Assembly: GCF_900188425.1 (NCBI RefSeq) | Contig: NZ_FZON01000001.1 | Span: forward strand, 62,001 to 126,000 | Length of the DNA stretch: 64,000 nucleotides | Source: Antarctobacter heliothermus | GTDB lineage: Bacteria > Pseudomonadota > Alphaproteobacteria > Rhodobacterales > Rhodobacteraceae | Reading direction: 5' to 3' | In this document: positions 1-64,000 of the stretch, piece after piece | Layout: every line of letters begins with the position of its first letter | Numbering within the stretch: the first letter of the stretch is position 1 | Position numbers and translations under genes: made by a program | The notes under the pieces: generated by a model | What the model was told of the DNA's origin: nothing | The model's input: only the letters and a program-made list of their open reading frames with translations | Databases searched by the model: none

Positions 1-305
1 CCAACGGTGGACCGCGGGTTCTTGGACGTGGTCTTTTGCTCGATGGAGATCGCCGGCGACAGACCGCTGATATGGTCCACATCCGGCTTTTCCATCATGT
101 CGAGGAACTGCCGCGCGTAGGCGCTCAGCGACTCGACATAGCGGCGCTGGCCCTCGGCGTAGATGGTGTCAAAGGCGAGGCTGGACTTGCCCGACCCGGA
201 AAGCCCGGTGATCACAACCAGTTGATCGCGCGGGATGTCCACGTCGATGGATTTCAGGTTGTGCTCGCGCGCGCCGCGCACCTCGATTTTCTTGAGTTCC
301 GGCAT
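1..305 (-). CDS. uvrA: Excinuclease ABC subunit A, N-terminal part (runs off the window)
   Basis: ATPase subunit of the UvrABC nucleotide excision repair complex, which scans DNA for bulky lesions and loads UvrB. Only the first 101 codons are here. They start [17 protein letters not shown] and contain the first Walker A motif GLSGSGKSS (about residues 34-42) followed by the conserved [19 protein letters not shown] stretch, which is diagnostic of UvrA. The start is the ATG at 305. A LexA box and a possible sigma70 promoter lie just upstream, consistent with SOS control. The gene is truncated by the window edge, not broken. Confidence 0.96.
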
Positions 306-334
306 CTCTGACCCCCGGTATTGCAACCCGGCAG

Positions 335-363
335 TACATAGTCGGATTCCCCGCTGTCGCCAA
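335..363 (-). promoter_or_regulatory. Putative sigma70 promoter of uvrA
   Basis: Read on the minus strand, TTGGCG (358-363) and TATGTA (335-340) are separated by exactly 17 bases, about 30 bases upstream of the uvrA start codon. Both hexamers are imperfect, so this is a plausible but unproven promoter. Confidence 0.4.
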
Positions 364-374
364 TCGAAAAGCGT

Positions 375-389
375 GAACGAAATGTGAAC
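375..389 (-). promoter_or_regulatory. LexA (SOS) box upstream of uvrA
   Basis: On the minus strand the sequence is GTTCACATTTCGTTC, a perfect GTTC-N7-GTTC direct repeat, which is the LexA box known in alphaproteobacteria. It sits 70 bases upstream of uvrA, a classical SOS gene, and just upstream of the suggested -35. It also lies about 140 bases upstream of the divergent von Willebrand gene, so an effect there cannot be excluded. Confidence 0.75.
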
Positions 390-530
390 ATGCCCCGACC
401 GCAACAGAAAACGGCCATCTCCCGCCGCCGCGCCCGCCGAATACCCGCTGCACCAGTCAGGGAAACCTTTCCTTGCCCCGACGCCACACAGGGTGCAGGC
501 TTTGGCCATTACCGCCAAAGGGGGATTTCC

Positions 531-2726
531 ATGACACGGTTTCGCCGCGCCGCATTGGCGCTTTGTGTACTGCCCGGCCTTGCCGCCGCGCAGGAGGACG
601 TGAACTCCATCCTGGTGCTGGATGCGTCCGGGTCCATGTGGGGACAGATCGACGGGGTCACCAAGATCGAAATCGCGCAGGGCGTGGTCGGCGATCTGCT
701 GCGCACCCTGCCCCAGACGCAAGCCATCGGCCTGACGGCCTATGGCCACCGCACCAAGGGCGACTGCACCGACATCGAAACGCTGGTGATGCCCGGCGCC
801 GCCAGCCGCGACGCCATCAGCGCCGCCGTGAACAAGCTGCGCCCGCGTGGCAAGACACCGATGACCGATGCCGTCGTCGCCGCCGCCACAGCGCTGAAAT
901 ACACCGAAGACCCCGCCACCGTGATCCTCGTGTCCGACGGGATCGAGACCTGCAACCCCGACCCCTGCGCCGCCGCCCGCGCGCTGGAAGAGGCGGGCGC
1001 ACAACTGACCGTACATGTGGTCGGCTTTGACGTCAGCGACCCTGAGGCGCGCCGCCAGATGCAATGCCTTGCGGATGAAACCGGCGGGCAATTCCTGCTG
1101 GCCGCCAACGCCAGCGAGTTGGGCGAGGCGCTGGGTCAGGTCACGCAGGCACAGCCGGTCTATCCCACGCTCTTTGTCGCCACCGATGGCGCGGACGGGG
1201 GCCGGATCGAGACGCCGCTGATCTGGGACGTGGTCCAGGGTGAGGAACGCGTCGTCGATCTAGAACGCAACGCCAGCTTTTCCAAGGATCTGATGGCGGG
1301 CACCTATACCGTGTCCGTGCTGCGCCCCGATGATGAGGCCAGCGTCGAGAAAACCTTTACCGTGGTGGATGCGGGCCAGACCGTGACGCTGGAACTGCCC
1401 AGCTCGCTGCCCGATGCCTCTGTCAGCGGACCCGCCTCTGCCGTGGCCGGGGCCACCATCCAGATCGACTGGACCGGACCGGATGCCAAGGGCGATTACC
1501 TCTCCGTCGCCAAGGTCGATGTCCGGGGCTATGTCAACTACGTCTACACCCGCGACGGCACCCCCGGCGCGCTGCTGATGCCGCCACAGCCCGGCCCCTA
1601 TGAACTGCGCTACATCATGGCCGACGGCAAGGTTACGCTGGCCTCACAGCCGATCACCGTGACAGAGGCACAGGCCACGCTGGACGCTGCCGACACCGTG
1701 CCGGTCGGCGCAACCCTGCCCGTGACATGGACCGGACCGGACTACAAAGGCGACTATGTCGCCGTCTCCAAACTGGATGAGTCCGGCTACGTCAATTACC
1801 GCTACACCCGCGACGGCGACCCGGCAGAGCTGCAAATGCCGCCGGAGGCAGGCCGCTATGAATTGCGCTACTACATGGCGCAGGCCAAGACGGTGCTGGC
1901 CACCCGCGCCATCACCGTCAGCGATGTGGCGGCCACACTGGATGTGCCAGACACCGCCCCCGCAGGCGCCGCCATCCCCATCGGCTGGACCGGACCGGAC
2001 TACAAGGGCGACTATCTCAGCGTCTCCAAACCGGACGACACGGGGTATGAGACCTATACCTACACCCGTGAGGGCACACCGCTGGACCTGACCATGCCCG
2101 CCGACCCCGGCACCTATGAGGTCCGCTATGTAATGGCGCAGGGCAAGACGGTTCTGGCCTCGACCACGCTGGAGGTCAGCAGCGTCAGCGCCACGCTGGA
2201 CGTGGTATCCGAGGCCCGCGCCGGGGCGCCGGTTCTGGTGACATGGGACGGACCGGGGTATCAGCCCGACTTCATCTCCGTGGCCGACGCCGACATGCCC
2301 GCCAACAAGTACCACGCCTATACCTATGTGCGTGAGGGCACGCCGCTGCTGCTTCAGATGCCACCAGAGCCCGGCACCTATGAGATCCGATATGTGGCCG
2401 CCAGCGAAGGCAGGTCGATCCTTGGCACGACACAGATCACTCTGACAGAAGTCCCCGCCAGCATCGACGCCCCGGACAAGGTTCCAGCTGGTGCGGTTCT
2501 GGGCGTCAACTGGGACGGTCCCGACTACAAGGGCGACTTCATCAGCCTCGCCCGTGAGGGAGACCCGGACAAGGACTACAGCGTCTACAAATACACGTCC
2601 GAGGACAGCCCGATGGTGCTGAAACTGCCAGAGGGTCCGGGCAAGTACGAACTGCGCTACGTCATGGCCAAGGACAAAAAGGTGCTGGCGCGCAGGCCGA
2701 TCGAACTGACCTACGAGCCGCAATAA
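531..2726 (+). CDS. Secreted von Willebrand factor A domain protein with five C-terminal repeats
   Basis: 731 residues. A signal peptide (about 1-20, ending AAA) precedes a vWA domain with an intact metal-ion-dependent adhesion site (DASGSM, D31/S33/S35; KTPMTD further on; [10 protein letters not shown]). The C-terminal part is five tandem repeats of 85-89 residues starting near 297, 382, 468, 554 and 643, each with the pattern [11 protein letters not shown]...YTREGTP...[15 protein letters not shown]. This organisation suggests a periplasmic or surface protein binding other proteins or polymers. The start at 531 is preferred because it has an AAAGGGGG ribosome site and gives the signal peptide; earlier in-frame codons do not. 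Ligand unknown. Confidence 0.85.
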
Positions 2727-2754
2727 GGCTCCGGTCACGACAATAGGCGGGCAG

Positions 2755-2788
2755 CTTCCGCATTGGCCTTCGGCGGCCAATGCGGAGG
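2755..2788 (+). terminator. Strong stem-loop after the vWA gene
   Basis: An 11-bp perfect inverted repeat CCGCATTGGCC (2758-2768) / GGCCAATGCGG (2775-2785), with further outer pairs, closes a six-base loop. It lies 30 bases after the vWA stop. There is no T-run, so it may stabilise or end transcripts without being a classical intrinsic terminator. Confidence 0.5.
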
Positions 2789-2870
2789 TTGCCGCTGTTT
2801 GCAGGGGTCGCTGACGCTGGCGCCTGCATTGCCAATTTGGGCCGCAGGGAACCTTGCCAAGGATCAGGCC

Positions 2871-3317
2871 ATGCCAATTCGGATCGCAACGCAGTTGGAT
2901 TTACTAAGCTGGGTAGCGCTGCGCGCCCGGCTTTGGAGCGATACGTCGCGCGATCAACACAGGGCCGAAGCCAGAGAGATGCTCGCCAAATCTCCTGCCG
3001 ACTGCATCGTCTTTCTGGATGTCGGGGATCAAGGCGGTCTCCGTGCCTTTGCCGAGGCGGCGCTGCGCCATGATCACGTCAACGGATGCGAGACCTCACC
3101 GGTCGCTTTTCTCGAAGGCATCTTTGTATGCCCGAACTATCAGGGGTCGGGAATTGGCAGAGACTTGCTGGCGTCGGTCCAGACTTGGGCACGCGAACGG
3201 GGCTGTTCGGAACTTGCCTCCGACGCCCATATTGCCAATGTGGCAAGTCAGGCGTTTCACCGTGCGTCGGGCTTCGAGGAAACCGACCGCGTCGTCTATT
3301 TTCGTAAATTGTTATAG
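2871..3317 (+). CDS. GNAT acetyltransferase, aminoglycoside 6'-N-acetyltransferase-like
   Basis: 148 residues, the usual size of AAC(6')-I enzymes, which transfer acetyl from acetyl-CoA to the 6'-amino group of aminoglycosides. The protein has the characteristic core of that branch: HVNGCETSPVAFLEGIFV, then the acetyl-CoA loop NYQGSGIGRDLL, then ELASDAHIAN and a C-terminal GFEETDRVVYF. I recognise these from chromosomal AAC(6') of Acinetobacter-type enzymes. The ATG at 2871 (MPIRIATQ) matches the family N-terminus; the open frame extends further upstream without support. No mobile element flanks it, so it looks resident. Activity on aminoglycosides is inferred, not shown. Confidence 0.8.
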   Translation: MPIRIATQLDLLSWVALRARLWSDTSRDQHRAEAREMLAKSPADCIVFLDVGDQGGLRAFAEAALRHDHVNGCETSPVAFLEGIFVCPNYQGSGIGRDLLASVQTWARERGCSELASDAHIANVASQAFHRASGFEETDRVVYFRKLL

Positions 3318-3437
3318 GCGGGTCGCCTTAAATCTCATCGCCCCGGTGGCAAGCGCCGCCTTCAACAAGACCGGTGGATTGCTGCCTTGCCACGGCGCGG
3401 TTGGGCAAACCAGTCTGCGCCGTGAAAAACCCGCCTA
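3315..3437. repeat. Non-coding interval bounded by a 9-bp inverted repeat
   Basis: The GNAT stop codon lies in TAGGCGGGT (3315-3323), whose reverse complement ACCCGCCTA occurs at 3429-3437. The second copy is embedded in a 12-bp palindrome CCGCCTAGGCGG (3431-3442). No gene is visible from 3318 to 3606. It might be the remains of a small inserted element or simply a long-range hairpin. Confidence 0.3.
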
Positions 3438-3586
3438 GGCGGAAGATGTCACAGGCATAACATTCCCGGAACGCGACCGAAACGGCCAAGGCAATTGGGG
3501 TTTGCAAAGGGGTATTTTCCTGTCCCCTTTCCTAACGAAAGGTAAAACCGCCTCTGTAACCCATTGATTTTCAATACCCGTCCGGC

Positions 3587-3602
3587 TGTCCACGCGTGGA
3601 CA
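3587..3602 (-). terminator. Palindrome directly after aglK
   Basis: TGTCCACGCGTGGACA is a perfect 16-bp palindrome four bases beyond the aglK stop. As RNA it can fold into a 6-bp stem with a CGCG loop. It may end the agl operon transcript, but no T-run follows, so an operator is also possible. Confidence 0.35.
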
Positions 3603-3606
3603 CCCC

Positions 3607-4695
3607 TCATCGATACAGCAGCGACACCCCGTCCGCGAACAGATGCACCTTTTCCGGGGCCGCCCCCAAAGAGATGGTCTTGCCGCGCATCTCATGGTGG
3701 ATGCCGGGCAGCTTGGCGATCACCGGATCACCTCCCTGCTGCGCCTCGAAATACAGCAGCGTCACCTCTCCCAAAGCCTCGATGATGTTGACCTTGCCGG
3801 AGAACACAGCCTCGCCCTTGGCGGCGACAAAATCCTCTGGCCGGATGCCGATGTTGACCTTCAATCCCATGTCCGCCCCGGTGGTCGGATAGTCAGACAG
3901 CGCCGTGCCGCCGCCCTCCAGCCGCACGGTTGTCTGCGCCCCCGTGGCGATCACCTCGCCCGGCAGCAGGTTCATCGACGGAGAGCCGATGAACTGCGCC
4001 ACAAACTCGCTGTTGGGCCGCTCATACAGATCCAGCGGCGCGCCGACCTGCGCGATCCCCTTGTTCGCCAGCACCACGATGCGGGTCGCCAGCGTCATCG
4101 CCTCGACCTGATCGTGGGTGACGTAAATCATCGTCCGGTCGGGCATCTGCTCCTTGAGCTGGGCAATCTCGATCCGCGTCGCCACACGCAGCGCGGCGTC
4201 CAGGTTCGACAGCGGCTCATCGAACAGATAGACCTTGGGGTCGCGCACGATGGACCGCCCGATGGCTACCCGCTGACGCTGCCCGCCGGACAGCGCCTTC
4301 GGCAGACGATCCAGATAGGGGTCCAGTTGCAGCATCTTGGCCGCGCGGTTCACCGCCTCTTCGATTTCTGCCGGGGTTTTCTTGGCCAGCTTGAGCGCAA
4401 AGCTCATGTTCTCGCGCACGGTCATGTGCGGGTACAAGGCGTAGCTCTGGAACACCATGGCGATGCCGCGTTGCGCGGGCGGCACGTCATTGACCACCTG
4501 ACCGTCGATTTCCAGCGTGCCGCCGGTGATCTTTTCCAGCCCGGCAATCATCCGCAACAAGGTGGACTTGCCACACCCCGACGGGCCAACAAAAACGATC
4601 AGCTCGCCCTGTTTGATATCAAGGTTGATGTCACGCAGCACTTGTACGGCGCCGCCATACGTCTTTTCGACATCGGTCAGTTTCAGAGTGGCCAT
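3607..4695 (-). CDS. aglK: Alpha-glucoside ABC transporter ATP-binding protein
   Basis: 362 residues, MalK/UgpC family, energising uptake of alpha-glucosides through AglF/AglG. Walker A GPSGCGKST (37-45), Q-loop FQSYALYPHMT, signature LSGGQ (135-139), Walker B with YLFDE (157-160) and a C-terminal TOBE-type regulatory region are present. The ATG at 4695 has a GGGGGAG ribosome site; the open frame extends upstream into aglA without a start that fits. It is the last gene of the operon aglE-aglF-aglG-aglA-aglK, the gene order known from Sinorhizobium. Confidence 0.9.
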   Translation of the reverse strand: MATLKLTDVEKTYGGAVQVLRDINLDIKQGELIVFVGPSGCGKSTLLRMIAGLEKITGGTLEIDGQVVNDVPPAQRGIAMVFQSYALYPHMTVRENMSFALKLAKKTPAEIEEAVNRAAKMLQLDPYLDRLPKALSGGQRQRVAIGRSIVRDPKVYLFDEPLSNLDAALRVATRIEIAQLKEQMPDRTMIYVTHDQVEAMTLATRIVVLANKGIAQVGAPLDLYERPNSEFVAQFIGSPSMNLLPGEVIATGAQTTVRLEGGGTALSDYPTTGADMGLKVNIGIRPEDFVAAKGEAVFSGKVNIIEALGEVTLLYFEAQQGGDPVIAKLPGIHHEMRGKTISLGAAPEKVHLFADGVSLLYR

Positions 4696-4714
4696 GCCCG
4701 CTCCCCCGTTTGCT

Positions 4715-6370
4715 TCATGTGTTCGCGCGCCGCGCCAGCGCGGGCTGCCAAGGTCCAAGATGCAGCTTGCCATCGGGGGCCGCATGGGCGCTGCCCAGCT
4801 CCTGCCCGATTTGCTGCCAATCGCCGGAAGGCATATCCATCACCGCCGGATCACCGCTGAGGTTGACCGCGACAAAGACCTCCTCGCCGTCATGGCTGCG
4901 GGTGAAATGCACGATGCTGTCGGTGGATTTCACCCGGTCATGTGCGCCCTTGACCAGCGCGGGATGCGCCGTGCGGAACTGGATCGCCTTGCGATAGTGA
5001 TGCAACAGCGCGCCGGGATCCTTTTCCTGCGCGGACACCGCGTGCGGCAGATGCGCGTGGCTGACCGGCAACCACGGCGTCGCCTCGGAAAAGCCGCCGT
5101 TCTGGTTGGAGGGTTCCCAGACCATCGGCGTGCGACAACCATCGCGGCCCTTGAACTCGGGCCAGAACTCGATCCCGTAGGGGTCCTGCAGATCCTCAAA
5201 CGGCACATCCGCCTCTGGCAGGCCCAGTTCCTCGCCCTGATACAGGCAGACCGACCCGCGCAGGCACATCATCAGCGTGGCAAAGGCCTTTTGCGCCGAG
5301 GGCGTCAAGTTCCAGCGTGAGGCATGGCGCATCACGTCATGATTTGAGAACGCCCAGCAAGCCCAGCCATCTGTGACCACGTCATCCACCCGGCCCATGA
5401 CATGGGCAATGCGTGCCGCGTCGGGTTGGTCGCCGGACAGGAATTCGAACGAATAACACATGTGAACGCGGTCATCGCCAGAGGTGTACTGACCCATGAT
5501 CTCCAGCCCGCTTTGGGCATCGCCCACCTCGCCCACGGCGGTTGTGTCGGGGTATTCATCCAACAGCGCGCGAAAGCGTTCAAGAAAACCCAGGTTCTCC
5601 GGCTGGTTCTTGTCATACAGATGCAGCTGGTGGTTATAGGGGTTCACCCGTGGCGCGATGGAGGCATCGCGCTGGTCGACTGGCAAAGGTGGGTTGTCGC
5701 GCAACTGCTGATCATGGAAGTAGAAGTTGATCGTGTCCAGCCGGAACCCGTCCACCCCCCGGTCCAGCCAGAACCGCACGCTGTCCAGCAACGCGTCCTG
5801 CACGTCGGGATTGTGAAAGTTCAGATCGGGTTGCGAGGTCAGGAAGTTATGCAGGTAATACTGCTCGCGCCGGGCGTCCCATTGCCAGGCCGACCCGCCA
5901 AAGATCGACAGCCAGTTGGTGGGGGGCGTGCCGTCCGGCTTGGGGTCGGCCCAGACGTACCAGTCTGCCTTGGGGTTGTCGCGGCTGGACCGGCTCTCGA
6001 CAAACCAGGGGTGCTGGTCCGCGGTGTGCGACAGCACCTGATCGATCATCACCCGGACACCCAGTTTATGCGCCGTGTCCACCAGCACGTCGAAATCGGA
6101 CAAAGTGCCGAACATCGGGTCAACGTCGCAATAATCGCTGACGTCATAGCCGAAATCCTTCATCGGCGAGGTGAAGAAGGGAGAGATCCAGATCGCATCG
6201 ACGCCAAGGCTGGCGACATAGGGCAGCCGGGCGGTGATGCCGTTGAGATCTCCGACGCCGTCGCCGTTGCTGTCCTGATAGCTGCGCGGATAGATCTGAT
6301 AGATCACCGCGCCGCGCCACCAATCCTTGTTAGCGGTGAGGGACGTGTGTGTGTTTTCATGCAGGGTCAT
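4715..6370 (-). CDS. aglA: Alpha-glucosidase (GH13, oligo-1,6-glucosidase-like)
   Basis: 551 residues, GH13 family, hydrolysing imported alpha-glucosides in the cytoplasm. It begins WWRGAVIYQIYPRS, with the catalytic triad at D212 (DGFRLDT), E281 (AVGEVGD) and D345 (FSNHDVMRH). No signal peptide is visible, as expected for a cytoplasmic enzyme working behind an ABC importer. The ATG at 6370 is preceded by only a weak ribosome site, but the family N-terminus begins close to it. A pair of palindromic repeats lies between it and aglG. Nineteen bases separate it from aglK. Confidence 0.92.
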   Translation of the reverse strand: MTLHENTHTSLTANKDWWRGAVIYQIYPRSYQDSNGDGVGDLNGITARLPYVASLGVDAIWISPFFTSPMKDFGYDVSDYCDVDPMFGTLSDFDVLVDTAHKLGVRVMIDQVLSHTADQHPWFVESRSSRDNPKADWYVWADPKPDGTPPTNWLSIFGGSAWQWDARREQYYLHNFLTSQPDLNFHNPDVQDALLDSVRFWLDRGVDGFRLDTINFYFHDQQLRDNPPLPVDQRDASIAPRVNPYNHQLHLYDKNQPENLGFLERFRALLDEYPDTTAVGEVGDAQSGLEIMGQYTSGDDRVHMCYSFEFLSGDQPDAARIAHVMGRVDDVVTDGWACWAFSNHDVMRHASRWNLTPSAQKAFATLMMCLRGSVCLYQGEELGLPEADVPFEDLQDPYGIEFWPEFKGRDGCRTPMVWEPSNQNGGFSEATPWLPVSHAHLPHAVSAQEKDPGALLHHYRKAIQFRTAHPALVKGAHDRVKSTDSIVHFTRSHDGEEVFVAVNLSGDPAVMDMPSGDWQQIGQELGSAHAAPDGKLHLGPWQPALARRANT

Positions 6371-6384
6371 GGGGTCCGTTTCCC

Positions 6385-6471
6385 GTCCCGGGCCTGACCC
6401 GGGACCTATTGGCCCCGGCGCCCGTTGTCGTTGCGTTATCGTTTTCAGAGGCCCCGGGTCAGGCCCGGGGC
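6385..6471. repeat. Inverted pair of REP-like palindromes between aglG and aglA
   Basis: Two short palindromes, GTCCCGGG-CCTGA-CCCGGGAC (6385-6405) and GCCCCGGG-TCAGG-CCCGGGGC (6451-6471), are 45 bases apart and in opposite orientation, since CCTGA and TCAGG are complements. The arrangement resembles paired REP elements and may cause polarity or protect mRNA ends between aglG and aglA. Confidence 0.65.
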
Positions 6472-6477
6472 GCGTTG

Positions 6478-7812
6478 TCATTTCACCGAGCCAGCCAGCA
6501 GGCCGCGCACGAGGTAGCGTTGCATGGCGAAGAACACGACCAGCGGCACCGCAATCGACACAAAGGCCGCCGTGGCAAGGATTTCCCAGTTGCCGCCACG
6601 GGTGCCCAACAGCTCGACGATCTGGTTGGTCATCACGGTCGTCTGCCCGGAGGCATCGATCAGGAACACCTTGGCGACCAGCAGATCGTTCCAGGTCCAC
6701 AGGAACTGGAAGATCGCAAAGCTGGCCAAAGCGGGAAACGACAGCGGCAGGATGATCTTTGTAAAGATCTGGAACTCTGTCGCGCCGTCCACGCGGGCGT
6801 TTTCGATGATGTCGCGCGGCAAGCCGACCATGTAGTTGCGCAGCAGGTAGACCGCCAGCGGCAGGCCAAAGCCGGTATGCGCCAGCCAGACGCCAAGGTA
6901 GCCCTTGCCGATGCCAAAGCTGAGGTGCAGCTTGAGCAGCGGGATCAACGCCAATTGCAGTGGCACCACCAGCAGCCCGACGACAAAGGCGATCAGCAGC
7001 GCACGACCGGGAAAATCCATCCAGGCCAGCGCATAGGCGGCAAAGGCCGCGACGACGATCGGAATGATGGTGGCCGGGATTGTCACTGTCAGCGTGCTGA
7101 GGAACGCCCGACCCATGTCATCGGTGGTCTGCGCACCTTCGGCGGCACCGCTGGACAGGCCAAACCCTACGGCAAGCGCCACGACCAACGCCAGACCCGC
7201 CACAACAGGCAGTCCCAGCGCGACGACCGGCGGCTGCGCCGACAGAACAAAGCGCGCAACGCCCCACAGCACCAGACCCGCGCCGACAAACATAAGCAGG
7301 CGTTGCACCACGTCCTGCCCCAGAACGGTGTCATAGTTGCGCAGGGTGAATTCGGGCGGGATCTCGGCGCTGACAAAGACGCGGGTGCCGCGGCTGCCGG
7401 TTATCTCTTCGGCGCTTTCCAGACGGTAATCGCCATTGGCCTGAATTGTGATCGCGCCGCCGCCGCGCAGTTCTGCGGTGTCGCCGGGTTGAAACGCCGA
7501 CACGTCCCGCGACGAGATGCCAAAGGTCGAGACCGGCGCAGGCTCTCGCCCCTCGACGGCAAAGAGATTGCCCTCGATCACATAGATACCGCCCTGCTGG
7601 ACCTGCGCGTCAGGGTCGGCGGTGCGCAGTGTCAGGCTTTGTTCCGTGGGGAACATGGCGTTCCACCAGCCAGAACTGGCAATCTGGTCCGCCGTCCGAA
7701 ACGACGACACGAACAACCCAACGGTCGGAAACAGCCAGAGCGCCACCAGCAGAACGACCGAAATGTGAACCGCCCAGGTGAGCGAGGATTTATGGCCTGC
7801 GATATTGTCCAT
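6478..7812 (-). CDS. aglG: Alpha-glucoside ABC transporter permease
   Basis: 444 residues, MalG-type inner membrane permease. A first membrane helix near 14-34 is followed by a long soluble region (about 60-165), an additional hydrophobic stretch near 185-240 and then the standard binding-protein-dependent transport domain. The EAA loop is NARVDGATEFQIFTKIILPLS, which docks onto the ATPase AglK. The start at 7812 has GGAGG spaced well; the open frame extends 18 codons upstream over the end of aglF without support. It lies 13 bases after the aglF stop, so the two permeases are probably made together. Confidence 0.88.
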   Translation of the reverse strand: MDNIAGHKSSLTWAVHISVVLLVALWLFPTVGLFVSSFRTADQIASSGWWNAMFPTEQSLTLRTADPDAQVQQGGIYVIEGNLFAVEGREPAPVSTFGISSRDVSAFQPGDTAELRGGGAITIQANGDYRLESAEEITGSRGTRVFVSAEIPPEFTLRNYDTVLGQDVVQRLLMFVGAGLVLWGVARFVLSAQPPVVALGLPVVAGLALVVALAVGFGLSSGAAEGAQTTDDMGRAFLSTLTVTIPATIIPIVVAAFAAYALAWMDFPGRALLIAFVVGLLVVPLQLALIPLLKLHLSFGIGKGYLGVWLAHTGFGLPLAVYLLRNYMVGLPRDIIENARVDGATEFQIFTKIILPLSFPALASFAIFQFLWTWNDLLVAKVFLIDASGQTTVMTNQIVELLGTRGGNWEILATAAFVSIAVPLVVFFAMQRYLVRGLLAGSVK

Positions 7813-7825
7813 GTCGTCGCCTCCC

Positions 7826-8845
7826 TCAGCGCATTTCCTTGCGGGCCTGCCGCACGTTCCAGACAAGGATCGGCGTCACCAGCAACATGATTACCATGGC
7901 CGAGGCCGATCCGACGCCCCAGTCCCGCGTCACGAACAGCTGGTTGAACATGTAGTTGGCCAGCACCTGCGTGCCCCATTGGCCGTTGGTCATCGCAAAG
8001 ACGATGTCAAAGATCTTGAGCACCACCAGCGTGATCGTGGTCCAGACCACCATGATCGTGGGCATGATCTGCGGCACCTTGATCTTGAAGAAAATCTGGA
8101 ACGGGTTGGCGCCATCGACAATGGCCGCCTCGATGGTTTCCTCTGGAATTCCGCGCAGAGCCGCCGACAGGATCACCATGGCGAACCCGGTCTGAATCCA
8201 GACCAGTACCACCATCAGCAGAAAGTTGTTCCAGAACGGCACCGTCAGCCATTGTTGCGGGTCATTGCCGGTCAGCGACACATAGATCGCGTTCAGCACG
8301 CCGATCTGTGCGGCATCGGGTGGGCGGGCGTCATAGATCAGCTTCCAGATCACCGCCGCGCCGACAAACGAGATCGCCATCGGCATAAAGATCAGCGATT
8401 TCGCAAGATTGCCCCACGATATGCGATCCGTCAGTTGCGCCGCCAGCAGGCCAAAGGCGGTGGACATCGCCGGCACCACGATCAACCACAACATGTTGTT
8501 CCACAGCGCCTCCCAAAACTTGGGGTCGCCGGACATCTGGATGTAGTTCCCCAGACCGACGAAATGATAGACCGTCGTCCCGTCCGGCTGTGTCACCCGG
8601 TCCGTCAGGGACAGGCGGATGGTCTCGAACACCGGATAGGCCAGATACAGCGACAGCGCGAAAAGCGCGGGGAACAAGAACAACCAGGGCCGGATCATGT
8701 TGGCGCGGTTGATGTTGCGACCCGCGTTGGGCCCCTTGGCTGGAAACAGCACCCGGTCAAGGAATTGGTTCGACGCCCAGAAATAGCTCAGACAGGCGCC
8801 TACGCCGATCACGATTGTCAAAAGCCCCTGCAATGCCGGATGCAT
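7826..8845 (-). CDS. aglF: Alpha-glucoside ABC transporter permease
   Basis: 339 residues, MalF-type partner of AglG. Hydrophobic segments are seen near 3-23 and 52-72 and four to five more follow; the EAA loop reads AAIVDGANPFQIFFKIKVPQI. The start MHPALQGLL at 8845 follows a GGGGGGAGGG ribosome site. A stem-loop in the 93-base gap after aglE suggests that the binding protein is made in excess over the permeases, as in other maltose-type operons. Confidence 0.9.
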   Translation of the reverse strand: MHPALQGLLTIVIGVGACLSYFWASNQFLDRVLFPAKGPNAGRNINRANMIRPWLFLFPALFALSLYLAYPVFETIRLSLTDRVTQPDGTTVYHFVGLGNYIQMSGDPKFWEALWNNMLWLIVVPAMSTAFGLLAAQLTDRISWGNLAKSLIFMPMAISFVGAAVIWKLIYDARPPDAAQIGVLNAIYVSLTGNDPQQWLTVPFWNNFLLMVVLVWIQTGFAMVILSAALRGIPEETIEAAIVDGANPFQIFFKIKVPQIMPTIMVVWTTITLVVLKIFDIVFAMTNGQWGTQVLANYMFNQLFVTRDWGVGSASAMVIMLLVTPILVWNVRQARKEMR

Positions 8846-8891
8846 GGCGCCCTCCCCCCATGTGTGCTGCGGTGTCGACCGTTTGGTCTTG

Positions 8892-8919
8892 GGGCTGTCC
8901 CGCAAAGGCGGAACAGCCC
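8892..8919 (-). terminator. Intercistronic stem-loop between aglE and aglF
   Basis: GGGCTGTCCCGC and GCGGAACAGCCC can pair with one mismatch around an AAAG loop, just after the aglE stop. No T-run follows. Such structures commonly protect the binding-protein mRNA and reduce downstream expression; that role is inferred here. Confidence 0.55.
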
Positions 8920-8938
8920 GGGATATGCGACTGCGCTG

Positions 8939-10204
8939 TTACTTCAGCGCGTCCCAGCTGTTCTGGATCGCCTTGGCCACGTCGGCGGCGGGTTTGCCGC
9001 CCGCGTAGTCGACCATCCCGGTCCAGAAGCTGCCCGCCCCGACACCGCCCGGCATCAGGTCGGACCCGTCAAACCGAAAGGTGGTGGCGTCCAGCAGAAT
9101 GCCGTTCATCTTTGCGGTCGGCTCATCCGAGAACTTGGAGGTGTCCACGGTCTTGAGCGGGGTCAGGAAACCGCCAAGCTCCATCCAGATTTCATGCGCC
9201 TCGTTGGTTTGCAGAAAGGCGATCAGATCATGGGCGGCCTGACTTTCGTTGGTGATGGCCCAGAGCGTCCCTGCCCCCAACACCGGCTGGCCCAGGTCCT
9301 TGCCCTCATAAGCGGGGAAGTAGAAGAAATCGGCGTCCAGCCCCACTTCGGTGCCTTCGGGGAAGAAGGCCGGGATGAACGACGCCTGATGGTGCATCAT
9401 GCATTGCGGCGGCGCATCGAACAGACCCTTGGGGCTGTCACGGAAATCGGTCGAGGCAACCGCGCCACGACCTCCCGCCACCTTGCCGTCCTCGATGAAA
9501 GCGCCGAATGCCTCGATCGCGCCGACGACGGCGGGATCATCAAAAGCGATGTCATTGGCGACCCATTGGTCATAGACCTCGGGCGGTTGGGTGCGCAACA
9601 TCATGTCCTCGACCCAGTCGGTCGCCGGCCATCCAGTCGCGCCGCCCGATCCCAGACCGATACACCACGGCGTCTCACCGTCCTCGATCATCTGCGCCTC
9701 AAGCGCCTTCAGCTCTTCCATGGTGGTCGGGACGTCGTAGCCGAAGTCTTCAAAATTCTCAGGACTGTACCAGACCAGCGATTTCACATCGACCTTGTAG
9801 AAAAACCCGAACAGCTTTTCCGCGCCGCCTGCGTCCGCATAGGATCCCAGGCTGACCCAGCTGTCGCCCGCGGCATAGTTTTCGCGGATCCAGTCGGCAG
9901 TGCCATCCTTGAGCGGTGTCAGGAACCCGCGCGACGCCATGTCGGACGCCAATCCCGGCTGCGGAAAGACGGCAACATGCGGGGCCGAACCGGCCTCGGC
10001 ATCGACGACGATCTGCTGCTCAAAGCTGTCAGAGCCGACGTAAGACACATCATGGCCGGACTGCTCTGCAAACGCGCCCAACACAGTTTGGACCGCTTCC
10101 TGATCAGGGCCAAGCCAGGGGCCGAAGACGGTCAGCTTTTCGGCGTGGGCAATGCCCGCGCTCAGGGCCAGGGCCGCGACGCTCAGGTAAAACGATGACT
10201 TCAT
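8939..10204 (-). CDS. aglE: Alpha-glucoside ABC transporter substrate-binding protein
   Basis: 421 residues with a clear signal peptide (MKSSFYLSVAALALSAGIAHA), exported to the periplasm to capture alpha-glucosides. The mature part begins EKLTVFGPWLGPDQEAV and carries the cluster 1 sugar-binding protein fold; aromatic-rich patches such as FFYFPAYEGKDLG fit a sugar site. The ATG at 10204 has GGGAGGATCACAA in front of it. It is the first gene of the agl operon, transcribed from a promoter with an operator just after the likely start of transcription. Confidence 0.9.
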   Translation of the reverse strand: MKSSFYLSVAALALSAGIAHAEKLTVFGPWLGPDQEAVQTVLGAFAEQSGHDVSYVGSDSFEQQIVVDAEAGSAPHVAVFPQPGLASDMASRGFLTPLKDGTADWIRENYAAGDSWVSLGSYADAGGAEKLFGFFYKVDVKSLVWYSPENFEDFGYDVPTTMEELKALEAQMIEDGETPWCIGLGSGGATGWPATDWVEDMMLRTQPPEVYDQWVANDIAFDDPAVVGAIEAFGAFIEDGKVAGGRGAVASTDFRDSPKGLFDAPPQCMMHHQASFIPAFFPEGTEVGLDADFFYFPAYEGKDLGQPVLGAGTLWAITNESQAAHDLIAFLQTNEAHEIWMELGGFLTPLKTVDTSKFSDEPTAKMNGILLDATTFRFDGSDLMPGGVGAGSFWTGMVDYAGGKPAADVAKAIQNSWDALK

Positions 10205-10280
10205 TTGTGATCCTCCCAATCCCACGCCATCCCACGCGGGTCATTTCAGTCAGCCGGCGCCTGTCCACTTGATGGATATT

Positions 10281-10292
10281 CAAAGCGCTTTG
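10281..10292. promoter_or_regulatory. Palindromic operator 1 (probable AglR site at the aglE promoter)
   Basis: CAAAGCGCTTTG is a perfect 12-bp palindrome with the central CG of LacI-family operators. It overlaps the first bases downstream of the predicted aglE transcription start (about 10295), the classical position for repression. A second copy differing at one base lies at 10428-10439 in front of aglR. Confidence 0.75.
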
Positions 10293-10301
10293 GGTGTCAG
10301 C

Positions 10302-10330
10302 ACTATCCCCGAGTCGCCCCAAGCTGTCAA
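10302..10330 (-). promoter_or_regulatory. Sigma70 promoter of the aglEFGAK operon
   Basis: On the minus strand TTGACA (10325-10330) and GATAGT (10302-10307) are 17 bases apart. The -35 is perfect and the -10 matches four of six. The predicted start near 10295 leaves a leader of about 90 bases. Confidence 0.65.
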
Positions 10331-10417
10331 CATTTCACCCTCTCGTGTCAAAGAAAACAAATGCTGCGGCGCAGCTAGAAAGCCGCCCTTGCCGTCGGAT
10401 CGGATCGACCTCGCCTC

Positions 10418-10448
10418 TTGACAAAACCGAAGCGCTTTGGGCGATATG
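10418..10448 (+). promoter_or_regulatory. Probable aglR promoter
   Basis: A perfect -35 TTGACA lies at 10418-10423. The best -10 is GATATG at 10443-10448 with a 19-base spacer, so the promoter would need help or be weak. Operator 2 fills the spacer. If correct, the transcript begins at or just after the initiation codon region of aglR. Confidence 0.4.
10428..10439. promoter_or_regulatory. Palindromic operator 2 (probable AglR autoregulation site)
   Basis: CGAAGCGCTTTG matches operator 1 at 11 of 12 positions and lies between the -35 and the aglR start, suggesting autorepression. The two sites are 147 bases apart (14 helical turns), which would also permit looping. Confidence 0.7.
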
Positions 10449-10454
10449 GACGTC

Positions 10455-11483
10455 ATGAACCTCAAACAGCTTTCCCAGCACCTCAACCTGTCGCAGACCA
10501 CCGTCAGCCGCGCGCTGAACGGCTTTCCCGAGGTCAGCGAAAAGACCCGGGAACGGGTGTTGCAGGCGGCGAAAAAGCTGAATTACAGTCCGAATGCGCG
10601 GGCCAAGGGGCTGGCCACGGGGCGCGCGCAGGCGATTGGCCATGTGCTGCCGATCAGCGATCAGCATGAGATGGTGAACCCGATCTTTGGCGACTTCATC
10701 GCCGGAGCGGGACAGACGTATGCCAAGGAAGGCTATGAGGTTGTCATCAGCCTTGTCCGCGACACCGAGCAAGAGCAGGCTTATCGGTCGATCCGCAGCC
10801 GGGGCAGTGTTGACGGGATCATCGTACACGGGCCGCGCATGGCCGACAGCCGCATCCCGCTGCTGAGCGAATTGGGGATGCCGTTTGTGGTGCATGGCCG
10901 TGCATCCGATGTGACCCTGCCCTATTCCTGGCTCGACACCAACAACAGCCGCGCCTTTCGGCGGGCCACCGAATTCCTGCTGGATCTTGGCCATCGCCGC
11001 ATCGCGCTGATCAACGGGCTGGAGTTCATGGACTTCGCCTTTCGCCGCCGCGAAGCCTATGTCAGTGCGCTGACCGATCGTGGCATCGCCGCCGACCCGG
11101 CGCTGATGCGCTCTGACGAAATGACCGAGGTGTTCGGCTATCGCTGCGCCCGCGACATGCTGCGCGATCCCGCCCCCCCGACCGCCTTTCTGGTGTCGTC
11201 GATGATCACCGCCATCGGCGTGCGCCGCGCCATCCACGAGGCCGGTTTGCAGATGGGCCGCGACGTGTCCGTGATCACCCATGACGATGATCTGGGATAT
11301 CTCAAGAACGGCCATGACGTGCCGATCTTTACCGCCACGCGGTCCTCTGTCCGCAGTGCCGGGGCACGGGCGGCGGAAATGCTGCTGCACCTGATCCGCA
11401 CCCCCGGTGCGCCGCCCCAGACCCAGTTGATGGAGGCCGAATTGATCATCGGCAGCTCCACCGGCCCCGCGATACAAAGGTAG
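10455..11483 (+). CDS. aglR: LacI-family repressor of alpha-glucoside genes
   Basis: 342 residues. The N-terminal helix-turn-helix begins MNLKQLSQHLNLSQTTVSRA and includes the hinge NYSPNARAKGLATGRA; a periplasmic-binding-protein-like sensor domain follows. Divergent from aglE and followed closely by beta-glucosidase and glucokinase, it most likely represses the locus until an alpha-glucoside or derived sugar is present. The ATG at 10455 gives the standard LacI N-terminus; ATG 10446 and TTG 10437 are in frame but would overlap the operator. No good ribosome site is visible, so translation may be nearly leaderless. Confidence 0.88.
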   Translation: MNLKQLSQHLNLSQTTVSRALNGFPEVSEKTRERVLQAAKKLNYSPNARAKGLATGRAQAIGHVLPISDQHEMVNPIFGDFIAGAGQTYAKEGYEVVISLVRDTEQEQAYRSIRSRGSVDGIIVHGPRMADSRIPLLSELGMPFVVHGRASDVTLPYSWLDTNNSRAFRRATEFLLDLGHRRIALINGLEFMDFAFRRREAYVSALTDRGIAADPALMRSDEMTEVFGYRCARDMLRDPAPPTAFLVSSMITAIGVRRAIHEAGLQMGRDVSVITHDDDLGYLKNGHDVPIFTATRSSVRSAGARAAEMLLHLIRTPGAPPQTQLMEAELIIGSSTGPAIQR

Positions 11484-11487
11484 ACCC

Positions 11488-12810
11488 ATGCGACACACAC
11501 GTCCCGATTTCCCTGATGGTTTCCTGTTTGGGGCGGCCACATCCAGCTACCAGATCGAGGGTCACGGCGTTGGCGGCGCGGGCCGCACCCAATGGGATGA
11601 TTTCGCCGCAACCCCCGGCAATGTTGTCCGGTTCGAGGATGGCGCCCGCGCCTGCGACCACTATCACCGCTACGCCGAGGATCTGGATCTGGTCGCCGCA
11701 GCCGGGTTCGACTGTTACCGCTTTTCGCTGAGCTGGGCGCGGGTGATGCCCGAGGGGCGCGGCCCGGTCAACGCAGAGGGGCTGGATTTCTACGACCGGC
11801 TGACCGACGCCATGCTGGAACGCGGCATCAAGCCCTGCGCCACGCTGTACCACTGGGAACTGCCCTCTCCCCTGTTGGACTCGGGCGGCTGGCGCAACCG
11901 CGACATCGCCGAATGGTTCGCCGATTACACAGAGGTCGTTATGTCCCGCATCGGTGACAGGATGTTCTCTGTCGCCCCGATCAATGAGCCGTGGTGCGTG
12001 GCCTGGCTCAGCCATTTTGAGGGCCACCATGCCCCCGGCGTGCGTGACATCCGTGCCGCCGCGCGCGCCATGCATCACGTCCTGCTGGCACATGGCCGCG
12101 CGATTGAGACGATGCGCGGTCTGGGCATGGGCAATCTTGGTGGCGTCTTCAACCATGAATGGACCGACCCGGCCGACGACAGCCCCGAGGCGCGCAGCGC
12201 CGCCGACCGCTATGACGCGATCTACAACCGCTGGTTTCTTGGCGGCGTCTTCAAGGGGGAATACCCGACGCTGGCGCTGGAGGGGTTGGAGCCGCATTTG
12301 CCCACCGGCTGGCAGGACGATTTCAGCACCATACAGGCACCGCTGGACTGGTGCGGGCTGAACTACTACACCCGCAAGCTGATCGCGCCGGCGGGTCAGC
12401 CCTGGCCAAACTACCGCGACGTCGAAGGCCCGCTGCCCAAGACCTTTATGGATTGGGAGATCTATCCCGACGGGCTGTACAACTTCCTGACCCGCGCCGC
12501 GCGCGAGTATACCGGCGATCTGCCACTGTTTGTCACCGAAAACGGCATGGCCTCACCGGATGTTCTCAAGGGGACCAGCGTCGAAGACCCGGACCGCACC
12601 GCCTATCTGGACGCGCATCTGGCCAGCGCCAAACGGGCCATCGCAGAGGGTGTGCCGCTGAATGGCTATTTCATCTGGTCGCTGCTGGACAATTACGAAT
12701 GGGCCTTGGGATACGAAAAACGGTTTGGGCTGGTTCATGTGGACTTTGACACGCTGGTGCGCACGCCCAAGGCATCGTATCACGCGCTGGCCCACGCCCT
12801 GAAGTCCTGA
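11488..12810 (+). CDS. bglA: Beta-glucosidase (GH1)
   Basis: 440 residues, GH1 family, releasing glucose from beta-glucosides in the cytoplasm. The N-terminal FLFGAATSSYQIEG motif, acid/base glutamate E167 in PINEPW and nucleophile E351 in FVTENGM are intact. No signal peptide is present. It starts four bases after aglR and is followed by glucokinase 19 bases later, forming a three-gene unit. The surrounding locus is for alpha-glucosides, so the unit may handle both anomers; specificity cannot be read from sequence. Confidence 0.92.
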   Translation: MRHTRPDFPDGFLFGAATSSYQIEGHGVGGAGRTQWDDFAATPGNVVRFEDGARACDHYHRYAEDLDLVAAAGFDCYRFSLSWARVMPEGRGPVNAEGLDFYDRLTDAMLERGIKPCATLYHWELPSPLLDSGGWRNRDIAEWFADYTEVVMSRIGDRMFSVAPINEPWCVAWLSHFEGHHAPGVRDIRAAARAMHHVLLAHGRAIETMRGLGMGNLGGVFNHEWTDPADDSPEARSAADRYDAIYNRWFLGGVFKGEYPTLALEGLEPHLPTGWQDDFSTIQAPLDWCGLNYYTRKLIAPAGQPWPNYRDVEGPLPKTFMDWEIYPDGLYNFLTRAAREYTGDLPLFVTENGMASPDVLKGTSVEDPDRTAYLDAHLASAKRAIAEGVPLNGYFIWSLLDNYEWALGYEKRFGLVHVDFDTLVRTPKASYHALAHALKS

Positions 12811-12829
12811 TCCCCGAAAGGCCGCCGCC

Positions 12830-13789
12830 ATGACGCAAGAGCTTTCTGTTGTCGCCGACATCGGCGGCACTAACACGCGGGTCGCCCTTTGCCTGAACGG
12901 CAAAATCCTTGAGGACACGATCCGCCGCTATCGCAATGCCGAGAACGCGGGCATCGGCCCGATCCTTGACGACTACCTTGGCGCGCAACAGGTGACGCCG
13001 GTGGCGGTCTGCGTCGACATGGCCGGTCCGGTGCATGACGGGGTCGGCACGCTGACAAACCTGGATTGGAAGGTCGACGCCGCGTCCCTGAGATCTGATA
13101 CCGGCGCGGCGCGGGTCGCGGTGCTGAACGACCTTCAGGCGCAGGGCTTTGCGGTGGCGCATCTAGGGCACGACAGCCTGTTGCCGGTCCTGACCGGGCG
13201 CGAACCCGCCAAGGACGCAGTGCGGCTGGTGGTCAATGTCGGCACCGGGTTGAACGCGGTGCCGGTCTATTCCCAAGGCGGCCGCACCATGGTGCCTCCG
13301 GCGGAGGCGGGTCATATCTCTTTGCTGGCGCGCACCACCGAAGAACTGCGCCTGATTGACTGGATCGCCGAGCGGCACGGTCAGCCGGGTGTCGAGGACA
13401 TTCTGTCGGGCCGCGGTCTGGAACGGCTGTATGCCTGGGTCTGCCACGACGAAGGCGACGGCGAGCCGCTGGCCGCCGCAGAGATCATGGCCGGGTTTGA
13501 GGCGGGTCAGCTGCGGGCGCAGCGCGCCGCCCGCCTGTTCGTCCATTTTCTGGGGCGCTATTCTGGTGATCTTGCCCTTATCACCCTGCCCTTTGGCGGC
13601 ATCTATCTGGTTGGCGGCGTCACCCGGCACCTTGGCCCGCACCTGCGCGCACTTGGTTTCGCCAAGGCGTTTGCCGACAAGGGCCGGTTCAACGCTTACA
13701 TGACGCAATTCCCGGTGGATCTGGTAACAGACGACTACGCGGCGCTCAGGGGCTGTGCCGCGCATCTGGCGGAACTGACGACGACGTAA
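12830..13789 (+). CDS. glk: Glucokinase
   Basis: 319 residues, Glk family, phosphorylating glucose with ATP to give glucose 6-phosphate. The phosphate-1 motif DIGGTNTRVAL is at 10-20, NDLQAQGFAV follows near 104 and the VNVGTGLNAV and GGIYLVGGV regions complete the nucleotide site. ATG 12830 is preceded by AAAGG at a suitable distance. It feeds glucose released by AglA and the GH1 enzyme into central metabolism and is the last gene of the aglR unit. Confidence 0.92.
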   Translation: MTQELSVVADIGGTNTRVALCLNGKILEDTIRRYRNAENAGIGPILDDYLGAQQVTPVAVCVDMAGPVHDGVGTLTNLDWKVDAASLRSDTGAARVAVLNDLQAQGFAVAHLGHDSLLPVLTGREPAKDAVRLVVNVGTGLNAVPVYSQGGRTMVPPAEAGHISLLARTTEELRLIDWIAERHGQPGVEDILSGRGLERLYAWVCHDEGDGEPLAAAEIMAGFEAGQLRAQRAARLFVHFLGRYSGDLALITLPFGGIYLVGGVTRHLGPHLRALGFAKAFADKGRFNAYMTQFPVDLVTDDYAALRGCAAHLAELTTT

Positions 13790-13900
13790 ATCCCGGACCG
13801 GCCCTTTCCGCTTGCCCACGTTTGACGCGCGGGCGATACCCATGCGGACCTGCCACTCACCGAAAGCTGCCCAGATGCCCCGCTCCGCGCCGGTGCCCGC

Positions 13901-14773
13901 ATGATTTTGCGCGCCATTTCCCTGATGATCCTCTCTATGGCGCTGCTGGCCGGGGCGGATGCGTTTTTCAAGCTTGCCACCCATGCCGCCCCCATCGGGC
14001 AGGTCATGACACTGGTCAGCATCGGCGGCACGGCGCTGTTCATCGGGTTGGCCCGGATCATGGGCGTGGCACTGTGGACCCGCGCGGCGCTGCACCCGAT
14101 GGTGCTGCTGCGCAACCTGTTCGAGATCATTGGCGCAATCGGCATGGTAGTCGGGCTGAAACATATCCCGCTGCCGGTCTTTGCCGCGATCATCCAGGCC
14201 GGCCCGCTGGTGGTGACGCTGGGCGCGGCGCTGTTTCTGAAGGAACAGGTGGGCTGGCGGCGCTGGCTGGCGGTCGGCGTCGGCATCGTAGGCATGCTGA
14301 TGGTGATCCGACCTTTTGGAACCAGCTTTTCCGGGTGGGAGCTGTTTGCGGTCATGGGCATCACCGCCCTGTCGGCGCGCGATCTTGTCACCCGCATGTC
14401 ACCGCCAGAGATTCCGGCGCTGGCGATTTCCACTTGGGGATTCGGCGCGACGGTGCTGCCCGGTCTGGCGCTCTGGATGCTGGCCACCACCCCCTCCAGC
14501 TTTGGGGCCGCCGCGCTCTGGCCGATCTTGGGCGCGGTGCTGGTGACCACCTCGGGCTATCTGGCGATCACCACGGCGATGCGGATGGCGCCTGCGTCCA
14601 TCGTGGCGCCCTTCCGCTATTCTCGTCTGGTGTTTACCACCGGGCTGGGGATGCTGATCTTTGGCGACCGCCCGGATTTCTGGACCATTGCCGGATCGGC
14701 GCTGATCCTTGTGGCCGGGCTGTATACCTTCTTGCGCGAAAGACGACTGGCACGGGCGGCGGCACTGGCCTGA
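13901..14773 (+). CDS. EamA/DMT-family transporter
   Basis: 290 residues with about ten hydrophobic segments arranged as two EamA repeats (roughly 1-135 and 145-285). The family exports or imports small metabolites across the inner membrane; the substrate cannot be predicted. The start MILRAISLMILSM at 13901 opens straight into helix 1, which fits the family, although the ribosome site is weak. It stands alone between glk and eno. Confidence 0.85.
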   Translation: MILRAISLMILSMALLAGADAFFKLATHAAPIGQVMTLVSIGGTALFIGLARIMGVALWTRAALHPMVLLRNLFEIIGAIGMVVGLKHIPLPVFAAIIQAGPLVVTLGAALFLKEQVGWRRWLAVGVGIVGMLMVIRPFGTSFSGWELFAVMGITALSARDLVTRMSPPEIPALAISTWGFGATVLPGLALWMLATTPSSFGAAALWPILGAVLVTTSGYLAITTAMRMAPASIVAPFRYSRLVFTTGLGMLIFGDRPDFWTIAGSALILVAGLYTFLRERRLARAAALA

Positions 14774-14776
14774 TAG

Positions 14777-16219
<1,443 letters not shown>

Positions 16220-16245
16220 CTCCTTTTAGTTTCAACACGTTGCAG

Positions 16246-16280
16246 GAACCGCCCTTTTTTCGGGGCGGTTCTATTCTTTT
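16246..16280 (+). terminator. Intrinsic terminator of enolase
   Basis: A 9-bp perfect stem GAACCGCCC (16246-16254) / GGGCGGTTC (16263-16271) with an eight-base loop is followed by TATTCTTTT. It begins 26 bases after the eno stop codon. Confidence 0.85.
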
Positions 16281-16396
16281 GGGTAGACGTTTGGCAATCC
16301 AAGTGACTGCCTCTCTGAAAACCCGTAGTTTGGCGTGTGTTTTATGAACTGGCGGCTGCCCGTGCAGCCGTCGCAAAAGGTAACGCGCAGAACAAT

Positions 16397-17716
16397 ATGG
16401 CCCGATCCTTGCCTCAGGACAGTTTCGCAACCCGACTTGCCGACATGCGGCGGGCGGAATACGGCGCAAGCGCAGAGACGGTCGTGCGCTATGGCATCAT
16501 GCTTGTGGCCGTCGCAGTTCTGGCCCTGAACATGGACGGTCACCTTGCCCTGGCCTGGGGCGCGCTGTACGCGCTGCTGGAAAGCAGTCTGGCGGTGTTG
16601 CTCACCCGATCCGAGACAGGCCCGGCATCGTTGCGCTACATGGCCGCGCTGACAGTCTATGGCCTTTCGGGGCTCTGCTTCATGTCCATGCCGCTCTACC
16701 TTTTGGCGGCGGATTTCTCGCCCGGGCTGAACTTCACCGGCGCTGTGGGGCTGGTGGGTCTGGCGCTCTATACGCTGCAGCGTCCGCATCGGGAACTTGG
16801 GCTGGTCGTCGTAGATTGCTGTACGATCTCGATCCTGGCGCTTGCCCTGGTCATGATCCTGACCCCCCGGCTGCAAAGCGGACTTGAGGTATTCACTGTC
16901 GGGTTCATGGCGCTGGCGGTTCTGTTCTACTACATCGGCTCACAGATCTCAGGCTGGAGACTCCAGACAGAGTTGCGCACAGCCCGGCAACGGGCGGCTG
17001 CGGCACAACAAGCGCGCACCCTGGGCCAGTTTGTCGGTGGCGTGGCGCATGAATTCAACAACGACCTGACGGTGATCCTTGGCAACCTCGACCTGTTCGA
17101 GACACTGCAAAACCCCGACGATCGCGCCGTGGCCATCCGGGAAAGCCGAACTGCGGCGGCGCGTGCGGCGCAGACCGTGCAACACCTCTTGGCCGCCAGC
17201 GGACGGACAAGGCTGGTGCCGCTGGACCTGCCGATGGACAGCGCCCTGTTTGATTTTGGAGAGGCGCTGACGGATGTGCTGAAGCCCGACATGACGGTAG
17301 AGGTCGTTCCGTCCGCAGATCCGCTGGTGGTGCGGGTGGACAGCGATGCCTTGCGCGCCTGCGTGATCCAACTGGGTCTGAACGCGCAAGAGGCCACCTC
17401 CGGGTCGGGCCTGATCCGCATCCGTGCAGAGCGACGCGCCACCGCAGGTGAGCTGGATCCGCCGCCCGATACCTTGCCGCCCTATGTTGCACTGATCATA
17501 GAGGATGACGGTCCGGGCGTCAGCGATGAGGCGCTTTCCCTGCTGGCAGAGCCGTTCTATTCGACCAAACCACCGAACGAGGGCCGCGGGTTGGGCCTGT
17601 CCGCCGTGGCGGGATTCACCCGCCAGTCCGGAGGCGGGCTGAAACTGGAACACGGCCCGGGCGGCGGATTGCGGGTTGTGCTTTACCTTGCAGAGGCGCG
17701 TGGTGACGGCGTCTAG
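16397..17716 (+). CDS. Membrane-bound sensor histidine kinase (orphan)
   Basis: 439 residues from ATG 16397; a GTG at 16337 would add 20 residues but has no ribosome site. Five to six hydrophobic segments (about 31-180) form a membrane sensor with no large periplasmic loop. A short coiled region leads to the phosphoacceptor H218 in GGVAHEFNNDLTVILGNLDL, and the ATPase part has an N-box near LGLNAQEA and G-boxes EDDGPGVSDEA and GRGLGLSAVAGF. The H-box resembles the HisKA group with HEFNN. No receiver or response regulator is adjacent, so its partner is elsewhere. Signal unknown. Confidence 0.82.
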   Translation: MARSLPQDSFATRLADMRRAEYGASAETVVRYGIMLVAVAVLALNMDGHLALAWGALYALLESSLAVLLTRSETGPASLRYMAALTVYGLSGLCFMSMPLYLLAADFSPGLNFTGAVGLVGLALYTLQRPHRELGLVVVDCCTISILALALVMILTPRLQSGLEVFTVGFMALAVLFYYIGSQISGWRLQTELRTARQRAAAAQQARTLGQFVGGVAHEFNNDLTVILGNLDLFETLQNPDDRAVAIRESRTAAARAAQTVQHLLAASGRTRLVPLDLPMDSALFDFGEALTDVLKPDMTVEVVPSADPLVVRVDSDALRACVIQLGLNAQEATSGSGLIRIRAERRATAGELDPPPDTLPPYVALIIEDDGPGVSDEALSLLAEPFYSTKPPNEGRGLGLSAVAGFTRQSGGGLKLEHGPGGGLRVVLYLAEARGDGV

Positions 17717-17719
17717 CGC

Positions 17720-18169
17720 CTAGCTGTCGGGTTCCTGATAGACACCCTGCGCCTTCAGCGCGTCGACAACCTCTTTGGGCATGTAGGTTTCATCGTGCTT
17801 GGCAAGGATCTCGGACGCCTCGAACACGCCATCGACATAGCGCCCGGTGCCGACCATACCTTGGTTTTCCTCGAACAGGTCTGGCAACACGCCGGTATAG
17901 ACCACCGGCACCGTCGCACCGCCATCGGTCACGCTGAACCGGATCTGTTCACCGTCCCCCCGGATCAATGTCCCCTCTTCGACCAGTCCGCCAATGCGGA
18001 ACACCTCTGCCGGCGAGGGCGGCTCTTCCATGACCTGACTGGGGGAGCGAAAGAAATTGATCCCGTCGCGCATCGCATAGCCGATCAAACCGGTAGAGAC
18101 GATCAATGCGGCGACGGCCAGAGCAATGATCTGGATCCGGCGTTGTTTCTTGAGGGATTTCATGGCCAT
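17720..18169 (-). CDS. ccmE: Cytochrome c maturation protein CcmE (haem chaperone)
   Basis: 149 residues, membrane-anchored periplasmic haem chaperone that passes haem to apocytochrome c. It has an N-terminal anchor (about 13-33), the beta-barrel domain and the haem-binding histidine H125 with Y129 in the motif LAKHDETYMP. ATG 18169 has GAGG six bases upstream; ATG 18163 is an alternative giving MKSLKKQRR. It is on its own here, without ccmABCFGH, and lies downstream of argC on the same strand. Confidence 0.93.
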   Translation of the reverse strand: MAMKSLKKQRRIQIIALAVAALIVSTGLIGYAMRDGINFFRSPSQVMEEPPSPAEVFRIGGLVEEGTLIRGDGEQIRFSVTDGGATVPVVYTGVLPDLFEENQGMVGTGRYVDGVFEASEILAKHDETYMPKEVVDALKAQGVYQEPDS

Positions 18170-18307
18170 GGAGGACCTCTTTCAGAGCGCCGAAAAACTA
18201 TTCCGACAATATAGGCCCGGCTGCGCCTCTTGGGGAGGGGGGTTGCACAATTTGCCGCGCCCCGGTGGGGTTTGGATGTCCCCGGACCGCAGCCACCCGG
18301 TGGGGTT

Positions 18308-18329
18308 TTCAGGGGCACCGCCCCCTGAA
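18308..18329 (-). terminator. Stem-loop between argC and ccmE
   Basis: TTCAGGGG and CCCCTGAA pair around a six-base G+C-rich loop about 60 bases after the argC stop. No T-run follows on the minus strand. The rest of the 18170-18385 gap shows other short G+C-rich palindromic stretches and no gene. Confidence 0.35.
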
Positions 18330-18385
18330 GGCCTGCGTGGCCTGAACGCAAATCGACCTGTGCGCGCAGTACGCGTGCCGCTGGA

Positions 18386-19414
18386 TCAGGGGAAACAGGG
18401 GGCCAGCATCAGACCGGCAGTTTCATCCTCACCCAGCATCAGGTTGGCATTCTGCAAGGCCTGACCCGAACTGCCCTTGGTCAGGTTGTCCAGCGCCGCC
18501 ACCACCAGCGCCCGCCCCGGCCGCCGGTCCCCGGCCACGCCGATGTGGCAGAAATTGGAGCCGCGCACATGGTGGGTCGAGGGCGTCTCGCCAAACGGCA
18601 ACACCTGGATGAATGGCTCATCCGCATAGGCAGCCGTTAGCGTGGCGTGAATGGCCTGCGGGTCGCCGCGCAGATAGCCGGTGGCCAGAATGCCGCGATT
18701 GAACGGGCCAAGGTGCGGGGTGAACTGGATCTGCACCGGGCGCCCGGCAAGGGCCGAAAACTCTTGATCGAACTCCCCCAGATGGCGGTGGGTGCTGCCC
18801 ACTGCATAGGCGTTGGTGCCTTCGCTCAGTTCCGCGTGCAGCAGGTTTTCCTTCAGCGACCGACCGGCCCCGCTGACGCCGCATTGCAGATCAAGGATGA
18901 TCTCGTCCAGGTCGATCACTCCGGCGGTGATCAGCGGGCGCAGGATGTATTGCCCCGTCGCCGCGTTGCAGCCGGTTCCGGCCACCAGTCTCGCGGCGCG
19001 GATGTCGTCGCGGTAGAATTCGGTCAGGCCATAGACCGCCTCTTTCTGGGTCTCCACCGCCGCATGCGGGTTACCATACCATTTTTCATAGTCCGCCGGA
19101 TCGCGCAGCCGGAAGTCCGCCGACAGATCGACGATTTTCACCGTTTTCGGCAATTGCGAGATCACCTCCTGGCTGGTCTTGTGCGGCAACGCGCAAAAAC
19201 ACAGGTCGATCTGCGAAAAGTCGATCTGTTCCCATGTCACCAGATCGGGCAGTTCCAGGTGGCGCAGATGCGGAAAGACTTGTGCCATGCTCAGTCCTGC
19301 CTTGGAATTGGCGGCCAGCGCCGTGATCTGGCAAGAGGGATGGGTGGCAATCAGCCGGATCAACTCGGCCCCGGTATAGCCGGAGGCGCCGATGATGGCG
19401 ATGGAATGGGTCAT
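18386..19414 (-). CDS. argC: N-acetyl-gamma-glutamyl-phosphate reductase
   Basis: 342 residues, third step of arginine synthesis: NADPH-dependent reduction of N-acetylglutamyl phosphate. The Rossmann motif [13 protein letters not shown] is at 9-21 and the catalytic cysteine C149 is in [11 protein letters not shown]; a later [12 protein letters not shown] loop fits the family. ATG 19414 has AGGTGA upstream; an earlier in-frame start would add an unrelated tail. No other arg gene is next to it. Confidence 0.95.
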
Positions 19415-19653
19415 GGGGTCACCTGAAGGGGATGGCGCCCAAGTCAATGGGGGCGCGGATTTTGGTGGAACAGCAAGAGCGGCCGCCGGTCACGGGCGGC
19501 AGATGGATCATCGTCGCAGGCGCAAGGCGGGATACGCGATCATGAACAGGCTCCTTTGGGTTTTCGATATAGCGGGCCAGTTTCTTTCGATCAATGAGGA
19601 ATACCGATGGGCTTTGGCTTGATCGCAGGGGCCGTCCTCGCCAATATGCCGCC

Positions 19654-20397
19654 ATGGCAAAGGTGGCAGACGACAAACCCGTTCCCCTCTGGCGGCTCTT
19701 CTGGCGGATGGGCGGCTGGATAACGCTGATCTTTCTCGTGTTTCTTGGCTTCTTGACGCTGTTCAGCGTCCTGTCCCTGAACCTTGCCCACCGCTTTGAC
19801 ACCGAAGGCCGTGAGGCAGAGGCGCTTGTGCTGGACAAGTACCAGACCGTCACCACCGACAGCGATGGCGACCGCGAAATCACCTATTACTTTGTGCTGC
19901 AATTCGAAACGAACCGGAACCTGCCGGTAGAGCTGGACCGCTCTGTCGGCTCTGGCATTTACCACAAGACCGCCATCAACACGCGCATTCCCATCTGGTA
20001 TCTGGAAAGTGAGCCCGACAGGATCGAGGTCAGCCGGGGCGAAAACCGCACCGCTTCGGTCGTGACCCGGTGGATCGCCCTGATCTTTGGCATCGCGGCG
20101 CTGGTGGCGATGTGGTTCCCGGCGCGTTGGGCCGTCGCGGCGGTGCGCGCGCGGCGCTATGGCCTGCGGGAAACCGCAACTGTCACCGGGACCAAAGCCA
20201 CCAACTACCGCGTCAACAACCGCTACCGCTATCGCCTGACATGGGAGGAACCCAGCGGACGGGCGGGCGAAAGCCTGGCCTACAAGGAAGAGCAGCTGGA
20301 CGGTTTTCGTTCGGGCGACAAGATTACCGTCTATCAAGGCATCAAGCGCGCCTGGTGGTCAGGAGACGTGGGCGAACGCCCCGGAGCGCGGGACTGA
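19654..20397 (+). CDS. DUF3592-like membrane protein
   Basis: 247 residues. Helices at about 15-40 and 130-160 flank a beta-rich extracytoplasmic domain, and a second similar domain follows the second helix. The paired TATVTGTKATNYRVN and EALVLDKYQTVTTDSDGD segments look like the DUF3592 fold. ATG 19654 (MAKVADDKPV) is the best start; 20 upstream codons lack support. The next gene begins six bases after the stop, so they are probably co-transcribed. Function unknown. Confidence 0.7.
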   Translation: MAKVADDKPVPLWRLFWRMGGWITLIFLVFLGFLTLFSVLSLNLAHRFDTEGREAEALVLDKYQTVTTDSDGDREITYYFVLQFETNRNLPVELDRSVGSGIYHKTAINTRIPIWYLESEPDRIEVSRGENRTASVVTRWIALIFGIAALVAMWFPARWAVAAVRARRYGLRETATVTGTKATNYRVNNRYRYRLTWEEPSGRAGESLAYKEEQLDGFRSGDKITVYQGIKRAWWSGDVGERPGARD

Positions 20398-20402
20398 CCG
20401 GC

Positions 20403-21044
20403 GTGTCCTGGCTGCAATCGCTGTTTGCGGGCGACACCCGCAGTATCACCGGTGCGCTGCTGGTGCTGGCGATCACCTCTCTGGTGGGTGTTCTGGGCTG
20501 GCTCAGCAAGATCGTTCTGCAAACCGTGGCGGACTGGCGTCAGCGGCGGCGCGACAGCGACGACCGGCAAGAACACCTCGAAGAGGTTCTGGTCGACATC
20601 CTGATCCACGCCGATTTCGACGACCGCAGCGTGGCGGGTATCATCGACACACGCCGCATCACCGCGCTGAAGGACCAGATCGCTTCCGGCCCCTCGGACT
20701 ATCGCCCCTTTGTGCCGCCAGAAGCCCCCGACCCCACCTTTGCCGACTATCGCGGCGTGCGTCGGCGGCTGGAAATCGAGCTGATGGTGGCCTGCGACCG
20801 GTTCTTTGACAATTCGCAGCTGTTCCACGGCTATTACGCGCATCTGGCGAGCGATGAATTTGCCGCCCTCAGTTCAGAGCGCAAGAAACAGGCGTTGGAT
20901 ACGCTGGTGGCCTTGGGAGAAAAGGTGCAGGCCGACTATCAGCGCCTGTCACAGGCGATGGAAACCGCACCAGAGGCACAGCCGATCTACAGCAAGGTCA
21001 TGGGTGCGTTGCCGCCCCGGCAGGACATCTGGCCCAATGCCTAG
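20403..21044 (+). CDS. Single-helix membrane protein of unknown function
   Basis: 213 residues from a GTG start (MSWLQSLFAGDTRS). A single membrane helix lies near 15-37, followed by basic residues (WRQRRRDSDDRQ) and a soluble, mostly helical region to the end. It follows the DUF3592-like gene by five bases. I do not recognise the family. The GTG start is uncertain because no strong ribosome site is visible; the frame is open further upstream inside the previous gene. Confidence 0.6.
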   Translation: MSWLQSLFAGDTRSITGALLVLAITSLVGVLGWLSKIVLQTVADWRQRRRDSDDRQEHLEEVLVDILIHADFDDRSVAGIIDTRRITALKDQIASGPSDYRPFVPPEAPDPTFADYRGVRRRLEIELMVACDRFFDNSQLFHGYYAHLASDEFAALSSERKKQALDTLVALGEKVQADYQRLSQAMETAPEAQPIYSKVMGALPPRQDIWPNA

Positions 21045-21159
21045 GCGGACATCGGGTCAGACGATCGGGGGAAGTGGTCCGTTCATAGACATGGTCTGAT
21101 CTCCCTCGTCTTTGGATATAGGCCAAACGACCGCAAAAATCAATCCGGGCCGTCCCGGC

Positions 21160-21972
21160 TCAGGCCGCGTCAAAGCTGATCTTGTGGCGCAGAAACTGCG
21201 TCGCATGTTGTGATACCTTCAACGGATTTCCGGTGGTCAGGAACCCGCTTTCGCCGCCACTGCCCAACATACCGGGATGCCGCACAAGGTAGTCCGCCAG
21301 CGCGTCGGCCACCAGATTTGCCTGCGAATAGACCGTGACACCGGCCCCCAGCGCATCCTGAAAGATCTCTTGCATCAGCGGGTAATGGGTACAGCCAAGG
21401 ATGGCGGCCTCTGGCTCTGGCATCTTGCGTTTCAGCGCGTCCACATGGCTGCGCACCAGCGCCTCGGCCAGGATCATGTCGCCCTCTTCGATGGCATCCA
21501 CCAACCCGCCGCAAGCCTGCGCCTCGACATCGACGCCAATGGCGCGAAAGGCCAGCTCGCGTTGAAATGCGCGGCTGCGCACCGTGGCAGGCGTGGCAAA
21601 CAACGCCACATGTTTCACAGCCACCTCACGCGGAGGGCTGTTGTCGCCCCACTGGCGTTCTGTCAGCGCCTCAATCAATGGCACAAACACGCCCAGCACG
21701 CGCTTGTCCGATGGGATCCAGCTTTCCTGCATCCGGCGCAGCGCGGCGGCGCTGGCGGTGTTGCAGGCAAGGATCACCAGATCACAGCCCGCATCCCACA
21801 ACCGTTCGGTGGCGGCGCAGGTCAGGTTGTAGACGTCATCCGCATCGCGCACCCCGTAAGGCGCGTGCTTGTTGTCGCCGTAATAGACAAACGGCACGTC
21901 CGGCAGACGCTTTGACACCGCGTCAAGAACCGTCAGCCCGCCAAGCCCGCTGTCAAAGATACCCACTGCCAT
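21160..21972 (-). CDS. murI: Glutamate racemase
   Basis: 270 residues, making D-glutamate for peptidoglycan. Catalytic cysteines C70 (ILACNTASA) and C194 (LGCTHYPLM) are present with the N-terminal [12 protein letters not shown] motif. ATG 21972 is preferred; a TTG at 21987 is in frame. It follows the acyltransferase gene on the same strand with a 32-base gap. Confidence 0.94.
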
Positions 21973-22004
21973 CTGCGCCCTACTCAAACCCTGCGGCGCG
22001 TCTG

Positions 22005-22901
22005 TCAGTGGCGCGCCTTCAGCTTGTCCCTGTGCCTCTCTTCGAACTCGAACCCGTAGTCGTATGACGTCAGGGGAGTCGGAGACAGCTCATACGTCGC
22101 TTTGCGCAGGAAATCCATCATCGCCCGCGCGTCTTTTGCGCGCGCGTCGATGTCCGCGCGCGGGATGGGCGCACCGATGCTGACCCGGACTGGTGTGTCC
22201 ACGCGTTTGCGAAATTCCTTGATCAGCAGCCCCATACGCAGGGTGGTGTGCAGATGGCTGGCCAATTGGAACAGCCGCGAGGTGTGCCCGTCAAAGTAGA
22301 TAGGAACCACTGTCGCATTGGATTTGGCAATCAGCCGGGCGGTAAACGTCCGCCAGCCCGGATCCATCGGTTTGCCAAAGGGGCGTTCCGCCGTGGCGAC
22401 AGTGCCGCCGGGGAAGATGCCGATGCACCCGCCCTCCCCCAGATAGCTCATCGCCTCTTTGCGGGTGGCAATGTTCTGCTGCATCGCCTCTTTCGACTCA
22501 TCGAAATTGACTGGCAGGATGATCTTGTTCAGCTCTTCGGCCTTGCGGAACACGCTGTTGGCCAGAATGCGGAAATCGCCCCGGACGACCGACAGGATGT
22601 GCCCCATGATCAACCCGTCAAGGATGCCATAAGGGTGGTTGGCGATCACGATCAGCGGGCCGTCCTTGGGGATGTTGTCCAGCGATCCGCCGATCACATC
22701 CAGACCCAGACCGTAGCGCTCAACGATCACTTCCCAGAAATCGCGGCCCCTGGCGACTTCATCTTCATAGCCTTTGGCACGCTTGATCAGGCCGAAACGC
22801 CCAGTGGCGTTTTCCATCAGCCTGATCATGGCGCGGCCGCCGCGTGTGCTGGCCGAATAACTGTACGAGATGTCACGGGCAATATGACGCCGATTGGGCA
22901 T
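22005..22901 (-). CDS. Lysophospholipid acyltransferase-family protein
   Basis: 298 residues, PlsC-type acyltransferase domain acting on lyso-lipids at the inner membrane. The catalytic motif is NHPYGILDG (H89...D95), which is the H-P-x-G-x-x-D-G variant rather than the common HX4D, and the glycerol phosphate site motif FPGGTV is near 165. The ATG at 22901 follows AAAGGA at a good distance; an ATG at 22934 is in frame. Related proteins are sometimes labelled hemolysin or OlsA; substrate is not decided by sequence. Confidence 0.82.
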
Positions 22902-23011
22902 CTGGATTGAATCCTTTCTGGAACTTTCGGGCATTTTACTGCGGTTCGCCCGGTCTGACCAGATTTTGTGACACCATCATGAAGCTTTCGTGACCGGGAC
23001 CGCTGCGCCCC

Positions 23012-26000
23012 CTATTCGGCGGCCTCCTTCAGCGGCGCGCCGCCCTGACGCAGGACAGACAGCAACTCTTCGCGCCGTTTGGCGGCCTTGGTCTCATTGG
23101 CGGCCTTGACCGGCCCGAAGCCGCGAATTTGCAGCGGCAGTTCGGCCAGTGCTTGCAGCGCCTCCATCGTCTCAGGCCGTGCCTTGGGCAGCCATTCGGC
23201 CATGTCGGCCTCATACTGGGCGATCAACGCGCGCTCCATGCGGCGTTCCTCTGTCCGGCCAAACGGGTCGAACGGCGTGCCGCGCAGCCGCTTCATCCGG
23301 GCCAGCAGACGGAACCAGCGCAACATGCCTTCACCAAAGCGTTTCTTCACCGGGCGGCCATCGCTGCCGGTCTTTGACAGGATCGGGGGGGCAAGGTGAA
23401 ACGACATCTCGAAATCGCCGTCAAAGGTCTTTGCCGCCTTGTCGCGAGTGTCCAGCAGCAAGCGGGCGACCTCATATTCGTCCTTGTAGGCCAACAGCTT
23501 GTGATAGCTTTTGGCAACCGCCTCTTTCAGCCCTGCGTCCGTGATCCCGTCCACCATCTTGCGATAGCGTTTGGCCAGCCCCTTGCCCTGATAGGCAATC
23601 AGGTGATCGGCGCGGAAGGCAATCCGCTCGTCCAGAGTTTTCGGCAAGGACACGACCCCGGGCGTCAGCAACGCCTGCGCGTCTGCCGGGTGTGTCACAG
23701 CCCAGCGGCCGATCTCGAACGCGCGTTTGTTGCGGTCCACCGCCGCGCCGTTCAGGTCGACGGCCTGCATGATCGCCTCATGGGACAGCGGGATCAGACC
23801 CTGCTGCCAGGCCGCGCCCAGGATCATCATGTTGGAAAAGATCGAGTCGCCCAGCGTCACCCGCGCCAGATCCGAGGCGTCAAAGAACGCCACCCGGTCC
23901 TGCAACCGCGCCTCCAGCGCGAGGCGCAACTGGTCGGTCGGCAAGGTAAATTCGGTGTTGCGGGTAAAGTCGCCGGTGATGATCTCGTGGCTGTTGACCA
24001 CCCCGCCGGTGCGGCCCGTGCTGGTCAGGCCCAGCGTCTTGGACCCGGCAGAGACCACCAGATCGCCGCCGATCAGCGCGTGCGCCTCACCTGTCGCAAC
24101 GCGGACGGCAGAGATATCCTCGGGCTGCTCGGCAACGCGCAGGTGGATGTGAACGGCGCCGCCTTTTTGCGCAAGGCCCGCCATTTCCATCATGCCAGCA
24201 CCCTTGCCGTCGATCTGCGCCGCCTGCGCCAGCACCGCGCCAATGGTCACGACGCCGGTGCCACCGACGCCTGTGATGACAATGTTATGCGTGCCGTTAA
24301 TCGTGGGCAGTTGCGGCGCGGGCAGGTCCGGCAATTCAAGCGAGGCCGTCGGCGCCTTTTTGACCTGCGCGCCTTTCAACGTCACGAACGACGGGCAGAA
24401 CCCCTTGAGGCAAGAGAAATCCTTGTTGCAGGCGGATTGGTCGATGGCGCGCTTGCGCCCCAGTTCGGTCTCTTCGGGGACAATGGCGACGCAGTTCGAC
24501 TGCACCCCGCAGTCACCGCAGCCCTCGCAGACGTCGGTGTTGATGAACACGCGCTGATCCGGGTCGGGGAACGTGCCCCGCTTGCGGCGGCGGCGCTTTT
24601 CAGCCGCACAGGTCTGGACGTAGATGATGGCGGACACGCCCTCGACCTTGGACATGCGTTTCTGCACCGCGTCCAGTTCAGCACGTTCAAAGGTCTCAAC
24701 ACCGGAGGGCAAGGCGGCCAGGTTGACGTCTTCCTTTTCGTCATAGACCACGGCCAGCGCCTCGACGCCCATGGCCTTGACCTCGGCGGCGATGCGCTGC
24801 GGGGTCAGACCGCCCTCGTTCGGTTGACCGCCGGTCATGGCCACCGCATCGTTGAACAGGATCTTGTAGGTGATGTTGGTGCCCGCGGCCAGCGCGGCAC
24901 GGATCGCCTGCACACCCGAGTGATTGTAGGTGCCGTCGCCAAGGTTCTGGAACACATGGTCGCGCTTGGAAAACGGCGCCTCGCCGATCCAGTTCGCGCC
25001 CTCGGCCCCCATGTGGGTAAAGCCAGTGGTCTCCCGGTCCATCCACTGCACCATGTAGTGACAGCCGATGCCCGCGTAGGCGCGGCTGCCCTCTGGCACC
25101 TTGGTGGAGGAGTTATGCGGGCACCCGGCGCAGAAATACGGCAGGCGGGCCGCGATTTCCGGCAGGTTGTCGGCGCGGGCGGCCTCGGCGATTTGGGTCA
25201 GCCCGGCCTTGATGCGGTCGGTGCCGCGCCCTTCCTCGATCAGGATATCGCCCAGCTTTTGCGCGATCCATGTGGGCTCCAGCGCGCCGCGTGTCGGGAA
25301 CAGTTCCTCGCGATGCAGACCACCTGCCCCGCCTTTGTACCAGCCGTAGACGCGGCGATGGTTGTCTTCGAAAAGCGCCTCCTTGACCTGAATCTCGATC
25401 AGCTTGCGCTTTTCCTCGACGATGACGATCAGATCCAGACCGTCGGCCCAGTCGTGAAAGCCGCGCATGTCCAGCGGAAAGGTCTGGCCGATCTTGTAGG
25501 TGGTGAGGCCCAGACGCTCTGCCTCGGCCTCATCGACGCCCAACAGCGCCAGCGCATGTTGCAGGTCGAGCCAGTTCTTGCCCGCCGCGACAAAGCCGAT
25601 CTTGGCGCCGGGTTTGCCCCACATGCGCTTGTCCATCTTGTTGGCGTGGCTGAATGCCTCCGCCGCAAAGCGTTTGTAGTCGATCATCCGCGTCTCTTGC
25701 GCGTGGGGCGTATCGCCCAGCCGGATGTTCAGCCCGCCCTCGGGCATGTCGAAATCGGGTGTCACCAGTTGCACACGGTCGGGTCGGCCATCCACAACAG
25801 CCGTCGCCTCGATCGTGTCCTTCATGGTTTTCAGACCAACCCAAAGGCCGGAAAACCGCGACAACGCATAGCCGTAGATGCCGTAGTCCAGGATCTCCTG
25901 CACACCAGCCGGAGAAACAACCGGCATGTAGGCATCGACGAGCGCCCATTCGGACTGGTGCAGCACGGTCGAGGATTCGCCAGTGTGGTCATCCCCCATC

Positions 26001-26428
26001 GCCATCAGCACGCCGCCGTGTTTTGAGGTGCCGGCCATGTTGGCGTGGCGCATCGCGTCGCCGGACCGGTCAATCCCCGGCCCCTTGCCGTACCAAAGCC
26101 CAAAGACCCCGTCGAATTTGCCCTCACCGCGCAGTTCGGCCTGCTGGCTGCCCCAGATCGCGGTGGCGGCCAGATCCTCGTTCAGACCCTCCTGAAAGGT
26201 GACGTCAGACCCGCGCAACAGCTTTTCCGCGCGGCGCATCTGCAGATCGACCGCGCCCAGCGGTGACCCGCGATAGCCGGTGACATAGCCCGCCGTGTTC
26301 ACCCCTGCGGCCCGGTCCCGCGCCTTTTGCGACAGCATAAGACGGACCAAAGCCTGAGTGCCGTTCAGGAGCACCGTCGGCTTTTCCAGATCGAAACGGT
26401 CGCTCAGGGAAATCTGATGCTGGCTCAT
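23012..26428 (-). CDS. Fused indolepyruvate:ferredoxin oxidoreductase
   Basis: 1138 residues, combining the subunits that oxidatively decarboxylate indolepyruvate and other aryl 2-oxoacids to acyl-CoA. The N-terminal pyruvate-oxidoreductase domain (GYRGSPLG) is followed by a thiamine diphosphate domain (NLGDGTYNHSG, near 496, and FNDAVAMTGGQP), a ferredoxin-like cysteine region near 632-675 (CEGCGDCGVQSNC, then CNKDFSCLKGFC) and a gamma-type domain (GVGGTGVVTIG). The ATG at 26428 has GGGAGG upstream. It is divergent from a LysR gene with a LysR box in between. It likely serves aromatic amino acid catabolism. Confidence 0.92.
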   Translation of the reverse strand: MSQHQISLSDRFDLEKPTVLLNGTQALVRLMLSQKARDRAAGVNTAGYVTGYRGSPLGAVDLQMRRAEKLLRGSDVTFQEGLNEDLAATAIWGSQQAELRGEGKFDGVFGLWYGKGPGIDRSGDAMRHANMAGTSKHGGVLMAMGDDHTGESSTVLHQSEWALVDAYMPVVSPAGVQEILDYGIYGYALSRFSGLWVGLKTMKDTIEATAVVDGRPDRVQLVTPDFDMPEGGLNIRLGDTPHAQETRMIDYKRFAAEAFSHANKMDKRMWGKPGAKIGFVAAGKNWLDLQHALALLGVDEAEAERLGLTTYKIGQTFPLDMRGFHDWADGLDLIVIVEEKRKLIEIQVKEALFEDNHRRVYGWYKGGAGGLHREELFPTRGALEPTWIAQKLGDILIEEGRGTDRIKAGLTQIAEAARADNLPEIAARLPYFCAGCPHNSSTKVPEGSRAYAGIGCHYMVQWMDRETTGFTHMGAEGANWIGEAPFSKRDHVFQNLGDGTYNHSGVQAIRAALAAGTNITYKILFNDAVAMTGGQPNEGGLTPQRIAAEVKAMGVEALAVVYDEKEDVNLAALPSGVETFERAELDAVQKRMSKVEGVSAIIYVQTCAAEKRRRRKRGTFPDPDQRVFINTDVCEGCGDCGVQSNCVAIVPEETELGRKRAIDQSACNKDFSCLKGFCPSFVTLKGAQVKKAPTASLELPDLPAPQLPTINGTHNIVITGVGGTGVVTIGAVLAQAAQIDGKGAGMMEMAGLAQKGGAVHIHLRVAEQPEDISAVRVATGEAHALIGGDLVVSAGSKTLGLTSTGRTGGVVNSHEIITGDFTRNTEFTLPTDQLRLALEARLQDRVAFFDASDLARVTLGDSIFSNMMILGAAWQQGLIPLSHEAIMQAVDLNGAAVDRNKRAFEIGRWAVTHPADAQALLTPGVVSLPKTLDERIAFRADHLIAYQGKGLAKRYRKMVDGITDAGLKEAVAKSYHKLLAYKDEYEVARLLLDTRDKAAKTFDGDFEMSFHLAPPILSKTGSDGRPVKKRFGEGMLRWFRLLARMKRLRGTPFDPFGRTEERRMERALIAQYEADMAEWLPKARPETMEALQALAELPLQIRGFGPVKAANETKAAKRREELLSVLRQGGAPLKEAAE

Positions 26429-26473
26429 GGCGCGCCTCCCAACGCTAAGTTAGATGCAGTTGCGTGCAAATAT

Positions 26474-26492
26474 AGGTCACTATTGCTGACCT
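26474..26492. promoter_or_regulatory. LysR-type box between the oxidoreductase and its regulator
   Basis: AGGTCA-CTATTGC-TGACCT is a perfect 6-bp inverted repeat with a seven-base centre. Within it T26477 and A26489 are 11 bases apart, the T-N11-A arrangement of LysR-family sites. It is 46 bases upstream of the oxidoreductase start and 102 bases upstream of the LysR start. Confidence 0.7.
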
Positions 26493-26593
26493 GAACAGAC
26501 AAATCTTTGCAGAATTGACACATCCGCCCCATATGACCCTTAACAAAAAGATATTGTCGTATACTGAGTTCTCAAGGAAACGACCAAGGCACC

Positions 26594-27499
26594 ATGGACT
26601 GGGACAAGCTAAGAATATTTCACGCGGTTGCCGATGCAGGCAGCCTGACGCACGCCGGCGACTCGCTACACCTGTCGCAGTCGGCAGTGTCGCGGCAGAT
26701 TCGTGCGCTTGAGGAATCCCTCAATACCACGCTTTTCCACCGTCATGCACGCGGCCTGATTCTGACAGAACAGGGCGAACTGCTGTTCGACGCGACCACC
26801 TCGATGATCAAGCGGATCGACGCCGCGACCGCGCGCATCCGCGACAGTGAGGAAGAGGTGTTTGGTGAGCTTCGGGTGACCACCACGCACGGGTTTGGCG
26901 CGCTCTGGCTGGCCCCGCGCCTGTCAAAACTCTATGCTAAGTTCCCGGAGTTGAACATCGACCTGATGCTGGAGGAACGGGTGCTGGACCTGCCCATGCG
27001 TGAGGCCGACGTGGCGATCCGCATGAAGGAACCCAGCCAGGCAGACCTGATCCGCAAGAAGTTGATGAGCATTCGAATGCGGCTCTACGCCTCGCCTGAC
27101 TACCTGAATGCCAATGGCGTGCCGCAGAAGTTGGAAGACATGCGCGGCCACAGGCTGATTTGTCAGAATCCCAATTCGGCACAGGTCTCTGCGGGCATGG
27201 CGCTGGTTCAGCACCTGCTGAGCTATGAGTTGCCGGCCACGCTGACCGTGAACAACTATTTCGGAGTGTTGCAGGCGGTGATCTCAAATCTGGGGATCGG
27301 TGTCCTGCCTGATTATATCATCGAGGACTTTCCGCACGTCAAACGTGTCCTGCCCGACGTGGAATCGGTCGAGGTTCCGGTTTTCCTTGCCTATCCCGAA
27401 GAACTCAGACAATCCAAGCGTGTAACGGCGTTCAGAGACTTCGTTCAAGAGGAAATCATGGCGCACCGGCGGCAGATCCGCGCCATGGGAGACGACTGA
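26594..27499 (+). CDS. LysR-family transcriptional regulator
   Basis: 301 residues. Winged helix-turn-helix at 1-60 (MDWDKLRIFHAVADAGSLTH, LSQSAVSRQIRALEE), then the co-inducer domain. ATG 26594 has AAGG upstream; a TATACT element at 26560-26565 could be its -10. Divergent orientation and the shared LysR box point to control of the indolepyruvate oxidoreductase and of itself. The inducer might be an aryl pyruvate, but that is a guess. Confidence 0.88.
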   Translation: MDWDKLRIFHAVADAGSLTHAGDSLHLSQSAVSRQIRALEESLNTTLFHRHARGLILTEQGELLFDATTSMIKRIDAATARIRDSEEEVFGELRVTTTHGFGALWLAPRLSKLYAKFPELNIDLMLEERVLDLPMREADVAIRMKEPSQADLIRKKLMSIRMRLYASPDYLNANGVPQKLEDMRGHRLICQNPNSAQVSAGMALVQHLLSYELPATLTVNNYFGVLQAVISNLGIGVLPDYIIEDFPHVKRVLPDVESVEVPVFLAYPEELRQSKRVTAFRDFVQEEIMAHRRQIRAMGDD

Positions 27500-27581
27500 G
27501 CCCTCCCCCAAGCCTGTCAGACCGAACTGTGGTATGCACATCACGCATATCGGGAATGCTGCACTTGCGGCGTGAAATGGC

Positions 27582-27609
27582 TTGATCGAGTCGGGAATGC
27601 TGACATATT
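27582..27609 (+). promoter_or_regulatory. Possible promoter of the small RNA candidate
   Basis: TTGATC (27582-27587) and CATATT (27604-27609) are 16 bases apart, giving four matches in each hexamer. A start near 27616 would produce an RNA of about 85 bases ending at the strong terminator. Confidence 0.4.
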
Positions 27610-27615
27610 CAGCAC

Positions 27616-27700
27616 ATGGATGATGAAACGCGTATTTGCGGATCATCTTTCATACCTCCCTGTTGGACTTCGGCCGAGCTTTGAGCTCGGCCTTTTTTTT
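27616..27700 (+). ncRNA. Candidate small RNA with a CCUCCC single-stranded motif
   Basis: In the gap after the LysR gene the transcript would fold into a 5' hairpin (GGATGAT paired with ATCATCT, with an inner CGC/GCG), an unpaired stretch TTCATACCTCCCTGTTGG and a 3' terminator hairpin with eight Ts. The CCTCCC in an exposed linker could pair with ribosome binding sites, as proposed for CCUCC-type alphaproteobacterial sRNAs. No open frame accounts for it. It could instead be the 3' end of the lysR mRNA. Confidence 0.5.
27672..27700 (+). terminator. Very strong intrinsic terminator
   Basis: GGCCGAGCT (27672-27680) and AGCTCGGCC (27684-27692) form a 9-bp perfect stem with a three-base loop, followed directly by eight Ts. 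It ends the LysR gene transcript, the small RNA candidate, or both. Confidence 0.9.
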
Positions 27701-27717
27701 GGCCATTCGTGACGGCC

Positions 27718-27903
27718 TTATGCAGCCACTACATCCTGTGGCATTTTCAGCTGAATCGCCTCGATATACCCGATCCGCGCAACGATCCTCACCACACCCA
27801 GATCGGCGATCCGCGTGTCCGGCCCGGCAATTCCTAAATCCAATGGATTTTTCTTCCTGCGCACGCACCGGGCGCGTCGCCCAACAAGGTGCCACGGCCA
27901 CAC
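27718..27903 (-). CDS. Doubtful small open frame in the lysR-purL gap
   Basis: A 61-codon frame ending in IARIGYIEAIQLKMPQDVVAA; an internal GTG would give 47 residues starting RRKKNPLDLG. I do not recognise it and see no ribosome site. It is reported because the 27500-28145 gap (about 645 bases) has no other gene candidate. Apart from the sRNA region and a 12-base repeat TGCACTTGCGGC (27560-27571 and 27998-28009) I see nothing else there. Confidence 0.15.
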   Translation of the reverse strand: MWPWHLVGRRARCVRRKKNPLDLGIAGPDTRIADLGVVRIVARIGYIEAIQLKMPQDVVAA

Positions 27904-28145
27904 TCATGACGCGAACTGTGCGCCGAACAAACGACGTGACGCTGAATCCTGACCGCTGATACATGCCCAAATCCGATAGTCTGCGATGAATTATTGTGCA
28001 CTTGCGGCATGACATCTAGGCAACATAGCCGACCGGACCGCGTGCGATGGACCGCCACATCAACCCCGGCGGCGCAATCCGCCCCCTTTTCCTGTACCGG
28101 CCCTTGGCGTAAAGACCCCTCGACAGAGCAGACGGGGGATTGAGG

Positions 28146-30305
<2,160 letters not shown>

Positions 30306-30374
30306 CCGCCGCAACAGCTTTGCTTCGGAGCCGCCGTCGTCTGAGACCAATGGGACGGGGACGGGACGTGGGGA

Positions 30375-30429
30375 CAAGCGGAATTGCCGAGGGGCCCCGG
30401 TTTACCGGGGAGACGGTCCATTCCGCTTG
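30375..30429. repeat. Nested inverted repeats after purL
   Basis: CAAGCGGAAT (30375-30384) is matched by ATTCCGCTTG (30420-30429), enclosing a second hairpin CCCCGG-TTTA-CCGGGG (30395-30410). The structure lies in the 243-base gap between purL and the peptidase gene. It may act as a terminator or be a REP-like element; no T-run follows. Confidence 0.5.
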
Positions 30430-30548
30430 GCGCCGCGGCGCGGCCCTGTCACGCAGGGATCAGATGAGAGCGGCTCCGATGCTTTGCTTTGGTGAGCCAG
30501 AGTTTTCTTCCCCTTTCCTAGACGCCCCCCGCGCCCCATATTCCAATC

Positions 30549-31235
30549 ATGTTCAAACTCACCCCGATCCTGCTCGCCCTTCTCTACGGCCTCGTCTACT
30601 ACCGCTTCTCCGCATGGCGGACAGCGAAAGAACTGGACGTCAAGTCCACCGAACTGGCTGATCCCCGTCTCAAGCGGCTGACAGACCGCATGGCCGCCGC
30701 GCTGGATCTACCGCGCATCCGGGTGAACATCTACGAAATCGACCCGATCAACGGGCTGGCCGCGCCAGACGGACGCATCTTCATCACACGCGGGTTTTAC
30801 CGCAAGTATCAGCAGGGTGAGGTCTCGGCAGAGGAAATGGCCAGCGTGATCGCGCATGAACTGGGCCATGTGGCGCTGGGGCATTCCCGGCGGCGGATGA
30901 TCGACTTTTCAGGCCAGAACGCGCTGCGCACCGCGCTGGCCATGGTGCTCAGCCGCTTTTTGCCCGGCGTCGGCGTCATGATCGCCAACGGGTTGGCCTC
31001 ACTGCTGGCAGCACGGCTGTCGCGGTCGGATGAGTATGAGGCCGATGCCTACGCAGCGGCCCTGCTGGTCAAGGCGGGCGTCGGCGTCGGCCCGCAAAAG
31101 ACGCTGTTCGGCAAGCTGGAAGAGCTGACCCAAAGCCGCTCTGGCGCTGTGCCCGCATGGTTGATGTCTCACCCCAAGACGGCGGAACGGATAAAGGCGC
31201 TGGAGGCGTTGGAGGCGCGCTGGGAGCAGGCGTGA
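30549..31235 (+). CDS. M48-family membrane metallopeptidase
   Basis: 228 residues. One N-terminal membrane segment (about 4-20), the zinc motif HELGH at 103-107 and a third ligand glutamate in SRSDEYEADAYA (near 164); the helix between (near 117-150) is hydrophobic. The family includes HtpX/Oma1-type membrane quality-control proteases. The protein is shorter than HtpX and lacks its four helices. It is convergent with alkC, only four bases from its end. Confidence 0.85.
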   Translation: MFKLTPILLALLYGLVYYRFSAWRTAKELDVKSTELADPRLKRLTDRMAAALDLPRIRVNIYEIDPINGLAAPDGRIFITRGFYRKYQQGEVSAEEMASVIAHELGHVALGHSRRRMIDFSGQNALRTALAMVLSRFLPGVGVMIANGLASLLAARLSRSDEYEADAYAAALLVKAGVGVGPQKTLFGKLEELTQSRSGAVPAWLMSHPKTAERIKALEALEARWEQA

Positions 31236-31239
31236 GCGG

Positions 31240-32388
31240 TCACGCCTGCGCTGGCAACAGATCGAACGCGGCCTCTGCCACGTCCTGCCCGTTGACCTGA
31301 ACGATCACGCCATGCTGCCCCGGGTGTAGCGTATAGGTGGTGGCGTTTCCCTTCAGGACATGGCGTTTGGTCAACCGCAGGGGCGTGCCCGGAACCACCT
31401 TGCCAGTCTTCAGCTTGAACACCTTTTCCGCTGGGCCCTTGGGCCGGAAAAACCGTAGCCGATAATCCACCAGCACCGGCAAAGCGTCATCCGCTTCCAA
31501 CGCCACGACAAACTCCAACGCCTCGCCAATCCGCACCGTCGTGGGCATCGCCACTATCCGCGCGGTGACATGGCCGGGGCGATAGCCCAGCAGGTCCAGC
31601 GCCCCCGGCTCCCCCCGTTTGACCGCCGTGCGCAGCGCGTGGCGCGTCAACCAGTCCATCTCTCGTCCGTCCTGCCGGCCCTGCCCCTGCCAATCGCGCA
31701 ACCGGCCCACGACCCTGTCCGGCATTACCTTGGACAGGTCATTCATGTGATTGGCCACCGACCGTGTGACATAGCGCGTCGGGTCACTGTGCAGCACATC
31801 CAGAAAGCGCAGCGGCACCGCCGGGTCCAGCGTGATGTTCGCCGCCCAAGGAAGGCGCGGGCGCGTGCCCTCACTCACCAAGCGCCGAACGTGATAGTTG
31901 TCGTCCCGCGCCCAATCGTCCAACCGCGCCAGCGTCTGACCCGGCCAGCGGTTCAGGAAGGGGCGGATGTAGAACTCCATCGAGAACCGTTTCGTGGCCT
32001 CATAAATGAGGTCCAGCGCCCGGTCCCGGTGATCCTCCAGCCCGTGTCGCACCGCCAGAATGCCCGGCACCGCATGGATGAACCGCCCGAAATCATCGTC
32101 TTTCAACGAGGGGTCCAGCGGATCGGGCAAAGCCGCCTCCAGCACCTCCGCCATCGCCGGGAACGCGCTTGGCAATTGCGCCTCAACACAGGTCGCGATC
32201 CAGTCGAGCCTCTGGAGCAACCCGCGCCCCTCCAGCCCGGCCAAGGCGTCGGCGTGAAAGCGCGCGGTATCGAACCCGGGCAGCACTGCGTAATCCTGCG
32301 CAAGATCGCGCAGGGTGTCGGCATTGAATAGCTGGTCGGCAAGGGAAAACCCCGCACCGCCGCCCTGCCCGTCCGGACCGCGCGCCAT
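31240..32388 (-). CDS. AlkC-like DNA glycosylase (HEAT-like repeats plus Ig-like domain)
   Basis: 382 residues. The N-terminal two thirds are helical repeats with the AlkC hallmark RRLVSEGTRPRLPW near 168-181; the last 100 residues are beta-rich (VRIGEALEFVVALE, GKVVPGTPLRLTKRH, YTLHPGQHGVIVQVNGQ) and fit the Ig-like domain described for AlkC. Such enzymes remove alkylated bases (3-methyladenine, 3-methylcytosine) without flipping them. ATG 32388 follows the SDR stop by four bases, indicating an operon. Confidence 0.8.
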   Translation of the reverse strand: MARGPDGQGGGAGFSLADQLFNADTLRDLAQDYAVLPGFDTARFHADALAGLEGRGLLQRLDWIATCVEAQLPSAFPAMAEVLEAALPDPLDPSLKDDDFGRFIHAVPGILAVRHGLEDHRDRALDLIYEATKRFSMEFYIRPFLNRWPGQTLARLDDWARDDNYHVRRLVSEGTRPRLPWAANITLDPAVPLRFLDVLHSDPTRYVTRSVANHMNDLSKVMPDRVVGRLRDWQGQGRQDGREMDWLTRHALRTAVKRGEPGALDLLGYRPGHVTARIVAMPTTVRIGEALEFVVALEADDALPVLVDYRLRFFRPKGPAEKVFKLKTGKVVPGTPLRLTKRHVLKGNATTYTLHPGQHGVIVQVNGQDVAEAAFDLLPAQA

Positions 32389-32392
32389 CTGC

Positions 32393-33172
32393 CTACATCG
32401 TCATATTGCTGGCGCCGCCATCCAGCAGGATGTTCTGGCCCACGATGAATCCCGCGTGCTGCGAGCACAGGAACGCACACATCTTGCCAAACTCCTCACG
32501 GGTGCCATAGCGTCCGGCGGGGATGGTGCTGAACCGCTCGGCGCGGGCCTCGTCCAGAGTGATGCCCTTGGCCTTGACCACCGCGCCGTCCAGCGCATTG
32601 GCGCGGTCTGTGGCATGGATGCCCGGCAGCAGGTTATTGACGATCACACCCTTGGGCGCGACCTGCCGCGAGGTGCCCGCCACATAGCCGGTCAGTCCGG
32701 TGCGGGCCGAGTTTGACAGGCCCAGCACACCCACCGGGGCCTTGACCGATACGGAAGTAATGTTGACCACCCGGCCCCATCCCTTGTCGATCATCAGCGG
32801 CATCAGGGTCGTCATCAGCGCAATCGGCGTCAGCATGTTGGCGTCCAGCGCCTTGATAAAATCCTCACGCCCCCAGTCGAACCACATCCCCGGAGGCGGG
32901 CCGCCCGCGTTGTTCACAAGGATGTCGACGTCGCCCGCCTGTTCCAGCACCTTGGCGCGGCCCTCCTCGGACACGATGTCCGCCGCCACCGTCGTGATCG
33001 AGACACCGAAGCGGTCGCGCAACTCCTGCGCGGTTTCTTCCAGTGCGTCCCTGCCGCGCGCGTTCATGACGAGGTCCACGCCCGCCTCTGCCAGCGCCTC
33101 GGCGCAGCCGCGCCCCAATCCCTTGCTTGACGCGCAGACCAGCGCCCGCTTGCCGCGAATACCCAGATCCAT
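32393..33172 (-). CDS. Atypical short-chain dehydrogenase/reductase
   Basis: 259 residues, SDR fold with a cofactor loop ASSKGLGRG (14-22) and NNAGGPPPG. The catalytic serine S140 is kept, but the YxxxK motif is replaced: S153 and R157 stand where Tyr and Lys belong (LGLSNSARTG). This fits the subgroup of 3-oxoacyl-ACP-reductase-like SDRs lacking a perfect catalytic tetrad. Start at 33172 by family alignment. It is coupled to the alkC-like gene; the functional link is unknown. Confidence 0.82.
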   Translation of the reverse strand: MDLGIRGKRALVCASSKGLGRGCAEALAEAGVDLVMNARGRDALEETAQELRDRFGVSITTVAADIVSEEGRAKVLEQAGDVDILVNNAGGPPPGMWFDWGREDFIKALDANMLTPIALMTTLMPLMIDKGWGRVVNITSVSVKAPVGVLGLSNSARTGLTGYVAGTSRQVAPKGVIVNNLLPGIHATDRANALDGAVVKAKGITLDEARAERFSTIPAGRYGTREEFGKMCAFLCSQHAGFIVGQNILLDGGASNMTM

Positions 33173-33306
33173 GTTCTGCTCCCTTTTGGTATTGTTAACC
33201 CAATGCCGACAAAACGTCGGAGATACGACTATTTGAAGTCACATTATGCTGGCATACAATGGCCAACTCTGGCTATCCAGACACCCATCCCGATTGCGAA
33301 AGCTTC

Positions 33307-34317
33307 ATGCCCCAGTCAGACACCGCCCGCGCCACGCAAAGCCTGCAAGTCTATCGCGCTGACATGCTGCGGGTGGTGAACGGGGCCAACATGGGCGATG
33401 CCATTGGATTCGCGGATGAACTTGTCCATGACGATGTCTACCGCCTGTCGCCGCTGGCCGTGTTGAAACCGCTGGGCGTGGTCACCGGGGCCACGCCGCC
33501 GTTCCGCGTCGCACAGGGCAGCGTGTTGGGCGCGGCCGGGTCCGATCTGCATCTGGATTGCTGCCTGACCTTCATGTCCGGCGACGGCCAGACGACAGAG
33601 GCACTGGTGCTGGTCGAGGTTGACGCCGATGGCAACGCGGCAGAGGTGTATCTGCTGCCGCTGGCCCCGATGACGTCCCGCGCGGATTACGTTCTGGTCG
33701 GCGTGGATGTCGAGGCTGCATTGCCCCGATACGCGCAGGTCGCCTGTGTGTCCTTTACCGCCGGGACGATGATAACGCTGGCCGATGGCGCGCAGCGTGC
33801 GGTCGAGGAACTGTCCGTCGGCGACCGCATCCTGACCCGCGACGACGGCCCCCAGCCGATCCGCTGGCTGGGCCATCAAACGGTGCGCGCAGTCGGGGCT
33901 TTTGCGCCCATCTGCATCCGTGAGGGCGTGTTGAACAACACCCGTGACCTGCTGGTCTCCCCCGATCACCGGCTGTTCATCTACCAGCGCCGCGACCATC
34001 TGGGCGCGGGCCGGTCTGAATTGCTGGTGCGCGCGCGCCATCTGGTGAACGGCGACACCGTGGCCCGGCGCAAGGGGGGGTTCGTGGACTACTACCAGAT
34101 GCTGTTCGACACCCACCAGATCATCTACGCCGAGGGCATTGCCGCCGAATCCATGCTGGTCGATACCCGCACCCGCGCTGCCCTGCCCAAAGATCTGGAA
34201 CTGTCCGATCTGCTGCCCGGCCACCGCCGCAGCGATCCCCGCGCGCTGGAGGTCGAGGAGCACCTGCTGGCGCGCCCCGACGCGGCAGACGTCCTGCGCA
34301 AAAGCTCGGGCGGCTGA
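33307..34317 (+). CDS. Hint-domain (Hedgehog/intein-type) protein
   Basis: 336 residues. The first 145 residues are a poorly conserved domain; the Hint domain starts at C147 (VACVSFTAGTMITLADG, then VEELSVGDRILTRDDG, VSPDHRLFI) and resembles the Hint_2 group common in Rhodobacterales. The ATG at 33307 (MPQSDTARA) is chosen over 33259. No C-terminal His-Asn-Cys splice junction is visible, so autocatalytic cleavage rather than protein splicing is the likely chemistry. Role unknown. Confidence 0.8.
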   Translation: MPQSDTARATQSLQVYRADMLRVVNGANMGDAIGFADELVHDDVYRLSPLAVLKPLGVVTGATPPFRVAQGSVLGAAGSDLHLDCCLTFMSGDGQTTEALVLVEVDADGNAAEVYLLPLAPMTSRADYVLVGVDVEAALPRYAQVACVSFTAGTMITLADGAQRAVEELSVGDRILTRDDGPQPIRWLGHQTVRAVGAFAPICIREGVLNNTRDLLVSPDHRLFIYQRRDHLGAGRSELLVRARHLVNGDTVARRKGGFVDYYQMLFDTHQIIYAEGIAAESMLVDTRTRAALPKDLELSDLLPGHRRSDPRALEVEEHLLARPDAADVLRKSSGG

Positions 34318-34354
34318 ACAGACCACGCCGTCCAGCCAGACCCGACAGGCCGGA

Positions 34355-34741
34355 TCACATGTTGTAATAAAACGCCTCACGCACAATTTTGCCGCCACCG
34401 ACCGTGTAGATGGCAACCTCGTGCATATCGCTGACCTCGCCGCTTTCGCGATGCTTGGCCTTCATCTCGAAGATCACGGCAAAGCTGCTGTCGCCATGCA
34501 GGAACGGTCCGCTGACCGTACTCTCAAGCACCTCGAAATTGGACGACCACCAGGCGTGTTTGCCTTTGATCCCGTCGATGCCGTGGGTTTCGGGACTGTC
34601 CATCCCCGGCATGGCCATCGCCTCGACCGAGACGGCGTCGGCGGCATACAGCTTGTCAAGGATTTCCAGCTCGTGCCCTTCGCGGCACCCGGCGACAAGT
34701 GCGTCGGCGATTTCTTTCAATGTGACTTCGATAAATGTCAT
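34355..34741 (-). CDS. SnoaL/NTF2-like protein
   Basis: 128 residues with the cone-shaped NTF2-like pattern: EIADALVAGCREGHELEILDKLYA at the N-terminus, a GIKGKHAWW helix and GGKIVREAFYYN at the C-terminus. Proteins of this fold are enzymes or ligand-binding modules; no catalytic residues can be assigned. ATG 34741 has GGGGG upstream. Confidence 0.75.
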   Translation of the reverse strand: MTFIEVTLKEIADALVAGCREGHELEILDKLYAADAVSVEAMAMPGMDSPETHGIDGIKGKHAWWSSNFEVLESTVSGPFLHGDSSFAVIFEMKAKHRESGEVSDMHEVAIYTVGGGKIVREAFYYNM

Positions 34742-34825
34742 GACAGCCCCCAAAACAGCCCAATATGTTCACGGTACGTTCACTCTCTCATGATTTTGTG
34801 AGTCTGGCAAGATTGGGGGCCCGTC

Positions 34826-35749
34826 TCAGGCAGGCGCGGCAAAAATCGTTGCGGTCAGACAATGCAGCGCACCACCCAGTCCCTCTGTCATCGCCGGAAT
34901 CGGCACCGGATTGAATCCCGCCTCGCGCAGGGCCTGTTCGCGCGCGGCGGCCAGCGGGTCGGGTTGATCGAAAACCGGCAGCAAAAGGCAGCGGCCCAGC
35001 TGAATCCAGTTCATCGGGCTGTTGAAGACATCCGCCGCCGCGCAGGGCAAGGGCAGGATGTCGATTTCGGGGCAAAGCTCGGTCAGGCGGGCGCGCATCT
35101 CCGTGCTGACCTCCCGCGCCTCGGGCGTATCGTCCCGTTTGCAGATGGCACAAAGACGCGGCCCCAGAAAGCGCAGCATGCAATCCGCATGGGCGCTGAT
35201 ATCATCGGGAAACGGCGTCAGGAATTGCCAGTGGTCCAGTCCCAGTTGCCGCCCGGTTTCCATCAGCGGCGCGGCTTCGGTCAGGGCGTTTTCCAGCAGC
35301 ACATCGGTGGTGGAAAACCCCAGACCGCCCGGCCCACCGACAAGGTTGCCGCCAGCGACATGATGGTCGGTCACATCCTTGGCACCGGGCAGGATCGTCT
35401 CGAAAAGCGCCAGATCGTGCTTGCGCGTCCCCTCGGGGCGGGTGGGCCGGACAAGGTGCATCCGGTCCCCCTGCGCCACCGAAATGGGCGCATGGTCACG
35501 CAGCCAGGGGCTGTCAAAGGCCCCCGCGACAATGCCGAAATGTCCGGGATGGCAAGTGGTGTCTACAAAGGCCCGCGCGCCCGCCGGGTCAGGCGTGATC
35601 AGGATCACGCCGCAATGGCGGGCCGCCGCGCGCGCAACGCTCTCCAGCGTATCGCGCACGTCAAAGCCCCAGAACGGCACGCATAGCGCATCCGGCACCG
35701 CGTAATCCGGCACCAGCCTGCGTGCCGCCCCCTGCCCGCTGCGCGACAC
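34826..35749 (-). CDS. Agmatine deiminase/peptidylarginine deiminase-family protein
   Basis: About 307 residues. Catalytic elements are DSPWLRDHAPI, VAGGNLVGGPGG, SAHADCMLRFLG and the C-terminal cysteine in GGALHCLTAT, the PAD_porph signature. The family hydrolyses the guanidinium of agmatine or arginine. GTG 35749 lies 13 bases after the preceding gene's stop; GTG 35713 is another option, and neither has a strong ribosome site. The secreted peptide gene lies just upstream on the same strand. Confidence 0.78.
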   Translation of the reverse strand: MSRSGQGAARRLVPDYAVPDALCVPFWGFDVRDTLESVARAAARHCGVILITPDPAGARAFVDTTCHPGHFGIVAGAFDSPWLRDHAPISVAQGDRMHLVRPTRPEGTRKHDLALFETILPGAKDVTDHHVAGGNLVGGPGGLGFSTTDVLLENALTEAAPLMETGRQLGLDHWQFLTPFPDDISAHADCMLRFLGPRLCAICKRDDTPEAREVSTEMRARLTELCPEIDILPLPCAAADVFNSPMNWIQLGRCLLLPVFDQPDPLAAAREQALREAGFNPVPIPAMTEGLGGALHCLTATIFAAPA

Positions 35750-35762
35750 GCGCCCGCCGAGT

Positions 35763-36047
35763 TCAGTCGCGCGACCGGGTCCGGTTGATGCGGATGCCGC
35801 TGGGCGTCCTGATCTGGCCACCGTCAATGCGCGCCCCGGTGATCAGACCCTTGCGGTCGCCAACCCGGCCCGGCACGCGGATCTTGTCGCTGCGATCTAT
35901 GCGGATCTGCATGCGCCCCTGCGTTCGGCCGGGTATACGGTCGGGCAGTTTGTCCTGCGCCACGGCGGGCAGCGCGCTGAGAGGCACCGAAACAAAGACG
36001 CAAAGCGCACGGTTCAACCTCGAAGTGATGCGTGAACTGTCGGACAT
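35763..36047 (-). CDS. Small basic secreted protein
   Basis: 94 residues with an N-terminal signal-like segment (ALCVFVSVPLSALPAVAQ), followed by a short, Arg/Gly/Ile-rich mature part (RIPGRTQGRMQIRIDRSDK, RVPGRVGDRKGLITGARI). ATG 36047 is preceded by AGGAGG. I do not recognise the family. It is adjacent to the deiminase-family gene, whose substrate type (arginine side chains) is interesting next to so many arginines, but that is speculation. The region 36048-36379 upstream has no gene I can support. Confidence 0.6.
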   Translation of the reverse strand: MSDSSRITSRLNRALCVFVSVPLSALPAVAQDKLPDRIPGRTQGRMQIRIDRSDKIRVPGRVGDRKGLITGARIDGGQIRTPSGIRINRTRSRD

Positions 36048-36379
36048 TAAAAGACCTCCTCTTGAAATGGTAAGGGCAGAATACCCCCGGGCGGTCAATT
36101 GGCCAAGTCAGGCCTGCCATACCGCCCAATTCGGCGGAGAAACACCACCCTGACCCACAGCACCGCGACACGGACAGCTATAGCGACCCGCAACAGACCG
36201 GCGGAGCAAATCCGTGCTGCCGCCTGTACACGCCATCGACTGGAAACGCGCGCCTTGCGCTTCTTCTTGGTCCATAAACTCCCCTTTTCCCGCCCCTTCC
36301 GACCACACACCCCATCCATGACATCCGCACCGGGCCTGCATGGATTGTGCATCGCCCCGATCCGCTGTAATTCGCGCTT

Positions 36380-37978
36380 ATGTTGGACAACCGCCCCCCC
36401 CTGCCACCCGAGATCGCCCGCCGCCGGACCTTTGCGATCATTTCGCACCCGGACGCCGGCAAGACGACCTTGACCGAAAAATTCCTGTTGTTTGGCGGCG
36501 CCATTCAGATGGCTGGACAGGTGCGCGCCAAGGGAGAGGCGCGGCGCACACGGTCGGATTTCATGCAGATGGAAAAGGACCGGGGCATCTCTGTCTCGGC
36601 CTCGGCCATGTCGTTCGATTTTGGAAAGTTCCGGTTCAATCTGGTCGACACGCCCGGCCACTCGGATTTCTCCGAAGACACCTACCGGACGCTGACCGCC
36701 GTGGACGCCGCCGTGATGGTGATCGACGGCGCGAAAGGCGTGGAAAGCCAGACCCGCAAGCTGTTCGAGGTGTGCCGCCTGCGCGACCTGCCGATCCTGA
36801 CATTTTGCAACAAGATGGACCGCGAGGCGCGCGACACCTTCGACATCATTGACGAGATCCAGGAAAACCTGGCCATCGACGTGACGCCCGCGTCCTGGCC
36901 CATCGGCATGGGCCGCGATTTTCTGGGCTGTTACGACATGCTCAACGACCGGCTGGAACTGATGGACCGTGCCGACCGCAACAAGGTGGCCGAAACCATC
37001 ACGCTGGAGGGGCTGGACGATCCCCGAATGGCGGATCACATTCCCCCCGCCCTGCTGGAACAGTTGCGCGAAGAGGTCGAGATGGCGCGCGAACTGCTGC
37101 CAACGCTCAACCCGCAATCCGTGCTGGAGGGGCACATGACGCCGATCTGGTTCGGCTCTGCGATCAACTCTTTCGGCGTCAAGGAACTGATGGACGGCAT
37201 TGGCACCTACGGCCCCGAACCGCAGGTGCAAAAGGCCAGCCCGCGCGCGATTGCGCCAGAGGAAACAAAGGTCGCCGGTTTCGTGTTCAAGGTGCAGGCC
37301 AACATGGACCCCAAGCACCGCGACCGCGTCGCCTTTGTCCGCATGGCCTCGGGACATTTCACCCGCGGGATGAAGCTGACCCATGTGCGGACCAAGAAAC
37401 CCATGGCGATCTCCAACCCAGTGCTGTTCCTTGCCTCGGACCGCGAACTGGCCGAAGAAGCCTGGGCGGGCGACATCATCGGCATTCCCAACCACGGACA
37501 GTTGCGCATCGGCGACACGCTGACAGAGGGTGAGATGCTCAAGGTCGCGGGCATCCCGTCCTTTGCGCCGGAACTGTTGCAAACGGTGCGCGCGGGCGAC
37601 CCGATGAAGGCCAAGCACCTTGAAAAGGCGCTGATGCAATTCGCCGAAGAGGGTGCCGCCAAGGTGTTCAAACCGATGATCGGCTCCGGCTTTATCGTCG
37701 GCGTCGTGGGGGCCTTGCAGTTCGAGGTGCTGGGCAGCCGGATCGAGCTGGAATACGGCCTGCCGGTGCGTTTTGACGTGTCGCAGTTCACCTCTGCCCG
37801 CTGGGTGCATGGGGCCAAGGACGCGGTGGAAAAGTTCATCAACGCCAACAAGCAGCACATCAGCTACGACCACGACGGCGACGTGGTCTATCTGACGCGA
37901 CTGCAATGGGACATCGACCGGATCGAACGCGACTACCCGGATGTGACCCTGTCCGCGACCAAGGAAATGATGGTGTAA
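36380..37978 (+). CDS. prfC: Peptide chain release factor 3
   Basis: 532 residues, GTPase that recycles RF1/RF2 from the ribosome. G1 is SHPDAGKTTLTE, G3 DTPGHSDFSEDTYRTL, G4 NKMDREARD; the RF3-specific segments MEKDRGISVSASAMSF and RFDVSQFTSARWV are present. The ATG at 36380 matches the family. The stop codon lies inside a 12-bp hairpin that starts a tandem repeat block. Confidence 0.96.
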   Translation: MLDNRPPLPPEIARRRTFAIISHPDAGKTTLTEKFLLFGGAIQMAGQVRAKGEARRTRSDFMQMEKDRGISVSASAMSFDFGKFRFNLVDTPGHSDFSEDTYRTLTAVDAAVMVIDGAKGVESQTRKLFEVCRLRDLPILTFCNKMDREARDTFDIIDEIQENLAIDVTPASWPIGMGRDFLGCYDMLNDRLELMDRADRNKVAETITLEGLDDPRMADHIPPALLEQLREEVEMARELLPTLNPQSVLEGHMTPIWFGSAINSFGVKELMDGIGTYGPEPQVQKASPRAIAPEETKVAGFVFKVQANMDPKHRDRVAFVRMASGHFTRGMKLTHVRTKKPMAISNPVLFLASDRELAEEAWAGDIIGIPNHGQLRIGDTLTEGEMLKVAGIPSFAPELLQTVRAGDPMKAKHLEKALMQFAEEGAAKVFKPMIGSGFIVGVVGALQFEVLGSRIELEYGLPVRFDVSQFTSARWVHGAKDAVEKFINANKQHISYDHDGDVVYLTRLQWDIDRIERDYPDVTLSATKEMMV

Positions 37979-38004
37979 CTTTCGCGTCCCATCGCGAAAG
38001 TTAC
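37975..38004 (+). terminator. Hairpin over the prfC stop codon
   Basis: GTAACTTTCGCG (37975-37986) and CGCGAAAGTTAC (37993-38004) form a perfect 12-bp stem with a TCCCAT loop, and the TAA stop codon is inside the stem. It could end or protect the prfC message. The same unit recurs downstream. Confidence 0.6.
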
Positions 38005-38191
38005 GGTGGGCAAGGTGTCTTTCCGAAGGAAAGGCAACCGCCCACACCCCTCCACTCTGGACGCCACCCTCTCCCGCGTCCCATCGCGAAAGTGACAGGG
38101 GGCAAGGTGTCTTTCCGAAGGAAAGGCAACCGCCCACCCCTCTCCACTCCAGACACCCACCCCCTCCCGGGTCCCATCGCGAAAGTGACAG
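37984..38191. repeat. Palindrome-rich tandem repeat (92/93 bp, 2.25 copies)
   Basis: Units start at 37984, 38076 and 38169 (partial), each beginning with a CGTCCCATCGCGAAAGT-like motif. The two complete units contain a second hairpin CTTTCC-GAA-GGAAAG and a GGGC...GCCC pair. Apart from these repeats the space between prfC and the next gene is without coding sequence. Confidence 0.8.
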
Positions 38192-38307
38192 CCGCCCTTG
38201 TCCGACACCCAAAGGTCACCGGGCAGAAACGCGCCGGTTCGCGTCGTTGCACTGGCGCTACGGACCACTGCGCTCTACCTTGCCGCAACCATCCAGTCGG
38301 AGGTCTT

Positions 38308-38724
38308 ATGCGCACCCTGCCCCTGCTTGCCCTTCTTGTCACCGCCTCACCCGCCCTCGCCAATCCCTGGGATCTGATCGAGGCGATCGAATACAAGGAG
38401 ACCGAGACTGAAACCTCGTGGTCGGTGGCCAAGACGATCCCTGCGGATCTGCGTGCCATGGCCGAGGGGTTTGAGATCACCGGCTATTACGTCCCGGTAG
38501 AGGCACAGGCCTATGTCTCCAGCTTTCTGCTGGTCCCCGACCCCGCCGATTGCCCGTTTTGCGGCGAGAACGGCTATGGCCCCTCCCTTGAGGTCAAAAT
38601 GAAACGCGCCGTGCCTGACATGCCCGAGGCGACAAAGATCACCCTGCGCGGCACGCTGCACATTGATGACAGCCCGGAAACCTATCGCGCGGTCTATGTG
38701 ACAGAGGGCGTGTTGATCGACTGA
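38308..38724 (+). CDS. Small periplasmic protein (DUF3299-like)
   Basis: 138 residues, with a signal peptide (LLALLVTASPALA) and a mature domain GFEITGYYVPVEAQAYVSSF, LLVPDPADCPFCGENGYG. The GYYVP and LLVP...CP-x-C pattern resembles the DUF3299 family of exported proteins; a CxxC pair is present in ADCPFCG and might bind metal or form a disulfide. ATG 38308 has GGAGG at an ideal distance. Function unknown. Confidence 0.7.
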   Translation: MRTLPLLALLVTASPALANPWDLIEAIEYKETETETSWSVAKTIPADLRAMAEGFEITGYYVPVEAQAYVSSFLLVPDPADCPFCGENGYGPSLEVKMKRAVPDMPEATKITLRGTLHIDDSPETYRAVYVTEGVLID

Positions 38725-38784
38725 CAGCCACTCCGACGAAAACAAACCCCCGGCGCCAACGGCACCGGGGGCAAGTCTGGCTGT
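38724..38784. terminator. Bidirectional terminator between convergent genes
   Basis: CCCCCGG-C-GCC (38747-38757) pairs with GGC-A-CCGGGGG (38761-38771) with one mismatch, enclosed by ACAGCCA (38724-38730) and TGGCTGT (38778-38784). The minus-strand side runs into TTTGTTTTCG. It separates the DUF3299-like gene from the OmpA-like gene. Confidence 0.75.
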
Positions 38785-38791
38785 CAATGGT

Positions 38792-40426
38792 TCAAAGTTC
38801 GGTCAGCAGCGGCGTGATGCGGCGCACGGCAGCGCGGCGATTGGCCTGTTCGGCGGCTTGGGTGACGATCAGCAGATCGCCCTCACCATAGCCCTGCAAG
38901 ACGATGTTTTCCGGCGGGACGCCGAAATACTCGATCAACGCCAGCGCCACCGATTCCGCGCGCCGGTCCGACAGCGACAGGTTGTGCGCCTCATGTCCGC
39001 GCGCATCGGTGTGGCCCTCGATCAGGAACACCTCACGCGGGTCGGCGGCAATCGCCTCCAGCATGGCATAGCCCAGTGCGGCCAGTTCCTCGGCCTCTTC
39101 GGGACGGATCGCGGCGGAGTTCGAGGCAAAGTGGATCGTGTCGATGTTGATCCCCGGCGCCATCTTGCGCACCGCGTCGATATCCCGAACCTGCGCGAGC
39201 GAGAAATGACGCCCCGCCTCGACACTGGTTTCCCCGCCCAGCGCGCCGCTCATATCGCTGTTGCTCTGATAGGCGACGACAGTGGACGCCGGGGCATCCG
39301 GCAACTGGTTGACGACCACCTGATCGGTCTGCCTGGTATCGTCGAACAGCACCACCTCTGTCCCGTCCGGTGCAATGGTCGACCGGCGCAGCACGCGACC
39401 GTCCGGGGCGCGCAGGGTTTCGACCTCGCTGCCATCCTCATAGGCCATGACATTGCGGGTCGACCCGTCCTTGAACTGGTAGACCTGCACATTGGTGCCG
39501 GGGCGGTTCAGCAGCACGTCATCGTTGCGCAGCACCCGCATGACGCCATTGTTTTCGACCACCATGCGATCGCCGCTGTTGGTCACGACGCGGTCGCCGG
39601 TTGTCAGCACCTTGCCCATATCGACACGTCGATAGTCCAACGTGCCGGTCTTGATCCCGACCTGTCCCAGCACGGCACCGAAATCCTGCGAGGATCGGCG
39701 GATCTCCTGGTCTGTCAGCGTGCGATCCAGCACCTTGACAGCCCCGGCGGCCAGCCCGACGGCGGCGGCCACCTTGGCCACGTCACGCAGCGCGACGATG
39801 TCGGCCTGTCTCTGGCTGGACCCACGGTCGATATTGCCGGTGGGCAGGCGCACCACCTTGCCGGGGCGCGGGCCAACCTTGATGGTCCCGCCATTGCGAC
39901 CGACAAGTTCGCCTGCCAATTGCTTGCGCAGATCGTCGATATTCACTGCACCCGGTTTGACCACGATCCTGCCATTTGGGTTCACTTTGATGGCGGGCTG
40001 GCGCACCTTTGGCGGCACGGCAATCTGAACGTCGGGCACCCGTATACCCGGAGCGACCTTGACGTTCGGCACCCGGATGGTCGGGGTCTTGTCCCTGGGC
40101 GTCACGATCCGGACGTTCGGCACCTTGACCTGCGGCGTCACCTGCTTGTGCGGCACCACATGCACAGGGCGCGTAGCCTTTTTCGGCGGCTGGGTGACGA
40201 TCACCTGCGGCACGAACACCTTTTTCTTGGGCTGTTGTACAACGACCTTGGGCGGAGTCCGCTTGGCGGGCACCCGCTTTACGGTGCCCTTGAAGGCATC
40301 GGGGCATTTGATGCCCAGCGCCGGGTTGCACAACTGCTTGAGATCAAAGTTCTGGGCGCTTGCGGGCGCGGAGAAGGACGCCGCCAGCACGCTGAACGCG
40401 GCCGTGGCATAAAGGAGGCGTTTCAT
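38792..40426 (-). CDS. OmpA-family envelope protein (copy 1)
   Basis: 544 residues. A signal peptide (MKRLLYATAAFSVLAASFSAPASA) leads into a long basic, Pro/Val/Lys-rich segment (about 45-160), a middle region with GDRVVTNSGDRMVVENNG and beta-rich repeats, and a C-terminal OmpA domain with the peptidoglycan-binding motif LIEGHTDARG...NLSLSDRRAESV. It probably tethers the envelope to peptidoglycan. ATG 40426 has AAAGGA upstream; an ATG seven codons earlier is not needed. It is a paralogue of the gene upstream on the same strand. Confidence 0.85.
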   Translation of the reverse strand: MKRLLYATAAFSVLAASFSAPASAQNFDLKQLCNPALGIKCPDAFKGTVKRVPAKRTPPKVVVQQPKKKVFVPQVIVTQPPKKATRPVHVVPHKQVTPQVKVPNVRIVTPRDKTPTIRVPNVKVAPGIRVPDVQIAVPPKVRQPAIKVNPNGRIVVKPGAVNIDDLRKQLAGELVGRNGGTIKVGPRPGKVVRLPTGNIDRGSSQRQADIVALRDVAKVAAAVGLAAGAVKVLDRTLTDQEIRRSSQDFGAVLGQVGIKTGTLDYRRVDMGKVLTTGDRVVTNSGDRMVVENNGVMRVLRNDDVLLNRPGTNVQVYQFKDGSTRNVMAYEDGSEVETLRAPDGRVLRRSTIAPDGTEVVLFDDTRQTDQVVVNQLPDAPASTVVAYQSNSDMSGALGGETSVEAGRHFSLAQVRDIDAVRKMAPGINIDTIHFASNSAAIRPEEAEELAALGYAMLEAIAADPREVFLIEGHTDARGHEAHNLSLSDRRAESVALALIEYFGVPPENIVLQGYGEGDLLIVTQAAEQANRRAAVRRITPLLTEL

Positions 40427-40599
40427 CGGCAATTCCTTTCCCAAAGGGTTTGGACGGACATCTTGAAATTCTTGAACGTCAGGCGCGGCAGCAGCCCCAG
40501 CAGAATGACAACAGACCGGAGCCAGCCCGGCACACGTCTTGACGCAGCGTCATGAAACGCTTTTCCGCGCTTTCCGACAACGGAGGTATTCCCGACCAC

Positions 40600-40634
40600 A
40601 AACGCAAAACGCCCCCGGTGGGGGTCCACCGGGG
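40600..40634 (-). terminator. Terminator of OmpA-family copy 2
   Basis: CCCCGGTGG (40613-40621) and CCACCGGGG (40626-40634) form a 9-bp stem; the minus-strand continuation GCGTTTTGCGTTTG is T-rich. It lies about 27 bases after the copy 2 stop, between the two paralogues. Confidence 0.65.
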
Positions 40635-40660
40635 TCGCCAGTCATGTTTTTGATCGGTGA

Positions 40661-42286
40661 TTACCGCACCGAAAGCAGCGTCGTGATGCGGCGCACGGCG
40701 GCGCGGCGGTTGGCACGCTCGGCCACATCGGTCGGCACCAGAAGGTCGCCCTCACCGTAGCCTTGCAACACCATGTTTTCGGGCGGCACCTCGAAATACT
40801 CGGTCAGGGCAAGCGCGACCGATTCCGCGCGCCGGTCCGACAGGGCAAGGTTGTAGGCATAGCTGCCCACCGCGTCCGTGTGCCCCTCGATCAGGAACAC
40901 CTCTGCCGGGTTGCGCTCGATGGCGTCGCGCATCGCATTGCCCAGCGCGGCCAGTTCCTCGGCCTCATCGACGCGGATCGCGGCCGAGTTGGTCTCAAAC
41001 TGGATGGTGTCCACGGTGATCTCGGGCACCAGATGGCGCACGGCGTCGATGTTGCGTACCTGCGCCAGCGAAAAGCTGCGGTTCACTCCCGGCGCGCCAT
41101 TGGCGGCCAGCGCCCGGGCCAGAGCATCTTCTTCGATGTCGCGATAGTCGACCCTGTTGCGCTCCTGCGCGCGCGGCAAATCGCTGATCTCGACATCCGG
41201 GCTGGCCTGCGTGTCATCGAACAGAACCACGTCCGTCCCATCCGGCAGACGGCGCACCCGGCGCAGAACCCGACCGTCGGCGGCGCGGATGGTCTCGACC
41301 TCAGTGCCGTCCTCGTAGGTCAGACGCGTGCGGGTCGATCCGTCGTCAAAGCGCCGCGTCTCGACCTCGGCCCCCGGACGGCGCAACAACACGTCGTCGT
41401 TGCGAATGACACGGAACTGCCCACCCTGTTCGACCACCACGCGGTCGCCAGAGTTGGACACCACGCGGTCATCCTTGTCGAGGATCTCCGACAGCGCCAC
41501 GGCCCCCAGACCGATGATTGCAATCTTGGCCAAGGGGTCAAGACCGTCGTCATCGTCCTTCTTTGCCTTGTCCCTGTTCTTTACCTTGCCGGACAGATCA
41601 GTTTGAAAGTCCTCGCTCGACCGGCGCACGTCATCGCGGTCAACGGTTTCCTCAACCAGTTCCCCCGCATCGGGCGGGTTCTCTGCCGCAGCAGCGGGCG
41701 GCGCGCCAAGCTGACGGCGCAATGCCTCAATCTGCGCCAGCGGGTCAGGCTTTGCAACCTCGGCTCTGGGGGTCTCTGCCGCCGGTGCGGGCGGGGCATC
41801 GGCCCGTTGCGCCGGGGCCTCCGGTTCCGGGGCCCGCGGGGTTTCGGCCTGCTTGGGCGGCGCGTCCGGCGCCGGGGCGGGCGCGGTCACTGCCGGAGCT
41901 TCGGGCACTTCGGCCACGGGCGAGTCCGACTTGGGGGTATCGGCCTGCGCGGGCTTTTCGGCCTGTTCGGGCTTGTCCGCCTTGTCCGCTTTCTTTGCCT
42001 TCTTCGGCTTCTTCAGCGCGTCGTCCAATGCGTCCTTGGGTTTGGCCTGCTGCTCTGGCTCTGCGGCGGGCGCTGCTGGCTCTGCGCTGTCGACGGCCTT
42101 CAACGCCTCGTCCACCTGGTCGCAATCCACGCCCTTGGGCGCGGCCCCCGGAATGGCACACAACTTCTGCAACATCTTCAGCTTTTCAGGATCGTCAGGC
42201 TGCGCGCCCGACTGCGCCCCCGCGGCTGTACCAATCACAAGAGTCAGAACGCTGGCCAACGCAGTCGCATTGCGGATGGGGGTCAT
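40661..42286 (-). CDS. OmpA-family envelope protein (copy 2)
   Basis: 541 residues. A signal peptide (ending near AAGAQ) is followed by a long low-complexity Ala/Pro/Glu/Lys region (about 60-190), a short hydrophobic stretch (KIAIIGLGAVALSEIL), the same GDRVV/NDDVLLRRPG middle region as copy 1 and an OmpA domain (EGHTDAVG, LALSDRRAESV). ATG 42286 has GGAGACCACC upstream. The pair arose by duplication; the middle and OmpA regions are conserved while the linkers differ completely, suggesting different distances or partners in the periplasm. Confidence 0.85.
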   Translation of the reverse strand: MTPIRNATALASVLTLVIGTAAGAQSGAQPDDPEKLKMLQKLCAIPGAAPKGVDCDQVDEALKAVDSAEPAAPAAEPEQQAKPKDALDDALKKPKKAKKADKADKPEQAEKPAQADTPKSDSPVAEVPEAPAVTAPAPAPDAPPKQAETPRAPEPEAPAQRADAPPAPAAETPRAEVAKPDPLAQIEALRRQLGAPPAAAAENPPDAGELVEETVDRDDVRRSSEDFQTDLSGKVKNRDKAKKDDDDGLDPLAKIAIIGLGAVALSEILDKDDRVVSNSGDRVVVEQGGQFRVIRNDDVLLRRPGAEVETRRFDDGSTRTRLTYEDGTEVETIRAADGRVLRRVRRLPDGTDVVLFDDTQASPDVEISDLPRAQERNRVDYRDIEEDALARALAANGAPGVNRSFSLAQVRNIDAVRHLVPEITVDTIQFETNSAAIRVDEAEELAALGNAMRDAIERNPAEVFLIEGHTDAVGSYAYNLALSDRRAESVALALTEYFEVPPENMVLQGYGEGDLLVPTDVAERANRRAAVRRITTLLSVR

Positions 42287-42385
42287 GGTGGTCTCCTTCC
42301 CGTTTGCCCGAAAGGGGCTTGGTCAGGATAACGCGCCGGACGGCACATAGGTTGCACAATATCGCGCCCCCCGGCCGCGACCCGC

Positions 42386-43636
42386 CTATAGCATGCGCAT
42401 CAGCCGCGCCTTTTCGCCGATGTCATCGGGGCGCGAAATCGCCACCGCCAGATCCTCCAGCGAAGCAATGGAATGCCCGGCCCGGAAACTGTCCACATGG
42501 GGCAGCATGGCGCGGATGCCCGTGGCCTTGGGCGCAAACCCGTCCCAGCGCAGCAGCGGGTTCAACCAGATCAGACGGCGCGCCGACAGATGCAGCCGCT
42601 CCATCTCTTTTTCCAGCGCCCCGGCATCGTCCCGGTCCAACCCGTCGGTGATCAACAACACCACCGCCCCCTGCCCCATGACCCGGCGCGACCAGTCGCG
42701 GTTGAAGGCATGCAGACAGGACCCGATCCGCGTGCCGCCCTCCCAATCCCGTGCCTCGGCCCCGGCGGATTTCAGCGCCGCGTCCACGTCGCGCGTCGCC
42801 AGATGGCGCGAGATATTGGTCAGCCGGGTGCCAAAGGTAAAGGCATGCACCTTGGCCCAGCCCTGCCCCTTTTCATTCGCCACAGCATGCAGAAAATGCA
42901 GCACCATCCGGCTGTATTGGCTCATGGAGCCGGAAATGTCGCAAATCACCACCAGATTGGGCCAGCGCAGGCGCGGCTTGGCCTTGGCCAGCGACTGGAT
43001 CTCTCCGCCCTTGCGCAGTGCATCGCGAATCGTGCGCCTTGCATCGAAATGGCGCCCCATATGCGAGGCCATGCGGCGGCGCGACGCGATGGGTTTGACC
43101 GGCAGGGTCAGCCGCGCCAACATCCGCTTGGCCTGCGCGATCTCTTCGGTCGACATCTGCTCGAAATCCAGACTGCGCAGTTTTTCCTCCGCCGACATGG
43201 TAAATGAGGCGTCAATCTCGATCTGGGTGCCGTCTTCTTCCTGCTCGGACTCAGGCACCTCGGGCATCTGATCGCCCAAAAGGGCCTGCGCCGCGCGCTT
43301 TTCGGCGGCCACGGCAGAGCGCTCCTCCTGCACACCACGGATGGCGGGCAGCATCATCGACATCATGTGCTCAAGGAATCGCGGATCACGCCAGTACAGG
43401 CGAAAGATCTGTGCAAAAACGACCCGATGCTCTGGCCGGTTTACGAAACAGGCGTGCAGCGTCCAGTAGAAATCCATCCGCTCGGTAAAGCCTGCCACCT
43501 CTACCGCGCGAATGGCATCGATGACTCGGCCCGGTCCGACCGGCAACCCGGCGCGACGCAGGGCGCGGGCAAAATGGATGATGTTCTGCGCGAGGCGCGG
43601 GTTTTCGGGAATCGTGATGGGCGCGTATTCAACCAT
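42386..43636 (-). CDS. CoxE-family von Willebrand A protein
   Basis: 416 residues, with a C-terminal vWA domain: metal site DISGSMS, plus TFGTRL and ITDGLDRDDAG. The N-terminal half is the helical region typical of CoxE/vWA partners of MoxR ATPases, with RRAGLPVGPGR near the start. ATG 43636 (MVEYAPITI) is chosen. It lies downstream of the MoxR ATPase on the same strand. Such pairs act as chaperones inserting metals or assembling enzyme complexes; no client gene is next to them here. Confidence 0.85.
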   Translation of the reverse strand: MVEYAPITIPENPRLAQNIIHFARALRRAGLPVGPGRVIDAIRAVEVAGFTERMDFYWTLHACFVNRPEHRVVFAQIFRLYWRDPRFLEHMMSMMLPAIRGVQEERSAVAAEKRAAQALLGDQMPEVPESEQEEDGTQIEIDASFTMSAEEKLRSLDFEQMSTEEIAQAKRMLARLTLPVKPIASRRRMASHMGRHFDARRTIRDALRKGGEIQSLAKAKPRLRWPNLVVICDISGSMSQYSRMVLHFLHAVANEKGQGWAKVHAFTFGTRLTNISRHLATRDVDAALKSAGAEARDWEGGTRIGSCLHAFNRDWSRRVMGQGAVVLLITDGLDRDDAGALEKEMERLHLSARRLIWLNPLLRWDGFAPKATGIRAMLPHVDSFRAGHSIASLEDLAVAISRPDDIGEKARLMRML

Positions 43637-43648
43637 GACAGATCCAGT

Positions 43649-43786
43649 GGGGGCGCTGCCCCCACACCCCCGGAGTATTTTTGCAAAGAAGAAGCTCCTG
43701 GGCGGCATTGCTCCGTCCCACCGCTTCTTCTTTGTTCAAATACCTCCGGGGGAGTCGCGCCTTGTGCGGCGGGGGCAGCGCCCCCT
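43649..43786. repeat. 138-bp palindromic element in the moxR-coxE gap
   Basis: The outer arms GGGGGCGCTGCCCCC (43649-43663) and GGGGGCAGCGCCCCC (43771-43785) are perfect complements. Inside them CCCCCGGAGTATTT...AAAGAAGAAG faces CTTCTTCTTTG...AAATACCTCCGGGGG, so most of the element folds on itself. From memory, similar palindromes recur between genes in Rhodobacteraceae genomes. Confidence 0.75.
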
Positions 43787-43823
43787 CCCCGGGTTCAAAC
43801 AACGTGCCGCAAGTGATCATCGC

Positions 43824-44732
43824 TCAGGCCGCCTCAATCGTGGCCTTGGCGTCATCAAGGATGCGCTTGGCCTCTGACCCCTGGATTTTCTGGATGTCGT
43901 CCTGGTATTTCAGAATAGCCCCCAACGTGTCGCTGATCACCTCTGGCGACAGGTCGACCACGTCGAGCGCCAACAGGCATTTGGCCCAGTCGATGGTTTC
44001 CGCCACACCCGGTTTCTTGAACAGATCCTCGGTCCGCAGTTCCTGCACAAAGGCCACGATCTGCCGGCTCAGGGTTTCGGCCACTTGCGGTTCGCGCGCA
44101 TTGAGAATCTCAACCTCGCGGTCAAAGCCGGGGTAGTCGACCCAGTGATAGAGGCACCGACGTTTCAGCGCGTCATGCACTTCGCGCGTGCGGTTGGATG
44201 TCAGGATCACGATGGGCGGCTCTGGTGCCTTGATGGTGCCGATCTCGGGGATGGTGACCTGAAAATCGCTCAATGCTTCCAGCAGGAAAGCCTCGAACGG
44301 CTCATCGGTCCGGTCCAGTTCGTCGATCAGCAGGATCGGGGCGCCGTTCTCATCTGGGCGCATGGCCTGCAACAGCGGCCGTTCGATCAGGAAATCGGGG
44401 CCAAAGAGTTCGCGGTTCAGCATGTCGCGGTCGGCGCTGCCCTGGGCCTCGGCGGTGCGGATGGCGATCATCTGTGCCGGAAAGTTCCATTCATAGACCG
44501 CCGAGGACGCATCCAGCCCCTCGTAGCATTGCAGCCGGATCAGCCGGCGGCCCAGCGCGGCAGCCAGCGCCTTGGCGATCTCGGTCTTGCCGACACCGGC
44601 CTCGCCTTCCAGGAACAGCGGGCGGCCAAGGCGCAGCGCAAGAAAAACCACCGTGGCCAGCGCGCGACCGCAGACATAGCCGGTCTGGCCAAGGGTTTCT
44701 TGTACCTCATCAATGGATGCGGGAATGGTCAT
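43824..44732 (-). CDS. MoxR-family AAA+ ATPase
   Basis: 302 residues. Walker A GEAGVGKTE near 43-51, Walker B ILLIDELDRTD, sensor ILTSNRTREV and an arginine finger region LKRRCLYHWVDYPG. MoxR ATPases work with vWA partners (CoxE) to activate or load cofactors into enzymes. The ATG at 44732 has AGGAGG; frames extending upstream cover the divergent promoter. The client complex is not visible nearby. Confidence 0.9.
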   Translation of the reverse strand: MTIPASIDEVQETLGQTGYVCGRALATVVFLALRLGRPLFLEGEAGVGKTEIAKALAAALGRRLIRLQCYEGLDASSAVYEWNFPAQMIAIRTAEAQGSADRDMLNRELFGPDFLIERPLLQAMRPDENGAPILLIDELDRTDEPFEAFLLEALSDFQVTIPEIGTIKAPEPPIVILTSNRTREVHDALKRRCLYHWVDYPGFDREVEILNAREPQVAETLSRQIVAFVQELRTEDLFKKPGVAETIDWAKCLLALDVVDLSPEVISDTLGAILKYQDDIQKIQGSEAKRILDDAKATIEAA

Positions 44733-44822
44733 GGCAGTCCTCCTGCCCCTCCTTTCCCAAGCGCAGGCGCACCCGTCAATACGACAGAAGTCACGCTTGC
44801 CGCCTCTTGACGCCGGTACGGA

Positions 44823-44851
44823 TTGACGGGGTGTCCACACAATGTCATGAT
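44823..44851 (+). promoter_or_regulatory. Sigma70 promoter of the glycan operon
   Basis: TTGACG (44823-44828) and CATGAT (44846-44851) are 17 bases apart. The predicted start near 44858 leaves about 45 bases of leader before the ATG at 44903. A second TTGACG at 44807 is also present. Confidence 0.55.
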
Positions 44852-44902
44852 TCGGGGTATAAAAGTCGGGACCTAACCCGGCCATCAGGCAGACGAGCAG
44901 AC

Positions 44903-45970
44903 ATGGTAGACACTGAGGCGGGCGCCACGCGGCGCATCACCGCTGTAACCTGCGTCAAGAACGAGGGCCCGTTCCTGTTGGAATGGATGGCCTTTCATCG
45001 CCTGCTCGGCGTGACCGATTTCCTGTTCTATTCCAACGACTGCACCGACGGAACCGATACCTTGCTGGACGCGCTGGCCGCCGATCCGCGCCCCGAAACC
45101 GGGCGGGTGGTGCATCTGCCCAACCCTGCCGAGGGCCGCAACTATCAGATGGAGGCGTTGAAGGCCGCCGCCAGACAGCCCGTTGTGCAACAGGCCGATT
45201 GGGTCTGGATTGCCGATGTGGATGAATTCCTGAACATCCACGCAGGCGACCACACCATCCCGGCGCTGATCGCGGCCTGCGGCAACCCGCAGGTCATTTC
45301 GGTCACATTCCAGTTCTTTGCCAATGACGGTGTGACCGACTATGTCGACCGTCCGGTGATCGCCCAGTTTACCCGCTCGCACAATCCGGATCTGTGGTGC
45401 GCGGAAACGGCGATCGAGGTCAAAAGCCTCGTCCGGGGGGATTTCCCGCTGCAATACTTCGGCGCACACCGGCCGTTTTTCCGCAAGTCACTGGCAGAGG
45501 ACAAACACCCGCATTGGACCGATGGGTCCGGCCGCAAGGTACCGGGCAAGTTCCTGACCGCCGCCAACCCGCGCCGCATCCGCAAGTTTCCGGCGGCATG
45601 CGCGCGCGCGCATGCCACGCTGAACCACTATGCGCTGCGCTCCCTCGACAGCTACCTGGTCAAGAACGACCGGGGCGATGTCAACCGCGAGGGCCGCGCC
45701 TTTGACGACACCTATTGGCGCGAACGCAACGATGCCGGTTATGAGGATCGCTCGATCCATCGCTATCTGCCGCAGCTCACCGACGCGCTGGAGACGCTAA
45801 AGGCTGACCCGGACATCAACCGCCTGCACGGCGATTGCGTGCGCCTGCACCGCGAAAAGCGCGACGCCCTGATGCTGCAGCCCGCCTATGCCGTCATGTA
45901 TGCCCATCTGGCCTCCCTGCCCTCCTTGCCCCCCGGTGAGGCGGAATTGATCGAGGCGCTGGGGCTATGA
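44903..45970 (+). CDS. Glycosyltransferase family 2-like protein (first gene of glycan operon)
   Basis: 355 residues, GT2-type fold (Glyco_tranf_2_4 group). The N-terminal TCVKNEGPFLLEWMAFHRL and YSNDCTDGTDTLL bind the nucleotide sugar; the metal motif is IADVDEFLN (D105-D107), and NHYALRSLDSYLVKNDRG near 240 is shared with two other proteins of this operon. No membrane helix or signal is seen, so it works in the cytoplasm. Its stop overlaps the next start (ATGA), so translation is coupled. Confidence 0.85.
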   Translation: MVDTEAGATRRITAVTCVKNEGPFLLEWMAFHRLLGVTDFLFYSNDCTDGTDTLLDALAADPRPETGRVVHLPNPAEGRNYQMEALKAAARQPVVQQADWVWIADVDEFLNIHAGDHTIPALIAACGNPQVISVTFQFFANDGVTDYVDRPVIAQFTRSHNPDLWCAETAIEVKSLVRGDFPLQYFGAHRPFFRKSLAEDKHPHWTDGSGRKVPGKFLTAANPRRIRKFPAACARAHATLNHYALRSLDSYLVKNDRGDVNREGRAFDDTYWRERNDAGYEDRSIHRYLPQLTDALETLKADPDINRLHGDCVRLHREKRDALMLQPAYAVMYAHLASLPSLPPGEAELIEALGL

Positions 45971-46644
45971 GCGCGCTGAACGTGAAACTGGTCAACCTCG
46001 GCCTGCCCAAGACGGGCACCACCACCCTGCATCACGCCTTGACGCAAGCGGGATGGCGGGCGGCGGATCACAAGGTCCGGCGCATCCATGACCCCACCCC
46101 CGGCAAGGGCGGCACCTATATCGCGCGCCAACTGTACAACGGCTATTTTGAGACCGGCGATCCGTTCCGGCACCTCGACGGGCTGTATGACGCACTGACC
46201 GAAATCAGCGCGCTCAACCCGTCTGCAACGCTTTGGCCGCAGTGTGACTATGCGATGATCAAGGCCATGCGCCTTGCGCGTCCCGACATGCTGTTTGTCG
46301 CCACATGGCGTCCGGCGGCAGAGACATCGGATTCCATGCGGCGCTGGAACAACCTGGGTGAGGACCGCCTGCCCGCCGGGCACATTCCCGGACTGCCAGA
46401 GGGCTACGGCGCGACAGACCCCCAGCGCATCCGCTGGATCGAGGGGCACTACGCCATGCTGCGCGACCTCTTCGGGGACGATCCGCGCTATCTGGAACTG
46501 CCGGTGGGCGCGGAGGATGCGCGCGACCGGCTTGCGGCACATGTGAAGATGGACATGCCCTGGTGGGGCAGACTGAACGAGAACCCCGAAACGGGGCCGT
46601 CAGGCAGGAACGACAAGGCCGAAACGGCCAAAGGGGCAGCGTGA
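45967..46644 (+). CDS. Sulfotransferase-like protein
   Basis: 225 residues. The N-terminal LVNLGLPKTGTTTLHHAL (about 8-25) is the phosphosulfate-binding loop of PAPS-dependent sulfotransferases, and MLFVATWRPAAETSDSMRRWN fits the 3'-phosphate site. Overlap of four bases with the upstream GT gene and one base with the downstream gene shows a single translationally coupled unit. It may sulfate the glycan made by the neighbouring enzymes; that is inference. Confidence 0.75.
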   Translation: MSALNVKLVNLGLPKTGTTTLHHALTQAGWRAADHKVRRIHDPTPGKGGTYIARQLYNGYFETGDPFRHLDGLYDALTEISALNPSATLWPQCDYAMIKAMRLARPDMLFVATWRPAAETSDSMRRWNNLGEDRLPAGHIPGLPEGYGATDPQRIRWIEGHYAMLRDLFGDDPRYLELPVGAEDARDRLAAHVKMDMPWWGRLNENPETGPSGRNDKAETAKGAA

Positions 46645-49001
46645 TGCGGATCTATGTACATATCGGGCCGGACGGTCCGTCAAGCGACCGGATACAACGG
46701 GTTCTGGATGCCAAACGCGGACGGCTAAAGGATGAGAACGTGCTGTATGCCCGCTCTCCGGGGGCCAGAAACCACACCCGCCTGTTCATGGCGGTCAGCG
46801 ACCCGGACCGCGCCGATGTGCTGCGGTTCAATCGCGGCATGATGCTGCCGGAGAAACAGCAGTCGCTGCGCGACGAACTGGCCCACCAACTGGCGCAAGA
46901 GATCGCGCGCGACACGCCCGAGGTGCTGATCCTCTCGGTGCATCAGTTGGGCACCTCGCTTTGCGACCGCTCTGAACTGGAACGCCTGCGGGTGCTGCTG
47001 GCCCCGCTGTCGGACGACATCCGCATCGTCGCGTGGCTGGACGAACCCGCCCGCGCGCTGGTCGCGCGCTATGGCGCTCAGGTGCTGGACGGGCGTGCCC
47101 GGGGGCTGGGCCTTGAACTGAACCTAGCAGAGGTGGATGACTTCTGGGAGGCGGCTATAGACACACGCCCCGACACCTCACCGCTGGACGGCATGTTCCC
47201 AGAAGTGCAAGGCGCGAACTTCTGGCTGGATTACAAACGCCTGCAATCCGAATGGGAGGCCGTGTTTGGCGCCGGATCGGTCCAGTTCCGCTCTCTCAAC
47301 CGAGATACGCTGTGGTCCGAGGACGCGACGGACGAGATCTGCGCCGCCTTCGGCATCGACGCACAGATTGGCAAGGCCGAGGCCGAAGAGTTGCCGCGCC
47401 TACCCTCTGCCCCGTGGCTGACCCGCGCGCGCCAGTTCAACGACGCGGTGCTGCGCCTGCTGGACCGGCAGGACATCCTGCTGCCGCGCCCGCTGTGGCG
47501 CAAGCTGCTGGGAGAGATCAAGGTGCCCGGCGGCGCGATCCTTGCCGGATCGCTCTCGGCGCTGTCCATGAGGTTTGAGGACGACATCGCCGCGCTTTGC
47601 GCCGAACACGACGCGATGCGGCTTGACGACATGGAGGCCGATCCGATCTGCGGCGACTGGGTCGAGGCCGATCCGTCACGCGGCTTTCGCGCCACGCAGT
47701 ACCTCATGGCGTTCCGCTGGCGCATCGCGCAGGGCGACAAGGACGAGCGAGAGGCACGCGCCATAGAACTGGCGCATCTGAAGGGCGAGCCGATGGATGT
47801 GCCAGACGCGCCCGCCCTGACCGACAGCGCCGAGGACGCCCTGCCCGCGCAGGCCAAGCAGAACTTTGTCCGCCTTCAGGGCTCTCCCTACGCACCGCAC
47901 AACAAGCTGGGTCGCGTGAATGAGGAGGAACTGGCCGCCGCCTTTGCCCCCGCGCCGCGCCGCGTGCTGCCGCAGGGATCGACCGGCAACGTCATTGTTG
48001 GCTGCATGAAAAACGAAGGCCCCTACATCCTGGAGTGGATCGCCTATCACCGCGCCGTGGGGTTCGACAATTTCCTGATCTACACCAACGGCTGTTCCGA
48101 TGGTACGGCAGAGATCCTTGACCGCCTGCAAGAGCTTGGCGTGCTTCAACACCGCGACAACAACGGTTGGTCCGGCAAATCCCCCCAGCAACACGCGCTG
48201 GACGCCGCGCTGGAAGAGCCGGTGATCCAGAACGCCGCTTGGATCGCCCATATCGACGTGGACGAGTTCGTGAACATCCGCTGCGGCAATGGCACGCTGG
48301 CGGATATGTTCGACCGGGTGCCCGACGCCACCAATGTCGCCATGACCTGGCGGCTGTTTGGCCACAACGGTGTGCGCCGCTTTCAGGACCGTCTGGTGAT
48401 CGAACAATTCGACACCTGCGCGCCGAAATACTGCCCCAAGCCGCACACGGTCTGGGGCTTCAAAACCCTGTTCCGCAACATCGGGGCATATGAAAAGATC
48501 TCTTGCCACCGGCCCAACAAGCTGGCCGAGGGGTTCGAGGACAAGGTGAAATGGGTCAACGGATCTGGCCGCGACATGACCGATGCGGCGATCCGCAACG
48601 GTTGGCGCAGTTCCAAACGCACCATCGGCTACGACCTGATCCAGCTGAACCACTACGCCTTGCGCTCTGCCGAAAGTTTCCTGATCAAACGCCAGAGGGG
48701 TCGCGCCCTGCATGTGGATCGCAATATCGGGCTGAACTACTGGATTCGCATGGATTGGTCGGTCCACCGCGACATCACCATCAAGCGCAACATCCCCCGT
48801 GTGCGCGCCGAATACGATCGGCTGCTGCGCGACGATGCTCTGCGCGCCGCCCACCACCGGGCGCTGGAATGGCACCGAGCCAAGGCGGCGGAACTGCACG
48901 GGATGCCAGAGTTTGCAGACCTCTACCGGCAGGCGTTGGCGCTGGACCTGACAGAAACTGAACGGGTGGCCTATGCGCTGGCCCTGGACATGGAGACGTG
49001 A
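46644..49001 (+). CDS. Two-part protein: unknown N-terminal region plus GT2 domain
   Basis: 785 residues. The C-terminal half (from about 446) is a GT2 domain closely like the other two (GCMKNEGPYILEWIAYHRA, YTNGCSDGTAEIL, HIDVDEFVN near 537, LNHYALRSAESFLIKRQRG). The N-terminal 440 residues begin MRIYVHIGPDGPSSDRIQRV and contain WLDYKRLQSEWEAVFGAGS. I do not recognise this region with confidence; the start recalls sulfotransferase/kinase-like folds but lacks the P-loop KTGTT. ATG 46644 overlaps the previous stop (TGATG). Confidence 0.75.
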   Translation: MRIYVHIGPDGPSSDRIQRVLDAKRGRLKDENVLYARSPGARNHTRLFMAVSDPDRADVLRFNRGMMLPEKQQSLRDELAHQLAQEIARDTPEVLILSVHQLGTSLCDRSELERLRVLLAPLSDDIRIVAWLDEPARALVARYGAQVLDGRARGLGLELNLAEVDDFWEAAIDTRPDTSPLDGMFPEVQGANFWLDYKRLQSEWEAVFGAGSVQFRSLNRDTLWSEDATDEICAAFGIDAQIGKAEAEELPRLPSAPWLTRARQFNDAVLRLLDRQDILLPRPLWRKLLGEIKVPGGAILAGSLSALSMRFEDDIAALCAEHDAMRLDDMEADPICGDWVEADPSRGFRATQYLMAFRWRIAQGDKDEREARAIELAHLKGEPMDVPDAPALTDSAEDALPAQAKQNFVRLQGSPYAPHNKLGRVNEEELAAAFAPAPRRVLPQGSTGNVIVGCMKNEGPYILEWIAYHRAVGFDNFLIYTNGCSDGTAEILDRLQELGVLQHRDNNGWSGKSPQQHALDAALEEPVIQNAAWIAHIDVDEFVNIRCGNGTLADMFDRVPDATNVAMTWRLFGHNGVRRFQDRLVIEQFDTCAPKYCPKPHTVWGFKTLFRNIGAYEKISCHRPNKLAEGFEDKVKWVNGSGRDMTDAAIRNGWRSSKRTIGYDLIQLNHYALRSAESFLIKRQRGRALHVDRNIGLNYWIRMDWSVHRDITIKRNIPRVRAEYDRLLRDDALRAAHHRALEWHRAKAAELHGMPEFADLYRQALALDLTETERVAYALALDMET

Positions 49002-49003
49002 CG

Positions 49004-49705
49004 ATGGACGGCGCATCCCCGGCACCCCGCGACCCTTTCCTGCATTCACGCGGGCTGAAGATCCCAAAGCATCCGCAAATCACGCGCGGGCGTATGCGCG
49101 GCGCGCTGAAACAGGGCATCTATGAACGCAAGGAATGCGACGCCGTCATGCGCGTGGTGCGCGAGGGCGACCGCGTGCTCGAACTGGGCGGCGGCATCGG
49201 CTACATGTCGACGCTGCTGTCGGTCAAGAAAAAGGTCGCCCGCGTGGTCAGCTATGAGGCCAATCCGGCGCTGATCCCCTACATCCGCTCCGTGCATGAG
49301 GCCAATGGCGTCACCAACGTCGATCTGCGCAACGCGCTCTTGGCCCCCGAACTGGGCGATCCTGTGCCGTTTTATGTCCGGCAGAACTTTCTCGGCTCCT
49401 CGATGGACCGCGACGCCGACCCCGACACGGTGATCGAAGAGGTCAAGGTCATGCAACACGCCATCAACCCGGTGCTACAGGCCGAAACGCCGGATGTGCT
49501 GGTCTGCGATATCGAAGGGGCGGAGGCGCATCTGCTGCCCGCCGCCGACTGGTCGGGCCTGCGCGCAGCGGTGATCGAACTGCACCCGCAGTGGATTGGC
49601 CAAAGCGGCGTTCAGGCGGTGTTCGACTGCATGCACCGCGCCGGTCTGACCTATTTCCCCAAGGCGTCCGAGGCCAAGGTCGTGACTTTCCGCAAAGGTT
49701 GGTAA
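49004..49705 (+). CDS. FkbM-family SAM methyltransferase
   Basis: 233 residues, with a SAM site VLELGGGIGYMSTLL and the FkbM-type ending LVCDIEGAEAHLL...AAVIELHPQWIG. FkbM proteins methylate sugars and related hydroxyl groups. ATG 49004 with GGAG at ideal spacing is chosen; a GTG at 48998 overlaps the previous stop. It is the fourth gene of the glycan operon and probably decorates the product. Confidence 0.85.
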   Translation: MDGASPAPRDPFLHSRGLKIPKHPQITRGRMRGALKQGIYERKECDAVMRVVREGDRVLELGGGIGYMSTLLSVKKKVARVVSYEANPALIPYIRSVHEANGVTNVDLRNALLAPELGDPVPFYVRQNFLGSSMDRDADPDTVIEEVKVMQHAINPVLQAETPDVLVCDIEGAEAHLLPAADWSGLRAAVIELHPQWIGQSGVQAVFDCMHRAGLTYFPKASEAKVVTFRKGW

Positions 49706-49715
49706 TGACGCGAAA

Positions 49716-49736
49716 CGATTTTTCGACGAAAAATCG
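49716..49736 (+). terminator. Short palindrome before the last glycan gene
   Basis: CGATTTTT-CGACG-AAAAATCG is an 8-bp stem inside the 52-base gap between the methyltransferase and the last GT gene. It may attenuate transcription; a longer T-run on the plus strand is lacking. Confidence 0.4.
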
Positions 49737-49757
49737 CCTCACCCTCGGGGGCAATCC

Positions 49758-50813
49758 ATGACCATCACCGCCGTCCTGTGTGTCCGCAATGAGGGCGCGT
49801 TCCTGCTTGACTGGCTGGCGCATCACCTGACCTGCGGCGTAACCCATGTGGTTGCGCTGTCGAACGATTGCCAGGACGGCACCGACACCCTGCTGGACCG
49901 GCTGGCGCAGGTTATTCCGCTGACCCATATCCGCAACGATGGTCCCTACGACGAGCGCGGCATCCAGTTCACCGGCCTGAAACGCGCGGATCAGACCGAC
50001 GCCGTGCGCAACGCCGACTGGCTGATCTCGCTGGACATCGACGAATACGTCAACGTCCACACCGGCGACCACACCCTGCCCGCCCTGATCGCCGCCCTGC
50101 CCAATGCAACCGCCATCACCCTGACCTGGCGGCTGTTCGGCAACGCCGACATCATCCGCTACACCGACCGACCCGTGACGCAGCAATTCACCATGGCCGC
50201 GCCTGTGATCATGCACTGGCCGTGGCGTGCGGCGATGTTCAAGACGCTCTACCGCAATGACGGCACCTATTCGAAACTGGGCGTCCACCGCCCGCGCGCC
50301 CCCGTTCCGGCACAGGTAGACACGGCCCACTGGTTCGACGGTGAGGGCCGCGAGCTGGACGCACAATTCCGCACCCGCCGGATATTCTCGCAATACGGCC
50401 GCTCCAACTATGCGTTAGCGCAACTCAACCATTACGCCCTTGGCGCGATGGAAAGCTATGTGCTCAAATCCGACCGGGGCCGCGCGGTACATTCCGACCA
50501 CGCGCTAGGCATGGACTACTGGGTCGAACGCAACTGGAGCGTTGAAGAAGACCGCAGCATTCAGGCCCTTGCCGGTGTCGCCGAACAACGCGCCAAACTG
50601 GCCGCCGATCCTGACCTGTCGCGCCTGCACACCGCCGCCGTCGCTTGGCGCAAGGCCCGCTTTGACACGCTTTTGGCACAGGAACCCTATCGGGCCTTGT
50701 TTGCCCGCTTGCTTATGACACCACCCGCTCGGCCCGTATCGCTCAACGCGGCGCGGTTTCTGGCCGGGCACGCAACGCAGGCACGCAACACCAAAGACGC
50801 CCCCCAGAACTGA
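49758..50813 (+). CDS. Glycosyltransferase family 2-like protein (last gene of glycan operon)
   Basis: 351 residues, same GT2 group: LCVRNEGAFLLDWLAHHLT, LSNDCQDGTDTLL, LDIDEYVNVH (D93, D95) and LNHYALGAMESYVLKSDRG. Clear relative of the genes at 44903 and 46644. ATG 49758 follows a short intergenic gap with a palindrome. It probably adds a further sugar. Substrates cannot be told. Confidence 0.85.
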   Translation: MTITAVLCVRNEGAFLLDWLAHHLTCGVTHVVALSNDCQDGTDTLLDRLAQVIPLTHIRNDGPYDERGIQFTGLKRADQTDAVRNADWLISLDIDEYVNVHTGDHTLPALIAALPNATAITLTWRLFGNADIIRYTDRPVTQQFTMAAPVIMHWPWRAAMFKTLYRNDGTYSKLGVHRPRAPVPAQVDTAHWFDGEGRELDAQFRTRRIFSQYGRSNYALAQLNHYALGAMESYVLKSDRGRAVHSDHALGMDYWVERNWSVEEDRSIQALAGVAEQRAKLAADPDLSRLHTAAVAWRKARFDTLLAQEPYRALFARLLMTPPARPVSLNAARFLAGHATQARNTKDAPQN

Positions 50814-50932
50814 CGCCTCTGGGGTCACACCCACCGTGTTGTCACCGCGCGACCATATTCTTGCCCAAAAGCCCGGACATTGTTTCCCCCAAATGCGTGC
50901 CAATTTTGGTGCAAAGTGAGGATACCCGGCCA

Positions 50933-51883
50933 ATGGAATCGCAAGCCAAAGGATTCGCCCCCGATCTCAGCAACCAGCCGCGCGGAGAGTGGCTGGCAAC
51001 GCTGCGCCGGATCGGCGAGGAATACGGGTTTGCCGAACCCATGGGCAAAAGCCACGCCGCGATCTTTGTCGAAGAGGGTGACACGCTGGTCGTCGCGTTT
51101 GAGACCATGTCCGGCATCGAAGCCCTGTCAGAGACGCGCACCCCCATCGGGTTCGACATGGTCAACGCCAACGGCTGGTCCTCGCTGTCGATGCTCAGCC
51201 ACGGCGATACATGGTTCCGCGATGAACGGGTCTATGCGTTTTTCGACCAGCTTCAGGATGACGGCTTTTTCGACGACTTTGAAAACGTGCTGTTTTATGG
51301 CGCTGGACCCTGTGGCTATGCTGCCGGGGCCTATTCCGTCACCGCCCCCGGTGCCCGCGTTCTGATGCTGCAACCGCAGGCCACGCTGGACCCGCGCGTG
51401 GCCGAATGGGACGACCGCTTTGCCGAGGAACGCCGCCGCGATTTCACCTCGCGCTATGGATTTGCGCCGGAAATGATCGACGCCGCCGAACGGGCCTATG
51501 TGATCTACGACCCGCGTGAACGGTTGGACGCAATGCACTCGGCGCTGTTCGCACGGCCCAACGTCACGCGCCTGCGCGCACCCTTTATGGGGGGCGCGTT
51601 GCAATCCGATTTCCGCGCGCTCGACCTGTTGCCGGGGATGTTGACAGCCGCCGCCCAGGGCCGGTTGGACAGCGATTTGTTTGCCACAATGCTGCGCGCC
51701 CGGCGCAACCACCCGCCTTACCTGCGTCGCCTGCTGGCGCGGCTGGATGCAGATGGACGCGACGGGCTGGCCCGCATCCTGTGCCAGAACGTGGTGGGCC
51801 GCATGCCCGCGCCGCGCTTTCGCCGCCGCCTTGCGGAACTGGAGGCCGGGGACGACAGCGTCCGGGCGGCTGACGCGCGCTGA
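50933..51883 (+). CDS. Conserved protein of unknown function upstream of pyrC
   Basis: 316 residues from ATG 50933 (MESQAKGFAPDLS), with GAGGAT upstream. Notable features are a LFYGAGPCGYAAGAYSV stretch near 120, which resembles a glycine-rich nucleotide or alpha/beta-hydrolase-type loop, and a VTAPGARVLMLQPQA strand that follows. Similar Rhodobacterales proteins are, as far as I recall, sometimes labelled phosphoadenosine phosphosulfate reductase, but no such motif is visible. Function unknown. Confidence 0.6.
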   Translation: MESQAKGFAPDLSNQPRGEWLATLRRIGEEYGFAEPMGKSHAAIFVEEGDTLVVAFETMSGIEALSETRTPIGFDMVNANGWSSLSMLSHGDTWFRDERVYAFFDQLQDDGFFDDFENVLFYGAGPCGYAAGAYSVTAPGARVLMLQPQATLDPRVAEWDDRFAEERRRDFTSRYGFAPEMIDAAERAYVIYDPRERLDAMHSALFARPNVTRLRAPFMGGALQSDFRALDLLPGMLTAAAQGRLDSDLFATMLRARRNHPPYLRRLLARLDADGRDGLARILCQNVVGRMPAPRFRRRLAELEAGDDSVRAADAR

Positions 51884-51925
51884 GTCCACTGGCGCGCGCC
51901 CGGTCCGCATGCTAACCGCAAATCC

Positions 51926-52960
51926 ATGGATAGCATCACCCTTCGCCGCCCCGACGACTGGCATTTGCACCTGCGCGATGGCGCAATGCTGGCCGGGATC
52001 GCCCCCGAGAGCGCCCGCCACTTTGGCCGCGCCATCATCATGCCCAACCTCGTGCCGCCGGTTGTGACCGGCGCGCAGGCACAGGCTTACCGCGACCGCA
52101 TCACCGCCGCCCTGCCCGCCGACAGCGGTTTCACCCCGCTGATGACCCTGTACCTGACAGAGGAAAGCGATCCGGCGGATATCATCGCCGCCCACCAAAG
52201 CGGGCTGGTGACGGCGGTCAAACTGTATCCCGCCGGGGCCACCACCAACTCCACCTCCGGGGTGCGCGACTTTGACAAGGTGCGCCCGGTGCTGGAGGCG
52301 ATGGCCGAACATGGCATCCCCCTGTGCGTCCACGGCGAAGTGGTCGACAGCGACGTCGACATCTTTGACCGTGAGGCGGTGTTCATCGACCGCGTGCTGG
52401 ACCCGATCCGCCGACGCACCCCCGGTCTGCGCGTCATCATGGAACACATCACCACCCGTCAGGGCGTCGACTACGCCCGCGCGGGCGGCGACGATCTGGG
52501 CGCGACCATCACCACCCATCACCTTGTGATCAACCGCAACGCCATTCTGGTGGGCGGGATCAAGCCGCATTACTACTGCCTGCCGGTTGCCAAGCGTGAG
52601 GAACACCGCCTTGCCCTGCGCGCCGCCGCAACCAGTGGCGACGCCAGCTTTTTCCTTGGCACCGACAGCGCGCCGCATACCGACCCGCTCAAGGAAAACG
52701 CCTGTGGCTGCGCCGGGTGCTTTACCGCGACCAACACCATGTCGATCCTTGCCGAGGTGTTCGAACAGGAAAACGCGCTCGACCGGCTTGAGGCGTTTGC
52801 CTCGCTCAACGGTCCCGCGTTTTATCGCCTGCCCGCGAACGAAACCCGCGTGACCCTGACTAAGGGTGATCCGGTCAGCTACCCGGCCAAGATCGACACC
52901 GGCGACGGGCCGGTCACGGTTTTCGATCCGATGATGCCGTTGCACTGGCGCGTGGGCTGA
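51926..52960 (+). CDS. pyrC: Dihydroorotase (class II)
   Basis: 344 residues, third step of pyrimidine synthesis. The zinc site begins with H13 and H15 (DWHLHLRDG), the lysine for carboxylation is in [13 protein letters not shown], and the loop HGEVVDSD and EHITTR, then DSAPH complete the metal and substrate site. The ATG at 51926 matches the class II family. In relatives pyrE commonly follows; here a decayed island intervenes. Confidence 0.96.
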
Positions 52961-52961
52961 G

Positions 52962-53174
52962 CGGCGAGCCGACAGCATGGCCCAGCTCTGCTGCCGTGTC
53001 GATCAGCAGCCGGCCATTGACCGAAATGTCCATTCCTTCTTGGTAGACAAAGGATGACGTCCTGAATCCGGGGTACCTCGCCTACAACCTGTCGGCCACG
53101 TCCTGCGCCGCCCTGTCCGTGCCCAATTGAGCCAGAGCCACCGCGGTGAAGACGGCGTGGAAGACAGGATGAAC
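52962..53174 (-). pseudogene. Decayed remnant, TPR-like C-terminal fragment with an in-frame stop
   Basis: On the minus strand the frame reads VHPVFHAVFTAVALAQLGTD...ADRL, then TAG (53082-53084), then RYPGFRTSSFVYQEG. ALAQLG...ARYPGF resembles a tetratricopeptide repeat from adenylate cyclase-type regulators. Interrupted by the stop, without start and running into pyrC, it is a fragment. The identification is tentative. Confidence 0.35.
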
Positions 53175-53243
53175 GCGCTCATTGCTCAAAGCCTTGGCCG
53201 ATGTAATTGATTCCGAAACTTGGATGAGGGTTATCCCAATCCT

Positions 53244-53477
53244 TCAAACCAGAATAAATACAATTAAAAACAGTGAGACGCAGAAAAAGTACCAAATTTT
53301 AAAAATAGGGCGAATCTCCGATCCGAAGAACACCAGCTTAATGACAAAAGTAAACAAAGGGGATGGATCAATTAACTCAAATGGACTCTTCCACTTTTTT
53401 CCAGAAAGAAGGAAGAAACCTGCATTGATTAGAGAAATTGTGCCTATGGCTGAGAAAACTAAGATCAACGGTTCCAT
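53244..53477 (-). CDS. Small AT-rich membrane protein (77 residues)
   Basis: MEPLILVFSAIGTISLINAG begins with a helix at about 3-23; a GKKWKSPFELIDPSP loop follows, and hydrophobic segments near 43-52 and 61-77 end the protein. The segment is much more AT-rich than the rest of the window (23 G+C of 60 in 53281-53340), so it is probably foreign. No ribosome site is obvious. The opposite strand also has an open frame (hydrophilic, 99 codons), which looks less natural. Function unknown. Confidence 0.4.
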   Translation of the reverse strand: MEPLILVFSAIGTISLINAGFFLLSGKKWKSPFELIDPSPLFTFVIKLVFFGSEIRPIFKIWYFFCVSLFLIVFILV

Positions 53478-53490
53478 GTAGTTTTTTTAG

Positions 53491-53784
53491 CACAAATCGT
53501 GCGAGGACGGAACGAAGGACACGATCTACCTGCTGGCCCCGACCCATGTCGACCATGCCGAGCCATTCGACAGCCCCTCCGACAACCCCCTGTTCCGTGA
53601 AATCCTGCTGCACGAACTGGTCCACCACGTCCAGCGCAACACCGGGCTCTGGGACGAATGGGCCTGCCCGGCGATTGGCGAAACCGAGGCGTACCGGCTG
53701 GGCGGGCGCTACCTGCGTCAGACGCGGACCGCCGATCCTTTGCCCAACCGCAATTTCTGGGCGGCGATCTACGCCCGCTGCTGA
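53491..53784 (+). pseudogene. 5'-truncated zinc-metallopeptidase-like gene
   Basis: Frame open from 53491 to TGA 53782-53784 encodes about 97 residues ending FWAAIYARC. The fragment contains a zinc motif HELVHH in [14 protein letters not shown] and a candidate third ligand in [14 protein letters not shown], like DUF6647-type peptidase-like proteins. There is no start codon or ribosome site: the N-terminal half is missing at the border with the AT-rich segment (53190-53490). I infer a gene cut by an insertion or deletion. Confidence 0.55.
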
Positions 53785-53882
53785 CCGACCGGCGGGGCGG
53801 GACCTGTGCCACGCGTTTCCGCCCTTCAATTGCGCCACGGAAAAGGCTAGGCGGTCTCCAGACAAAATCCGGAGCGCCTCTC

Positions 53883-54554
53883 ATGATCCCCTCATCCTAT
53901 CCCTCTGCCGAAGAAATGGCCCGCCTGACCGCGCGCATGTTGTGGGAAATCGAGGCGGTGAACTTCATGACCGATGAGCCGTACAAACTGGCCTCCGGCC
54001 AGCTGTCGCCGGTCTACATCGACTGCCGCAAGCTGATCTCCTACCCGCGCATCCGGTCGACCCTGATGGATTTCCTCACCGTCACCGTGATGCGCAACGC
54101 AGGCTTTGAGGCGTTTGACAACATCGCCGGGGGCGAGACCGCAGGCATCCCCTTTGCCGCGCTGGTGGCCGAACGCATGGCCCTGCCCATGACCTATGTG
54201 CGCAAGAAACCCAAAGGCTACGGCAAGAACGCCCGCATCGAGGGCGCCATGTCCGAGGGTGAGCGCGTGCTGCTGGTCGAGGATCTGACCACCGATGGCG
54301 GATCAAAGATCAGCTTTGTCGACGCGATCCGCGACACCGGCGCCACCTGCGCCCACACGGCAGTTATCTTTTACTACGGCATCTTCCCCGAGACGATCAA
54401 AACGCTGGGCGATCATGGCGTCGACCTGCACCACCTGTGTACCTGGTGGGAAGTGCTGGCAGAGGCCCCGGAGAAACACGCTGGCGTCCTGTCCGAGGTC
54501 GAGTCGTTCCTCAAGGATCCGCACGGCTGGCGCACGGCCCGCAGCGACAGCTGA
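53883..54554 (+). CDS. pyrE: Orotate phosphoribosyltransferase
   Basis: 223 residues, converting orotate plus PRPP to orotidine 5'-phosphate. PRPP loop [14 protein letters not shown], and the [15 protein letters not shown] and [12 protein letters not shown] regions of the family. ATG 53883 has GGAG ten bases upstream; the frame is open upstream inside the decayed region. It is the intended partner of pyrC. Confidence 0.95.
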
Positions 54555-54683
54555 CCTGACGGCAGCGCCGACATCTTGTGTGTTGAACGTGACAGGAAGA
54601 TCACAGGGTCGACTCGCCCACACCAGATGTTGACGGCTGACCCGTCAAAATGCCAATATCCAGTGGGCAAAAGCGACCACAGG

Positions 54684-54692
54684 TTATCAACA
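54684..54692 (+). promoter_or_regulatory. DnaA-box-like nonamer upstream of dnaB
   Basis: TTATCAACA matches the DnaA box TTATNCACA at eight of nine positions. It is a single site 69 bases upstream of the dnaB start, not an origin cluster. A TTGACGG-CTGAC-CCGTCAA inverted repeat precedes it at 54630-54648. Confidence 0.25.
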
Positions 54693-54760
54693 GAGATATA
54701 CAGTCTGCCCGTCGCCGACGCCCCCTGATAGGGCGTCTGTCTACGCAGCAGGGGATGGAA

Positions 54761-56248
54761 ATGAACGAGATCGCAACGATCAACCCGACCGGAGTCGAAA
54801 TTCAGGCAGCGGACACGATGCCCAATTCGATCGAGGCAGAGCAACAGCTTCTGGGCGCGATTCTTGTCGAGAACGACACCTATGACCGCATCGCCGCCAT
54901 CATCGGCGCGCATCATTTCTACGACCCCGTCCACGCCCGCATCTTTGAAATCGCCGCCGCCCGCATCGCCAAGAACAACCTCGCCTCTCCGGTCACGCTC
55001 AAGGCGTTCATGGAGGATGATGAGGGCCTCAAGGAACTGGGCGGCCCGGCCTATCTGGCGCGTCTGGCGGCCTCTGCCATCTCGACCTTTGCTGTGCGCG
55101 ACTATGCGCAGATGATCTATGATCTGGCCGTGCGCCGTGACCTGATCCGGCTGGGCAAGAGCATATCTGACAAGGCGGCCAAGGTCGATGTGGCGTCAGA
55201 GCCGCGCGAACAGATCGTCGAGGCGGAACAGGCGCTGTATAAACTGGCCGAACAGGGCCAGACCGAAAGCGGGTTCCAGAGCTTTCTCAAGGCGGTCACA
55301 GAGGCGGTCAATGTCGCCAACGCCGCCTACCAGCGCGAGGGCGGGCTGGCCGGTATTTCCACCGGCCTTGACGACATGGACAAGAAACTGGGCGGTCTGC
55401 ACCCCTCTGACCTGTTGATCCTTGCCGGGCGTCCGTCGATGGGCAAAACCTCGCTGGCGACCAACATCGCCTTCAACATCGCCAAGGCCTACAAGAAGGG
55501 CCAGAAACCCGACGGCTCCTTTGGTGCCACGGATGGCGGCGTGGTCGGCTTTTTCAGCCTTGAAATGAGCGCCGAACAGCTGGCAGGCCGTATCCTTGCC
55601 GAAGCGTCCGAGATCAGCTCGCACAAGATCCGCCAAGGCGACATGGACGAGACAGAGTTCCGCCGCTTTGTGCAGGCCGCCAAGGATCTGGAGGCCTGCC
55701 CGCTCTATATCGACGACACGCCCGCCCTGCCGATCAGTCAGGTCGCGGCGCGCGCGCGGCGTCTGAAACGGACCCACGGGCTGGATCTGGTCATTGTCGA
55801 CTACCTGCAACTGCTGCGCGGCACCGCCGAAAACCGGGTGCAGGAAATCGGCGAAATTTCTATGGGGCTCAAGGCCATCGCCAAGGAACTCAACATCCCG
55901 GTGGTTGCCCTGTCCCAGTTGTCGCGTCAGGTCGAAAACCGCGAGGACAAGCGCCCGCAGCTGTCGGACCTGCGGGAATCGGGTTCCATCGAACAGGACG
56001 CGGACGTGGTCATGTTCGTGTTCCGCGAAGAATATTACGCCGAACGCGAAAAACCCTCGGACGACCGGCTGGACGAAATGGCCGCATGGCAGGACCGGAT
56101 GAGCCGCCTGCACGCCAAGGCCGAGGTCATCATCGGCAAACAGCGTCACGGCCCCATCGGCACCGTGGAACTGTCGTTCGAGGCGCAATTCACCCGCTTT
56201 GGCAATCTCGTCAAACCGTGGCAGCAGGACGGCCAACGGGACATGTGA
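54761..56248 (+). CDS. dnaB: Replicative DNA helicase
   Basis: 495 residues, hexameric helicase unwinding DNA at the replication fork. The N-terminal domain starts PNSIEAEQQLLGAI; the RecA-like domain has Walker A GRPSMGKTS near 223, DnaB signatures FFSLEMSAEQLAGR and VIVDYLQLL, and RESGSIEQDADVV. ATG 54761 with GGGGATGG upstream is chosen; ATG 54755 is next to it. Length fits the family. Confidence 0.96.
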   Translation: MNEIATINPTGVEIQAADTMPNSIEAEQQLLGAILVENDTYDRIAAIIGAHHFYDPVHARIFEIAAARIAKNNLASPVTLKAFMEDDEGLKELGGPAYLARLAASAISTFAVRDYAQMIYDLAVRRDLIRLGKSISDKAAKVDVASEPREQIVEAEQALYKLAEQGQTESGFQSFLKAVTEAVNVANAAYQREGGLAGISTGLDDMDKKLGGLHPSDLLILAGRPSMGKTSLATNIAFNIAKAYKKGQKPDGSFGATDGGVVGFFSLEMSAEQLAGRILAEASEISSHKIRQGDMDETEFRRFVQAAKDLEACPLYIDDTPALPISQVAARARRLKRTHGLDLVIVDYLQLLRGTAENRVQEIGEISMGLKAIAKELNIPVVALSQLSRQVENREDKRPQLSDLRESGSIEQDADVVMFVFREEYYAEREKPSDDRLDEMAAWQDRMSRLHAKAEVIIGKQRHGPIGTVELSFEAQFTRFGNLVKPWQQDGQRDM

Positions 56249-56275
56249 CGGCGTCAGGCGCTTCGCCGCGCCCGC

Positions 56276-57043
56276 CTACAGCCACAGCGCCAGCCCCAGG
56301 TAAAAGCCCAGCTCTGCCAGTTGTTGCGCCCCGCCAAGGCAATCGCCGGTATAGCCGCCAATGCGGTTGATGCTCCAGATGCGGAACGCCTGCCCCAACA
56401 ACACCGCCCCGGCAAAGCCGCAAAGGACCGAGCCGATCCCCGCCACGAGGGTCAGCGGGATCAGCGCCACCATCGTCAGGGTCAGCGCCACGCGGTAGCC
56501 GTCCGGCGTGACCTTGGGGACAAATTTCTGCATGCCCTCGCTGCGGGCATGTATTGTGGTCCCGGTCACATGCACAGAGGCCATGCGCCCGGTGGCATGT
56601 GCGGCCACCAGACCCGCCGCCGCCACCGCCAGCGGCAGCGCCGCGATCAACGTCACCTTCAGCGCCAGCACCAGCCCCAGCGCCAATGCGCCGTAGACCC
56701 CAAAGCGCCGTTGATCCATCAGCGCGATGATCTCGGCGCGGTCGCGCCCGGCGGCCATCGCCTCGACCGCGCCGACCAGCCCGGCCTCGTGAAACGCCCC
56801 TGTCATCAACAGCGTGGCCGCGAGCGCCAGCAGCACCGCCACCATGCCCGGCAGGACCGGTGCCGTCGCCCACAACACCAGCGCGCCCAGCAGCCCCACC
56901 AGCGCGCCGATACCCGGATGATACTTGACCGCGCGCACCATCAGATCGTCCGACTCGGGCAAGGCGCGCGGCACCGGCAGCACCGTCAGATAGCGCAGCG
57001 CCAGCCAGAACAGATCCGCCTCCAACCGCACCGCATTGCGCAT
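56276..57043 (-). CDS. cobS: CobS-like adenosylcobinamide-GDP ribazoletransferase, degenerate active site
   Basis: 255 residues with about six membrane helices, matching CobS, which joins adenosylcobinamide-GDP and ribazole in the last steps of cobalamin synthesis. The end NRIGGYTGDCLGGAQQLAEL and QRRFGVYGAL fit. But the family motif HxDGLADxxD is HEAGLVGAVE here (H85, E86, A87, G91, E94), so three aspartates that normally bind metal are replaced. It may be inactive or altered. No other cob gene is adjacent. Convergent with dnaB, divergent from alr. Confidence 0.8.
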   Translation of the reverse strand: MRNAVRLEADLFWLALRYLTVLPVPRALPESDDLMVRAVKYHPGIGALVGLLGALVLWATAPVLPGMVAVLLALAATLLMTGAFHEAGLVGAVEAMAAGRDRAEIIALMDQRRFGVYGALALGLVLALKVTLIAALPLAVAAAGLVAAHATGRMASVHVTGTTIHARSEGMQKFVPKVTPDGYRVALTLTMVALIPLTLVAGIGSVLCGFAGAVLLGQAFRIWSINRIGGYTGDCLGGAQQLAELGFYLGLALWL

Positions 57044-57165
57044 GACCTTTCCTCCGAGCCGGTCGCCTCAGATGCAGCATAAGCGGCAAGGCACCGCCGG
57101 CAAGGCCACCCGCGCGGCGATTTCGCGCTTGACCCTGACTGGGAACCTGAGAAACACCTGATCCC

Positions 57166-58203
57166 ATGGCACAGGCACAGCTTTCCATCGATCTCACGGC
57201 GCTGCGCGCCAATTGGCGCGGCCTTTCAGAGATGTCGCAGGCAGAGACCGGCGCCGTGGTCAAGGCGGACGCCTATGGCCTTGGCGTCGACCAGGTCGCC
57301 CCCGCGCTGGCGGCAGAGGGCGCGCGCCGCTTTTTCGTCGCCATCGCCGAAGAGGGTGCAGAGCTGCGCCGCATCCTTGGCCCGCGCCCCGAGATCTGCG
57401 TCTTTTCCGGCCATATGGCGGGCGACGCCGCGCTGATCCGCGACGCGCAGTTGACACCGATTATCAACTCCATCGACCAGATGCTGCGCCACGTCGAGGG
57501 GCTGCCGGGCCACGCCTTCGGCATCCAGCTGGACAGCGGCATGAACCGTCTGGGGATGGAACCCGCCGAATGGCGCGCTCTGCGCGACATCGCGCTGGCG
57601 CAGAAACCCAGCCTGATCATGAGCCATCTTGCCTGCTCGGATGACCCGGCCCATCCGATGAACGTCCAGCAGTTGAACCAATTCCTTGAGATGACGGACG
57701 GCATCGACGCGCCACGCTCGCTGTCCGCCACGGGCGGCGTGCTGCTGGGACCGAACTATCACTTTGACGTCACCCGCCCGGGCATCGGCGTCTACGGCGG
57801 GTTGCCCTATCTGGACGCGCGTCCGGTGGCCTTTGTCGACCTGCCGGTGATCCAGACCCGCGATGTCCTGCCCGGCGAAACCGTGGGCTACGGCAACACC
57901 TGGACGGCAGAGCGCCCAACCCGCGTCGCCACCGTCGCGGCGGGCTACGCCGACGGCATCTTGCGCGGCATGAGCCATCAGGCCCACCTCTGGGCCGGTG
58001 AAACCCGCTGCGCCGTGCTGGGCCGGATCTCGATGGACCTGATCGGCGTCGACGTGACCGATGTCACCGGCGACCCGGAATCGCTGGAACTGCTGGGCAC
58101 CCATCAAAGCATCGACACGCTGGCCGACTGGGCCGGCAGCATCGGCTATGAGATCCTGACCTCTCTCGGCGCGCGCTACAATCGCAGCTACACCGGCGCA
58201 TGA
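57166..58203 (+). CDS. alr: Alanine racemase
   Basis: 345 residues, PLP enzyme making D-alanine for peptidoglycan. The PLP lysine K33 is in [10 protein letters not shown]; the second catalytic tyrosine is in VAAGYADG and the dimer residues in [10 protein letters not shown] and [11 protein letters not shown] 57166 begins [10 protein letters not shown]. Its stop overlaps the start of the mlaE-like gene by four bases, so translation is coupled. Confidence 0.95.
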
Positions 58204-58982
58204 CCCTGCTGGCCCCCCTTGGCGCGCTGGGACGCGCCACGCTGGCACTGCTGGCCATGGTCGGGCGCGTCGCCCTGTTCGCCCTCAGCGCGCTCAGCCA
58301 CATGCTGCGCCCGCCCTTCTACGGCCGCGAATTTGGCGCGGCCCTGATGAACGTCGGCTGGCTGTCGTTGCCGGTTGTCGGGCTGACCGCCATCTTCACC
58401 GGCGGTGCGCTGGCGCTGCAAATCTACTCCGGCGGCGCGCGCTTCAGCGCCGAGGCGGTGGTCCCCCAGATCGTCGCCATCGGCATCGTGCGGGAACTGG
58501 GTCCCGTGCTTGTGGGCCTGATGATCGCCGCCCGCGTAACCTCCTCTATCGCCGCCGAAATCGCCACCATGAAGGTGACGGAACAGATCGACGCGCTGGT
58601 CACACTCTCCACCGACCCGATGAAATACCTCGTGGCCCCCCGCGTGCTGGCGGCGCTGATCGTGGTGCCGCTCTTGGTGGCGGTGGGGGACGTCATCGGC
58701 ATCTTCGGCGGCTACGCCGTGGCCACCGGCACGCTGGGCTTCAACGCCGCGGCCTACCTCAAGAACACCGTCGATTTCCTCGAACCGCTGGACATCATCT
58801 CCTCGCTGGTCAAGGGCTGCGCCTTTGGCGGGCTGGCGGCGCTGATGGGCTGCTACTTCGGCATGACCTCCGGGCGCGGCGCGCAGGGCGTGGGCCGCGC
58901 GACCAAAGGCTCGGTCGAGGCCGCCGCCATCCTGATCCTCGCCGCCAACTTCCTGCTTACGGGGGCGTTTTTCTCGCTATGA
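58200..58982 (+). CDS. mlaE: MlaE-family lipid ABC transporter permease
   Basis: 260 residues, inner membrane permease of MCE/Mla-type phospholipid transport. Conserved stretch [23 protein letters not shown] after [11 protein letters not shown], and five hydrophobic segments. Shares a four-base overlap with alr. The ATPase follows, but no MlaD (MCE) or MlaC is found in the window, so the substrate-binding partner is elsewhere or different. Confidence 0.88.
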
Positions 58983-59061
58983 CCAAAGACCCTTCCGGTT
59001 TCTTCTCTGTCAAAATACCCAAATCCGCCCCCGCCACCGGGCGCAACGACAGGATGGCGCG

Positions 59062-59808
59062 ATGATCGACCTGCAAGGCGTCACCAAGGCCTTCGGCAAC
59101 AACCACGTCCTGCGCGGTGTCGACCTGACCATCGAACGCGGCACCTCCATGGTGATCATCGGCGGCTCCGGCACCGGCAAATCCGTGCTGTTGAAATGCA
59201 TCCTCGGCCTTGTCGCGCCCGACGCCGGCACCATCACGCTGGAGGGCACGGATGTGACCAAAACCGACCGCGACGCCTTTCTGGCGCGCTTCGGCATGTT
59301 GTTTCAGGGCGCAGCCCTGTTTGACAGCCTGCCGGTCTGGCAAAACGTCGCCTTCCGCCTGCTGCAGGGCCGCGACCGCCTGCCCAAACCAGAGGCCCGC
59401 GACCGCGCCATCGAAAAACTGCGCCGCGTCGGTCTGAAAGCAGATGTGGCCGACCGCCTGCCCGCCGAACTATCGGGCGGGATGCAAAAGCGCGTCGGCC
59501 TGGCCCGCGCCATCGCCGCCGATCCCGAAATCATCTTCTTTGACGAACCCACCACCGGCCTCGACCCGATCATGGCGGGCGTGATCAATGAACTGATCCG
59601 CGAAATCGTGACCGAGATGGGCGCCACCGCCATGACCATCACCCATGACATGACCAGCGTGCGCGCCATTTCAGACCGGGTCGCCATGCTGCACGACGGC
59701 GTGATCCAGTGGACCGGCCCGGTGTCGCAACTGGACAGCAGCGGCGACCCCTATGTGGCCCAGTTCATCTCCGGCAGCGCCGAGGGCCCGATCGAGGCCG
59801 TCCGGTGA
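59062..59808 (+). CDS. mlaF: MlaF-family lipid ABC transporter ATPase
   Basis: 248 residues. Walker A GGSGTGKSV (34-42), signature LSGGMQKRVGLARAI, Walker B IIFFDEPTTGLDP. LSGGMQKR is typical of Mla/Ttg2A-type ATPases. ATG 59062 follows mlaE by 79 bases. The stop overlaps the next start (GTGA). Confidence 0.9.
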   Translation: MIDLQGVTKAFGNNHVLRGVDLTIERGTSMVIIGGSGTGKSVLLKCILGLVAPDAGTITLEGTDVTKTDRDAFLARFGMLFQGAALFDSLPVWQNVAFRLLQGRDRLPKPEARDRAIEKLRRVGLKADVADRLPAELSGGMQKRVGLARAIAADPEIIFFDEPTTGLDPIMAGVINELIREIVTEMGATAMTITHDMTSVRAISDRVAMLHDGVIQWTGPVSQLDSSGDPYVAQFISGSAEGPIEAVR

Positions 59809-60191
59809 GCCTGCCGTTTCAACCCGATCCGGTGATCCTGTTCTTTCTGTTCGCCAAGAAATTCCTCTACCTCGAAATCCTGACGGTTCTGGCCGCGATC
59901 CGCCTGATCCTGGGCCGGGGCCTGTCGCGCTGGCCTGCGCTGGCGGCCTTTGCCCTCGCCCTCGGCGGCGTCTTCACCGTATTCGCCCCCGCTGTCGGCC
60001 TGAACGACGGGCCGCTCTACGCCTCTGCCGCGCGCACCATGGCGGGACAGGGCGGCATCACCGCGCTGCTGGTGCCCTCTGCGGTGTTCCTGCTCAGCGC
60101 CCTCTCCCCCGGCGCGCGCGCGCGTTGGATCGACGTGGTTCACGGGCTAATGCTGCTGGGCCTGTTGGGCCTGTGGTGGTGGGTCTCTTGA
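59805..60191 (+). CDS. Small membrane protein downstream of mlaF
   Basis: 128 residues, with about four hydrophobic segments (9-25, 35-55, 78-95, 105-122) and a GTG start that overlaps mlaF by four bases. Not recognised. Its position in a translationally coupled string (alr-mlaE; mlaF-this gene-PqiA-like) suggests a role with the lipid transporter. Confidence 0.65.
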   Translation: MSLPFQPDPVILFFLFAKKFLYLEILTVLAAIRLILGRGLSRWPALAAFALALGGVFTVFAPAVGLNDGPLYASAARTMAGQGGITALLVPSAVFLLSALSPGARARWIDVVHGLMLLGLLGLWWWVS

Positions 60192-60661
60192 CCGGTCGCG
60201 CCAAGGACTGGCGGCACCACCTGCGCTGGCTCAACCTTGCGCTGTTCATCGCCTACCCGCTGTCATGGTTCGCGCCGCTGCTGCGGGCGGGCCTGCTACC
60301 GCTGTTCGGCCTCAGCGAGATCAGCCTGATCTCCGGCCTGCAATCGCTGTGGGAATCCGACGTCTTTCTGGCCCTTCTCGTCACGCTGTTTGCGCTGTTT
60401 GCCCCGCTGATCAAAACGCTGGGACTGGCGCTGGTCCAGTTCGACCTGCTCGACCGGCGCAGCCTGCCGGTGCTTGAGATCATCGGCAAACTCGCCATGG
60501 CCGACATCTTTTTGATCGCGCTGTATATCACCCTGTCCAAAGGCATGGGCGTGGGCCGCGTCGAACCCGCCTGGGGGCTGTACCTGTTCACCGCCTGCAT
60601 CCTCACCTCGATCACGCTGGGCCTGATCGAAAAGCACCGCCCCCCGGCGCCTTCTTTGTAA
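60188..60661 (+). CDS. PqiA-like membrane protein
   Basis: 157 residues, probable TTG start in a TTGA overlap with the previous gene. Helices near 15-35, 55-75, 95-115 and 130-150. FAPLIKTLGLALVQF and KLAMADIFLIALYI resemble the paraquat-inducible protein A repeat, whose partner PqiB is an MCE protein. A single PqiA-like unit without zinc-binding cysteines next to an MlaE/F pair suggests envelope lipid traffic. Confidence 0.7.
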   Translation: MTGRAKDWRHHLRWLNLALFIAYPLSWFAPLLRAGLLPLFGLSEISLISGLQSLWESDVFLALLVTLFALFAPLIKTLGLALVQFDLLDRRSLPVLEIIGKLAMADIFLIALYITLSKGMGVGRVEPAWGLYLFTACILTSITLGLIEKHRPPAPSL

Positions 60662-60752
60662 AAAGACCTCGTAGGGAGCGGCCAAAGGCCGACGCGGGTC
60701 ATTGGCCTCCCGCCCCGGATGAGGCATAAGCCGCCCTGCCCCAACACGCCCG

Positions 60753-60788
60753 GACACCCCCGACACTCCCGACACTCCCGACACTCCC
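60753..60788 (+). repeat. 9-bp tandem repeat in the radA leader
   Basis: Four adjacent copies: GACACCCCC, then GACACTCCC three times. The array ends where the radA ribosome site (GGAG) begins, 9 bases before the start codon. Copy number could vary and alter spacing, but the reading frame is not involved. Confidence 0.85.
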
Positions 60789-60797
60789 GGAGACCAT

Positions 60798-62165
60798 ATG
60801 GCCAAAGCCACCGCCCGTTTCGTCTGTCAGTCCTGCGCCGCCGCCACCACCAAATGGTCGGGGCGTTGCGAAACCTGCGGCGAATGGAACACCATCACCG
60901 AGGAAAAGCCGCTCAGCCAGGGACCGTCGGGCAAGACCTTGGGCAAATCGCGCGGGCGTGCCGTGGCCTTGACCGATCTCTCCGCCAAAGAGGCGCCGCC
61001 GCCGCGCACCGCCTGCGGCATGGATGAATTTGACCGCGTTCTGGGCGGCGGACTGGTGCCGTCCAGCGCCGTGCTGATGGCGGGTGATCCGGGCATCGGC
61101 AAATCCACCCTGCTGTTGCAGGCCGCCGCCGCCTTTGCCAATGCCGGGCTCAAGGTCGTCTATATCTCGGGCGAAGAGGCCAGCGCCCAGATCCGCCTGC
61201 GCGCCCAACGCCTGAACCTGGCAGAGGCGCCGGTGAAACTGGCGACAGAAACCAACCTGCGCGACATCCTGACCACGCTGGATGAAACCCGCCCCGATCT
61301 GGCGATCATCGATTCGATCCAGACCATGTGGGCCGACAATGTCGACAGCACCCCCGGCTCTGTCAGTCAGGTCCGCGCCGCCGCGCATGAGCTGACAACC
61401 TTTGCCAAACGCACCGGCAGTTCCATCATGATGGTGGGGCACGTCACCAAGGAAGGCCAGCTGGCCGGTCCCCGCGTGGTCGAGCACATGGTCGACACTG
61501 TGCTGTATTTCGAGGGCGAGCGCGGCCACCAGTTCCGCATCCTGCGGTCGGTCAAGAACCGCTTTGGCCCCACCGATGAGATCGGCGTGTTCGAGATGAC
61601 CGGCGGCGGGTTGTCAGAGGTCGCCAACCCCTCGGCGCTGTTTTTGTCCGAACGCGGCCAGCCCGCACCGGGATCGGTGGTCTTTGCCGGGGTCGAGGGC
61701 ACCCGCCCCCTGCTGGTCGAATTGCAGGCGCTGGTTTCTCCCAGCCCGCATTCCCAACCGCGCCGGTCAGTTGTGGGCTGGGATGGCAGCCGTCTGGCGA
61801 TGATCCTCGCGGTGCTCGAATCGCGCTGCGGCATCCCGTTTGCCGGGCTTGACGTGTATCTCAACGTCGCGGGCGGGATGCGGGTCAGCGAACCGGCCGC
61901 CGATCTGGCTGTGGCCGCTGCGCTACTTTCCGCCCGTGAGGACGCCGCCCTGCCCCCCGATACTGTCGTTTTCGGCGAAATCAGCCTATCAGGGAGCCTG
62001 CGTCCGGTCGGCCAGTCGGAAAACCGATTGAAAGAGGCGCAGAAACTTGGTTTCTCCAAGGCGATTCTGCCGCAAGGGGGCAAGGCCACGGCATCGGACG
62101 GCATGGCGCTGTCCCGGATGCCCGACCTGACCACCTTCGTCGGCGAGGTCTTTGGCGCCGGTTAG
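60798..62165 (+). CDS. radA: DNA repair protein RadA
   Basis: 455 residues, RecA-like ATPase promoting branch migration in recombination. Zinc finger C10-C13-C24-C27 (CQSCAAATTKWSGRCETC), Walker A GDPGIGKST (96-104), KNRFG in VKNRFGPTDE and a C-terminal Lon-like domain (GLDVYLNVAGGMRV, GEISLSGSLRP). ATG 60798 has GGAG close by; a tandem repeat precedes it. Length fits. Confidence 0.96.
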   Translation: MAKATARFVCQSCAAATTKWSGRCETCGEWNTITEEKPLSQGPSGKTLGKSRGRAVALTDLSAKEAPPPRTACGMDEFDRVLGGGLVPSSAVLMAGDPGIGKSTLLLQAAAAFANAGLKVVYISGEEASAQIRLRAQRLNLAEAPVKLATETNLRDILTTLDETRPDLAIIDSIQTMWADNVDSTPGSVSQVRAAAHELTTFAKRTGSSIMMVGHVTKEGQLAGPRVVEHMVDTVLYFEGERGHQFRILRSVKNRFGPTDEIGVFEMTGGGLSEVANPSALFLSERGQPAPGSVVFAGVEGTRPLLVELQALVSPSPHSQPRRSVVGWDGSRLAMILAVLESRCGIPFAGLDVYLNVAGGMRVSEPAADLAVAAALLSAREDAALPPDTVVFGEISLSGSLRPVGQSENRLKEAQKLGFSKAILPQGGKATASDGMALSRMPDLTTFVGEVFGAG

Positions 62166-62237
62166 ACCCGGCAGAACCGCTATGACAGGCAGAACACAGG
62201 CCGCGTGCGGCCAGGCGACAAGAGGCGAGTGAGGCAG

Positions 62238-62798
62238 ATGGACGGGTTTACAATCGTTGATGGCGTGGTGGGCGTCATTATTCTGCTATCGGCGCTGCTG
62301 GCCTATTCACGCGGTCTGGTGCGGGAAACCATGGCGATTCTCGGCTGGGTCGTGGCCGCCGTGGTGGCCTTTCTCTTTGCCGATCAGGTGCAACCGCTGG
62401 TCAAGGAAATCCCGGTGATCGGCGAATTCCTTGCCGACAGCTGCGAACTGGCCGTCATCGCCAGCTTTGCCGCGATCTTTACCGTGGCTCTGGTGGTGGT
62501 CTCGCTGTTCACGCCGCTGTTTTCCTCGCTTATCAAACGCTCGGCCCTTGGCGGGCTGGATCAGGCGCTTGGCTTCTTCTTTGGCGTGGCGCGCGGCATC
62601 CTGCTCGTAGCCATCGCGTTCTTTGTCTACGAGACCGTGATCACCGCGCAGGACATCGCGATGATCGACGACTCGCGCTCTGCGGCAGTGTTTGCCCAGT
62701 TCACCGACCGGATCGAGGAACAGAACCCCGAACAGGCGCTTGGCTGGATCACCGCGCAATACGAACAACTGGTCAGCGTCTGCGACGCCCCGCAATAA
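62238..62798 (+). CDS. cvpA: CvpA-family membrane protein
   Basis: 186 residues with four hydrophobic segments (about 5-22, 30-50, 70-92, 105-130) and the CvpA landmarks SRGLVRETMAILGW and GLDQALGFFFGVARG. CvpA is linked to colicin V production and envelope stability, and usually lies upstream of purF, as here. ATG 62238 has GAGG upstream. Confidence 0.9.
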   Translation: MDGFTIVDGVVGVIILLSALLAYSRGLVRETMAILGWVVAAVVAFLFADQVQPLVKEIPVIGEFLADSCELAVIASFAAIFTVALVVVSLFTPLFSSLIKRSALGGLDQALGFFFGVARGILLVAIAFFVYETVITAQDIAMIDDSRSAAVFAQFTDRIEEQNPEQALGWITAQYEQLVSVCDAPQ

Positions 62799-62918
62799 GG
62801 CGCGAACCAAAACATGCGGCCTGCCTCTCCGGGAGGGCTAACGTAATCGTTTCGTGACATTCGCGCCCCCACCCACTACACCATGCTGCACATGCAAAGC
62901 GGATTCGGAGCTGCCCCC

Positions 62919-64000
62919 TTGCCCGACGCCATATTTCCTCCCGCCCATCCTTTCGACTTTGACGCAGTCCGCGAGCCGGACAACGACGACAAGCTCAAGG
63001 AAGAGTGCGGCATCTTCGGCGTTGTCGGCGTGGCCGACGCGGCGAACTTCGTGGCCCTTGGCCTGCACGCCCTGCAACATCGCGGGCAAGAGGCCGGTGG
63101 CATCGTCGCCTACCACCCCGATCTGGGCGGTTTCAATTCCGCCCGCCGGTTCGGCTATGTGCGCGACAACTTCACCCGCCAGTCATTGATGGACACGCTG
63201 CCCGGCCAACTGGCCATCGGGCATGTGCGCTATTCCACCGCCGGATCAAAGGGCCAGACCCAGATCCGCGACGTACAGCCCTTCTTTGGTGAATTCTCCA
63301 TGGGTGGTGCCGCGATTGCCCACAACGGCAACATCACCAATGCCGACGCCCTGCGCCGCGAATTGATCGACCGTGGCTCGATCTTTCAGTCCTCCTCGGA
63401 CAGCGAATGTATCATCCACCTGATGGCGCGCTCGCTGCAACGCGACATCCCTTCCCGGATGGAGGACGCGCTGCGCCGCGTCGAAGGCGCGTTCAGCGTT
63501 GTTGCCATGACCCGCACCAAACTGATCGGTGTCCGTGACCCGCTGGGCGTGCGCCCGCTGGTGCTGGGCAAGGTCGGCGACGGCTGGGCGCTCAGCTCTG
63601 AAACCTGCGCGCTGGACATCATCGGCGCCGAATTTGTTCGCGAAATCGCGCCCGGCGAAATGGTTGTCATCACCGCCGACGGCGGCGTCGAATCGCACTT
63701 TCCGTTCCGCAAGGCGGCGCCCCGTTTCTGCATCTTTGAACATGTCTATTTCTCACGCCCCGACTCGATCATCGGCGGCCGGTCAGTCTATGAAACCCGC
63801 CGCCAGATCGGTGTCGAACTGGCGCGTGAGGTGCCGGTGGACGCCGACCTCGTCTGCCCGGTCCCCGACAGCGGCACGCCCGCCGCCATCGGCTATGCCC
63901 ACGAATCCGGCATTCCCTACGGCATGGGCATCGTGCGCAACCAATACATGGGCCGCACCTTCATCGAGCCGACAGAGCAGATCCGCAACATGGGTGTGCG
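62919..64000 (+). CDS. purF: Amidophosphoribosyltransferase (runs off the window)
   Basis: First step of purine synthesis, transferring ammonia from glutamine to PRPP. The propeptide ends before the catalytic Cys of CGIFGVVGV (63006), and HALQHRGQEAGG, HVRYSTAGS and PDSGTPAAIGYA, typical of PurF, follow. The TTG at 62919 has GGAG eight bases upstream; ATG 62883 and ATG 62892 are alternatives without ribosome sites. The propeptide is 29 residues from the TTG. The C-terminal part is outside the window. Confidence 0.93.
   Translation, partial: MPDAIFPPAHPFDFDAVREPDNDDKLKEECGIFGVVGVADAANFVALGLHALQHRGQEAGGIVAYHPDLGGFNSARRFGYVRDNFTRQSLMDTLPGQLAIGHVRYSTAGSKGQTQIRDVQPFFGEFSMGGAAIAHNGNITNADALRRELIDRGSIFQSSSDSECIIHLMARSLQRDIPSRMEDALRRVEGAFSVVAMTRTKLIGVRDPLGVRPLVLGKVGDGWALSSETCALDIIGAEFVREIAPGEMVVITADGGVESHFPFRKAAPRFCIFEHVYFSRPDSIIGGRSVYETRRQIGVELAREVPVDADLVCPVPDSGTPAAIGYAHESGIPYGMGIVRNQYMGRTFIEPTEQIRNMGV

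Follow-up and report, generated by a model that had tools for sequence, protein, structure and literature searches.

The question raised by this locus is what five closely packed genes, three of them encoding related glycosyltransferase (GT) domains, might build together. The window (the whole 64,000-nucleotide stretch of Antarctobacter heliothermus DNA analysed here) contains, according to our ORF check, five intact ORFs in one packed unit at positions 44903–50813. All lie on the forward strand: gene A (44903–45970), a GT-A glycosyltransferase; gene B (45967–46644), a sulfotransferase; gene C (46644–49001; 785 aa), a fusion of a pseudo-sulfotransferase with a glycosyltransferase; gene D (49004–49705), an FkbM-family methyltransferase and optional member; and gene E (49758–50813), a further GT-A glycosyltransferase. 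The preliminary description had presented them as a compact set joined by ATGA/TGATG overlaps or short gaps, and all four junctions bear this out. The stop of A and the start of B overlap in ATGA (45967–45970), the stop of B and the start of C (ATG 46644) overlap in TGATG, D starts at either GTG 48998 (a 4-nt overlap with C, which ends at 49001) or ATG 49004, and D and E are spaced by 52 nt. The compactness is conserved among relatives: with start codons picked by script, the ends of A and B overlap or touch in 65 of the 72 loci measured, and those of B and C in 71 of 73. A weak promoter-like site (TTGACG-17-CATGAT; 44823–44851, forward strand) is found just 5' of A; chance alone would give 1.8 such sites over the stretch. 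The neighbours identified by Pfam are RF3, two OmpA proteins, a CoxE-like VWA protein and an AAA ATPase upstream, and downstream gene F (50933–51883, forward strand; no family), an amidohydrolase and a phosphoribosyltransferase (labelled pyrC and pyrE below, respectively), DnaB, CobS and alanine racemase.

The claim that the set carries three related GT2 domains holds. PF13704 is found in A, C and E (2.1e-20, 9.9e-23 and 6.2e-20, with 73.5, 80.9 and 72.0 bits, respectively, against 27.5), the hhalign probability is 100 for all three pairs of GT domains, and the DxD aspartates are invariant in the GT alignments of A, C and E (as DVDEF in A and, invariantly, in C). Both PF13704 and GT92 were matched in 62 of 62 C members at E ≤ 1. 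The C-terminal domain of C (residues 442–729; 47967–48830, forward strand) is a GT92-like GT-A domain, which aligned with GalS1 (PDB 8d3t) with a Z score of 17.3 and an rmsd of 3.2 over 225 aligned residues, part of the model having low confidence. GalS1 is a plant beta-1,4-galactan synthase. Likeness to GT92/GalS1 lies in the GT-A fold and in the Pfam GT92 scores of A and C (35.7 and 36.8 bits; cut-off of 23); the differences are that the domain of C is bacterial and fused to a pseudo-sulfotransferase, and that E (17.6 bits) stays under the cut-off.

A recent tandem duplication of the GT genes was considered and rejected. In a tree of 61 GT domains (midpoint root), the A rows of the operon form one clade (100/100), the C rows form another together with a protein we label L099 (100/100), and the E rows group with E-like genes from other genomes (100/99); since A, C and E fall into separate groups, the duplications must be old. 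From the PF13704 copies elsewhere in the host's own genome, five stretches were fetched and one long row of unsure placement (from L111) entered the tree, so the tree says little about these copies. L099, from genome G154, is a 616-aa fusion of Sulfotransfer_4 with a GT domain, the latter being nearest to that of C. A full-length match to L099 was found in one of 120 genomes (its own), and its sulfotransferase part gave no match with the profile of the N-terminal domain of C, so it lends thin support to a link between B and C.

Gene B, earlier described as sulfotransferase-like, does have intact PAPS-binding motifs: the P-loop residues Lys15, Gly17 and Thr18 (PKTGTT/PKSGTT), Arg115 and Ser123 are invariant among 75 aligned sequences. 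Its family assignment is marginal (Sulfotransfer_4, PF17784, 8.1e-5, with 23.0 bits where the cut-off is 22.8), the Sulfotransfer_3 score of 14.8 bits does not reach the cut-off of 27, and a PDB sequence search with B returned sulfotransferases with an E-value of 0.07 at best. A gene for APS kinase, which is needed for PAPS, is present at another place in the genome.

The N-terminal part of C is the most unusual piece of the unit. Pfam has no match in the first 454 residues of C, no sulfotransferase family was found among the 62 members scanned, and a PDB sequence search with C found nothing. The preliminary description had called the product 'unknown-GT2'; its GT part is GT92-like as shown above, and its unknown part has a predicted sulfotransferase fold. 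In the AlphaFold2 model of C (mean pLDDT 84, pTM 0.62, with blocks of residues 1–370 at 86–97), residues 1–333 (46644–47642, forward strand) aligned with 3rnl with a Z score of 14.8 and an rmsd of 4.1 (240 of 247 residues aligned), with human 3-O-sulfotransferase 5 (Z 14.2) and with NDST1 (Z 14.1), and we assign the predicted structure of this domain to the sulfotransferase fold. The same link is seen when a profile of the N-domain is used: searched in 61 genomes, it retrieved 13 full-length copies and listed, beyond these, 30 weaker matches, of which two lie in the host's own genome, and it finds P-loop sulfotransferases with a best E-value of 8.4e-16. A direct comparison of the N-domain profile with that of B gave nothing (hhalign 0.3%), and homology between the two by this route was rejected; the connection to sulfotransferases was found via the fold and via other sulfotransferases.

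Lys, Arg and Ser residues at defined columns of the sulfotransferase fold bind PAPS, and these are the residues that C lacks. The degenerate P-loop of C (residues 6–18, HIGPDGPSSDRIQ; 46659–46697, forward strand) has Lys at the P-loop column in none of 80 C proteins (one has Arg), the column of the 3'-phosphate Arg holds Arg in none of the 80 and Asp in 71 (a charge reversal), and the 3'-phosphate Ser is present in 2 and absent in 78. Lys is also lost in more divergent C copies and in those of genomes whose unit has no B. The relatives retrieved by the profile keep these residues: the P-loop Lys is found in 30 of the 30 weaker matches (of the types HIGxxKTGSTSIQ and HIGFNKCGSTALQ, and including the second domain of L117), the Arg in 12/12 and 9/9 of those aligned there in a first and a second alignment, respectively, and the Ser in 11/11 of those aligned there in the first. 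These matches were read from 14 ORFs aligned first (14 rows plus one unlisted ORF, one ORF holding two rows), then fifteen, with one read directly.

We considered whether the N-domain is simply decaying, and rejected this because dN/dS speaks against it: values are 0.17–0.35 for the N-domain (seven comparisons), 0.07–0.18 for the GT domain and 0.12–0.16 for pyrC (six comparisons), with dS above 1 (saturated) in several comparisons. At the protein level, the N-domain evolves about twice as fast as the GT part of C. With the residues of the PAPS site lost and dN/dS low, we call the N-domain a pseudo-sulfotransferase under selection, and infer that it binds no PAPS. C therefore shares its fold over residues 1–333 with PAPS carbohydrate sulfotransferases (3rnl, heparan 3-O-sulfotransferase, NDST1), and B shares their PAPS motifs, whereas the PAPS-binding Lys and Arg are gone from C throughout and the Ser nearly so; NDST1 joins its sulfotransferase to a deacetylase, while C joins this fold to a glycosyltransferase.

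The host genome is close to Mameliella/Maliponia, and the best relatives of C are 83–86% identical over residues 1–786. One scan of genome contigs turned up 260 relatives of C. The 80 best were taken further, and gene order is conserved in these 80 loci: the order VWA-, ATPase-, A, B, C, (D), E, F, pyrC, pyrE is exact in 36 of the 80, and the same without D in 17. In the 72 loci whose flanks were long enough (the other 8 of the 80 were dropped), A and E are always present; B and the ATPase are each found in 69, while 66 loci have F, 64 have VWA, 63 have pyrC and 47 have D, as judged by tblastn with the window proteins, by which a strongly diverged gene could score absent. The gene-order and presence data indicate that F belongs to the neighbourhood of the unit. 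The gap between E and F is at least 85 nt in all 63 loci measured, which suggests that F may have its own start signal.

Because these loci had been chosen by C, co-occurrence was tested in whole genomes from 120 sampled genera of the family. Co-occurrence among relatives had been set beforehand as one test of the unit, and the genes do travel together. Orthologues of A (E ≤ 1e-90; weakest counted 3.5e-146) are found in 43 of the 120 genera, with one match per genome at this threshold; a strong match to the N-domain of C (E ≤ 2.8e-61) is found in 41 of the 120, every one of them within the 43 that have A. The two A-bearing genomes with no strong N-domain match are G343, with a diverged C copy inside the unit (98 bits), and G405, whose C match is truncated to the GT part and whose A lies on a separate contig. 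The next-best N-domain matches (5e-20 in G380 and 1.5e-19 in G343) cover residues 2–163 and 2–151 only. B is found in 40 of the 43 A-bearing genera and in one further genome (hypergeometric probability 4e-27, shared ancestry ignored). From these sequence comparisons, we consider the evidence for co-inheritance to be strong, and the unit is widespread in Roseobacter-type genera and not a local oddity. A search of the open-access literature returned no paper that appeared to describe the unit.

B is missing from the unit in six of the 43 A-bearing genera. For three of them (G293, G329 and G332) B is best matched outside the unit, elsewhere in the genome; in G293 and G332 the matching ORF is 533 or 522 aa long and has similar ORFs beside it. 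The genomes of the other three (G315, G345 and G397) have no B at E ≤ 1e-25. The dead domain of C is retained in all six, which argues that C is not strictly dependent on B. In a class-wide sample C was matched in 12 of 289 genomes: three belong to the same family, and the nine others match within the GT part alone. At this sensitivity, the N-domain thus appears to be specific to the family. Among 20 stretches that were fetched, 12 contain a C-sized ORF (746–816 aa) with a GT domain and no N-domain match. A plasmid search with C yielded 169 records, but in none of them does the match span 80% of C; among these, the 12 listed are GT-domain matches.

D is an FkbM methyltransferase (Pfam FkbM, 8.9e-6; TIGR01444, 1e-11, 45.5 against 37.7 bits), so the methyltransferase behind the methylated glycan of the preliminary description is there; its presence in 47 of 72 loci indicates that methylation is not core to the unit. 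In loci that lack D, C and E are separated by at most 50 nt in 21 of the 23 measured, and D is therefore truly absent there.

Gene F passed no family in Pfam or NCBIfam (weak scattered matches only), and a PDB sequence search returned a single chain (0.42). Its model (pLDDT 91) has an alpha/beta-hydrolase fold. The best structural match is 6oyc_B, which belongs to the Gap123 glycosylation complex (Z 13.6, with an rmsd of 3.5 over 203 aligned residues), followed by 6yus, a capsule O-acetyltransferase (Z 12.5), with esterases and acyltransferases near Z 12; the esterases are within 1–2 Z units, and with scores this close the nearest family of F is unsettled. F shares its fold with these alpha/beta-hydrolase O-acyltransferases and esterases, and differs from them in lacking the nucleophile Ser and the His. 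In operon copies of F, the nucleophile column holds Gly in 72 of 72 (with Ser one position later in three) and the His column holds His in none of the 72; at the nucleophile elbow (51293–51322, forward strand) our F reads FYGAGPCGYA, as compared to FYGASMGGYA in several paralogues. Of 13 family members outside the unit, nine keep the Ser (GASMGGYAA type) and a GH, and four lack both, so the loss is not unique to the unit. An annotation of F as PAPS reductase was rejected, given the alpha/beta-hydrolase fold and the lack of a Pfam or NCBIfam match.

What, then, would the unit make? A small sulfated glycan is a plausible product, and on balance we favour the reading of A-B-C-(D)-E as a unit that assembles a short sulfated oligosaccharide in the cytosol; the domain set suggests cytosolic synthesis, with the acceptor supplied from elsewhere. 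The three GT-A/GT92-type enzymes (A, the C-domain of C, and E) would probably attach three sugars one after another to a single acceptor, B would sulfate the product from PAPS, and D, if present, would donate a methyl group. The N-domain of C, its normal PAPS binding lost, would most likely hold the glycan or dock B, and would in this way couple sugar addition to sulfation. F, a hydrolase fold without catalytic Ser and His, would probably be a binding or scaffold protein of the same pathway. The final place of the product may be the outer surface, reached via an acceptor that is made and exported elsewhere. What appears new in these sequences is a conserved pseudo-sulfotransferase–glycosyltransferase fusion beside a live-looking sulfotransferase, with the degenerate F next door. 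A more far-reaching version, which we offer tentatively and regard as doubtful, is that live and dead enzymes are paired here: the dead domain of C would hold the growing sugar or activate B, and would in this way keep sulfation in step with the addition of sugars, F would be a second dead enzyme with the same role at another step, and the product would be a sulfated glycolipid or oligosaccharide, as yet undescribed and typical of Roseobacter-type bacteria. These bacteria are abundant in the sea, attach to algae and have a poorly known cell covering; the retention of the unit by 43 of the 120 sampled genera points to a glycan that they have in common, and a fused sulfotransferase fold that is selected after losing its cofactor site would be a clear case in which to study how dead enzymes steer sugar assembly.

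Alternatively, the unit could build no free oligosaccharide and instead decorate a large existing glycan, such as the outer core of lipopolysaccharide or a capsule at its side branches. Such a role would account for the lack of an adjacent polymerase or exporter gene, which had been noted at the outset and which stands: no polymerase, flippase or exporter family was matched in the 16 proteins searched at 36380–58203 (small ORFs left out), and genes for polysaccharide-export proteins (PF02563) lie at three other sites of the genome. We nevertheless consider decoration unlikely, as nothing was found that ties the unit to a particular acceptor, and the wide retention of A, with its single match per genome, contrasts with decoration genes of variable surface glycans, which usually vary between strains. 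Glycosylation of a protein, e.g. flagellin or a protein of the envelope, in which D and B would act on the sugar attached to it, is less probable again. FkbM methyltransferases and small GT sets are present in protein-glycosylation islands too, and F has its best structural match in a chain of Gap123, with esterases within 1–2 Z units; on the other side, no flagellin, pilin or secretion family was matched among the same 16 proteins flanking the unit.

The short-oligosaccharide reading also takes the N-domain of C to be inactive, and here the competing view is that it is an active sulfotransferase that binds PAPS via other residues, which would give two sulfation steps. The retained fold (Z 14.8), the purifying selection and a set of residues that is invariant both in 62 and in 44 sequences (among them Gly8, His44, Arg46, Arg61 and Arg64) are consistent with activity. 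The complete loss of the P-loop Lys and the 3'-phosphate Arg in the 80 C proteins, the latter mostly replaced by Asp, in a family whose relatives keep the Lys in 30/30 and the Arg in 12/12 and 9/9, makes it very improbable.

We also compared the unit with known systems of other kinds. In Rhodobacter capsulatus, a related alphaproteobacterium, the cluster rcc01081–01086 holds sugar-polymer genes for the capsule that serves as the GTA receptor (PMC10218006). Compared by description only, this unit differs from such capsule export clusters in having no adjacent polymerase, flippase or exporter family, and a tie to the GTA capsule receptor was dropped, as the part of PMC10218006 consulted does not connect the rcc genes with the unit. 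An anti-phage defence system was rejected as well: A, B, C, E and F have no match among PADLOC models at E ≤ 0.01, and the sole match is a methyltransferase stretch in D, where residues 19–111 only align with mad2 (3.4e-8).

Outside the unit's own arrangement, a fusion of a Sulfotransfer_4 domain with a glycosyltransferase domain was found in another genome, G154 (L099:6071-7921), and its glycosyltransferase part is the nearest to that of C, the gene that joins a pseudo-sulfotransferase N-domain to a GT92-like domain. A single 668-aa ORF (L117:1375-3381) carries two sulfotransferase domains in tandem, both of which keep the P-loop lysine. Further stretches (L081-L089) contain ORFs of the size of C (746–816 aa) whose first half is a domain other than that of C; judged by eye, this domain resembles a worn GT2 copy. 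Hydrolases of the F family are found near these ORFs in several of these stretches, and some of them retain Ser and His.

Sulfotransferases of the B family with a C-terminal extension of about 310 residues are encoded away from the unit (L102:3198-4766 and L103:6337-7938), near ORFs that we take to be similar to PBP1A and an amidase.

Within the unit, the 52-nt gap between D (FkbM methyltransferase) and E (glycosyltransferase) contains a near-palindrome, GATTTTTCG-A-CGAAAAATC (49717-49735). Since the median D-E gap is only 4 nt (n = 47 loci measured), this near-palindrome may be a local feature.

Upstream, two OmpA-domain proteins (550 and 541 aa) are encoded in tandem on the minus strand (38792-42286); their architectures are alike, with the OmpA domain C-terminal in each. 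The window also contains a SorX sRNA (singlet oxygen resistance RNA) at 27627-27698 on the plus strand (Rfam, 51.2 bits versus a cut-off of 46.6).
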